DNA from: a virus
DNA: 38,751 nucleotides
IMG/VR virus record: IMGVR_UViG_3300031999_003983
Coordinates: 1 to 38,751 of that record
Direction: 5' to 3' (one strand)
Program-made: the position numbers and the translations under genes
The notes under the pieces: generated by a model
Database searches by the model: none
What the model saw: only the letters and a program-made list of their open reading frames with translations
What the model was told of the DNA's origin: nothing
In this document: positions 1 through 38,751 of the stretch, in pieces
Numbering within the stretch: the first letter of the stretch is position 1
Layout of the letters: each line of letters begins with the position of its first letter

Positions 1-1
1 T

Positions 2-2215
2 GAAGAGCTCCGCAGGATCCAACTCGCCCGAGAATTCTGGAAGGGCCTCCATTACGTTTATTACGACGAGGAAACCGAGACATGGCAACTCCCCTTCCAG
101 GTGATGAACCAACAGCCCCCGAAGGAATCCGACGAAATCCCGCGCTATTCCTATGTTACGAACTTCTATCAGGCGTTCGGCTTGTCGATTATCGCCGTTT
201 TGTCGAAGCGAGCTCCAAGCGTGAAACTCTGGCCACAGAGCGCACGCCAAGAGGAGGACGTGGCGACGGCGAAGGTTGGCTCCGATATTATCACCGTCAT
301 CCAACGGAATAATAAAGTCAGCCACCTACTCACCGAGCAAGCCTGGTACTTGTGGACTGATGGCACCCTGGGCGGATATGTTCGTTACGTTGTGGACGGC
401 GACCGCTTTGGCTACCACAAAGAGAACGAGCTAGGATCCGCCGATCAAGCGATGGGGCCGGGTATGTTCCAATGTCCCGCGTGTGGCACCCAAAACCCTG
501 TAGGCCCGGAAGGCCCGCGCTTTGTTAATATGTGCGCCCAATGTGGCGAGTACATGGATGAATCGAGCTACCAGGCCCCCCAAACCGTTCCCGTTCCATT
601 CGTGAAGAATACGGTCGATATGCCCAACGGCCAGGAAGAGATTACCCTTGTCCCCAAGCTGGAACTCAAAATCCCCAATTGGGCGACCCGCTTCACCGAT
701 TACCCTTATCTCCAATGGCAAACCGAAGCGCACCGCTCGAAGCTCCGGGCGATGTATCAGAAGGCCCAATTAGGAATCGCTTCCGAGTCTGGCGGCCTGG
801 GATCGATAGGGAACGACGCCACCGAGCGCACGACCCGGCTCGCCTTGAAGTCAGGAGCCCGCAGCGCCGTCATGGGGGATCCGAGTGTCAACCTGGTCAC
901 GTTTACGCGCACCTGGTTGAGGCCCTGGGCGTTCTGGATCCTCGAAGATAACAAGATGCGCGAAGAGCTCTTGGCGATGTTCCCCAAAGGCTGTTATGTG
1001 GCTTTTGCGGGAGATACTTACTGCGAGGCTCGGAATGAGAGCATGAACGATCATTGGCGGATTCTTCATGCTTATCCGGGCGACGGCCAAAGCCGGCCTG
1101 GCATGGGTGACGTGATTATCCCCTTGAACAAGCGATTCAATGAGCTGTCTAACATCCAACAGGAAACCTATGAATTCGGTATCCCTCCAACCTATGTCGA
1201 TTCGAACCTATTGAGCCGCGAGGCGATTGGATCCACGAAGGCGCTCCCGGCTTCGTTCTACTTCGTCAAGGGCCGGGTTGGCCAGTCGATTCGAGATGGA
1301 ATCTTCACTCCACCGCCCGCCCAGGTGAGCCCAGACATGATTCAATCAATGGGCGACCTCATGGGGCCGATGGCTCAGTTTCTCACTGGCGCGTTTCCCG
1401 CCCTGTTTGGGGGAGAAATGGAGTCGAACGACACGGCCTCGGGCTATGCGATGGCCAGGGATCAAGCGATGGGTAGGATCGGCCTGGTGTGGGACGCAAT
1501 CAAGTGGTTTTGGGCTGAAATGATGATGCTCGGTATCGAGTGCTTCAGAACGAACCGGATGGACGATGTTGAACTGACGATGGAGGGGAAGGGCGGCACC
1601 TGGGATTCGCAATTCATCAAACAGGCGGATCTTAAGGGCAACCTGTACGCTACCCCGGAAGTCGATGAGTCGTTCCCGCAAACCTACTCTCAGATGCGGG
1701 CGACCGTCATGGAGCTCATGCAAAGCCAGGATCCCTACATCCAAAAGATTATGGGCGGGACGGTCAACGTGAAGCTCACCAAGCGCCTTCTGGGACTCGA
1801 ACAGTACGTTATTCCCGAGGAAGATTCAGAAACCAAACAGTATCGGGAAATCTCCATGATGCTTCAGAGTCAACCGACAATGGTTCCCGGAGCGCCTCAA
1901 ATGGATCCCGAGACGGGTCAGCCTCAAATGGATCCTACCGGGTTGCCGGCGGTCGCGCCTCCCACGTTTGCGCCGTCGGTGCCTGTAGATCCTCAAGTAG
2001 ATGACAACGACACCGAGGCCGAGATTTGCAAGATGTGGCTTAACTCCCCCGAGGGACAGGGGACAAAATTCACTAATCCAGCCGGGTACGCGAACGTCAG
2101 AGCCCATTTGTTGATGCACGAAGAAGCTGTCATGCAACAAGCTATTCAACAGGCGATGATGGCAGGGCCAGCCCCCGGAGAAGGCCAGCCAGTCAAACAA
2201 GGAGCAAGCCAATGA
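2..2215 (+). CDS. Portal protein (5' end missing), with an inserted zinc ribbon
   Basis: The portal is the dodecameric ring at the head vertex through which DNA enters and leaves. The reading frame is open from base 2 with no stop, so the true start lies left of the window; the GTG at 101 is internal. The first visible residues (EELRRIQLAREFWKG...) resemble the conserved start of podovirus portals, where 'A..FW.G.HY' precedes a helical clip. At least 737 residues are present. An insertion near bases 463-550 has two CxxC pairs (CPACG and CAQCG), a zinc-ribbon pattern not typical of portals. The C-terminal part (about 1880-2000) is rich in Pro, Met and Gln, followed by helices, as in the portal barrel. 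Its stop overlaps the next start as ATGA. Portal identity rests on recalled family patterns and on its place ahead of scaffold and capsid genes. Confidence 0.85.
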   Translation, partial: EELRRIQLAREFWKGLHYVYYDEETETWQLPFQVMNQQPPKESDEIPRYSYVTNFYQAFGLSIIAVLSKRAPSVKLWPQSARQEEDVATAKVGSDIITVIQRNNKVSHLLTEQAWYLWTDGTLGGYVRYVVDGDRFGYHKENELGSADQAMGPGMFQCPACGTQNPVGPEGPRFVNMCAQCGEYMDESSYQAPQTVPVPFVKNTVDMPNGQEEITLVPKLELKIPNWATRFTDYPYLQWQTEAHRSKLRAMYQKAQLGIASESGGLGSIGNDATERTTRLALKSGARSAVMGDPSVNLVTFTRTWLRPWAFWILEDNKMREELLAMFPKGCYVAFAGDTYCEARNESMNDHWRILHAYPGDGQSRPGMGDVIIPLNKRFNELSNIQQETYEFGIPPTYVDSNLLSREAIGSTKALPASFYFVKGRVGQSIRDGIFTPPPAQVSPDMIQSMGDLMGPMAQFLTGAFPALFGGEMESNDTASGYAMARDQAMGRIGLVWDAIKWFWAEMMMLGIECFRTNRMDDVELTMEGKGGTWDSQFIKQADLKGNLYATPEVDESFPQTYSQMRATVMELMQSQDPYIQKIMGGTVNVKLTKRLLGLEQYVIPEEDSETKQYREISMMLQSQPTMVPGAPQMDPETGQPQMDPTGLPAVAPPTFAPSVPVDPQVDDNDTEAEICKMWLNSPEGQGTKFTNPAGYANVRAHLLMHEEAVMQQAIQQAMMAGPAPGEGQPVKQGASQ

Positions 2216-2448
2216 TCCTCAAATATCTAGTTACTGAAGGGGAAGCCGCGAGCCTTGAGAACCAATTTACTTATCACTCTCCCAAGGAAGATCAGCAAGA
2301 ACGGTATGTCGAGATCCGACACCAGGCGAAGCAATTAGCGTTTTTGCTTTTGGGAGCGACGCCGCCGAGTAGAGAACGATCTTTGGCTCTTACCAATTTG
2401 GAACAAGCGATATTTTGGGCTAACGCCGCTATCGCCAGGAATGAGTAA
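2212..2448 (+). CDS. acb2: Acb2/Tad1-type cyclic-nucleotide sponge (anti-CBASS candidate)
   Basis: This 78-residue protein matches, from memory, the small Acb2/Tad1 hairpin family. The visible signature is 'TYHSPKEDQQERY', then 'EIR..AK.LA' and the C-terminal 'SRERSLALTNLEQAIFWANA'. Acb2 proteins form hexamers that bind cyclic di- and trinucleotides made by CBASS cyclases and so stop the effector from firing; Tad1 relatives bind the Thoeris signal. The protein would act in the host cytoplasm. The start ATG overlaps the portal stop by four bases and follows a good ribosome site (AAGGAG near 2199), so it is translationally coupled to a structural gene. Acb2-like genes are known to sit among head genes in other phages. 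It was assigned by motif only. A plain virion accessory role for the same fold cannot be excluded. Family assignment is fairly sure; nucleotide specificity is unknown. Confidence 0.75.
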   Translation: MILKYLVTEGEAASLENQFTYHSPKEDQQERYVEIRHQAKQLAFLLLGATPPSRERSLALTNLEQAIFWANAAIARNE

Positions 2449-2506
2449 GGTTGTTTGACAAAGTTTCGGACGCCTCAAGCCCGGCCAGGTGAGAGAGTTT
2501 AACCGA

Positions 2507-2568
2507 GCCCAAGAAATAGAAAGAGGGTCGTTTCGTGTCACGACGAGGCGGCCCTTTTTCTTTTGGGC
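2507..2568 (+). terminator. Long imperfect hairpin with T-rich 3' arm, likely terminator
   Basis: The gap between the sponge gene and the scaffold gene holds a 62-base imperfect inverted repeat. Its outer arms are GCCCAAG (2507) and CTTTTGGGC (to 2568). An AGGG/CCCT layer lies inside, and the tip is TCGTG-T-CACGA. The inner stem is followed at once by TTTTTCTTTT, as in an intrinsic terminator. The A-rich 5' arm would also give a T-rich tail on the other strand. It would separate portal/sponge expression from scaffold and capsid expression. No clear promoter is seen between it and base 2642. Confidence 0.6.
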
Positions 2569-2641
2569 AAACAAATAATGGCCAATCCGATGCCCGGTTT
2601 CCAAGCCCGGTTAAACATGGAGCCTTCGGAAGGAGTAACAA

Positions 2642-4096
2642 ATGCCAGGAAGCGTTTTAGAAAACGACGAAGGGCTTAAGATTTCGCCCCCGTCACAAAC
2701 AGTTAAAGCCGACTACCGGCGGAGTGATGCCGAGCTGTTGGACGTGGATCCCGACGCGCCCGATTTGGGAGATGCGGGAAGGAAGCAAGTCGCGCCTGTC
2801 GCTACAGAGAAGCCGGGTGACACCGTGCAGCTCGATGACGACAATCAACCGATCGTCAAGCACCCCGAGCCCGAGAAGAAGCCGGCCAAAGAGGCCGACG
2901 ACGACGAAGAGCCCGAGGAAAAGACAACGGAAGAGAAACAGGCCGACCTTGAAAAGGCCAAGAAAGCCGAGGATGAGGTAGAGCCACTTAGCCCCTTAAA
3001 GGTCACTGAGGAACTCAAGGCCCATTTCCAGGATCCCAAAGTAGGCCGGGAGCTCAAGAATGCGTTCTACGGCTACCAGGCTTACAAAGAAGCGATTCCT
3101 AGCGTTGAGGATGCGCGAGAGCTCGCCAAGCTGTTCCCAACGATTGAGGACGCCCGAGAAGTGATGGAAACCTATGCAGGGTTTTCAGATTTGCAGGATG
3201 CGTTTGAAAAGAACCCAAAAGGGTTTGTTGAGAAACTCCACGAAGAAGGGGAAACCGAATTCGGGGCGATAGCCGAAGAGCTAATGAGCCAGCTCCCGGA
3301 CTTGGCACCAGGCGTTTATAACAAAGTAGGTCGTCAAGTTTTCGTTGAGGGCCTTCAGTACATTTTCGCCGAAGCCGAAGCAATCGCAGCAAAGGCGTCC
3401 CGCCAAAGCAACCTTGAACTCACCCCTGAGAACCTTCGCACGGCAGCCGACGTGATCGCCCTTAATCTGTTCGGGGGCAAGAAGGTTGCCGATCTTGACA
3501 AGCCGCTCGATGAGCGAGACACCCGGATCCAGCAGCTTGAAACGGAACTCCAATCCGAGAAAGCGTCAAAAGGGGATGCACCTTTGCAAACCTTTGTCAT
3601 TGGCGTGGATCGGTACATCGAGAAGCATCTTAGCGCGAACATTGACGAAGTAATCTCCGGGCTCTTGGAAGTAGAGGGCTCGAAGGACGCGGTTTCGGCA
3701 AAGTCGCTCGAAAAGATCAAGCGGGAGATTTACCAAGAAGTAAAACCCCAACTGTTGACCGACAAGCGCCTCGGGGATCGTATTAAGGCCGCAGCTCGAA
3801 GCGGCGATTATGGCTCCCGGCACACAAGGAAAACAGCGGAACCCGCTCTTGAAGTGGCCCGCCTTGCAATCAAGAAGGCAGCCGCCCGGATCGTCCCGGA
3901 GTGGACACGGGAAATCATTCAAACCAACACGAACAGATTGAACACGCAACGCCAGGCGGCACGCCGGCCAGACTTCTCTAGTGGCGGCCCCAAGACAGTC
4001 CAGCCTTTCACGGCGATCACAGCGGATCAGATTGATTATTCGCGCACATCACCCGAGGACATTCTTGACGGTCGGATCACGGTTAAATCACGGTAG
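2642..4096 (+). CDS. Putative capsid scaffolding protein
   Basis: A 484-residue, highly charged protein directly upstream of the major capsid gene, the usual place for an internal scaffold. Residues about 60-125 are an acidic, Lys/Glu/Asp-rich and probably disordered stretch (EKKPAKEADDDEEPEEK and similar). The middle is mainly helical, with a predicted coiled-coil part around 'DERDTRIQQLETELQSEKAS'. The C-terminal 100 residues are basic (many Arg and Lys) and end in 'DGRITVKSR', compatible with the capsid-binding tail of scaffolds. The ATG is preceded by GGAAGGAG. No protease domain is seen. The call rests on composition, length and position; I do not recognise a specific family motif. Confidence 0.7.
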   Translation: MPGSVLENDEGLKISPPSQTVKADYRRSDAELLDVDPDAPDLGDAGRKQVAPVATEKPGDTVQLDDDNQPIVKHPEPEKKPAKEADDDEEPEEKTTEEKQADLEKAKKAEDEVEPLSPLKVTEELKAHFQDPKVGRELKNAFYGYQAYKEAIPSVEDARELAKLFPTIEDAREVMETYAGFSDLQDAFEKNPKGFVEKLHEEGETEFGAIAEELMSQLPDLAPGVYNKVGRQVFVEGLQYIFAEAEAIAAKASRQSNLELTPENLRTAADVIALNLFGGKKVADLDKPLDERDTRIQQLETELQSEKASKGDAPLQTFVIGVDRYIEKHLSANIDEVISGLLEVEGSKDAVSAKSLEKIKREIYQEVKPQLLTDKRLGDRIKAAARSGDYGSRHTRKTAEPALEVARLAIKKAAARIVPEWTREIIQTNTNRLNTQRQAARRPDFSSGGPKTVQPFTAITADQIDYSRTSPEDILDGRITVKSR

Positions 4097-4128
4097 CGAA
4101 CCCCGCCGGGCGATAAGGAGTTTTTCAC

Positions 4129-5403
4129 ATGGCAGCGATGACTAATACTCAGAGCGTAGCCTTACAGCTTGAAAAGGTCAGAAACAAACTTCCCCTGCTC
4201 TATGAGCGGGACGACGTTCTGTTTGCGGCCATTAAAGCGCGAGGGGAAGTGGAACGGGTTTCTACTCGTAACATGAGAATCCCCTTAAAGCTACGTCCCG
4301 GCGGGAAATATGGACAAGCCGATATGGACGGCGGCGACCTGGGCCGTGGGTCAGGTACGACTTACGACGTGGCGACCGTGACTCCGATCTTCTTCAGATT
4401 CGGAATTGAAATCACCAAGCTCGTCGAATACGCAACAAACAGCTCAGAGAAGGCCGTGGCCAACGCGGCAAAGAAGGAAGTCATTGAAGGGATGGCGCAA
4501 TTCAGAGCCGCTCTCGATAAGCACACGCAAACATCGGGTAACGGCGTCCTGGCTAACGTCACGACTTCAGATGGTGTCGGCAACCTGGTTTGCCTGAACA
4601 CCGTCAATCCCCAGGGAGTGCAGCTCCTCTACTTCAACCAGAAGGTGAGCTTTTATGATGCCACCTTGGCGACCAATCGAGGCACCGGGACGATTACCGC
4701 GATCGACTACACAGCACAAACGATCACGGTTATCACTGGCGGCAACGATGGCACCGTAGTCCTGGCGAACATCGTTGCAACCGACTTGATCCTCCCGGAC
4801 GGCGTGACGGGCGCAAACCCAACAAGCCTCTTCGGAATCAAGTACCACCAGAACTCAGCGGCTACGGGAACCTGGCTCAATATGAACCGGGCGAACTTCC
4901 CTGAAATCCGTACTCCCACGTTTAACGCGGGGGGCGCGGCGCTGACGACCGGCATGGTGCGCCTGGCGATCAACAAGATCAAAAAGGCGTTGGGCTTGAA
5001 CGGTGTCGGAAAGTTGATGGCCTATTGCAACCTGGAGCAAGAGCACCAGTACGAACAGCTTGGAGTAACGATCACCTCTATCGCTACGCCTTCCGGGACT
5101 GTGCGTGACCTGGAGCTCCTGTTTGAGGGAAAGAAAACGATGGCGGGCGTCCCCTTGATGCTTTCGATCAATGCGGATCCTACCCGTATCGACTTCCTCG
5201 ACATGACCCATTGGGGACGTGCCGTGATGCAGGACATCGACTATTTTGAAATCGGGAATCAAACGATTTTCCCGGTGTACGGATCCTCGGGCGGGTTGGC
5301 TGCGGCTTACCTGTTCTACTTCGTTACAGGGATGCAAATTTGGAATGACTCGCCCCGCAACGGGAGTTTCATTTCGAATCTTGAGAAGCCAGCCGGCTAC
5401 TAA
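4129..5403 (+). CDS. Major capsid protein, HK97 fold (likely)
   Basis: A 424-residue protein that would form the head shell. It begins with a short arm, followed by 'KLPLLYERDDVLFAAIKARGEVERVSTRN', the start seen in many podovirus capsid proteins. It then has a long helix-rich spine and, around residues 185-225, a beta-rich insertion (repeated 'TGTITAIDYTAQTITVITGGND' type strands) of the kind seen as an added domain on HK97-type capsids. The C-terminal part ('TIFPVYGSSGGLAAAYLFYFVTGMQIW', 'SPRNGSFISNL') looks like the last beta strands of the A domain and P loop. The gene follows the scaffold by 32 bases and has an AAGGAG ribosome site. The ATG at 4129 was chosen; an in-frame ATG at 4138 is an alternative. 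Confidence 0.8.
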   Translation: MAAMTNTQSVALQLEKVRNKLPLLYERDDVLFAAIKARGEVERVSTRNMRIPLKLRPGGKYGQADMDGGDLGRGSGTTYDVATVTPIFFRFGIEITKLVEYATNSSEKAVANAAKKEVIEGMAQFRAALDKHTQTSGNGVLANVTTSDGVGNLVCLNTVNPQGVQLLYFNQKVSFYDATLATNRGTGTITAIDYTAQTITVITGGNDGTVVLANIVATDLILPDGVTGANPTSLFGIKYHQNSAATGTWLNMNRANFPEIRTPTFNAGGAALTTGMVRLAINKIKKALGLNGVGKLMAYCNLEQEHQYEQLGVTITSIATPSGTVRDLELLFEGKKTMAGVPLMLSINADPTRIDFLDMTHWGRAVMQDIDYFEIGNQTIFPVYGSSGGLAAAYLFYFVTGMQIWNDSPRNGSFISNLEKPAGY

Positions 5404-5422
5404 CCCCGGAGGCTGAACAGCG

Positions 5423-5454
5423 CGGCGGGCGGTTCTCTGAGGGCTGACCCGCCG
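5423..5454 (+). terminator. Possible weak terminator or attenuator after the capsid gene
   Basis: A seven-base perfect stem (CGGCGGG at 5423-5429 with CCCGCCG at 5448-5454) encloses an 18-base loop just downstream of the capsid stop codon. There is no clear T-run after it, so it may only slow polymerase or protect the 3' end of capsid mRNA. Capsid genes are often followed by such an element, which raises capsid message over the genes behind it. Confidence 0.35.
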
Positions 5455-5472
5455 AGCTGATTGGAGTACGAG

Positions 5473-6255
5473 ATGCCTATAATGGGCGAAATTATTACTT
5501 TGAATCGAGACAGGTCGATATATCTCCCGGACGGATCCGTTTACACGGGCCGGCCTCGGGCTCAAGTGCTCAAGGAAGTACATGAGTGCCCGCCAGAAGT
5601 ACAGAGCCAGATCAACCGCAAACTCGGGTTGAACCGATTCGATGGGCCGCTTTACCGGGTTGTGTGGGGCTGGAATCGACTCGATTGGGTTGCCGGGAAA
5701 TTCACCCGCTACTCTGACGACGGAGTATATCTCCGCGAAGAGTACGGCTCCTTCCTCGAACCCAAGTACAGCTACATGGGCCGCGAGGGCCTTAACCGTT
5801 GGATGCTGGAAAGATGGTACGCCCCGGAAGAGTATGGATCCCGCGAAGCCTGGGAATTCGAGACAACCGAGATTGAAGGGGATCGGGAATTCCAGGCGCT
5901 CGGGCCTTACCCGGATCGCGGGGGCTATGAGCTCGTCCAAGTCATGCAGGACAGCACCGGCGACTTCATCCAGCTTGAGCAAGAGATTGTCGATTATCTG
6001 ATTTGGGCCTGTGAAGTAAGCCGTGAGCAAAGAGAATCGAAGCGGAAACAGCGCCTCGAAGAAGAGCAAGAACGGGAAGAGGCCAAGCGTCGGGCTCTCT
6101 ACTCGGACGTGTTTGACGATGCAGCGCCAGCCTTCGGCGGCGTTCCAAATTCCACCCAGGCCAACGCACCGAAAGGCCAGGTTTACAAACTTGACAGTCT
6201 GAAGGACATCGGGAAGAACAAAGCCCCGAGTATGCCCGGAATGTCTGTCGCTTAA
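5473..6255 (+). CDS. Unknown head-region protein with charged helical C-terminus
   Basis: I do not recognise this 260-residue protein. The frame opens with a TTG at 5461, but the ATG at 5473 was chosen because GGAG (5463-5466) then sits six bases before it. The N-terminal 170 residues are rich in Tyr, Trp and Arg with many aromatic turns ('PDGSVYTGRPRAQVLKEV', 'VVWGWNRLDWVAGKFTRYSDDG'). Residues about 185-212 form a strongly charged helix (Arg/Glu/Lys repeats), followed by a loose Ala/Pro-rich tail. It lies between the capsid gene and a zinc-ribbon protein, 11 bases from the latter, and is probably made with them. A virion or head-assembly role is inferred from position alone. Confidence 0.7.
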   Translation: MPIMGEIITLNRDRSIYLPDGSVYTGRPRAQVLKEVHECPPEVQSQINRKLGLNRFDGPLYRVVWGWNRLDWVAGKFTRYSDDGVYLREEYGSFLEPKYSYMGREGLNRWMLERWYAPEEYGSREAWEFETTEIEGDREFQALGPYPDRGGYELVQVMQDSTGDFIQLEQEIVDYLIWACEVSREQRESKRKQRLEEEQEREEAKRRALYSDVFDDAAPAFGGVPNSTQANAPKGQVYKLDSLKDIGKNKAPSMPGMSVA

Positions 6256-6266
6256 AGGAGAGCAAT

Positions 6267-6872
6267 ATGCAAAGCCCCAAGGCCGTGATCGTTTCATTGT
6301 GGGACTACCCGTTTCACATCGAACGCACTCATGGCTCGTATAACCTTCCAGCTCGACCGGACAACGGCAAGACGATTCTCGATAAGGAATTCAGCGAGAG
6401 CTATTCGACCCTACAGCTCTATGACACCAAGGAGGGAATGGACATCGGGGAGAAGCGGCGGATCCAGATGAAGGAGAACGCCCGAGACATAGCCGAGGAC
6501 ATCGTTAAAAACGACGACATGGAGAAGTTTGGTTGCTTTGTGGCCGCCGGCATGGTGCCCACGGAAAAAGAGCTTCAACTGTCACGCGGGCGGATCCTGG
6601 CATTCTTCCGGTACCTGATCCAGGACGGAGATATTAAGTGGGGGAAACCTACGACCCGCAACGAGATTACCGACCTTCACCGCAAGGCCGTTCAGCAGCT
6701 CAAGGAAGAGCGGGAATGGGTTTACAAGCAGAAGCCAGAGGAAGCCCAACTTGATCGGTGCCCGGCGTGCGGCAAGCAACAGGAAATTGCGGATCCAGCG
6801 CGTTGCTGGAATTGTAAGTACATCATCAACAAAGCCAAGGCCAAGAAACTCGGGATCGAAGAAGCGGCATAG
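6267..6872 (+). CDS. Unknown 201-residue protein with C-terminal zinc ribbon
   Basis: Family not recognised. The N-terminal half has a few beta strands ('KAVIVSLWDYPFHIERTHGSYNL', shown here only as its pattern of aromatics). The middle is helical and charged. The C-terminus carries a clear four-cysteine zinc ribbon: CPACG near base 6759 and CWNCKYI near 6809, spaced by about 15 residues. It follows an AAAGGAG ribosome site and sits between the capsid and connector genes. The zinc ribbon has a partner feature in the portal insertion, so the two could share a ligand or partner, but this is inference. It could be a small structural adaptor or a nucleic-acid-binding assembly factor. Confidence 0.7.
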   Translation: MQSPKAVIVSLWDYPFHIERTHGSYNLPARPDNGKTILDKEFSESYSTLQLYDTKEGMDIGEKRRIQMKENARDIAEDIVKNDDMEKFGCFVAAGMVPTEKELQLSRGRILAFFRYLIQDGDIKWGKPTTRNEITDLHRKAVQQLKEEREWVYKQKPEEAQLDRCPACGKQQEIADPARCWNCKYIINKAKAKKLGIEEAA

Positions 6873-6880
6873 GAGCATAG

Positions 6881-7510
6881 ATGGCAACCTTGACAGATGT
6901 TCACAACCTGGTTCGAGCCTTAGTGGGGGAGAGACAAACTCCCCCCGAGGTTTACACTGACGCATTCTTGCTCACGATTTCCCCGTCGGTTTACCGGGAG
7001 ATTCAACGGCGCTTCGGAGCCGCCGGCGTCCAAAACCTGATCGACGTGGCGCAATTCAATATCGCATCCGGGATCTTGGTCGCGGGAGTGGGTACAACCG
7101 GGTGGCCCGCCGCCGGGATCATCAAACCGATCCGTTTATGGGAGCGCCCCCAGGTGTCGGCGCTGTTCTCTGACTTCGTGCTGATGGAGGAAGCGGATCC
7201 CGAGCTTCAGATTCGGGCGACCCTGGCCACTTTGTCTCATTGGGAGTGGAGATCGTACATTATCAATTTCATCGGTGCCAGTGGGAACGTGACCGTGCGA
7301 ATGCAGTATGCGAAGTATTTGGCTGACTTAACAGCGGTTGGGGATACTCTCTTGATTACCAATAGCCTCGACGCGATGGCCTACGGCACAGCCGCCCAGG
7401 CAGCCGAAAGCCGTGGAGCGACAGAGAAAATGAAAGCCTTCGAGACTATGTTTGACACGATCGTTCAAACCCTTATCGACGAGGACAGCGCCCGGAAGGA
7501 AGGAGCCTGA
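6881..7510 (+). CDS. Head-to-tail connector/adaptor protein 1
   Basis: A 209-residue protein that appears to be a paralogue of its right-hand neighbour. Both share a beta-rich core ending in 'IGASGNVTVRMQYAKYLADL' here and 'IGATRNVDIRINYERELAAP' there. In both this is followed by 'GDTLLITNSLDAMAYGTA' or the equivalent 'TDTIPIIGASSAIAYYTA', and then a C-terminal helix. Such proteins commonly form the ring that joins the portal to the tail nozzle in short-tailed phages. The ribosome site is GGAG before the ATG. The stop overlaps the next start as TGATG, so the two copies are coupled. The adaptor role is inferred from gene order and size, not from a definite motif. Confidence 0.65.
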   Translation: MATLTDVHNLVRALVGERQTPPEVYTDAFLLTISPSVYREIQRRFGAAGVQNLIDVAQFNIASGILVAGVGTTGWPAAGIIKPIRLWERPQVSALFSDFVLMEEADPELQIRATLATLSHWEWRSYIINFIGASGNVTVRMQYAKYLADLTAVGDTLLITNSLDAMAYGTAAQAAESRGATEKMKAFETMFDTIVQTLIDEDSARKEGA

Positions 7511-8136
7511 TGGCATTCTACAGAGAATCATTCGAGCTGGCCCGGCGCATCATGGGCGACAAATCCGGGGTGATCTACAAAGAGGGCGGCTTGTTCCCCT
7601 TGATGGTTGAAGCCCTTCGGAAGTGTCAGCGCACGCTCGCCGAGAACGGGATGCCAATACTTCGGGGCACCCAGGCGCTCACAGTCCCCCAGGGAGCTAC
7701 CAGTTTGAGCCTGGTCACTGTCCCGGCGCTGGCGGCTGACTTCGTACTGCCTTGGGAGCTCGAAGAGAAGGACGGGGGGAATACGGGGCACTACAAGGCT
7801 ATGACTTCGGACACGAACTTGCTCCCTGACGTGGATCAAACCAGCTTTCTTCGTAAGTGGAACTGGCGCGGCGGAACGATTCAGCTTATCGGAGCGACCC
7901 GGAACGTGGACATCCGAATCAATTACGAGCGGGAGCTTGCGGCTCCTACGCTGCTAACCGACACAATCCCGATCATCGGGGCTTCGTCGGCAATTGCTTA
8001 CTACACGGCTTTTTTGACAAAAGGGGACATAAAGTTTCAGGGGCTCTATGAGGACGCGATTCATAGCGTCATAGCCTCTCAAGTCCGGGCGGATCAGTAC
8101 AAACCCGTGAGAAGGATCCCTTACCGATACAGGTAG
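7510..8136 (+). CDS. Head-to-tail connector/adaptor protein 2 (paralogue)
   Basis: This 208-residue protein is the second member of a tandem pair with the protein at 6881-7510. The shared features are an N-terminal helical segment, a beta core with 'SLSLVTVPALAADFVLPWELEEK', the 'IQLIGATRNVDIRINYERE' strand pair and a C-terminal helix. This copy ends with a basic tail (RRIPYRYR). It follows the first copy with a one-base overlap (TGATG). Two related proteins in a row suggest either two stacked adaptor rings or one ring of mixed composition. The identification as a connector is from order and paralogy only. The ORF is long and well bounded, so its being a real gene is nearly certain. Confidence 0.65.
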   Translation: MAFYRESFELARRIMGDKSGVIYKEGGLFPLMVEALRKCQRTLAENGMPILRGTQALTVPQGATSLSLVTVPALAADFVLPWELEEKDGGNTGHYKAMTSDTNLLPDVDQTSFLRKWNWRGGTIQLIGATRNVDIRINYERELAAPTLLTDTIPIIGASSAIAYYTAFLTKGDIKFQGLYEDAIHSVIASQVRADQYKPVRRIPYRYR

Positions 8137-8148
8137 GGGCAACTGCGG

Positions 8149-8165
8149 CCCGCGATACCGGCGGG
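8149..8165 (+). terminator. Short GC hairpin followed by TGTGTTTT, weak terminator candidate
   Basis: CCCGC at 8149-8153 pairs with GCGGG at 8161-8165 around a seven-base loop, and is followed by TGTGTTTT. It lies in the 61-base gap between connector 2 and the triple-repeat protein. The T-tract is broken, so termination would be partial at best. Confidence 0.35.
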
Positions 8166-8197
8166 TGTGTTTTGCCTTTCATTCTACGAGGTGCCAA

Positions 8198-9328
8198 ATG
8201 GCAAGAGCAACAGTATTACCGATCATCCGAAGGAAATGGCACGATAAAGCCAAACTCCACGTTGTCGGCCAGTTAATCGTTTCATCGGGAAGCTACGAAA
8301 CAGAGCTTTCCGTCGGCGATCTTCTCCTAGTTTCAGCGGAGTATCGCAACGTCACGGTCATCACAAGCGACCTGATTGCAACTGTTGGCGCGGCCTATTC
8401 AAACAATGCGAACGACCGGGCTCCCAAGCGGCTCGACGTTCTAACGGTTATCACCGGATCAATCGACGTTACCGCGTCGGTTTCCGTTGTGGGAGTAGGG
8501 ACGAAGTTTGCGTCAGAGATTGAAAAAGGCGACTTGCTTGTGATCGGCACAGCGACCGCCGGCGAAGCACGCAAGGTTGTCTCTGTGACTTCTGACACGG
8601 CTCTAACCGTGGATGCAGCCTTTACCGACCTGGCGAATGACGCCTCCCCACAGATTTGCAAGGTGAACGGAACCAGGGGGAGAGAAGATTTCACCATCAT
8701 CACCGGAGAAATTGACCCGGCAGCTTCGACCACCGTAACCGGAATAAACACCCGATTCCTGGGACGTGGGCTTTCGTTCGACTTGACTGATGCGACTATC
8801 TTCTCAAGCAAGGCTCCGCTTTGGATGGATATTACAAGCCTTCGCTCGGGGTTGACCTACTTCATGGAGAACAAGGAAACCTTAGTTGATTTAACCGGGA
8901 CGATCGACACAACGGCTTCGGCTACGGTTGCCGGCGTCGGGACTCTCTTCCTCACTGAGCTCGTTGTCGGCGATGAGATCCTTGTCGGGATAGAGCGTCG
9001 CTTTGTTACCGCTATCGCCTCGAATACTTCCTTGACCGTCAATCAGCCCCACACCGATCAAGCCAACGACACGACACCCCAAAAGGTGAAACGTGACGGG
9101 AAGCTCTTCGACGTGCGGTTGCAAGTCCGTGGCTTGCCTATCACCGGCGGCGCGGCGGCAGCCGGTACGAAACCGCCTTATCTCCCAACGGCAGCGACTA
9201 GCGTGGACTTCTCGAAGGAAGAAGCAGCGAACGCTTTCGCACGCCTGGGCCACCTGTTCACGGCGGCAGTCCCCTCATTGGTGCTCGATGATTACATCGA
9301 ATTCCACGCGGTTTTTGACTTAGGTTAA
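8198..9328 (+). CDS. Virion protein with three tandem beta repeats
   Basis: A 376-residue protein. The frame is open from 8165, but the ATG at 8198 was chosen because an ACGAGGTG ribosome site precedes it. It holds repeats of roughly 80 residues starting near bases 8445, 8695 and 8895, each with the pattern 'TG.ID.TAS.TV.GVGT.F' then 'GD.(L/I)' and 'LTV...TD.AND..P'. A decayed half-copy precedes the first, and the second is interrupted by other sequence. Repeats of this kind occur in phage tail, decoration and fiber proteins, where they form small beta barrels on the particle surface. The C-terminal 75 residues are a separate unit ('LQVRGLPITGGAAAAGTKPPYLP'). The function is most likely structural. 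Whether it sits on the head or tail cannot be told. Confidence 0.65.
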   Translation: MARATVLPIIRRKWHDKAKLHVVGQLIVSSGSYETELSVGDLLLVSAEYRNVTVITSDLIATVGAAYSNNANDRAPKRLDVLTVITGSIDVTASVSVVGVGTKFASEIEKGDLLVIGTATAGEARKVVSVTSDTALTVDAAFTDLANDASPQICKVNGTRGREDFTIITGEIDPAASTTVTGINTRFLGRGLSFDLTDATIFSSKAPLWMDITSLRSGLTYFMENKETLVDLTGTIDTTASATVAGVGTLFLTELVVGDEILVGIERRFVTAIASNTSLTVNQPHTDQANDTTPQKVKRDGKLFDVRLQVRGLPITGGAAAAGTKPPYLPTAATSVDFSKEEAANAFARLGHLFTAAVPSLVLDDYIEFHAVFDLG

Positions 9329-9346
9329 TTACTACCGAGGAAAACG

Positions 9347-11617
9347 ATGATCGACACCGATCAGTTGGAGCCCGTTCCCATTGACACAATGGGGGGCTTG
9401 ATTTCTATCCTTGACGGCGCTGACGTACCTCTTGGGGCTTCCCCCGATTGTCGGGACGTTCAATTCTTTCCCGGCAACGTGCGAACACGCGCCGGCCTGG
9501 ATAGGCTTCACACCCTCTCGGCGGGCTCTGACGTACCCTATCTTGTCACCTATATCACGCCTGACCTTGTAGCGCGTTTGCTCATGTGGGACACGACCGG
9601 GAAAATGTGGAAGGAAACCACAGCCCCAAACCATACCCTCATTTCTAGCACCTTTGCCCCTGACTCGATTTATGACTCAGTAACTCTCTTTGGCCGGGAG
9701 TGGATTGTTGAATCCGACGGGACTAAGGGGCGTTCACTCCCGACCGTTTATGACGATACGAATCTTTATGTGATCGGTAACGCGCCCCCGGCTAAGAATT
9801 GCACGGCCCAAGATTACGGAACGGTTGAACCAAATCCAGCGGTTGCGCCAGTTGCAGCTCTCGTTTCAGTCGCGGGGAATCTCTCAGTAGGGAATTATAG
9901 TTACAAATTCATCTATGTGACCGGCAACGGCACCGTGGACGTGACTCAAGCCAGCCCGGCTTCGAACGTGATCGCGGTCGCAGTACCGGGCACGGCGGGA
10001 CAGGTTGACCTTACCGGGGTAAGCGTCGGCGGCCTGGGCGTCAAGAAACGCCGAATTTATCGCACGAAGGCCGGCGGCGTGACTTACTACTATGTGGGAT
10101 ACATCAACGACAACACGACCACGACTTTCCGCGACGACCTGGCGGATTCAGCTATCGACATTACCAAGGTCGAACCCGGAGCGAACTCAAGCGGCGGCGG
10201 GCAACTCGCCCCAGGTGAGCGCCAGGTTGTCGTTTTCTTCGAGAGTGCAGCGGGAGCCCTGTCGAAACCTTCCCCGGCATTCGGATGGACAGCCGCCGGG
10301 GGGCTTCAGGTCAAAGTAACGAATATCCCCATTTGGCCGACCATTGTGGGTGAGCGCCCGGTTGTAGCTCGACGCCTGGCGTTTACTAGCCCGGAAGGGG
10401 GGACATTCTTCCATATCGCCTCGAAAATGACAATCAATGACAATACAACTACGACACTTGTCCTTAACTTCAATGAGGCGGAACTCGCAGCGAGCGAGGA
10501 CATTAGCCACCTGTTTAGGAATCAAATCCCCGCCGCCCTTACCGACTTTCAAGGTCAATTGGGTGTCGGTGCGTATGACACGCGACTCCTGTTCTGGGGC
10601 GGGAACCCGGCAAGCGGAGAACCCTTTCGAGCGAGTCTGGTACGCTGGTCGGATCCCGAGGATCCAGAATTCTTCGATAACGTGGATGGATTAATGAACG
10701 TGGCCGAGAACGATGGCCAGGGGATCAAGGCGGGCTTTACCTACAAGACTCGATACTATTTCGTCAAGGATAACTCGATGCACTCCACCCAGGACGACGG
10801 GATCAACCCGCCTTCCAAGTGGCAAGTGGACATTGAGAGCCCCACGATTGGCACGCCTTCAGTCCACGGGGTAGGGCTCGGAGAAGATTGGGCCGTGATC
10901 GCTCATCGCTCGGGCCTCTACTTCTTCAACGGCGGCGAGCCGGTGAAAATCAGCCAGGAGATTCAACCGACCTGGGACTCGATCAACTGGACTTATGGCT
11001 ACAAACTTTGGGTGCGCGTGGACACCGACAAAAAGAGAATCTACGTCGGCGCTCCGTTTTGCGCGGCAACCAATCCGAATTTAGTCCTGATGATGGACTA
11101 TCAAGAGGGGATCCTAAACGATCCGATTGGGAACGCCGGCAAGGGGCGGAAATGGTCGCCCTGGTTCATCAAAGCCATGCACGGAAACTTCATCCGAAGG
11201 TCAAACCTCGATGAACGATTCCTGATCGGGATGGCTGACGCGACCGGCATGGTGCATGAAATGGTGAACTCGAAGCTATCGGATAACGGCGTTGCAATCA
11301 ATAGCTACTATCGGACGGCCTACGCCGAGCGCCAGGAAGCCGGTCGGCAACTGTTTGGATACTTCACGACCTTAGCCAGGGGGGACGGGAATCTATTGTT
11401 CTCGACGATCCGCCAGGGTGGAGCCGTGACGGCCTGGAACCCGATGGTATTGAGTAGCCCGGCCACGAAGGACTTGGAAAAGATGATTGATGTTCAATGC
11501 GAGCGAGTGTCGATGAAGCTCGGGACAAACGCGATTGACAAGTGGTACTCGATCGCCAAGCTCACGATTTGGGTTATGGAACACCCCTATGCGAAACACC
11601 GGGGGACTAACACCTAA
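9347..11617 (+). CDS. Tail nozzle-like / tail tubular structural protein
   Basis: A 756-residue beta-rich protein, of the size and place expected for the nozzle (T7 gp12-like role) of a short-tailed phage. It begins 'MGGLISILDGADVPLGASPDCRDVQFFPGNVRTR', a start typical of tail proteins that list virion entry loops. Around bases 9840-10180 it has a small sandwich domain ('GNYSYKFIYVTGNGTVDVTQASPASN', 'GVKKRRIYRTKAGG') common in such proteins. The rest contains repeated aromatic/Gly beta-blades consistent with a propeller. Its ribosome site is GAGG ahead of ATG. The stop TAA shares one base with the next ATG, coupling it to the fiber gene. It was identified by pattern and context, not by a unique motif. 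Confidence 0.65.
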   Translation: MIDTDQLEPVPIDTMGGLISILDGADVPLGASPDCRDVQFFPGNVRTRAGLDRLHTLSAGSDVPYLVTYITPDLVARLLMWDTTGKMWKETTAPNHTLISSTFAPDSIYDSVTLFGREWIVESDGTKGRSLPTVYDDTNLYVIGNAPPAKNCTAQDYGTVEPNPAVAPVAALVSVAGNLSVGNYSYKFIYVTGNGTVDVTQASPASNVIAVAVPGTAGQVDLTGVSVGGLGVKKRRIYRTKAGGVTYYYVGYINDNTTTTFRDDLADSAIDITKVEPGANSSGGGQLAPGERQVVVFFESAAGALSKPSPAFGWTAAGGLQVKVTNIPIWPTIVGERPVVARRLAFTSPEGGTFFHIASKMTINDNTTTTLVLNFNEAELAASEDISHLFRNQIPAALTDFQGQLGVGAYDTRLLFWGGNPASGEPFRASLVRWSDPEDPEFFDNVDGLMNVAENDGQGIKAGFTYKTRYYFVKDNSMHSTQDDGINPPSKWQVDIESPTIGTPSVHGVGLGEDWAVIAHRSGLYFFNGGEPVKISQEIQPTWDSINWTYGYKLWVRVDTDKKRIYVGAPFCAATNPNLVLMMDYQEGILNDPIGNAGKGRKWSPWFIKAMHGNFIRRSNLDERFLIGMADATGMVHEMVNSKLSDNGVAINSYYRTAYAERQEAGRQLFGYFTTLARGDGNLLFSTIRQGGAVTAWNPMVLSSPATKDLEKMIDVQCERVSMKLGTNAIDKWYSIAKLTIWVMEHPYAKHRGTNT

Positions 11618-13218
11618 TGCTTAAACCGCAACAGATTCCAGAACTCAAAAAGACTGACCGGGCGCTTTACTCGCTGGCGCGGATCCTGATTGATTCAATC
11701 AACAAATTCGCCCTTCAGCTCGGGATTGATCCGAAGCCGGCCTCACAGATTAACGACCTGGACGATGCCCTTCCAGCCCCGCGAGCTCCGAAGTCAATCA
11801 CTGTAACCTCGATCGCCGGGGCGGTGCTTATCGTTCTCGAAGCGGCTGACGACAGCTTGCCGACGGCCTTTTACTTCGTAGAGAGCTCGACAACCAGGAC
11901 GTTCGACCAGGTGACGCGCTACACCCTGGGGCACGGCCTACACCTGGCGATTCCTACTCCCAAAGGCGACACTTACTGGCGAGCCTGTTGCAAGTACCAG
12001 ATGAGCCCGGAAAGCACTTTCGTCGTGGCGGGATCATTGGGATCCGCCGGGGGGGGATTCGGAACTCCGACATCGACCGATTCAGTCGCTTCGCTTGACG
12101 ATGTTCGATCCGCCATGATCGGCGCTGGCGGGGGGGGATTCGGCGGAGGATCCGACGAAGGCGACGCAATTGTTATTCCTGGCCGGCGCGGAGCTCCCGG
12201 AGCTCCCGGAGCAGCGGGCGCGAGAGGGAGAAGCATCCCACAGCCCGAGCCAGAAGAGCCCGAGATTTTGATTATCCCTGGCCGGCGTGGTGGATTGGGA
12301 GCCACGGGAGCGACAGGAGCCAGAGGCCAAAGAATTCCACCCCCAGAGCCAGAAGAACCCGAGATTCTAATTGTCCCAGGGCGACGCGGATCCACCGGAG
12401 CGACCGGAGCGACCGGAGCGACCGGAGCCACAAGTAAGGTCAAAGGCCCCCCAGGCCCGGAAGCTGACGAGCCCGATGTTTTAATCATTCCTGGCCGGCG
12501 TGGCGCTACCGGGACAACCGGCGCGGCTGGCCGAGCTGGACGCCCAGGGATCCCGGCGGAAGAACCCGAAGAACCCGTGATGATCGTAGGCCGGCGCGGG
12601 CGTGATGGGGCGACCGGCGCTACCGGCGCAGCAAGCACTCGACGCGGGCCGCCAGGATTCGTTGAAGAGCCCGAGGATCCGATGGTTATCCCAGGGCGAC
12701 GCGGAACGGCAGGAGCAGCAGGAGCAGCAGGAGCCAAGGGAAGAAACATTATCCTTCCTATCTTAATTGACGAGCCCGAGGATCCGATAATCATCCCCGG
12801 AAAAAGAGGCGCTACCGGCGCTCCCGGATCAGGTGGATCCGCGACCACGTTCGAGCAAAACCTTGGCTCGGTAGCCGTTTGGCAGGGAAAGTTTACTCGG
12901 GTGGATGCAGCAATCGGAGCGACCAGCAAGGTATTGATTTGGCAAGCGTCGGGGCCTTACACCGGGAAGGGAACCCGAGCCGATGAGGCCAGTATGGATC
13001 AATTCACACTCGATGTTGAACCCGCAGCGGGCTCGATGGTTGTTCGTTGGCGATCGGTGCAGGGCTATACCGGAAAATATCTGGGGCCAACGAATATGAA
13101 CGCCTTTATCCCCGTTGCCGCAGCGATGGCGCATAGTTACGCCGAGCCGCGTGGCGGGGCTCAAGTAATCGGGAAAGTGAAGGGGAACTTCAAATTTAGT
13201 TACATGGTTTTCGCGTAA
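11617..13218 (+). CDS. Collagen-like tail fiber
   Basis: A 533-residue fiber protein, presumably a trimer that touches the host surface. An N-terminal domain (to about residue 130) looks like a fibronectin-III type sandwich and probably anchors it to the tail. A Gly/Ser-rich linker follows. From about base 12166 to 12840 there are seven collagen-like blocks of Gly-X-Y triplets such as GATGATGAT and GAPGAPGAA. Each is led by the element 'IIPGRRG', and most blocks end in an acidic Pro/Glu linker ('EPEEPEI' type). The last 130 residues are a non-repetitive beta domain ('GSVAVWQGKFTRVDAA', 'QGYTGKYLGPTN'), probably the trimerisation knob and receptor-binding tip. It overlaps the nozzle gene by one base. 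The fiber role is likely; the receptor is unknown. Confidence 0.75.
   Translation: MLKPQQIPELKKTDRALYSLARILIDSINKFALQLGIDPKPASQINDLDDALPAPRAPKSITVTSIAGAVLIVLEAADDSLPTAFYFVESSTTRTFDQVTRYTLGHGLHLAIPTPKGDTYWRACCKYQMSPESTFVVAGSLGSAGGGFGTPTSTDSVASLDDVRSAMIGAGGGGFGGGSDEGDAIVIPGRRGAPGAPGAAGARGRSIPQPEPEEPEILIIPGRRGGLGATGATGARGQRIPPPEPEEPEILIVPGRRGSTGATGATGATGATSKVKGPPGPEADEPDVLIIPGRRGATGTTGAAGRAGRPGIPAEEPEEPVMIVGRRGRDGATGATGAASTRRGPPGFVEEPEDPMVIPGRRGTAGAAGAAGAKGRNIILPILIDEPEDPIIIPGKRGATGAPGSGGSATTFEQNLGSVAVWQGKFTRVDAAIGATSKVLIWQASGPYTGKGTRADEASMDQFTLDVEPAAGSMVVRWRSVQGYTGKYLGPTNMNAFIPVAAAMAHSYAEPRGGAQVIGKVKGNFKFSYMVFA
12166..12840 (+). repeat. Seven collagen-like coding repeats
   Basis: Roughly 100-base units each start with codons for IPGRRG (or close variants) and carry runs of GGAGCGACC-like triplets, then codons for a Pro/Glu linker. 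Unit length varies from about 31 to 40 residues, so blocks have been gained or lost. The third and fourth units contain the purest Gly-Ala-Thr runs. Near-identical DNA among units makes the region prone to slippage and to assembly error. Confidence 0.8.
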
Positions 13219-13227
13219 GGGGGAATT

Positions 13228-13896
13228 ATGGCAGTTATTGAAGGCGGAACATCAGGGGCTTTGCAGGAAGTAGGGGCGGCGGCAGCAATCGCGGCTCATA
13301 TTACTACCAAGCCAATCCCGCATGGGGCGCTCGGGCACTACCGGGTTGCTGTTCGAGTTGGGCTCATTGCTGCCCAGGCTGCGAACTCTCGACTCTTCGA
13401 ACTTAGGAACACAGCGGCCAATATCATCGTCGTGACGAAGCTGACTTTGAAATGGCTTCAAACCGCAGCTCATACGGCGGCGATCCTCGATTCCTTGGAT
13501 ATTTTCAGACTTACCGGATTTACGGCGGTCGATACGACCAACACCGTAACCCCGACGCCTTCGGTGAAACGCACGGCGGGCATGGCAGCCTCACCAGGCG
13601 GGGCGGCGATCCGCCATGTTACCGTAGCCGGCGCGGCGGCTGGAATGACCGGCGGAACTCTGACAAAGGATGCGACCGCCTTTTCTCAGATGAATCAATT
13701 TCTTCTCTTGGCCGTCCCTACGGCTGGCGTCGTTGTGCCGATTTACTATGAAGTCATTGATCCTAATACCTTGGTGCATCCCTTTGTTTTTGCTCAGAAC
13801 GAAGGATTTGAAATCGAGAACCGCGTTCTACTCGGGGCGGCGGCTGGCTCGGACTTGATAGTTGAACTTGAGTTTTGTGAAGCAACAGCATTTTAA
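13228..13896 (+). CDS. Unknown virion protein, Ala/Thr-rich beta type
   Basis: I do not recognise this 222-residue protein. It is rich in Ala, Thr and Val, with few charges, alternating strand-like segments ('HYRVAVRVGLIAAQAANSRLFELRN', 'QFLLLAVPTAGVVVPIYYEVIDP') and no membrane helix or catalytic motif. Composition and position, ten bases after the fiber gene, fit a small virion decoration or fiber-accessory protein. It starts at the ATG after GGGGGAATT. It may assemble with the collagen-like fiber, but this is inferred from gene order only. Confidence 0.65.
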   Translation: MAVIEGGTSGALQEVGAAAAIAAHITTKPIPHGALGHYRVAVRVGLIAAQAANSRLFELRNTAANIIVVTKLTLKWLQTAAHTAAILDSLDIFRLTGFTAVDTTNTVTPTPSVKRTAGMAASPGGAAIRHVTVAGAAAGMTGGTLTKDATAFSQMNQFLLLAVPTAGVVVPIYYEVIDPNTLVHPFVFAQNEGFEIENRVLLGAAAGSDLIVELEFCEATAF

Positions 13897-13925
13897 CTTT
13901 AGAACTTCAATAAAGGAGCATTCTC

Positions 13926-14273
13926 ATGGCGGATAAAAATTTGAATGTGGGGCCGTTGGCTCTGACGACTACCTTGACAACCAACGTGTACGCGGGGGCG
14001 GGCGGATCCGCTTTGATTGAGGATCTAATCGTCCAAATGCGAATCTCCAACAAAACGGGGGCGGTCGCTAAGTGGACACTCTACAAAGGCGCGACCGGGG
14101 CAAACGCGGCGGGCACCGAGATTGGTGTCGGTCAAGCCGTCCCGGCGAACGACTATGTAGATATTTACTTCACGCCGGGGCTGAAGCTCGGAGTGGCTGA
14201 CTTCATCGTTGGGGGCTCTGACACAACACTAGCTCTCACGTTCATGGCGTTTGGTAAACAGCGAGTAATCTAG
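13926..14273 (+). CDS. Unknown small beta-sandwich virion protein
   Basis: A 115-residue protein with a clear AAAGGAG ribosome site before ATG. It is mostly beta by pattern ('LNVGPLALTTTLTTNVYAG', 'VAKWTLYKGATGANAAGTEIG', 'YVDIYFTPGLKLGVADF'). The arrangement looks like a single immunoglobulin-like or jelly-roll domain, as found in decoration and fiber-tip proteins. It has no cysteines and no signal peptide. It sits between two probable tail-associated genes and is likely part of the particle. The exact role is unknown. Confidence 0.65.
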   Translation: MADKNLNVGPLALTTTLTTNVYAGAGGSALIEDLIVQMRISNKTGAVAKWTLYKGATGANAAGTEIGVGQAVPANDYVDIYFTPGLKLGVADFIVGGSDTTLALTFMAFGKQRVI

Positions 14274-14282
14274 GAGTGGGCT

Positions 14283-15071
14283 ATGCCGGGCGGCGAAATC
14301 AACTCGACCACAATGGAAGGCTTCGTGCAGGAGCTCGATCCCGGAGCTGTCGGGGCTAATTTTTTCTGGCTAAAACTCAGCGATGGATCCTTCAGAATCA
14401 GGAACGCCAGCAACACGGCTTGGGTTAGCATGAGCGCCAACCCCAAGGCGCTCATCTACCCGCCATTCGCTCCGGTTGGGCTTGATGACGAATTTGATGA
14501 TGGGATTTTTAATGGCTGGACGTTGGTGGATGCGGGAGCTCGTACTCCAACCCTGGTTGAAACGAATGATTGTCTTTCAATCTTGGTACAGCCGGGCGAC
14601 GCGGCGGCTGAGCTCCATGCTTGGATGAAAACGCCGGGGGCTATCGCGGCGAATGATTGGATCGAAGTCGCGGTCAGGGGATTGGGGCCTCAAGTTGCCT
14701 TCCATCGCTTCGGGCTAGTTTTTTCGGACGGGCTCACCTTCGGGGCGGGGAACCAGGTAGTCTTTATGGTTTCGCCTAGCCAGCAAGGACTTATCCTGAA
14801 TTCAGCAACGGGATTTAATGCTGAAGGGGCGATCACGAACGTCCAATATCCTTATGCTGCCCCCCACGGGGACATGATAATGAGATTCAAATACCTTGGA
14901 GCTAATTCATGGGATTGTCTTGTATCGGTTGATGGGGTGCAATACGCCAGCCTATTCGGGCCACAGGCCCGGACGCTCACGCCGACCTCTTTGGGGTTTT
15001 GGGCCACTTCCTATGGTGCCTCCACTCGATTCAATTGGTCATTGAGATATGCAAGGTTTGGGAACGGATGA
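14283..15071 (+). CDS. Lectin-like (concanavalin-type sandwich) tail protein
   Basis: A 262-residue protein. After an 70-residue N-terminal part ('NFFWLKLSDGSFRIRNASNTAW'), the sequence takes the pattern of a ConA-like jelly roll. That pattern is 'DDEFDDGIFNGWTLVDAG', then 'NDWIEVAVRGLG', 'RFGLVFSDG' and 'NSWDCLVSVDGVQYASLFG', ending in 'FNWSLRYARFG'. Many phage tail proteins use this fold to hold host surface sugars. No enzyme active site is evident. The final TGA overlaps the next ATG as ATGA, so it is coupled to the GNAT-like gene. A second lectin-like gene is found at 29178-30188. Carbohydrate binding is inferred from fold pattern. Confidence 0.65.
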   Translation: MPGGEINSTTMEGFVQELDPGAVGANFFWLKLSDGSFRIRNASNTAWVSMSANPKALIYPPFAPVGLDDEFDDGIFNGWTLVDAGARTPTLVETNDCLSILVQPGDAAAELHAWMKTPGAIAANDWIEVAVRGLGPQVAFHRFGLVFSDGLTFGAGNQVVFMVSPSQQGLILNSATGFNAEGAITNVQYPYAAPHGDMIMRFKYLGANSWDCLVSVDGVQYASLFGPQARTLTPTSLGFWATSYGASTRFNWSLRYARFGNG

Positions 15072-15643
15072 AGATTAGACTCTACAACCCGAGTACGGAC
15101 GCCAACGCTCTCAAGGAGATGTTTGAAGCCCAGGGCCTCGACTACGTTTTCCCGAACTTCGAGCACCCGGAGTTTTTCACCCGGCTAGTGCTTGAGGATG
15201 AAGGTCAGATCGTCATGGCGATCATGGGACGGCTGACGGCGGAGATGTACTTGCTTATGGATCCCGAAGCTGGATCACCGGGGCCACGGCTTCGAAACTT
15301 CCTCATGCTGCACCAGGCAAGCGAATTCGATATGGCGAAAAAGGGGATTCAGGACTGTTACGCACAGATCCCGCCAGGCGGCAAGATGGAAAAGTTTAAG
15401 CGATTATTGAAGTTATTGGGTTGGGTGAAGGCGAACACCTGGGAACCGTGGACGAAACCGCAGCTCACGACCAGGCCGTTATTTCCGGTTTTATTCAAGA
15501 AACTTTTAGGGAGGGGCGACGATGGGACGCAAAGAACAGAAAGTAGCTCGGGACATGAGCCAAGAAGCCTTCAACACTCAAACGGCTTACACGAAGGAAG
15601 ATCGAGCCGTTCGATCGAAGGGCCGGGAGCTCGTACAGCCTAA
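15068..15643 (+). CDS. GNAT-like acyltransferase-fold protein in the tail operon
   Basis: A 191-residue product if read to the stop at 15643. The start at 15068 (ATGA overlap) was chosen over the upstream frame opening. The pattern 'MKIRLYNPSTDANALKEMFEAQGL', then 'LVLEDEGQIVMAIMGRLTAEMYLLMDPEAG' and 'LRNFLMLHQASEFDMAKKGIQDCYAQIP' fits the GNAT fold: strand, two helices, hairpin, then a cofactor-side helix. GNAT-like proteins next to podovirus tail genes have been seen before, with no known substrate. The P-loop-type acetyl-CoA motif is not distinct, so activity is unsure. The last 40 residues overlap the next gene by 122 bases and are low-complexity Ser/Gly/Arg, so the true end may once have been near 15520. 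Confidence 0.65.
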   Translation: MKIRLYNPSTDANALKEMFEAQGLDYVFPNFEHPEFFTRLVLEDEGQIVMAIMGRLTAEMYLLMDPEAGSPGPRLRNFLMLHQASEFDMAKKGIQDCYAQIPPGGKMEKFKRLLKLLGWVKANTWEPWTKPQLTTRPLFPVLFKKLLGRGDDGTQRTESSSGHEPRSLQHSNGLHEGRSSRSIEGPGARTA

Positions 15644-16070
15644 AGCTGAGGGCCTGGCTACGAGTCAAGGCTACAGCCCCGAGGAGCAAGCCGCGCTCAT
15701 CGCGGAAACTACCGGCGTCGCTTCTAGCGCCTACGGGAAGGCAAGTGACCAGCTTACCCGGAGAGCCGCCCGAACTCACAACACGGCGGGCCTGGCTGGA
15801 TCCCGAGCAGAAATGGCTCGGACGGAAGCCCAAGGGCAAGCCTCAACCGCAAGACAGAATCGACTAGCGATGGCTGACGAGAAACAGCGGCGGAACGAAC
15901 AGGGGATCAATCTACTCGCCCGGCTCTACGACGTGGATACGGGAGCGTTCACGGCAGGACGTGGCGGGGCAAACGCTTCGCTCGAAAACTACACCAACCT
16001 GGCCAACCAGAAGGGCTTTGGCGACAAGATGCAAAACGTCGCGGCGGCCTGGATGATGCCGCACGGGTAA
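15522..16070 (+). CDS. Small internal virion/ejection-type protein
   Basis: A 182-residue, Ala/Gln/Arg-rich, mostly helical protein with a strong ribosome site (GGGAGGGG five bases before ATG). The pattern 'ARDMSQEAFNTQTAYTKED', 'RAARTHNTAGLAGSRAEMARTEAQGQAS' and 'RQNRLAMADEKQRRNEQGI' resembles proteins that lie between tail and large ejection genes in short-tailed phages, such as T7 gp14-like proteins. No membrane segment is seen. It is followed after ten bases by another probable ejection protein and then the giant one. It would be packaged in the head and leave with the DNA. The role is inferred by order and composition. Confidence 0.6.
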   Translation: MGRKEQKVARDMSQEAFNTQTAYTKEDRAVRSKGRELVQPKAEGLATSQGYSPEEQAALIAETTGVASSAYGKASDQLTRRAARTHNTAGLAGSRAEMARTEAQGQASTARQNRLAMADEKQRRNEQGINLLARLYDVDTGAFTAGRGGANASLENYTNLANQKGFGDKMQNVAAAWMMPHG

Positions 16071-16080
16071 GGATAATAAT

Positions 16081-17319
16081 ATGCCGAACAAATATACTGT
16101 TTCAGTCCCGGAATTGCAGGACGAAGAGCGGCAAAGAAAGGTCGATTATTACGATAAGATGGTTGGATCCGAGGGGGACGACACCAGGCTCACCCTGGCG
16201 GAGAATTCCGCCGTTTCTGATAGGTCGCAACCGGAAGCGCCTTATCGGCGGCCCAAGATTTCACGCGGGAAGCAAATTATCGGGAGCATCCTTGAAGCAA
16301 CCAGGGGAGGACATGAGGCCGGCCAAAGAATGCTCGATCAGCCCGGAATTGAAGCCCGCGAGGATTTCGACCTTGCCACTAAGGCTCGCACCCGGAGAGA
16401 CACCAGGGATCAGCAAAACGTCAACACCTTAACGAATCAATACAACCGCCAGTCGAACGAGGCTTTCAAGGTCACTCGCCAGCAACAGCTAATCGGGAAG
16501 GGTGAAGAGGAAATCGGGCTCGCTTCGGCCAGAGCTGGAACGGAGAGGGCCAGGCAAGAACTTTACACGGCCCAGGCGCGTAAGGCGGAACAGCCAACCT
16601 ATAAATCGGCCCGCCCCGGATCTTTGTTGTTTGGTGAGCAATCCGGGAAGGTTGTCGAAAAGGGAAACCCCGAGCTTTACGGGAAATCAAGTGGATCCCG
16701 TACTAGCGTTTTCGGAACCTTTAACCCCGGTCAGGGAATCTATAATCGGGAGAGCGGAACAATCCAAACCCCGGCGGATCCGGGAGCTGCCAGATCGGCA
16801 CGACCGCAACCAGGTGCCGCAGGGTTGTCGAACAAAGGAGTCCAGATTGAACACAACAAGAGCCAGGCGGTGCTAGGGCAGAAGAAGAGCTATGACGCCC
16901 GGCGCGACCAAACTATGAAGAAATGGGAGGGCTTCGACACCCAGAGCCAAACCAGGCCCGATGGAACTCCTAACCCCTATTACGGACAGTTTGAGCGCGA
17001 GATCCAAGAGCTCAACAGGTGGGACGCTCAAAAGAAGAACATGATCGAGCGGAGTTATCAGAACGAGCTCGGGCGTGCCGGGATGGGGGGCGGGGATGCG
17101 TACCAGTACGGAACGACTTCCGAGAACATGGATCCAAGCGGCCTAGCTGATGCGAATGCCATGAAGCCAGCGGAAGGCGACGAGGTTGATGTAGAGGCAC
17201 TCCGTCAGGAGCTCGGCCCTGGAGAAGTATTACTTTTTGACCCGGAATCAGGGCGGCACTTTGCGGCCCCGGAAGATCGTTTGGATGAGTTTCTCAATGA
17301 AGGCTACGAGGAGAGGTAA
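16081..17319 (+). CDS. Ejection/internal virion protein candidate, contains the 33-base repeat
   Basis: A 412-residue, charged and largely disordered or helical protein (long Arg/Gln/Glu helices around residues 95-190, then Gly/Pro/Ser-rich sequence). The C-terminus 'GEVLLFDPESGRHFAAPEDRLDEFLNEGY' looks like a small folded docking tail. It lies between a small internal-protein candidate and the giant polyvalent protein, with stop TAA directly abutting the next ATG. This suggests co-packaging with the giant protein. Bases 16450-16482, coding for QSNEAFKVTRQ, are repeated exactly in an early gene at 37629-37661. No enzyme motif is seen. It was named an ejection protein by context only. Confidence 0.6.
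   Translation: MPNKYTVSVPELQDEERQRKVDYYDKMVGSEGDDTRLTLAENSAVSDRSQPEAPYRRPKISRGKQIIGSILEATRGGHEAGQRMLDQPGIEAREDFDLATKARTRRDTRDQQNVNTLTNQYNRQSNEAFKVTRQQQLIGKGEEEIGLASARAGTERARQELYTAQARKAEQPTYKSARPGSLLFGEQSGKVVEKGNPELYGKSSGSRTSVFGTFNPGQGIYNRESGTIQTPADPGAARSARPQPGAAGLSNKGVQIEHNKSQAVLGQKKSYDARRDQTMKKWEGFDTQSQTRPDGTPNPYYGQFEREIQELNRWDAQKKNMIERSYQNELGRAGMGGGDAYQYGTTSENMDPSGLADANAMKPAEGDEVDVEALRQELGPGEVLLFDPESGRHFAAPEDRLDEFLNEGYEER
16450..16482 (+). repeat. Perfect 33-base repeat, copy A (in ejection-protein gene)
   Basis: This stretch, beginning CAGTCGAACGAG and ending CACTCGCCAG, is identical to bases 37629-37661 in the same orientation. Flanking bases differ on both sides (c/a before, c/t after). 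Here it is read in the sense frame as QSNEAFKVTRQ. A 33-base exact match in a 38.7-kb sequence is not expected by chance. Confidence 0.95.
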
Positions 17320-20300
17320 ATGCCCCGACGCTCACCCGAAGAATTGGGCCTCCGCGAACTTGGCGGGGGCGTTGCTGTCGATGAGGCTCCCGACGACACC
17401 GAGCTTGATACTCCGCCTCGGCGCTCGCCAGAACAGCTCGGGTTAAGAGAACTCACCCTTACGCCCCAGGGACTTCCGACGCTAGATCGACCGGCGCGGA
17501 TCCCGCCGATGATGCCTTCGCATCAAGTGGCCCCAACTCCAACCGCCGGCCCGGCCACAGCTCCGACACAAATGAAGGCCCCGGCCTTACTCCCTTCTCA
17601 TCCACGCACGGGCCCAGGAGTGGCGGCTTCACCTTACGACACGCGCTTGGCACCCGACGAAGAAACTCAATTCCAGGGCTGGAAGCAAACCTATGCGCCC
17701 AACGATTCAGGCCAGGATTATGACCTTCGAGGCGCGTTCAAGGCCGGGCTCGAACCGGATCCGGCAACAGGCCATTGGCCGGATACCTACAAGAAACCCA
17801 ATCACCCGACCTTTTCTAACGAGTCGCAATACGCTGATTATGGCCAACCGGGTAGCTGGCGGGGCGAAAAATTCATAGCTCCCGGCGGGAATGCTGAGCC
17901 CCAGGTCGCGCCCGTTGCTCCTAAACCAATTAACCCCAAAGGCCCGACCGCTTTCCCTGTGCTTCCGTTGACAGTAGAGGCCCCTCCTCAACCCGCCCCG
18001 AAAGAAGGACAGACAGCGGATATCAGTCAAAGAGCGGGTGCTCCAATTGCAAGCATCCCCCCGGCTTTAATCAGTCCTGAAAAGGCCCCTTATGGCACGA
18101 CGCCCGAAGAGCAAGTCACCCCGCCCGGAGAGATGCGCGAAGAAGGAACGCCAGATTCCTTCAACCCGGCGGATATGTACTTAAACCGGGACACGATTGC
18201 TCAAAGAGCCTTGGTCGATAATCCTCTTAAGGCGCTGAAGTGGGCGAACGAGCCCCAGGCCGACTTCAAAACCTTGGTTAATTTCACGCTCCCTAAATTC
18301 ACGCCCCAGGATCATCCTATCGTTTACGGGATGCTGGACGCTTTGAGCCGATTCACTACTCCCCAAAACGTCGCTTTCATGGTAGCGACCGGGGGACTCA
18401 CAACACTCGTTAAGGGAACGGCGGGGAGATTGATTTCCTTGGGCTTCGGAGCCGACACGATTGGGGGGATCCTCGATCAGAGCGAACCGATGCGGGATGC
18501 CGCCGACGTGGGGGATTGGGACAAGGTTAATAACATCCTCGGTGAAATGCTCGTAAGTGGAACCCTGGCGCAAAGTTTCATTCGTCATGGCACGGGAGCC
18601 GCCGGCATAGGCCCACAGATCAAAACCCCGGAAATGCCGAGCCTGGGGAAAATGGTCGGGATGCCACAGGAACCAGGCCAACCCTTCCCCGATTGGTACT
18701 TGCGTTATCAGGACATGAGGCGTGCCACCGTGCGCGGCGCTGAGAACCTGGCGGGCACTTTAAGAGGCCCCAAGACTGGCGAGATTCTTCCGGTCGAACC
18801 TCAAGCGCCCCAAGCCCGCCAGCAGCTCACAGAAGGCGAGCCAGTTGTCACCGTCCCCGGCCAAAAGCCAGAAGCCCCGAGGCCAACCCCGGAAACCAAA
18901 GTTGAGACTCCTACTCCATTCGAAGGCCCCGTCGAAAAAACATGGCTCCCCGAGCCGACACAACTAAAGCCAAGTGAAAGGATGCTCCCCGCAGCGGAGC
19001 CCTACGTTGAAAAAATCATCAAAGAGAAAGAGCAAGCTGAAGAACAGCGCGACCAGGCTCGAAGAGAAGCTGAGATCGACCCTCGAACCGGACAAGGCTC
19101 CAATGTCGCTTTTAAGAGAGCTCTTCCCGCAGCGGAAGCGGATCCCAATACCGAAATCGGATCCCTTGACCTAGCGAACCTAAAGGCCCGGAACGATTTG
19201 GACTCGCCAGCCGCCGGCGACAAGGAAATCGAGAACGCCGCCGACGCACTCGTACAGGCCGCGACCGAATTGGGCGTATCGCCCCGCGTCTTTACGCCCA
19301 AAGGGGACGAGCTCTACATATTCGGCCCGAAAGGGGAAATTCAGCCGCTTGTTGATCGAGCCGCCGAGATTTACGGGCGGCGTCAGATCGGTGACAGCAA
19401 ATTCCATAACTTCATTCGTGGCGGAGTAGGCCCAACACTTGAAAAAGCCGATGCCGCGATGAACACGCTCAAGGCCGCCGAGTCAACTGGAAAGTATAGG
19501 AATGTGTCGGAATCTGTTGGAGAGACTCGGAAAGTTGAGCCCCCGGCCCCGGAAGAGCCAAAACCTGAAGCGCCGCGACCAGTGGCCCCGAGCCCTATCC
19601 CTGGGAAGCTCCGCGAGAGCGCCGAGGCCCTTCAAAAGCACATTGACGAAAAGCGCAACCCGGCCACGGCTCAACAGAACCCAACAGCCCGACGGGCGAA
19701 CATCATGGCCGGGATGGCTCAAGAGGCCGAGAATATGGAACGGCTTCAAACCCGGCTCCGCCAGCTCGCCGACGCTCACGAAGCGGGCACCATTCCAAAG
19801 GCCCTTGAGAAGGTCACGACCAAGACACAAGTAGAGAACATCCTCCGTTACCAAAAATATCCGAATGTTACTTTTCACTTTTCGAGCTGGAAGGATATCA
19901 CCGAGGCGACACGCTACACCCAAGACAAAAAGCTGAAGAAGGCTCGGGAAATGGTTAATCCGAACTTTGAACCGGGTGGCTCCCTGGCGCGTCCAAGTTA
20001 TGACGACCTCAAGCATCTTTCCTACGTTGTGAACGCGGTTGGGAAAATGGGTAAACCAGGGAGCCGAGCCGCGAAAGCAATAGCCGAGGACATCGCCAAA
20101 ACCGAAGGGATGGCAAAGGCCGGGATTTACGGGGACATGGACTTCCAGGAAGCCAAGAAGGCCCTGGCGGCCCTGGGTGAGATCAAGAAGGAGCCGCCCC
20201 TTGCTCAAAAGCTCCGGGAGAAAGAGCGCGACCTGATCGGGCGCAAGATCCCCGGATACTTCCCAACTCCAAAGGCCCTGGCCAGTGTAGCACTCGCGCA

Positions 20301-23300
20301 CCTCGACGTTAAGCCGGGCGAGCTCGTTCTTGAACCTTCCGCCGGCAAGGGGAACATGGCCGACGTTCTAAGGGAGGAACAGCCGGGCGCCAGGATCCAC
20401 ACGATTGAACCAAACTCGACACTTCGAGAGATCCTCGACCTCAAGGGCTACGAGAGCAAAGGGCACGACTTCTTAGAGTACAACCCGACAGGCGCCGACC
20501 AACCCGACAAAATCTTAATGAACCCGCCTTTCGAGGAAGGTCAGGAAATGGCGCACGTCAAACACGCCTACGAGATCCTGAAGCCGGGCGGGCGGATTGT
20601 CTCGATTATGAGTGAAGGGCCTTTCTTCCGGGAGGACGCTAAAGCAAGGGCATTCCGAGACTGGCTTGAATCAGTTGAAGGCGAAACCGAAAAGAACCCG
20701 GAGAAGAGTTTCACCGGGGCGGGCGCGGAACGTCAAACCGGCGTCGCTACCCGGACGGTGGTAATAGACAAGCCGGCTGAATTTGTATCGAAATTTGAAA
20801 CCTTCAAGAAACAATGGGCTCCCGAAGTGTGGGATCAGTTATTGAAGGATACCCAATTCAACGAACTCTTAGGGAGCAAGAAATGGGATTTGGCCAAGGC
20901 CAGAGCCGAGGAGCTGACACCCAAAGCCGAGCCGAAGAAGTATGACCAGGGGACAGCCGCCGATGATCTAATCCTTCGCGCTGGAATGACCGTTGTGGGA
21001 GCAAAGGCGAAATGGCTCAAGATGGCCGAGGGAGGCGCGACAGACACAGAGATTAGGGCGCACCTGGCTGACACTCTAGGATTAGGGGGCGGTTACTCTG
21101 ATAAAAACGCAAACGTTCAGTACAAAGGCGGGAAAGAGCCGTTCGTCAAGGTGGACATAGATGGCACAACGGTCGCCATGATGCGCGGGACTAGCTTGGT
21201 GAAATTCTTCCGGGATGCCTTTAAGATTTCCAAGCCGACCGAGCCGAAGGTCGAAGCACCAGGCCCTAAAGAGCCAACCGTGACCTGGATCCCGGAGATC
21301 GACAAACTCATGCGCGTCGGTGTCGCCAATATCGGGCCTCGATCCGCTCGTATGCGTCACGACAAGCCTGAAACAGGTATGTGGGGATTCGAGGGGCTAG
21401 TCAAGGGCAGAGTGGACACAACACTCCCCGTTGTGGACACCTACCCCTCCCGAGAAGAAGCCGTCAAAGCGGCCTATGAGTGGCTGAAGAAACCAACTGA
21501 GCCGGTAGTCGAAAACCCCGCAGCTCCCAAACCGCAAACCTGGCCAGAACATATCCAGAAGAAGTTTGACCAGGCCCGGCGAGAGCTCGAAAAGCGGGAA
21601 GAGGAATTGCCGGCACAGAAGGGCGGGAAGGGTCGCACTTACACCGATCAGGAATGGACAGAAACCCCGCAAGCTCTCATCGACTCGACTCAAATCACTT
21701 TCAAGCCTGGCGAGCTTTACGCTCCCGATGTTCTTCACCTGGGGCCGATGGCGATTAACTTCCTCGCTGGCGTGCGCGGGACACAATACGGGGCAAAAAC
21801 CAGAAAAGGTGTCCGATATACCGGGATCGCTATGCCCAATGAAATCATCAGAGTCCTAGCGAAAAAAACCAAAGAGGATTGGACGAAAGATTTACAGAGC
21901 TTCCTCGCAAAAATTGTCGATGAATGGCCCAAGGGCAAATGGAGATACTTGGGATCGTGGGAAAACTCCATAGACAAGAGATTTGATGCAGTTTACAAAC
22001 GGATGGCTGAAGTCGCTGACGAGCTTCAGGGAATCTTCAGTCGTCCGATGGATTTTAACAACCTCAGAGATATTGTACTCGTTGGCACAGATCGGGATCC
22101 TGCGGAAGTAGAGCGAACCGAGCTCCACGAAAGGGCGCATATCCGGCACCTGAATGTTTTGATTGCCGCCGGGAAATCGAGTTGGACTGACCTGGTTGAC
22201 GCGGATCAGTTTCTCAATTCTCCGCTTGTCATTCAGGCCATAGATCACGCCGGCCTCGATCGGAATTATCCCCGACTGATGCAACCTACGGAAGTAGCCT
22301 CCCGGCTATCCTCGGGCGAGAGCATGGGGCTTTCAATCGAAGAGATGGCCACTGTTTTTACCAAGTTTTTCGATTTACTCTTAGAAAAGCACGGGAATAA
22401 GGCGTACACTGTTCTTGGTGATTTGAACCCTGTTTTAGAGGATGTATTTTATGAAAAGATTGAGCCAAAAATTGAAAGGTGGGAGCGGTGGCACCCGAAG
22501 CCCCAACCGGCTCCAAGGGCTACTTCTAGCATATCAGGCCGGGGGCAGGAACCAACTGTTATCGACCCTGAAGAGCCACTTGGGCCTATCTACCAACAGC
22601 GAGCCCAAGGTGAGCCCCCCGCCGAGCGCGAAGAACTTACTGCATCCGAGAAAGAAACTGTAAGCATCCTGGCCGACCCTGGCCAAGCAATCTTCGATCA
22701 CGGCGTCACGGATCCGGGCAAGTGGCTAAAAGCCATGCGCTCGGAATTCCCGCTCGAAAAGTATGGCTCCGTAAATGATCGAACCCTCCGCGACACGTTC
22801 AAGCAAGTAAAGGCCGCCAGAACCGCACCCGAAGCCCCCAAGGCTTCTCAGAAGTGGATCACAGAGCGCCCGGAGTACAAACCTTCCGACCTAATTGAGA
22901 AGCTAGACACTAATCCCAAGACAGAAGCCCTCGCCATAGTAGAGATTGAGAAGATCGAGGCCCGGCTCGAAAAAATTCAAGCGCCCTTGATGAAGCCCCC
23001 AACCTGGTCGGGTGGACAGCCGACGAGAATACCAGAACAGGAGCTTGTTACTAGCCTGGTCAATCGGGATCCGCACTTTGAAGAGCTTCAGCGCCAAGAA
23101 GGATTGATCCGGGACGAGGGGCAAGCCAAATACGCCGCGTTCAAAGAAAATCTTCCCATCGAAAACTTTAAGCATTTAAGCGATCCCTACAGCTCGATTC
23201 TTAGGTGGGCGAAGGTTGCGGGCGTCGAAAGACTCTCAGAGTGGGACGCGAATCGGCAACGCGCTTTGGCGATCGTGAAGAGCAAGACTAGCGAAATCGG

Positions 23301-26300
23301 ACGCACCCGGAGAAATGCTCATTTGAAATTAGCGCCCTTACGCTCCGCGCTCCGTGAGGCTGAAGATATTGCCCGCAAGATGGAAAAGAACGTCCTCGAA
23401 TTCGAAAAAGAGGCCGTCAAATACTGGCAGCAACAAGGAGCTCGCGGGAAGTTTAACGAGCCCCTAGACGCCGATTTGTCAGATGCTCAACGCAAAGAGC
23501 AAACTGATATTTGGAAATCCTGGGACGAGCACAGGGGGAAGGTGAGCGACGCCCGCCAGGCGCTTCGAAACTATTGGGATGAAACTATTAAACGATTGGG
23601 AGAAGAAGAGCGCCTACTTACGAGCGCCAAAGACAACCTAGAAGAACAGGCGGGTAAGCTCTACGAGGCCGAGAACCGACCACCACCGAGAAAGCCCGGA
23701 GAGCCAGAAGTCAAGCTCACGCCACAGCAACAGAAAAAATATCTTCTCGACCGCGCCGAGAAAGCCTTAGCCGCAGCACCAGAACGCAAACCAGGGGCTT
23801 CACCGGAAGGCAAAAAAGCTCGCCGAAAATGGGTTACTATCGACGTTCCCGGCGATGGCTATTTCAATATCTTCAATGACAAAACATCCCTTTCCGAATT
23901 CATCAAGAAAGCCTCAACTCAATTCCCGACCTCTTCCATCAAGGCACCAGGCCCGCCGGCTAAACCTTCCCGAGCGATTTCGAATAAGCGCGTCACGGGT
24001 GAAGGGATCGAGTATTACAACGAATTCAGGCCACGCCGCCAGGATGTTGTTACGGGCGGGCCAAAGGGCACCAAGAATTCCTACGAAGATGGATTTTACT
24101 CAAACGGCACCTATGCAATTTTGACCGAGCGGCCCAAGGGTATAGAAATAGAGCCCAATGCCAAAATGAAAGGTTTTCTTGAATCGCTTCCTGCGGGCTT
24201 GGTTGAAGGGAAGATTGTTGGCGAATTCCTCCATGAGGGAACCCAGATTCCAATACTTCACGTCACAGCGCCAAGCCGATCCGACCGATTCATTGACCCG
24301 ATCTACGCCGACGCGATTTTGACCAAGTACCCCAATGCAAAAGCATTTGTCCCACAGGATGAGAAAGCGCCGATTTACTTCAAGGAAGGCGGCAAAGTGG
24401 TTGGCATCGTTGGCCCACTTAAAGCACAAACTATCCCGGACAGTTTAGCCGAGCGAGCCCAGGAGCTATCTCCGGGACGCAAGGCCCCTGGTGGAGCCGG
24501 ACAAGCCGACATGGGCGGGTATGCTGACCGTAGCGGGAGTCAGGCTGAACTCTTTATGGACAAAGACGAGGCGGCCAGGCGCGGGCGGCAAGGATACGCC
24601 GGTTATGAACCTACAGGCGGAGAGGCCCCGCCCCCAGGCAAGAGCTACATGGACAAGTCGCGGGGGATTGTCAGGCTCCCGGAGATTATCCAGATCATTC
24701 GAGCCGTCAATGAGAACAAGATCCCCGGAGTTAAGAAATACCTGGCGCAAGCACTCGGGCGCTTTATCTACAACAGCGCCGGAACGGGTGACATTCAAGT
24801 GAAGGCCGACATCTTCCTCGGGGAAATGCTCGACTACGAGCGCACCCGCAACGGAAGCGAATGGGACAAGTACCAAGTCGATATGAGGATTTCGCTGGCC
24901 GGCTTCTACGACCTCAGTACGATCGTATTCAAGCGGGAATGGCGCAAGGGCTTTTGGACGTTTATGACCTACCGCCGGGATCCAACGCTTGCGGCGAAAG
25001 TAATCGCCCATGAACTCGGTCACATGGTCGATTGGCTCGGGGATCCGGCGAATGCCGAACTCGACAAGACTCTAAAGCGCGGGAACATCCTCGGAAGAAT
25101 TGCCACACTCAAAGGCTATCTCAAGGAGAGCTTGCCGGGCGAGCCCCTGGGAGATCAGCCTCTTACTGAAGCCGAAAAGGAAGAGCTTAAGAAGCAAGCG
25201 GCCCGCGAGCTCCGATCCGTCACCGAACAGGAAGTTGACGAGATCATTCGGACGGAAACCAATTACACCCCCGACGACATCCTCGAAATCTTCAAGGGCG
25301 TGGCGGCGGCTTCGACCTTTGACCCTAAACTCTATGAATTCATTCAACGCCTCGACCGGGCTCAGAAGAAACTCTTGATTGTTGAGGCCCTGAAAGGACG
25401 CCTGGCGGAAACCAGGCCCCCCACTCCTAAAAAGATTGTCGAAACCCCGACCGGCAATAAGATCAAGGTCACGGTTGAAGCCACTCCCGAAATGATAGCT
25501 GCCCGCTACCGAGAATTGATCGAGGCAGCCATGAGAGGTCGGCAGCTCCTTGAGCGAAAGGTTGTCACCGAAGAACTCAAGCGCGTGACCCACATTTGGA
25601 AGCCGTTCATGCCCGGCCCGGACAGCTACACGAAATATCGTTACAGCTCCAAAGAGCTCTACGCCGACGCCATTTCTGTGCTGATGAACGAGCCAGAGTT
25701 ATTGAGGAAGGAGGCCCCGACGTTCTATCACGGCCTGTTTGCCTACATAGATCGAAAGCCGGACGTGAAGGACTTGTATGACGCGATTCAAGAGAAAATG
25801 GGAAACACCGGCGACTTGATGAATGATCGGCTCTCGGACACTTACGATATGTTCAAGCGTGGGTATGAGATCCGCGAGAACTTAAATATCCAGCAGCAAT
25901 CAATGGTTGAGTCGATTAAAGACTCCACGGCTCGCTACTTCATTGACAAGATGCACGGGCCTTTGAAGCACATTCGAGTCATGGAAAAGGCTGGCGGAGA
26001 AAGGGCCGCACTCGCCAAGGAAGCCCGCTACCAGCTAGAGGAAATCGCGCACCTGGCCGATGCGGTTGAGAACTACTTTTATCATATTGGGGATGCGGTA
26101 CTGAAGCCGCTCAAGAAGAATGGGATCACCCCGGAGCAACTAGGAGCATACCTTTTCTTGCGTCGGGCCGCCTTCGAGCGCACAGAGATTGCTAACCCCC
26201 TGGGCCAAGTTGAGGCCGAGGCCAAACTGACCTTGGAAGGGCTTAAGCATTCAATGGGAGAGGAAAAATTCCAGCAATTGAAGGATATCGCCGAAGCATG

Positions 26301-28548
26301 GCGCGAAGTCAGGCAGCGATATATCATCCCGGAGATTGTTCAAAGCCGCTTTTACAGCGAGGAGATTAACGACCTATTCCTAAACAACCCACACTATGTT
26401 CGTTTTAACGTGCTTCATCACCTGGAAAAGGCTTTTGGCACCGGCGTCACCGTCAAGATTCATAAGCAGTACGGCACCTTGTCAGAGATCGAGAATCCAT
26501 TCGTTGCGACTGTGCTCCAAGATATTGCCATGATGAGAGCCACGGCAATCAACAACGCCAAGCGGGCGCTTGTCAGGGACGTGCTTACTCCCCTGGGTGA
26601 GGCGAAACAGCCTGAAATGAAGTGGAACTCTTTTACTTACCGCAACGAACCCAAGCAACCACGGGATCCACACAAGGACTTGCTCCCAGTCATGGAGAAC
26701 GGCAAGTTGGTTTTCTACGAAGTCAGCCGGGAGATTACTCGCTCGTTCGAAAATGAGCCCTACGTTGCCAAGATGATCGGACGGGTTTGGGGGATGATGA
26801 ACCAGGGGATCCGCGACCTACTTGTGAGCCGTAACCCGATTTGGATGGCTCGAAACGTGATCCGCGATTTGCGATCGACCTACAAGAACCTGTCGGAAAT
26901 CCCGGTATATGGGGATCCCGTACTCGGTCGAATCTACCTCGAATCCTTCAAGGAAGCCTGGAAGGACACGATGAGCGCCCCCGAGTGGCTGCCTCAAGGA
27001 ATGCGGTGGGAGCATGAACGCTCTCAAACGATCAGTGAGATGAGAGCCGGGAAAATGCTTATCCCTGGGCGTATGTACGAGTCAAGCATCGTGAAATCGA
27101 GCGGGAACGCCGAGAACGAAGTTGAGCGCATGGCCCGGAGCTTTGAAATCGACCTGGGAGACACTATCGACATCAACGCCGGCCAATCGGCGCGGGCCTT
27201 GGAAAGTGTGAAGTGGGTTTATGACGTGCTCGGGCGTATGGGCCAGGTCAGCGAAATGACCGGGAAAATCGCCGGCTACAAGTATCTGAAAGAGAATCAA
27301 ACGCTGATTCTAGATGAGGGAGTTCCCGGCGGGATGCGTTTACTATCCGGGCGCTCTAATCGTGAGATTGGGCACATGGTCAGGGGCCGGGTATCAACGC
27401 CGGACATCAAGAAGCAAGGTGAAGGCCAGGCGGTAACGAATAACCTTTTCCTTTTTTCGAACGTCAACGCCCAGGGGCTTCGAGCCGCATGGGAGAGTTT
27501 CAAAGAGGACAAGAGCGGGTATGCCTGGAAAACCATCGCCACGAACATGCTCCCGAAAATCATTATGTGGGGTATCGGGCTCGGGATCGCTGGCGGATTT
27601 GCCAGACGCATGACTCAAGGAATCAGCGAATACGACAAGGCCGCCTATACCATCGTTCCGCTCGGGATGAACAGCAAGGGGAAAACGGTTTACATGAGGA
27701 TCCCGGAAGATTACGAGGGCCAGTATTGGGGTGCGATCACTTGGATGATGCTCAAAGGCCAGGTCACGGACGCGGGCGGTGTTATCAATCAGACAGGTGA
27801 ACAAGTACCGTGGAATATATCGAAACTCAATCCCTTCCTGAAAGTAGCCTGGAGGCTGTACCAGTATTACGGCTTGGGTGTCAACCCTACCGATGAATGG
27901 CGCGGGAGAACTATCATGCCCGACCGGGTATTCAAAGCCGGCGGAAGCGGCGCGAATATCGCCCTTGGAAAGCAAGTTTGGAAGGATCTTGGTGGCTCTG
28001 TTCTATGGAATCCTTCGGGCTTCGAACTTAATACTGACGAAGGTGTATGGGAAAGGATTTCAAGACACCTACCTTTCAACATCCTCGGCACTTTCATTAA
28101 GGTGAGCGATCAGGGAATCGGCGACCAGCTCGATCAAATCAGCAAAGCAACCACGAAAGAAACGGCCAAGCGCCAAGTCGATGTTCAGTCCCGGATCATC
28201 AAGTCAATCAACGCGGCCCAGGGAAAGCCAAATCGCGGGGATATGCGGCAGCTTTTCTTACAGTTGCGACACGACCAACTCTTGACGCCCCAAACCAGTG
28301 AGAAAGAGTTTGAAACCCGGTACTTCTCTTTCGCAACGCGGGCTCAGGCGAATCCCTACCTGAACCGGATCATCAACGCTACATCGAACCTTGAGAAGGA
28401 AAGGCTTTTGACCGAGTACAGGAAAATGCTGACACCCCAGGAATATGATGACATTATCAATCGGCTGGCAACGTCGCGGGCGGAGCCGAGTGTTCGAAAA
28501 GTTGAAAAGCAATCGCGGCGAGAACCTTCAGTCCAACCAGTGAGGTAA
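17320..28548 (+). CDS. Giant polyvalent virion protein: GGDEF-like, adenine MTase, two HExxH motifs, LPD38-like end
   Basis: A 3742-residue multi-domain protein of the polyvalent type, thought to be packed in the particle and ejected with DNA. Residues about 106-180 hold the 'NDSGQDYDLRGAFKAGL' phage module, followed by a hydrophobic patch at 345-385. Residues 585-690 look like a GGDEF domain (DPRTG, SLDLANLKARND, GD, KGDELYIF). Residues 970-1145 are an N6-adenine methyltransferase: motif I is LEPSAGKG near 1005 and the catalytic motif is NPPF at 1068-1071. HERAH at 1603-1607 and HELGH at 2564-2568 are zinc-peptidase motifs; ELYAD at 2779 may give the third ligand of the second. Residues 2265-2364 may be sliding-clamp-like. 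The C-terminal 500 residues resemble LPD38, with a hydrophobic helix near 3411. Long charged linkers join these parts. The gene starts flush with the previous stop. Confidence 0.8.
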   Translation: MPRRSPEELGLRELGGGVAVDEAPDDTELDTPPRRSPEQLGLRELTLTPQGLPTLDRPARIPPMMPSHQVAPTPTAGPATAPTQMKAPALLPSHPRTGPGVAASPYDTRLAPDEETQFQGWKQTYAPNDSGQDYDLRGAFKAGLEPDPATGHWPDTYKKPNHPTFSNESQYADYGQPGSWRGEKFIAPGGNAEPQVAPVAPKPINPKGPTAFPVLPLTVEAPPQPAPKEGQTADISQRAGAPIASIPPALISPEKAPYGTTPEEQVTPPGEMREEGTPDSFNPADMYLNRDTIAQRALVDNPLKALKWANEPQADFKTLVNFTLPKFTPQDHPIVYGMLDALSRFTTPQNVAFMVATGGLTTLVKGTAGRLISLGFGADTIGGILDQSEPMRDAADVGDWDKVNNILGEMLVSGTLAQSFIRHGTGAAGIGPQIKTPEMPSLGKMVGMPQEPGQPFPDWYLRYQDMRRATVRGAENLAGTLRGPKTGEILPVEPQAPQARQQLTEGEPVVTVPGQKPEAPRPTPETKVETPTPFEGPVEKTWLPEPTQLKPSERMLPAAEPYVEKIIKEKEQAEEQRDQARREAEIDPRTGQGSNVAFKRALPAAEADPNTEIGSLDLANLKARNDLDSPAAGDKEIENAADALVQAATELGVSPRVFTPKGDELYIFGPKGEIQPLVDRAAEIYGRRQIGDSKFHNFIRGGVGPTLEKADAAMNTLKAAESTGKYRNVSESVGETRKVEPPAPEEPKPEAPRPVAPSPIPGKLRESAEALQKHIDEKRNPATAQQNPTARRANIMAGMAQEAENMERLQTRLRQLADAHEAGTIPKALEKVTTKTQVENILRYQKYPNVTFHFSSWKDITEATRYTQDKKLKKAREMVNPNFEPGGSLARPSYDDLKHLSYVVNAVGKMGKPGSRAAKAIAEDIAKTEGMAKAGIYGDMDFQEAKKALAALGEIKKEPPLAQKLREKERDLIGRKIPGYFPTPKALASVALAHLDVKPGELVLEPSAGKGNMADVLREEQPGARIHTIEPNSTLREILDLKGYESKGHDFLEYNPTGADQPDKILMNPPFEEGQEMAHVKHAYEILKPGGRIVSIMSEGPFFREDAKARAFRDWLESVEGETEKNPEKSFTGAGAERQTGVATRTVVIDKPAEFVSKFETFKKQWAPEVWDQLLKDTQFNELLGSKKWDLAKARAEELTPKAEPKKYDQGTAADDLILRAGMTVVGAKAKWLKMAEGGATDTEIRAHLADTLGLGGGYSDKNANVQYKGGKEPFVKVDIDGTTVAMMRGTSLVKFFRDAFKISKPTEPKVEAPGPKEPTVTWIPEIDKLMRVGVANIGPRSARMRHDKPETGMWGFEGLVKGRVDTTLPVVDTYPSREEAVKAAYEWLKKPTEPVVENPAAPKPQTWPEHIQKKFDQARRELEKREEELPAQKGGKGRTYTDQEWTETPQALIDSTQITFKPGELYAPDVLHLGPMAINFLAGVRGTQYGAKTRKGVRYTGIAMPNEIIRVLAKKTKEDWTKDLQSFLAKIVDEWPKGKWRYLGSWENSIDKRFDAVYKRMAEVADELQGIFSRPMDFNNLRDIVLVGTDRDPAEVERTELHERAHIRHLNVLIAAGKSSWTDLVDADQFLNSPLVIQAIDHAGLDRNYPRLMQPTEVASRLSSGESMGLSIEEMATVFTKFFDLLLEKHGNKAYTVLGDLNPVLEDVFYEKIEPKIERWERWHPKPQPAPRATSSISGRGQEPTVIDPEEPLGPIYQQRAQGEPPAEREELTASEKETVSILADPGQAIFDHGVTDPGKWLKAMRSEFPLEKYGSVNDRTLRDTFKQVKAARTAPEAPKASQKWITERPEYKPSDLIEKLDTNPKTEALAIVEIEKIEARLEKIQAPLMKPPTWSGGQPTRIPEQELVTSLVNRDPHFEELQRQEGLIRDEGQAKYAAFKENLPIENFKHLSDPYSSILRWAKVAGVERLSEWDANRQRALAIVKSKTSEIGRTRRNAHLKLAPLRSALREAEDIARKMEKNVLEFEKEAVKYWQQQGARGKFNEPLDADLSDAQRKEQTDIWKSWDEHRGKVSDARQALRNYWDETIKRLGEEERLLTSAKDNLEEQAGKLYEAENRPPPRKPGEPEVKLTPQQQKKYLLDRAEKALAAAPERKPGASPEGKKARRKWVTIDVPGDGYFNIFNDKTSLSEFIKKASTQFPTSSIKAPGPPAKPSRAISNKRVTGEGIEYYNEFRPRRQDVVTGGPKGTKNSYEDGFYSNGTYAILTERPKGIEIEPNAKMKGFLESLPAGLVEGKIVGEFLHEGTQIPILHVTAPSRSDRFIDPIYADAILTKYPNAKAFVPQDEKAPIYFKEGGKVVGIVGPLKAQTIPDSLAERAQELSPGRKAPGGAGQADMGGYADRSGSQAELFMDKDEAARRGRQGYAGYEPTGGEAPPPGKSYMDKSRGIVRLPEIIQIIRAVNENKIPGVKKYLAQALGRFIYNSAGTGDIQVKADIFLGEMLDYERTRNGSEWDKYQVDMRISLAGFYDLSTIVFKREWRKGFWTFMTYRRDPTLAAKVIAHELGHMVDWLGDPANAELDKTLKRGNILGRIATLKGYLKESLPGEPLGDQPLTEAEKEELKKQAARELRSVTEQEVDEIIRTETNYTPDDILEIFKGVAAASTFDPKLYEFIQRLDRAQKKLLIVEALKGRLAETRPPTPKKIVETPTGNKIKVTVEATPEMIAARYRELIEAAMRGRQLLERKVVTEELKRVTHIWKPFMPGPDSYTKYRYSSKELYADAISVLMNEPELLRKEAPTFYHGLFAYIDRKPDVKDLYDAIQEKMGNTGDLMNDRLSDTYDMFKRGYEIRENLNIQQQSMVESIKDSTARYFIDKMHGPLKHIRVMEKAGGERAALAKEARYQLEEIAHLADAVENYFYHIGDAVLKPLKKNGITPEQLGAYLFLRRAAFERTEIANPLGQVEAEAKLTLEGLKHSMGEEKFQQLKDIAEAWREVRQRYIIPEIVQSRFYSEEINDLFLNNPHYVRFNVLHHLEKAFGTGVTVKIHKQYGTLSEIENPFVATVLQDIAMMRATAINNAKRALVRDVLTPLGEAKQPEMKWNSFTYRNEPKQPRDPHKDLLPVMENGKLVFYEVSREITRSFENEPYVAKMIGRVWGMMNQGIRDLLVSRNPIWMARNVIRDLRSTYKNLSEIPVYGDPVLGRIYLESFKEAWKDTMSAPEWLPQGMRWEHERSQTISEMRAGKMLIPGRMYESSIVKSSGNAENEVERMARSFEIDLGDTIDINAGQSARALESVKWVYDVLGRMGQVSEMTGKIAGYKYLKENQTLILDEGVPGGMRLLSGRSNREIGHMVRGRVSTPDIKKQGEGQAVTNNLFLFSNVNAQGLRAAWESFKEDKSGYAWKTIATNMLPKIIMWGIGLGIAGGFARRMTQGISEYDKAAYTIVPLGMNSKGKTVYMRIPEDYEGQYWGAITWMMLKGQVTDAGGVINQTGEQVPWNISKLNPFLKVAWRLYQYYGLGVNPTDEWRGRTIMPDRVFKAGGSGANIALGKQVWKDLGGSVLWNPSGFELNTDEGVWERISRHLPFNILGTFIKVSDQGIGDQLDQISKATTKETAKRQVDVQSRIIKSINAAQGKPNRGDMRQLFLQLRHDQLLTPQTSEKEFETRYFSFATRAQANPYLNRIINATSNLEKERLLTEYRKMLTPQEYDDIINRLATSRAEPSVRKVEKQSRREPSVQPVR

Positions 28549-28552
28549 TAAA

Positions 28553-29176
28553 ATGGCGAGTCCATCAAAATCAATTATCACCCCGGATCCGATCGTCCTT
28601 CAGCAAATTTCGGCAGGGGCGGAAGCCGTTTATAGTGCAAGCCCGCTTGTCCTCGAATTCGATACGAAGTTTTCAGGCGCGGTATATTGGGATTTCGCGC
28701 CGATCGCCAACACAGCCTCGCCGGCAGCTACCGTGTTACAGCTCTTGACAAACGACAAGGCAGCCGTGGATACGGAGGATGATTCATGGTCGATCATTCA
28801 AGACTGGCTTTCGCCGACCGCCGTTCCGACCTTGTTCACCGGCGTCGCTGGAACAGCCGGAGCGAGCACCTTCACGTTTGCAGCCGGAACTCCGGCGGTT
28901 TACGCGGATCACTTTATCAAGGGCGCTTCGGTTAATGAGGCGGGCTCCGAATGGGTACACATTGTTAAAATTACCGGACTGACGGCCACTATCCGGGGCA
29001 CACTCAAAAACACCTATGCGGCTGCGACGTGCTACTCGAACGCCTTAAAACAACGCTTCGAGCTCGACTTCTCTAATCTGATTCGCTACAAGCTGATGAT
29101 TGGGAACAATCGCGGGGCTACCAATCGAGACACAGCCAACCGCGTTAGAATTGTGACTTTAGACTCGGTGGCGTAA
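28553..29176 (+). CDS. Unknown virion protein, beta-rich
   Basis: A 207-residue protein not recognised by family. It is rich in Ala, Thr and Val, with strands 'SPLVLEFDTKFSGAVYWDFAPI', 'ASTFTFAAGTPAVYADHF' and 'VHIVKITGLTATIRGTLK', and has no membrane or catalytic motif. It starts four bases after the giant gene and ends one base before the next. The composition is like that of small decoration or tail accessory proteins. Its position behind the ejection protein and ahead of a lectin-like protein suggests a tail-tip or fiber role. Confidence 0.6.
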   Translation: MASPSKSIITPDPIVLQQISAGAEAVYSASPLVLEFDTKFSGAVYWDFAPIANTASPAATVLQLLTNDKAAVDTEDDSWSIIQDWLSPTAVPTLFTGVAGTAGASTFTFAAGTPAVYADHFIKGASVNEAGSEWVHIVKITGLTATIRGTLKNTYAAATCYSNALKQRFELDFSNLIRYKLMIGNNRGATNRDTANRVRIVTLDSVA

Positions 29177-29177
29177 C

Positions 29178-30188
29178 ATGGTTCTACCTGTTCCAGAAAT
29201 TTTAAGAGTCCCCCGAGCCCCATTCACTAAGCCTATTCCGGGGCTCGGGATCAATTGGACACATCCCCACTCACGCGGCCTGGTGCATTCCTATCCAATC
29301 AATGAGGGCCGCAATCACTACCTCAAAAACTACGTTTGGCCACGGGATACCTATGACCTGAAGTGGAATCCGAACGATGCCAACATTCCGGTTTGGGGAA
29401 CTTACGACAAAGTACCCGGCTTACATTTCCCCGCCACCGGGTACACTCCCCCGACTCATATTGTCAATACCGGACTCACTTCGTCCGAGACTACAGGGGC
29501 CAATCTCTTGCCCCCGGTTGATTTCACTAAGGGGATTTCAGTCCATCTTTGGATGAGGCCCACTCAATCACTGGTTGGGGTTGTGACATCCTATGCCTTT
29601 CTGACGATCGGCCCGACAGGCGCTTCGAGGGATACGATCATGCTTGGCCTGTCTCGGGCCTCGGACGGCTCGAATGATTGGTGGCGCTGGCGTGTCAACG
29701 TGTACTCGAACGGGGCGGCGAGTACGGGTTGTTCGGGGAATCTCTCCATTTGGGCAGCTCCTTTCGATGGAACCTTTGTTCATATTGACTCTCTACCTTA
29801 CGAGCACGTTGTCACTGTCCACCCCAACGGGCTTGTCCGGGGGTACTCTTCGGACGGTGTTGAGCAAACCATTTGCACTATCGCAACGGGGATCACTCCA
29901 CCAGACAATAATCAATACTGGCCTGTCATTGGGCAAGACGACGGGCTTGGGCTCGGGCAATTCGAGGGAAACCTTTGGGCAATCAATATCTACAATTACC
30001 CGATGGGCAAAGAAACAGCTTTCTCTCTGATGAGAAACCCACTTGGGATGTATAAGGCTCGGGCGAGCGGCGGTCAGCTTTTTGGAACAGCTCTTCCCCC
30101 GAATGCGGGCGGTGGCGGGGATCCGGGTGGCGGGCCTGGCGGCGGGGGGTTACTCGGGGACGTTGATATTTGCACTCAGCTTGCTTAG
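29178..30188 (+). CDS. LamG/ConA-like tail protein with Gly-rich C-terminus
   Basis: A 336-residue protein with the pattern of a LamG or concanavalin-like sandwich. It has 'RGLVHSYPINEG', 'PGLHFPATGYTPP', 'ISVHLWMRPTQSLVG', 'DWWRWRVNVYSN', 'PYEHVVTVHPNGLVRGYSSDGV' and 'NLWAINIYNYPMGKETAFSLMRNPLGMYK'. The last phrase is the classic end of such domains in phage structural proteins. A Gly/Pro-rich run (about 30080-30150) ends the protein. It would sit on the tail and bind a host surface sugar. It is a second lectin-like protein beside 14283-15071. The fold call is fairly good; the ligand is unknown. Confidence 0.65.
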   Translation: MVLPVPEILRVPRAPFTKPIPGLGINWTHPHSRGLVHSYPINEGRNHYLKNYVWPRDTYDLKWNPNDANIPVWGTYDKVPGLHFPATGYTPPTHIVNTGLTSSETTGANLLPPVDFTKGISVHLWMRPTQSLVGVVTSYAFLTIGPTGASRDTIMLGLSRASDGSNDWWRWRVNVYSNGAASTGCSGNLSIWAAPFDGTFVHIDSLPYEHVVTVHPNGLVRGYSSDGVEQTICTIATGITPPDNNQYWPVIGQDDGLGLGQFEGNLWAINIYNYPMGKETAFSLMRNPLGMYKARASGGQLFGTALPPNAGGGGDPGGGPGGGGLLGDVDICTQLA

Positions 30189-30203
30189 CAGGGGGTTAGA
30201 AGG

Positions 30204-30608
30204 ATGGCCCACAGATTAATGCACATTGAAATCGACAATCTCCGCTCCCACTTCAACGGCCTCGGCCTGGTTGGCATTGTGCTGTTTGCTATTGCTGAAG
30301 CCGTTGCCGGGAATCACCCTGGGTTAGCTGCGGATATTATTCAGATTTTGGCGGCTTCTCTGACAAGCGCCGGGATCGCCGTCAGCGCGGGATTATGGGT
30401 GATGAATCTCTTGATCGACCGTCGGCTCAATGAATTCGAAAAACAAAACATAGCACCTATTTATGAGCGACAAGTCACGGTGCAACTAGATCGAGAAAAC
30501 AGCGACGAACGGTATGATCGGCTAATAGAGAATCTTAAAGAACTGAAGGAAGGACACAATAAGATTATGGAAAAAATAGGCGAATGCTCCTGGAGGAAAT
30601 CTCATTGA
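30204..30608 (+). CDS. Small membrane protein with coiled coil (lysis cassette)
   Basis: A 134-residue protein starting the lysis set. It has two predicted membrane helices ('LGLVGIVLFAIAEAVAG' and 'IIQILAASLTSAGIAVSAGLWV') followed by a charged helical tail with 'ERQVTVQLDRENSDERYDRLI'. Two helices and a charged cytoplasmic tail fit a class II holin or an accessory membrane protein. The stop TGA overlaps the TTG start of the endolysin, so the two are coupled. Which of the nearby membrane proteins is the actual holin cannot be settled from sequence. Confidence 0.6.
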   Translation: MAHRLMHIEIDNLRSHFNGLGLVGIVLFAIAEAVAGNHPGLAADIIQILAASLTSAGIAVSAGLWVMNLLIDRRLNEFEKQNIAPIYERQVTVQLDRENSDERYDRLIENLKELKEGHNKIMEKIGECSWRKSH

Positions 30609-31027
30609 TTACTACCATCCAGCCTTGGCTCACCCATGCTATCGGAGAACTCGGCCAGGCTGAAGTAGCCGGCCCCGGAGCAAACCCTCGAATTGCTGAA
30701 TACCTGGCGACCGTTGGCCAGGTCGGAGATGATGAAATAGCCTGGTGCTCGGCGTATGTCAATTGGTGCTTCACGAAGGCGAGCTACCTGGGCACCAACA
30801 AGCCAAATGCGAAAAGCTGGCTCGATTGGGGCGTTTCAATTCCTCAACCGATGTTTGGTTGTGTGAGTGTTTTTCGCCGGGGAACAGAGCTCTGGCAAGG
30901 GCACGTCGGGTTTTTCCTCGATCAATCCCCCCTCGGAATTTACTTACTAAGTGGCAACGTCGGGAACAGGGTTTGCATTTCAAGACAGGATCCCGGCACT
31001 CTGATTGGACACCGTTGGGGGTACTAA
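30605..31027 (+). CDS. NlpC/P60-like endolysin (TIGR02594 type), TTG start
   Basis: A 140-residue peptidoglycan-cleaving enzyme. The start is probably TTG at 30605, because GGAGG at 30592-30596 lies eight bases before it. An in-frame ATG at 30584 would put the ribosome site inside the gene. The family pattern is 'GELGQAEVAG..ANPRI', 'DEIAWCSAYVNWCF' (the Cys after AW is the likely nucleophile), 'AKSWLDWG', 'GHVGFFLD' (the catalytic His) and 'LSGNVGNRV'. Such proteins are amidase or endopeptidase type endolysins. There is no signal peptide, so release would need a holin. The TAA stop overlaps the next ATG as TAATG. Confidence 0.8.
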   Translation: MITTIQPWLTHAIGELGQAEVAGPGANPRIAEYLATVGQVGDDEIAWCSAYVNWCFTKASYLGTNKPNAKSWLDWGVSIPQPMFGCVSVFRRGTELWQGHVGFFLDQSPLGIYLLSGNVGNRVCISRQDPGTLIGHRWGY

Positions 31028-31383
31028 TGAAAGAATTCAGCGAATGGGTTTTCTTCATTCTGGCCGGCGGGATGGTTGACGGAATCAAGATCGCCCGTTA
31101 TATGCGGCTCCAAACTCCTGACGCTCATTCGAGTTTCCTTAAAGCGGTTTTGGATTATTACGTTGGGGGGAACTCCGAAACCTTTACTTGCGTCACGACT
31201 TGCTTTGTGGGCCTGTCGATCGCGGCCATGTATATCAACCGGGTTGGCGTTGATTTGATCCCCTTTCTCGACAAGATCCCGCAACACGCCGTTTTCGCTG
31301 GCTTACTCGGATCCCTTTCCGCATACTTCACGCCCAGGTTCGTCAAATGGCTCGAAAGCAAATTCTTCCCAGGGGGTGAATGA
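31027..31383 (+). CDS. Holin-like membrane protein
   Basis: A 118-residue protein that overlaps the endolysin stop by one base (TAATG). Three hydrophobic segments are seen, near 'EWVFFILAGGMVDGI', 'TTCFVGLSIAAMYINRVGVDL' and 'HAVFAGLLGSLSAYFTPRFV'. The end is short and charged. Size, topology and position right after an endolysin fit a phage holin, which forms holes in the inner membrane to let the endolysin out. The frame is open far upstream (from 30745), but that part is inside the endolysin gene in another frame and was not used. The ATG at 31027 was chosen for its overlap. Confidence 0.65.
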   Translation: MKEFSEWVFFILAGGMVDGIKIARYMRLQTPDAHSSFLKAVLDYYVGGNSETFTCVTTCFVGLSIAAMYINRVGVDLIPFLDKIPQHAVFAGLLGSLSAYFTPRFVKWLESKFFPGGE

Positions 31384-31814
31384 TGTTCAAGCGATTGCTT
31401 GGCATGACTTCAATAGTTACTGGACAGTGGTGGTTTTACCCGGCACTCATCGGCGGGCTCCTGATCGGTTTCTTCTGGTGGATGCGCGTTCATGACAACC
31501 GGATCCGGGAACAAGAGAAGCCAGAAATCAGGAAGGAAGTATTGAAGGAAATGACCGAACAACACGAAAAGGATTTTGCGCCCGAGCTCAAGGAGATCAA
31601 AGACAATCAGGCGCTCGCTATCAAAGCCTTGTCCGATCAAATCCTTCAAATCCAGCAAGTTTCGGCGGCCAAAGTGGCGGATCGGGCCGCTCTCAATCAA
31701 ACGATCAATGCTTTATCGGGAGCTATCGCCCGGATCCCGGCCCAGGTCGCTACGATACCAGCCGGCAAATTACCCGACGAGATCCGTCACGTTCTTGCTG
31801 AGTTACGCCAATGA
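31380..31814 (+). CDS. Putative inner-membrane spanin-like protein
   Basis: A 144-residue protein with one N-terminal membrane anchor ('WWFYPALIGGLLIGFFWWMRV') and a long periplasmic-type helical, coiled-coil domain ('EKPEIRKEVLKEMTEQHEKDF', 'LSDQILQIQQVSAAK'). This is the layout of an Rz-like inner spanin, which helps disrupt the outer envelope after lysis begins. Two ATGs, 31380 and 31383, are possible; the first overlaps the holin-like stop. The partner may be the signal-peptide protein at 32158. A spanin pair would imply a Gram-negative host. This is inferred from topology and order, not from motif. Confidence 0.55.
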   Translation: MMFKRLLGMTSIVTGQWWFYPALIGGLLIGFFWWMRVHDNRIREQEKPEIRKEVLKEMTEQHEKDFAPELKEIKDNQALAIKALSDQILQIQQVSAAKVADRAALNQTINALSGAIARIPAQVATIPAGKLPDEIRHVLAELRQ

Positions 31815-32170
31815 CCGCTCAACACGTTGTCGATAGACAGATGCTTCATTTCCCGTGGGCCTTCATGCTCACGATTTGGGTGTGGGTGGCGCTCTACGCG
31901 CTTCGCCGAGTCGTTCGAAAGGATATGCTGCCCAATGGATTCAAATGGGTGAGGAAGCTGGCGATCGGGACTGGCTACCTTGGCCTGTTCGTTCGAGCCG
32001 CCCTGGTTGTCGTTGCGGGCGCTTTCATCCGGGAGCCCATTGACGTGAGCCACGGCGACCCGGCCTGGAAGAGTTATGTCGATTGTTTTGGCGGTTGGGC
32101 TCCGGGTGCCGCCTTCGCCGTTTATCTGATGTACCGAATTTATTATTGGATCCTCAAATGGGCCGACTAA
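31811..32170 (+). CDS. Small membrane protein of unknown role
   Basis: A 119-residue protein overlapping its upstream neighbour as ATGA. It has three probable membrane segments ('HFPWAFMLTIWVWVALYAL', 'IGTGYLGLFVRAALVVVAGAF', 'WAPGAAFAVYLMYRIYYW'), with a basic loop between the first two and a Cys in the third region. It may be an antiholin, a second holin or a helper of lysis. I recognise no family. Its last 13 bases overlap the gene starting at 32158. Confidence 0.55.
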   Translation: MTAQHVVDRQMLHFPWAFMLTIWVWVALYALRRVVRKDMLPNGFKWVRKLAIGTGYLGLFVRAALVVVAGAFIREPIDVSHGDPAWKSYVDCFGGWAPGAAFAVYLMYRIYYWILKWAD

Positions 32171-32562
32171 TCAAAACCTTCCTTCTCGCGCTTGCCCTTT
32201 GTTTCGTGTATCCAGTCCTAACACACTGTCAAGAGATCCCGGCGACGCCTTTGACCGTTGACGAGATGCGCGAAGTATTAGGCCGGCTTCGAGAGCTCCA
32301 AGAGGATCGAATCAAGATCACACGCTACAAGGCTTTTATCGACCGGGATGAAAAGCAGGACGCCCGAGAGGCTGCTTTGAATGCCAAGGCCCTCGAACTT
32401 GCTCAAAAGGACAAGGAAGCTGTAGAGCGGGAGCGGGATGCTTGGAAGCGGGACGCGGAATTTTATAAGAACGCCTACGAAATCCTATCGAAGAAACGGG
32501 GCGGGGCGGGATGTACTTTCCTGAAAGTCATTACCTTGTGGCTCTACTCCTGCGGCGGATAG
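32158..32562 (+). CDS. Signal-peptide coiled-coil protein, possible outer spanin partner
   Basis: A 134-residue protein. The ATG at 32158, not the upstream frame opening, starts a good signal peptide ('MGRLIKTFLLALALCFVYP' then 'LTHCQ'). A Cys follows 'LTH', which is near but not quite a lipobox, so lipidation is possible but unsure. The mature part is a charged helix of about 90 residues ('VDEMREVLGRLRELQEDRI', 'LAQKDKEAVERERDAWKRDAE'), ending in a short Cys- and Trp-containing tail. It fits an envelope-active partner of the spanin-like protein at 31380. It is the last gene of the plus-strand block. Confidence 0.55.
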   Translation: MGRLIKTFLLALALCFVYPVLTHCQEIPATPLTVDEMREVLGRLRELQEDRIKITRYKAFIDRDEKQDAREAALNAKALELAQKDKEAVERERDAWKRDAEFYKNAYEILSKKRGGAGCTFLKVITLWLYSCGG

Positions 32563-32577
32563 CGCATCCCGTTTGAC
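32563..32577. other. Convergent junction between plus and minus operons
   Basis: The plus-strand block stops at 32562 and the minus-strand block stops at 32578. Only 15 bases separate them, and no hairpin with a T-run is seen within or near the gap on either strand. Transcripts from both sides therefore probably overlap at their 3' ends. Confidence 0.6.
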
Positions 32578-32841
32578 CTATTCAAAATCCTCAGCGGCGG
32601 GCAACTGCCTGACCTTCACCTTCTTCCCCCCTTCAATGATGATCGCCTTCTTCCCGTCAAAGATGTACTCGGTTACACTGTTCTTTTCCATCATGTTCAT
32701 TAGGTGAGCCGTGGCCGCCGTTTCCTTCTTGGTGAGCTCCATTCGCTTGTCCCTGATTTCGACATAATCCTCGGCGGCCTCGACAATCTCTTTAATTACC
32801 GGCGCTTCCATGCCGGGCAATTCTTTTTGCTTTTTAGTCAT
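32578..32841 (-). CDS. Unknown small early protein (87 aa)
   Basis: An 87-residue, charged, helical protein with 'DYVEIRDKRMELTKKETAATAH', then 'MMEKNSVTEYIFDGKKAIIIEGGKKVKVR'. A 'RD.RM.LT..E' helix followed by a short beta hairpin with KVKVR occurs, as I recall, in many small phage proteins near recombination genes, without known function. The AAGGAG ribosome site lies seven bases before ATG. It is the last gene of the minus-strand block. There is no membrane or catalytic motif. Confidence 0.6.
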   Translation of the reverse strand: MTKKQKELPGMEAPVIKEIVEAAEDYVEIRDKRMELTKKETAATAHLMNMMEKNSVTEYIFDGKKAIIIEGGKKVKVRQLPAAEDFE

Positions 32842-32886
32842 CCTTTTTCTCCTTGTGGTACGGTTTTGAGTCTTTCCAGCAACGCT

Positions 32887-33291
32887 TTACTTTGCCGTGA
32901 GGCCAGTCGGCCCAACTACATTCAAATCTACCTCCACGGCGTTACTATCAACCGATTCGACCGTTTGGGGAGTTGCCCCGCCCGACGTGAAGTAAGCCCG
33001 AGCTGTGTAGAAGTAAAGAACGCTCCCACTCGCAAAGGTGGCCGGCAGGGTGACAGTTCTTGAACTCGGGATCGAGTTTGTATTGGTATAAGTGAACGGC
33101 CCCGTTGCGGCTGGCCCCTGGTATATCTTAAAGCCGGTGATGTTGGCTTCTCCTGTCACCGCGTAGTTCCAAGCGAGAATGACAGGCTCTCCCGGAAACT
33201 TCTTAACCCCGGCTCCTTGGGCTTCCATCAACCCAGAGAACATGAGCCCGAGGAAAAGTATCAATCCAAACCTCAAAATTGGCTTAAACAT
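32887..33291 (-). CDS. Secreted fibronectin-III domain protein
   Basis: A 134-residue protein. The frame opens at 33444, but the ATG at 33291 was chosen, as it follows AAAGGAG and starts a signal peptide ('MFKPILRFGLILFLGLMFSG', cut near EAQGAG). The mature part fits a single FN3 sandwich: 'VILAWNYAVTGEANITGFKIYQG', 'FTYTNTNSIPSSRTVTLPA', 'VLYFYTARAYFTSGG' and 'ESVDSNAVEVDL'. No lipobox Cys is seen. It would be exported to the periplasm or cell surface. This is odd in an early, DNA-metabolism operon and suggests a moron-like gene. A 136-base gap separates it from RusA, so it may have its own promoter. Confidence 0.65.
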   Translation of the reverse strand: MFKPILRFGLILFLGLMFSGLMEAQGAGVKKFPGEPVILAWNYAVTGEANITGFKIYQGPAATGPFTYTNTNSIPSSRTVTLPATFASGSVLYFYTARAYFTSGGATPQTVESVDSNAVEVDLNVVGPTGLTAK

Positions 33292-33427
33292 CGGAGTTGC
33301 TCCTTTTTTGTGGAAAATAGGCCCGCCATTTGCCCTACAATCAATTTTCAGGGCCCCCAACGTCCCCTTCGCCTCCCGAAGGCGGGAAAATGGAGAGGCG
33401 CTTAAGTGGTAAAGGCCAGAGGCATCC
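33292..33427 (-). other. Noncoding gap between rusA and the FN3 gene with small hairpins
   Basis: This 136-base gap is long for this tight operon. On the minus strand it has two inverted repeats: one of CGCCT/AGGCG (about 33370-33386) and one of GCCCT/AGGGC (about 33335-33356). Neither is followed by a T-run. A TTGATT ... TATTTT pair with a 19-base spacer could be a weak promoter for the FN3 gene. Nothing else is seen. Confidence 0.35.
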
Positions 33428-33958
33428 CTAGAAATCATCATCACCCCCTTTTTGAGTCAAACTTAATTGAGTCCATTCATCGGCCTCGGTGAAATCGGGA
33501 TCGTGCCGAACCCGGATCGCCACCCCCGGCGTATCGACCTGGCTTAACACATAAGCCTTGCCGTGTGAGACATGGACGACCTGAGAATCGTCACGATAAG
33601 CCACCCCTGAAAGAGAGTCAAGGATCGCTCGCTCCATTTTGTCCACATCGGGCTTGGAGATCGGGAACGGCGGAGCGTCACCCTTGAGGCAACCCGCTTT
33701 CATGTAGTGGCTTTTCGGGCGGGGCATGAAATAGACAATCGTGAGATAAATTGGGCCGGCGACCGGCTTGCATCCCTTTTCAAGTGCTCCAAATCTCACG
33801 GCAGCCGTCCACTTCCTCAGATGTTTGTTGTCGTGGACGTACACGACCTTGCCCGTCTTTGGATTGACAAAACTGAAGGAGCTCCCCTTGGTTCGAGGAA
33901 CCCCTTCGACAAAGAATTCAATTGAATCACGCCTTGGTAAGCTGTCCACTTGCTGCAA
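33428..33958 (-). CDS. rusA: RusA-type Holliday-junction resolvase, TTG start
   Basis: A 176-residue RusA-family endonuclease that cuts branched DNA during recombination and replication. The pattern is 'EFFVEGVPRTKGSSFSFV', then 'PDVDKMERAILDSLSGVAYRD' and 'DSQVVHVSHGKAY'. The Asp residues in PDVDK and in YRDD are the expected metal-binding set. The TTG at 33958 was chosen because AAGGAGG ends seven bases before it; an in-frame GTG at 33949 is too far from it. It overlaps the upstream small gene by 32 bases. It lies in an operon with a Cas4/RecB-like nuclease and a putative annealing protein, making a recombination set. RusA assignment is strong. Confidence 0.85.
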   Translation of the reverse strand: MQQVDSLPRRDSIEFFVEGVPRTKGSSFSFVNPKTGKVVYVHDNKHLRKWTAAVRFGALEKGCKPVAGPIYLTIVYFMPRPKSHYMKAGCLKGDAPPFPISKPDVDKMERAILDSLSGVAYRDDSQVVHVSHGKAYVLSQVDTPGVAIRVRHDPDFTEADEWTQLSLTQKGGDDDF

Positions 33959-34157
33959 CGGCTTTCCTCCTTTCCAACTCGTCTTGAATGGCCGCCTTTC
34001 CCGTCGCCCGGCCAGGCTTGGGAACTTTCCCTGTTTGATCCGTCGGTTGTTGCTGGACAATCGCTAGGAATTCGAGCAACTCGACCGCTTTCGTTAGCCC
34101 GAGCTCCCCGACAGCCTCAGCAAACCGCGTTTTTGCGTCCTTCTTCTTCCGTGACAT
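33927..34157 (-). CDS. Unknown small protein (76 aa)
   Basis: A 76-residue basic protein starting MSRKKKDAKTRFAEAV, then a helix 'LGLTKAVELLEFLAIVQQQP' and an Ala/Lys-rich tail. The ATG at 34157 follows GAGG. It overlaps the upstream gene's 3' end by 41 bases and the rusA 5' end by 32. It may be a small DNA- or protein-binding cofactor of the recombination set. Family unknown. The start could also be further upstream (frame open to 34217), but that part overlaps a coding region and lacks a ribosome site. Confidence 0.55.
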   Translation of the reverse strand: MSRKKKDAKTRFAEAVGELGLTKAVELLEFLAIVQQQPTDQTGKVPKPGRATGKAAIQDELERRKAVAASGQLTKA

Positions 34158-34572
34158 TCGCCTCACCCCCTTTTGTGCCCGGTTGGCTCTTGATTTGAAT
34201 TCGCAATTTTGTTGCATCTGAGTCGGTGACTATGAAATCGCCGCCGTAAAATACGGCTTTCTCTTGTCCCGCGATGCCCCTCTTTAGCCATTTGGAACAA
34301 TGGATCCGCACGGCGTAAAGAGAAGTCGGCTTTGAAGGATTGAAGGCGTACATCGAGAACGACTGGACAACCCAATCGCCGGCCTTGTAATTAGCCGAAC
34401 GATTAAGAATCGTCCCCCGGTAAATGTGCAACTTGAGCCCGGCCAGGCACTCGGCCAGTTCGAAACCGGTATCCGCGAGCCGCGTTCCGATCGAGCTTAA
34501 AACCTTCCGGGCTACTTTGTCGTCTTGTAAAGCCCGGTTGTACTCTTTTTCGAGCTGCAATAGCTTACTCAT
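34117..34572 (-). CDS. Unknown protein (151 aa)
   Basis: A 151-residue protein with a helical N-terminus ('LLQLEKEYNRALQDDKVARKVL') and a beta-rich middle ('GLKLHIYRGTILNRSANYKAGD', 'TSLYAVRIHCSKW', 'AVFYGGDFIVTDSDATKLRI'). It has a good AAGGAGG ribosome site. Its start overlaps the nuclease stop by eight bases (ATGAGTAA), so it is coupled to it. The C-terminal Glu/Lys-rich tail overlaps the next gene. I recognise no family; its role is tied only by position to the recombination genes. Confidence 0.55.
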   Translation of the reverse strand: MSKLLQLEKEYNRALQDDKVARKVLSSIGTRLADTGFELAECLAGLKLHIYRGTILNRSANYKAGDWVVQSFSMYAFNPSKPTSLYAVRIHCSKWLKRGIAGQEKAVFYGGDFIVTDSDATKLRIQIKSQPGTKGGEANVTEEEGRKNAVC

Positions 34573-35635
34573 CGGTGTCCTCCTTCGTCGCTCCGACCCG
34601 GAAGAACTTCAAGGCAAACTTCCCTTTCGGATCCGTGACCTGATATTGCTTCTTGGTCGCCTCATCCGGCCACTTCAAAGTTGTACTCCCCTGATACTTA
34701 CCCTCGATCAACCAATTCCCGACGATACCGAACTCAACGCCCCGCAAGATTCCCTTGGCGTACTTATCGAGCTTCTCGAATTCCTTGTGTGCCACCTTAA
34801 CCTCGGCGATCCTATCAAGGGCGTGTTCGAGCTCTTCATTCTGAATCAGCCGCGCCCCGTCCCCACTCATCGCCGGCGGCATACAATGGCCCCCGAGGAA
34901 GTCGCACGATTTACACTCCGCGAGATCCGTGGTGTAGTCGGGCGCCTCCTTGCTTGCGAGCGAATCGACGGCCACCGAGGCCAGGTCAAGGAACTCATCG
35001 ACTCGCTTGTGGTTGTCGTTTTGCCAGAGCTCGACAGGCAGGAGCAAGGGGAGGCCCGGCATATCGAGTAACATGAAGCCTATCGGCTCGCCCGCCCCGT
35101 ACAGGTAGCAAAGCAACTGATAGGCCCCGCGCCGCGTCCACTTGTTCAAGAAGAGATCCTCGAACGTCTTGACGCCCTGGGTGAGATAAGGTGACCAGGC
35201 TTTGACTTCCAGGGGCTTGCCAGGCCCGAAGCCGTCAAACTTAATCTTGGCATCGACCTTGCCAGTGATGACGGTGCGATCCTTGCGATCCTTCAGCACG
35301 AACCGCTCTTGCTCCCCGACAATCTGAAATTTGGGATCCGAGTTTCGACCTATTTCCCGCATATCCGCCAAGAGATCATTCTCCCGATCCTTCCCTCGGC
35401 GGAACCGGGCGAGCTGGTCAGCCGTCCAGGCCGGGAGCTCGTCCCCGTGAATCATTTGGTTGTAAACACGCCTGGCGCACGGCGAATACTGGCCGGCCCA
35501 CACGTTCGCTTGCACAAAGGGCTCACCCGACTTTGAGCGAGCCTTGTTTTGCTCTTTGATCCACTTGCCCCAGGACTCGATAACTTGAGCCCCGAGGCCG
35601 ATGGCAAGATTCTCCACTTGCTTAACTTCGTTCAT
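34565..35635 (-). CDS. Cas4/RecB-like PD-(D/E)XK nuclease with four-cysteine cluster
   Basis: A 356-residue nuclease. Visible catalytic elements are D128 in 'GKVDAKIKF', E143 and K145 in 'PLEVKAW', and the helix Q173 in 'RGAYQLLCYLYG', which together give the PD-(D/E)XK core. C53 ('YSPCARRVYN') with C241, C244 and C251 ('CKSCDFLGGHC') gives the four-Cys iron-sulfur pattern of Cas4 and AddB-type enzymes. Such phage proteins resect DNA ends or act as exonucleases for single-strand annealing. It sits between an annealing-protein candidate and RusA. The last 100 residues are a further helical/beta part of unknown role. Family call is strong; direction of cutting is not known. Confidence 0.8.
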   Translation of the reverse strand: MNEVKQVENLAIGLGAQVIESWGKWIKEQNKARSKSGEPFVQANVWAGQYSPCARRVYNQMIHGDELPAWTADQLARFRRGKDRENDLLADMREIGRNSDPKFQIVGEQERFVLKDRKDRTVITGKVDAKIKFDGFGPGKPLEVKAWSPYLTQGVKTFEDLFLNKWTRRGAYQLLCYLYGAGEPIGFMLLDMPGLPLLLPVELWQNDNHKRVDEFLDLASVAVDSLASKEAPDYTTDLAECKSCDFLGGHCMPPAMSGDGARLIQNEELEHALDRIAEVKVAHKEFEKLDKYAKGILRGVEFGIVGNWLIEGKYQGSTTLKWPDEATKKQYQVTDPKGKFALKFFRVGATKEDTDE

Positions 35636-35808
35636 TCGCCCCCCTTTTCAATTCTTGCGATGTACTGCACAAACGCCCGGATCACTTCAAACTCCATGAA
35701 GATCGCGCATGACGCTACGACTCCATTCTCGACCGAAAGGGTAATAGCGCCCGGAACGAGATCATCTTTCTCGATATACACGCTATCCCCCAAGTAGGAT
35801 TTATCCAC
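35632..35808 (-). CDS. Unknown small protein (58 aa), GTG start
   Basis: A 58-residue protein. The GTG at 35808 was chosen because AAGGGGG lies six bases upstream; the frame is open to 35853 but without a ribosome site. The protein has a beta-type start ('KSYLGDSVYIEKDDLVPG') and a hydrophobic helix ('CAIFMEFEVIRAFVQYIARI'). It overlaps the upstream gene by eight bases and the nuclease by four (ATGA). It is not recognised. Its size and position suggest a nuclease accessory, but this is only inference. Confidence 0.5.
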   Translation of the reverse strand: MDKSYLGDSVYIEKDDLVPGAITLSVENGVVASCAIFMEFEVIRAFVQYIARIEKGGE

Positions 35809-36871
35809 GGCTGGCCCCCTTCTCTCGATCAACGATCGCCGTGAGCACATCAAGCAAATCGTCGGCGTTCGTGGCCTTGAGGATCATGCTTTTGAATTCC
35901 TTCTCCCAGGCCGTTCCCTTGATCCGCTCTAATAGCCTGTTTTTGTCCTCCCCGATATTCCCGCCAGGCGAAACGTAATTGTCTCCCCCTGGTGGCGGCT
36001 CCCCCTCGGGCGCTGACGATTCAGCCGGGCGCTTGGCGAGCTCGGCGTTCCAATCGGAGTCTTTAACCGTCCCTGGGCATTTGCCTTTGCCCTTATTGCA
36101 TCCCCAAAAGGCTGACCACTTCTGTTCTGCTTTCGGCCTAATCAGCTTCATGGATCCCGAACAGATTGGGCATTTTGGCCCGGTCACGTCGTCACCAGCG
36201 TCGCCATAACGCACAGCCGACCCGCCGAAGCCCCTCCCCCTGGCCGCGAGCTCCCAATTGCGACCAAGTGGCTGCCAGATGCGTTGCAGCTCGGAAAGTG
36301 GTACAGCATCGAGCCCGGTTAATTTCCGCACGATGTTCCCCTCCATATTTCGGAAGGCAGCTTTGCGAACGTAGGCGAGCTTCCTTGTCCCGGTTTGGCT
36401 CTTCACGAAATCCTCATCGGATCCCCGGCAACCCTCGACGCCTTTAATCCCGGCGAGCGTCGTATGGTTGAAGCCGTCGCCGCGTACCGTGATAAGGTAA
36501 TCATCCCCCACGTCAGCCTTTTCGGTGCAGAATGTCTTAGCTCCGCCCTCGGGAATAATGTCAATCCCCCACAGCGGCAAAACCCGCTTACAGCCGGCGT
36601 CAGACAGAAAGCCAGTGATCCCGCCCCCTGATTCGTCGGGCCGCTTAAAGAGAATCCAATCCTCGGGGAATGTCATACCGATGGAACTTTCTCGATAGAT
36701 TTTTAAGATGTCCATTTTTGCGCGAGCGATGGCAGCTCCCGCTCCCTTTTCCCTTACGGCTAAGGCGTCCAAGGTGAGCTCCTCGCCCGCGGGTGTCGCT
36801 TCGTTGACTACAAGGCTCGTAACCAGGTTCTCTGGATCTGGTTCGATCGGTTGTTTTACTTGCTGATTCAT
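35801..36871 (-). CDS. Putative single-strand annealing-type protein with zinc ribbon
   Basis: A 356-residue protein with a strong ribosome site (AAAAAGGAG before ATG). The central part has the phrase 'KSQTGTRKLAYVRKAAFRNMEGNI' and 'RKLTGLDAVPLSEL', which recalls annealing proteins of the Rad52/ERF class, although I cannot be sure of the family. Residues about 225-270 carry a topoisomerase-like zinc ribbon: CPICSG, then 'FWGCNKGKGKCPGTV'. A C-terminal helical tail is joined by a Pro-rich linker. In the operon it lies upstream of a Cas4-like nuclease and RusA, the normal company of a recombinase. It could also be another DNA-binding factor. The zinc ribbon is certain by pattern; the annealing role is inferred. 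Confidence 0.55.
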   Translation of the reverse strand: MNQQVKQPIEPDPENLVTSLVVNEATPAGEELTLDALAVREKGAGAAIARAKMDILKIYRESSIGMTFPEDWILFKRPDESGGGITGFLSDAGCKRVLPLWGIDIIPEGGAKTFCTEKADVGDDYLITVRGDGFNHTTLAGIKGVEGCRGSDEDFVKSQTGTRKLAYVRKAAFRNMEGNIVRKLTGLDAVPLSELQRIWQPLGRNWELAARGRGFGGSAVRYGDAGDDVTGPKCPICSGSMKLIRPKAEQKWSAFWGCNKGKGKCPGTVKDSDWNAELAKRPAESSAPEGEPPPGGDNYVSPGGNIGEDKNRLLERIKGTAWEKEFKSMILKATNADDLLDVLTAIVDREKGASRG

Positions 36872-37097
36872 TTGTAGCTCCTTTTTGGTTGTTGGGTTGG
36901 GTTAGTTCACTGATACCGAAGCACGCCTTCACAACTCTTTCGGCGGCCTCGATCTTGCGTAGGGACGAAAGCAGGGTTTGGGCCTGGGTGCGGCCCATGT
37001 CTCGAACAATAATTCTCCCGTCCTCTAAAAGATTGAATGAAATATGATTCACGTTCTCGATGCCATAGCGCGACTCACCATCGGGGGTTGGCAACAC
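36645..37097 (-). CDS. Unknown early protein (150 aa), GTG start, long 3' overlap
   Basis: A 150-residue frame. GTG at 37097 was chosen because GGAG sits seven bases before it. The N-terminal 70 residues look real ('SRYGIENVNHISFNLLEDGR', 'MGRTQAQTLLSSLRKIEAAERV'), with a strand pair and a helix. From about 36885 on, the frame runs 227 bases into the downstream gene and becomes a Ser/Arg/Gly-rich tail. The true end may be near 36890 with a stop lost by mutation or by a sequence error, or the overlap may be real. No family is recognised. Confidence 0.45.
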   Translation of the reverse strand: MLPTPDGESRYGIENVNHISFNLLEDGRIIVRDMGRTQAQTLLSSLRKIEAAERVVKACFGISELTQPNNQKGATNESASKTTDRTRSREPGYEPCSQRSDTRGRGAHLGRLSRKGKGSGSCHRSRKNGHLKNLSRKFHRYDIPRGLDSL

Positions 37098-37386
37098 TGG
37101 GATTCTCCTTTTCGATTTTATTGTTTTGAAGTGTGACGACGTAGGCCGCCAAGGCCCTATCTTCGGGCGTCGGCGTTGTCCCCTCACAGATTACCAGGAC
37201 AGGCTTGAAGCTCTCCCCGTCAGTCCAGATGCTCAACTCGACTACATCCTCGGGGCCATTCTCGACAACGACCCATTTACGGTTTGACCAATGGTTCATA
37301 TCCCTCGTTCGCCTCATAATATCCCTCGTCACATTCAACCCGCTTAAGATGTTTCTAAAGATCGGGTGTAATCGTTCGTTGTTCAC
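37075..37386 (-). CDS. Unknown early protein (103 aa), GTG start
   Basis: A 103-residue protein. GTG at 37386 follows AAAGGAGG by six bases and forms a GTGA overlap with the upstream stop, so it is preferred to the longer frame (open to 37449). It has an N-terminal helix ('LHPIFRNILSGLNVTRDIMR'), then strands ('KWVVVENGPEDVVELSIW', 'SFKPVLVICEGTTPTPED') and a short helix. The pattern is of a small alpha/beta protein. No known family is recognised. The 3' end overlaps the next gene by 23 bases. Confidence 0.55.
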   Translation of the reverse strand: MNNERLHPIFRNILSGLNVTRDIMRRTRDMNHWSNRKWVVVENGPEDVVELSIWTDGESFKPVLVICEGTTPTPEDRALAAYVVTLQNNKIEKENPSVANPRW

Positions 37387-37679
37387 TGGCAGCCTCCTTT
37401 CCCGGAAGAGTGGATCCGCCGAGCATCTTCTCTCGAATAAATCGGCCAACGATCATAGTCACCGAGCGCCAGGCAACGCGCTATTCGGAAGTTTCTAATG
37501 TCGCGACTGACAAAAACTTTGGGCATAAATCCCTCTTGCCGCATTTTGGCCTCACAACGGATTCGCGCGAAAACTTCTACTGTGCTGTCAGAAAGAGTGC
37601 GGAATTTCTTCGTGCGCCTGTGTTCCCACAGTCGAACGAGGCTTTCAAGGTCACTCGCCAGTATTTCTTTTTCGGTCAT
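37383..37679 (-). CDS. Unknown early protein (98 aa), contains the 33-base repeat
   Basis: A 98-residue basic, mainly helical protein. ATG at 37679 follows GGAG and overlaps the upstream stop as ATGA. Bases 37629-37661, read on this strand as LASDLESLVRL, are identical (same genome orientation) to a stretch in the ejection-protein gene at 16450-16482. The segment fits the surrounding helix, so it looks native here. The remainder is 'TLSDSTVEVFARIRCEAKMRQ' and a basic tail. No family is recognised. Confidence 0.55.
   Translation of the reverse strand: MTEKEILASDLESLVRLWEHRRTKKFRTLSDSTVEVFARIRCEAKMRQEGFMPKVFVSRDIRNFRIARCLALGDYDRWPIYSREDARRIHSSGKGGCQ
37629..37661 (+). repeat. Perfect 33-base repeat, copy B (inside early minus-strand gene)
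   Basis: Identical to 16450-16482 in plus-strand orientation. Since the gene here runs on the minus strand and the other copy lies in a plus-strand gene, the two mRNAs carry perfectly complementary 33-base stretches. Confidence 0.95.
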
Positions 37680-37864
37680 TGGTTTTCTCCATACGAATCA
37701 GGATACTCGACGAGTGGCTCAAGCCCCTTGTCTCGCCGGCATTGGTTCACTTGGGCCAAGTGATCTTGACAAACAAACTCTCCGAAGCGGTTAGGGACGC
37801 GATCGGGATCCGGGCCCCCATTAAATTCATGGGTAGGGAAAGTCGCGCTGCAAGTGTATCTCAT
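37676..37864 (-). CDS. Unknown small early protein (62 aa)
   Basis: A 62-residue protein with three Cys residues (YTC, FVCQDH, NQCRRD) and several His, which could form a small metal site, although spacing is not a standard zinc finger. The ATG at 37864 overlaps the upstream TGA by one base. The Pro- and Asp-rich start ('HEFNGGPDPDRVPNRFGEF') is unlike its neighbours. No family is recognised. Confidence 0.5.
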   Translation of the reverse strand: MRYTCSATFPTHEFNGGPDPDRVPNRFGEFVCQDHLAQVNQCRRDKGLEPLVEYPDSYGENQ

Positions 37865-38121
37865 CAGTTTCTCGCCCGGCTCAAATAGATTTCTCGTTGT
37901 CTTTTGCGAATAGCGCCCAGGAGCTCGGGCGGGGCCTCTTCGAGTAATCCCGGATCGGCTTTAGTGAGCGACCCGTCACTCGGACGATAAATGAAAATGT
38001 AGGCGCATATCCCGCAAATAGTCAGCCACACGAAGTCAGGATCCGCTTGCATCTCTTCAGATGGCGGCTCCCCTTCCCATACCGTTTCTTCAATTTCTCC
38101 GTGACAGTGAGGACATTTCAT
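37864..38121 (-). CDS. Unknown zinc-ribbon protein (85 aa)
   Basis: An 85-residue product with MKCPHCHGEIEETVW at its start and CGICAYIF further on, making a CxxC...CxxC zinc ribbon. The frame is open up to 38172 (TTG), but ATG at 38121 starts directly at the ribbon and was chosen. Neither start has a good ribosome site; an AAAGGAG lies at about 38198-38204, far upstream. Proteins of this kind are frequent in phage early regions without a known role. Its stop overlaps the next gene by one base. Confidence 0.5.
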   Translation of the reverse strand: MKCPHCHGEIEETVWEGEPPSEEMQADPDFVWLTICGICAYIFIYRPSDGSLTKADPGLLEEAPPELLGAIRKRQREIYLSRARN

Positions 38122-38206
38122 AATCGTGATCTCAAAAAACGGGGGAAACCGGATCCCACCGGCATCCCCCAATCATTCCGCTTGGTTCTTCAAGACGCTC
38201 CTTTCA
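38122..38206 (-). other. 85-base gap with orphan ribosome site and tiny frames
   Basis: Right after the upstream gene's stop there is AAAGGAG (about 38198-38204), followed by a TTG-started six-codon frame. An overlapping ATG then opens a 14-codon frame. The coding frame of the zinc-ribbon gene starts much later. The tiny frames could be leader peptides, or the ribosome site may belong to a start lost by a small frameshift. Confidence 0.3.
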
Positions 38207-38479
38207 CTAGGATTTACTGCCATTTGGTACTGTCGTCCCCTCGGGGAGATAGTTGGGCATCGCTTCATAGAAATCGAGCGCGGTAGGAAAATCTCCGTGC
38301 CAGCGGAGCTTATAGCGCCCAAGTAGCCTTTGACACCCGAGCTCTAGTTGACCGATCGAGAAGCACTTGAGCTCGCGCCAGTAAATATCAATTGCGTGCG
38401 CGCTCATCGGCGGTTGTCCCCAAAACTGTTTCATGCTGTTCATCACGTCCACGAAAATCGTTCGATGGCTTTCGTTCAT
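38207..38479 (-). CDS. Unknown early protein (90 aa), replication-accessory candidate
   Basis: A 90-residue protein. ATG at 38479 was chosen for the AAGGGG ribosome site and ATGA overlap with the upstream gene. It has 'TIFVDVMNSMKQFWGQ', then 'IDIYWRELKCFSIGQLELGCQRLLGRYK' and 'WHGDFPTALDFYEAM'. Helical 'YW..L......QLE.AC..LL' followed by 'G.FPT..DF' is a pattern I recall from small phage proteins near replication genes, some of them helicase-loader-like. No firm family can be named. Confidence 0.5.
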   Translation of the reverse strand: MNESHRTIFVDVMNSMKQFWGQPPMSAHAIDIYWRELKCFSIGQLELGCQRLLGRYKLRWHGDFPTALDFYEAMPNYLPEGTTVPNGSKS

Positions 38480-38706
38480 TTCTTCCCCTTTCGCAGCCGG
38501 GCGGTGAGAAACTTTAAGATCCCACAAATTTCTGGTGCTGTGAATTCTCCATTAACCGTGTCCCATTCGGCATTTTCGACAATCCACCGCCGCAACGCCC
38601 TTGCCAGCCGCTTCTCTCTGTCACGCAGGCCAGCGGCGTAGCCTTCATTCCAAGCCCACTCGGTTTCATCGCAATACTTACCTATATAAGGATTCTTCGG
38701 CTTCAT
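38476..38706 (-). CDS. Unknown early protein (76 aa)
   Basis: A 76-residue basic helical protein. ATG at 38706 follows GGTGAG. It starts 'KPKNPYIGKYCDETEWAWNEGY' and continues 'AGLRDREKRLARALRRWIVEN', ending in a Lys-rich tail. It overlaps the next gene by four bases. The 45 bases upstream to the window edge show no clear promoter, so the operon probably begins outside the window. No family is recognised. Confidence 0.5.
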   Translation of the reverse strand: MKPKNPYIGKYCDETEWAWNEGYAAGLRDREKRLARALRRWIVENAEWDTVNGEFTAPEICGILKFLTARLRKGKK

Positions 38707-38751
38707 TTCTCACCGTCCAATCCGAAGGCACGGACTACGGATCGCAACTTA

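Follow-up and report, generated by a model that had tools for sequence, protein, structure and literature searches.

GGDEF domains were explicitly reported in polyvalent proteins by Iyer et al. in 2017, and the packaging and injection of such proteins were inferred in the same study (PMC5512222). One of the giant phage polypeptides in that report, WP_004096050.1 of Acetonema longum, combines a GGDEF domain with an adenine methyltransferase and a zincin, and additionally has SWI2/SNF2 and ART domains (PMC5512222). Other phage GGDEF proteins are free-standing. Yuavirus members (YuA gp44, PaSz-4 and AN14) and Bordetella Vojvodinavirus encode a short GGDEF domain as a separate gene of about 156 aa, and in the Pseudomonas phages examined this gene adjoins an annotated antirestriction gene. 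Bordetella phage LK3 has a free-standing GGDEF gene of the Yuavirus kind, and its lysogens form more biofilm (PMC8471281).

Here we describe a viral DNA stretch of 38,751 nucleotides (the window; IMG/VR record IMGVR_UViG_3300031999_003983, positions 1 to 38,751) in which a GGDEF domain sits in the N-terminal part of a giant polyvalent protein. By domain content the protein is likened to the A. longum polypeptide, with which it shares the GGDEF, adenine methyltransferase and zincin combination. As polyvalent GGDEF domains have been known since 2017, the window is a fresh example of a known theme; a preliminary description of this DNA had called such a domain unusual, which overstates the case given those reports and the free-standing genes of Yuavirus and Vojvodinavirus. 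The features discussed below are as follows.

17320..28548, + strand: open reading frame of a 3742-aa multidomain (polyvalent-type) protein, with a C-terminal core of about 1050 aa found in 41 other giant phage ORFs.
18994..19071, + strand: charged helix, residues about 559-584, entering the GGDEF domain (from sequence; helix 5-30 of the AlphaFold2 model).
About 19042..19491, + strand: GGDEF domain, residues about 575-724 (from HMM, fold and homologues).
19078..19092, + strand: DPRTG, residues 587-591, the equivalent of D-x-L-T-G (from sequence).
19165..19221, + strand: LDLANLKARND (residues 616-626, nt 19165-19197) and a following AAGD, with metal-site D617, K622, and guanine-site N625 and D634; the GD is residues 633-634 (invariant columns of an eight-sequence alignment).
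19300..19314, + strand: KGDEL, residues 661-665, a degenerate GGDEF signature with D663 and E664 conserved (from sequence and alignment).
Residues 701-721, + strand: last strand and helix of the GGDEF domain, GGVGPTLEKADAAMNTLKAAE (from sequence).
20155..20800, + strand: N6-adenine-type DNA methyltransferase domain (PHROG matches to E = 6e-83; weak Pfam MTS/Methyltransf_23 matches).
20521-20532, + strand: NPPF motif of the methyltransferase (from sequence).
22126..22140, + strand: HERAH, a possible zincin metallopeptidase motif (from sequence only).
25009..25023, + strand: HELGH, a zincin-like metallopeptidase motif in the conserved core, kept in the related giant proteins L019 and L021.

Several unrelated parts are thus found in one polypeptide, namely the GGDEF domain, the methyltransferase, the HELGH zincin motif and the shared C-terminal core. 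Together with a second HExxH stretch and a late-gene position, they identify the product, as read from its sequence, as a polyvalent protein. HERAH is that second HExxH, lying about 960 residues N-terminal of HELGH, and may mark another zincin. Relatives of the methyltransferase occur in phage proteins, some of them annotated as structural, and the domain at 20155-20800 shares 48% identity with gp43 of Salisaeta icosahedral phage 1; a seed scan for the methyltransferase confirmed nothing. Upstream and on the same strand, 4129-5403 matches a major head protein (E 1e-8) and other genes more weakly resemble tail-fibre, structural and adaptor proteins, which places the giant ORF among late or virion genes, the similarity scores of these neighbours being modest. 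Judged from this context and from its class, the product is probably a virion protein that is delivered with the phage DNA. No EAL, HD-GYP or PilZ domain was found among the window ORFs scanned with Pfam.

In direct Pfam, NCBIfam and PHROG scans the window domain itself had no significant match, and its profile similarity to the GGDEF superfamily, indirect but firm, is established via its nearest relative and through profiles. That relative, L002, lies in another giant phage protein (IMGVR_UViG_3300005458_000025, 2864 aa), clears the Pfam GGDEF cut-off (32.6 versus 23.8 bits) and is 38% identical to the window domain (40% by tblastn, E 2e-27); whole-protein blastp of the two gave E values of 2e-24 to 6e-24 over 575-841. 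Further relatives were found in three giant phage proteins (L019, L020 and L021), among Yuavirus and Bordetella phage proteins (L003, L004, L007, L017 and L018) and in a 278-aa Nomurabacteria protein (L015), and those checked against PF00990 all clear its cut-off. In viral contigs, scans with narrow peptide seeds found L002 alone; the scan of genomes gave a single locus, L015. Two matches from faecal "phage" sequences (H1 and H7) were set aside, as they resemble ordinary bacterial genes.

An HMM built without the window scored the full protein at 57.0 bits and the domain at 61.7, whereas the highest-scoring of 1000 shuffles reached 6.5. When L002 was also left out the scores were 30.2 and 36.4 (best shuffle 7.5), and without both L002 and L015 they were 18.5 and 25.6 (best shuffle 4.7), so that the gap becomes smaller but persists. 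In the PDB, a two-sequence profile of the window and L002 retrieves GGDEF proteins with a best E of 1.4e-5; of 287 genomes from the phylum to which L015 belongs, 46 contain a significant match to it. An eight-sequence profile matched 49 sequences, nearly all carrying a GGDEF-protein or cyclase annotation, at a best E of 2e-21. Residues from about 575 to 724 are a genuine GGDEF domain and no chance motif.

The predicted structure agrees with this. AlphaFold2 gave a pLDDT of 66 and a pTM of 0.57 from a three-sequence alignment, and 82.5 and 0.71 from an eight-sequence alignment; because these alignments include two and seven Pfam-positive GGDEF relatives, respectively, the models partly depend on the sequence evidence. 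For both models, each of the top 50 PDB matches listed by Foldseek is a GGDEF protein, with best E values of 7.9e-7 and 1.1e-9, respectively. The top of a viral-library search is mostly taken up by phage GGDEF proteins already known (phage G gp350, SP-15 and Bordetella phage CN1). The preliminary description had recognised a diguanylate cyclase-like domain and had proposed a comparison with palm folds: HMM, homologues and fold bear out the GGDEF identity, the prediction is a palm of the GGDEF type, and the motifs it named (DPRTG, LDLANLKARND, GD and KGDEL) all occur in the order given. The span it assigned was too short: the preceding helix begins near residue 560, and the closing strand and helix lie beyond that span.

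The window domain resembles PleD, WspR, DgcB, DgcR and SadC in fold, in motif order, in its metal and guanine residues and in the preceding charged helix, which recalls the stalk helix found in diguanylate cyclases. It differs from them in having KGDEL, in lacking the RxxD inhibition site (I-site) and in being somewhat shorter, and, unlike the bacterial diguanylate cyclases with solved structures, it has no receiver or membrane sensor part. Nine positions are invariant in eight divergent sequences (D617, K622, N625, D626, G633, D634, G662, D663 and E664), and by motif position they include what we take to be the metal ligands and guanine contacts of PleD. Among them are the metal-binding residues D617 and E664 and the guanine-binding residues N625 and D634, and the loss of the Asp and Asp-Glu in homologues, named beforehand as evidence against the assignment, did not occur.

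The canonical GG(D/E)EF signature is absent from the window domain, in which, as had been noted, Lys replaces the first Gly; the preliminary description suggested that this might inactivate the domain or alter its substrate. This motif position varies freely among the phage relatives: it is K in the window, H in L002 and L015, S in L019, L020 and Yuavirus, A in L018, and G in L021 and L067. The Yuavirus and Vojvodinavirus proteins, with SGDEF or AGDEF, share a non-Gly first residue and the same catalytic residues with the window. The free-standing Nomurabacteria protein (L015:9767-10603) reads VFHPHGDEF, and its HPHGDE motif is common to phage L002. In the window, T659 stands in place of the usual Arg two residues before the motif, L665 in place of Phe, and SP in place of the usual GH before GD. 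An RxxD site upstream of the signature is present in many diguanylate cyclases, not in all; here GVSP (residues 652-655) occupies that place, 9 to 6 residues before K661.

The domain is sparsely distributed on its own backbone. The C-terminal core occurs in 41 giant IMG/VR ORFs besides the window, several of them fragments, and only three of these records have the GGDEF domain (L050/L021, with GGDEF; L068/L019, with SGDEF; and L067, with GGDEF). A radical-SAM (QueE-like) match, L050:3928-5001, lies directly upstream of the GGDEF-bearing giant protein. The closest GGDEF domain is that of L002, yet its backbone is different: the 2864-aa protein (L002:1557-10151) carries a ddrB-ParB domain, matches SLT and GNAT weakly, and has a GGDEF domain whose motif is HGDEY. 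In the tree the window pairs with L002 (99/98), whereas L019, L020, L021 and the Yuavirus-type proteins form a separate group (99/96). A same-backbone clade of window, L019 and L021 was rejected (p-AU 0.008); one clade of window, L002, L019, L020, L021 and the Yuavirus-type proteins, with L067 left out, was not (p-AU 0.36). The tree has long branches, and its groups were defined once a first tree had been inspected; subject to this caveat, the tests favour an exchange of this optional GGDEF module between unrelated giant-protein backbones.

Could the domain be something other than a GGDEF domain? That its motifs arose by chance in an unrelated domain would fit the want of a Pfam or NCBIfam match for the domain itself, and is refuted by the homologues, the scores against 1000 shuffles and the fold, leaving it a negligible probability. 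Another palm polymerase that merely resembles GGDEF, such as an mCpol/Cas10-like oligonucleotide cyclase, would explain the imperfect motif, and mCpol, Cas10 and GGDEF have one palm fold in common (PMC12657218). The best PDB fold matches listed are all GGDEF proteins, the sequence profiles retrieve GGDEF proteins, and DxLTG, LKxxND..GD and xGDE are motifs of the GGDEF type; the fold matches and HMM controls strongly disfavour this identity, which we regard as highly improbable.

The biochemistry is a closer matter. A degenerate, non-catalytic GGDEF domain might bind GTP or c-di-GMP as a sensor or sponge, or serve as a regulatory or structural domain of the polyvalent protein. A receptor or regulator role is known for many degenerate GGDEF domains (reviewed in PMC3974145). 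KGDEL, T659 in place of Arg and the lost GH pair agree with such a role and are warnings against catalysis, against which the lost Phe counts too. Against it stand the metal Asp and Glu and the guanine Asn and Asp, which are kept at low identity and which a purely structural role does not need, and the missing I-site, without which any binding would therefore need the active site. In VCA0965, A, G, H and M are tolerated at the first motif position while most other substitutions abolish activity, and non-Gly first residues, His included, can be active (PMC3974145). By this tolerance, although it is context-dependent, activity is possible for an HGDE form like that of L002 and doubtful for KGDE; the literature searched documents no activity of a KGDE form. 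Diguanylate cyclases act as dimers, and a 3742-aa protein would have to dimerise as well, which counts against catalysis. From the sequence we give a catalytic cyclic-dinucleotide synthase close to an even chance and rate a non-catalytic nucleotide-binding domain as a serious possibility somewhat short of even; some other biochemistry is improbable.

On balance we lean towards an exchangeable GGDEF module in a polyvalent protein that would be injected, would make or bind a guanine cyclic dinucleotide and would thereby disturb host signalling. Its computed part consists of the homology, the fold, the conserved metal and guanine residues, the absent I-site and the modular occurrence. The giant protein would be made late, packaged and then ejected with the DNA, as expected of its class, and would be processed, probably by its own metallopeptidase domain or domains, with the zincin freeing the GGDEF domain. 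The freed domain may then bind GTP and make a guanine cyclic dinucleotide or, if dead, bind one, so that host second-messenger or nucleotide-based defence signalling would be disturbed early in infection. An injected nucleotide-binding domain or cyclic-dinucleotide synthase perturbing host signalling is the most likely role, in line with the prediction made for the class in 2017 (PMC5512222), and the biofilm effect of LK3 is a suggestive, non-decisive parallel; the free-standing proteins belong to another tree group than the window, and theirs is not a domain of a giant late protein. It is also conceivable, if very unlikely, that the injected K/H-G-D-E lineage produces a cyclic dinucleotide of non-standard type, which would occupy the sensors of host defence (CBASS, Panoptes or CRISPR-type effectors) and act there as decoy or antagonist.

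The KGDEL variant and the module exchange were not met in the literature searched, and the kind itself is already described; the window domain is thus a new, diverged member of it. No biochemical test of the 2017 proposal was found in the literature searched, and the compact domain, at about 150 aa, is directly assayable. Few GGDEF domains are borne by phages, and this lineage, divergent in sequence and conserved in its active-site residues, adds to them; it also points to a GGDEF domain that moves between unrelated giant-protein backbones. As such it supports the 2017 proposal, under which enzymes that act on cyclic-nucleotide signalling are injected by phages.
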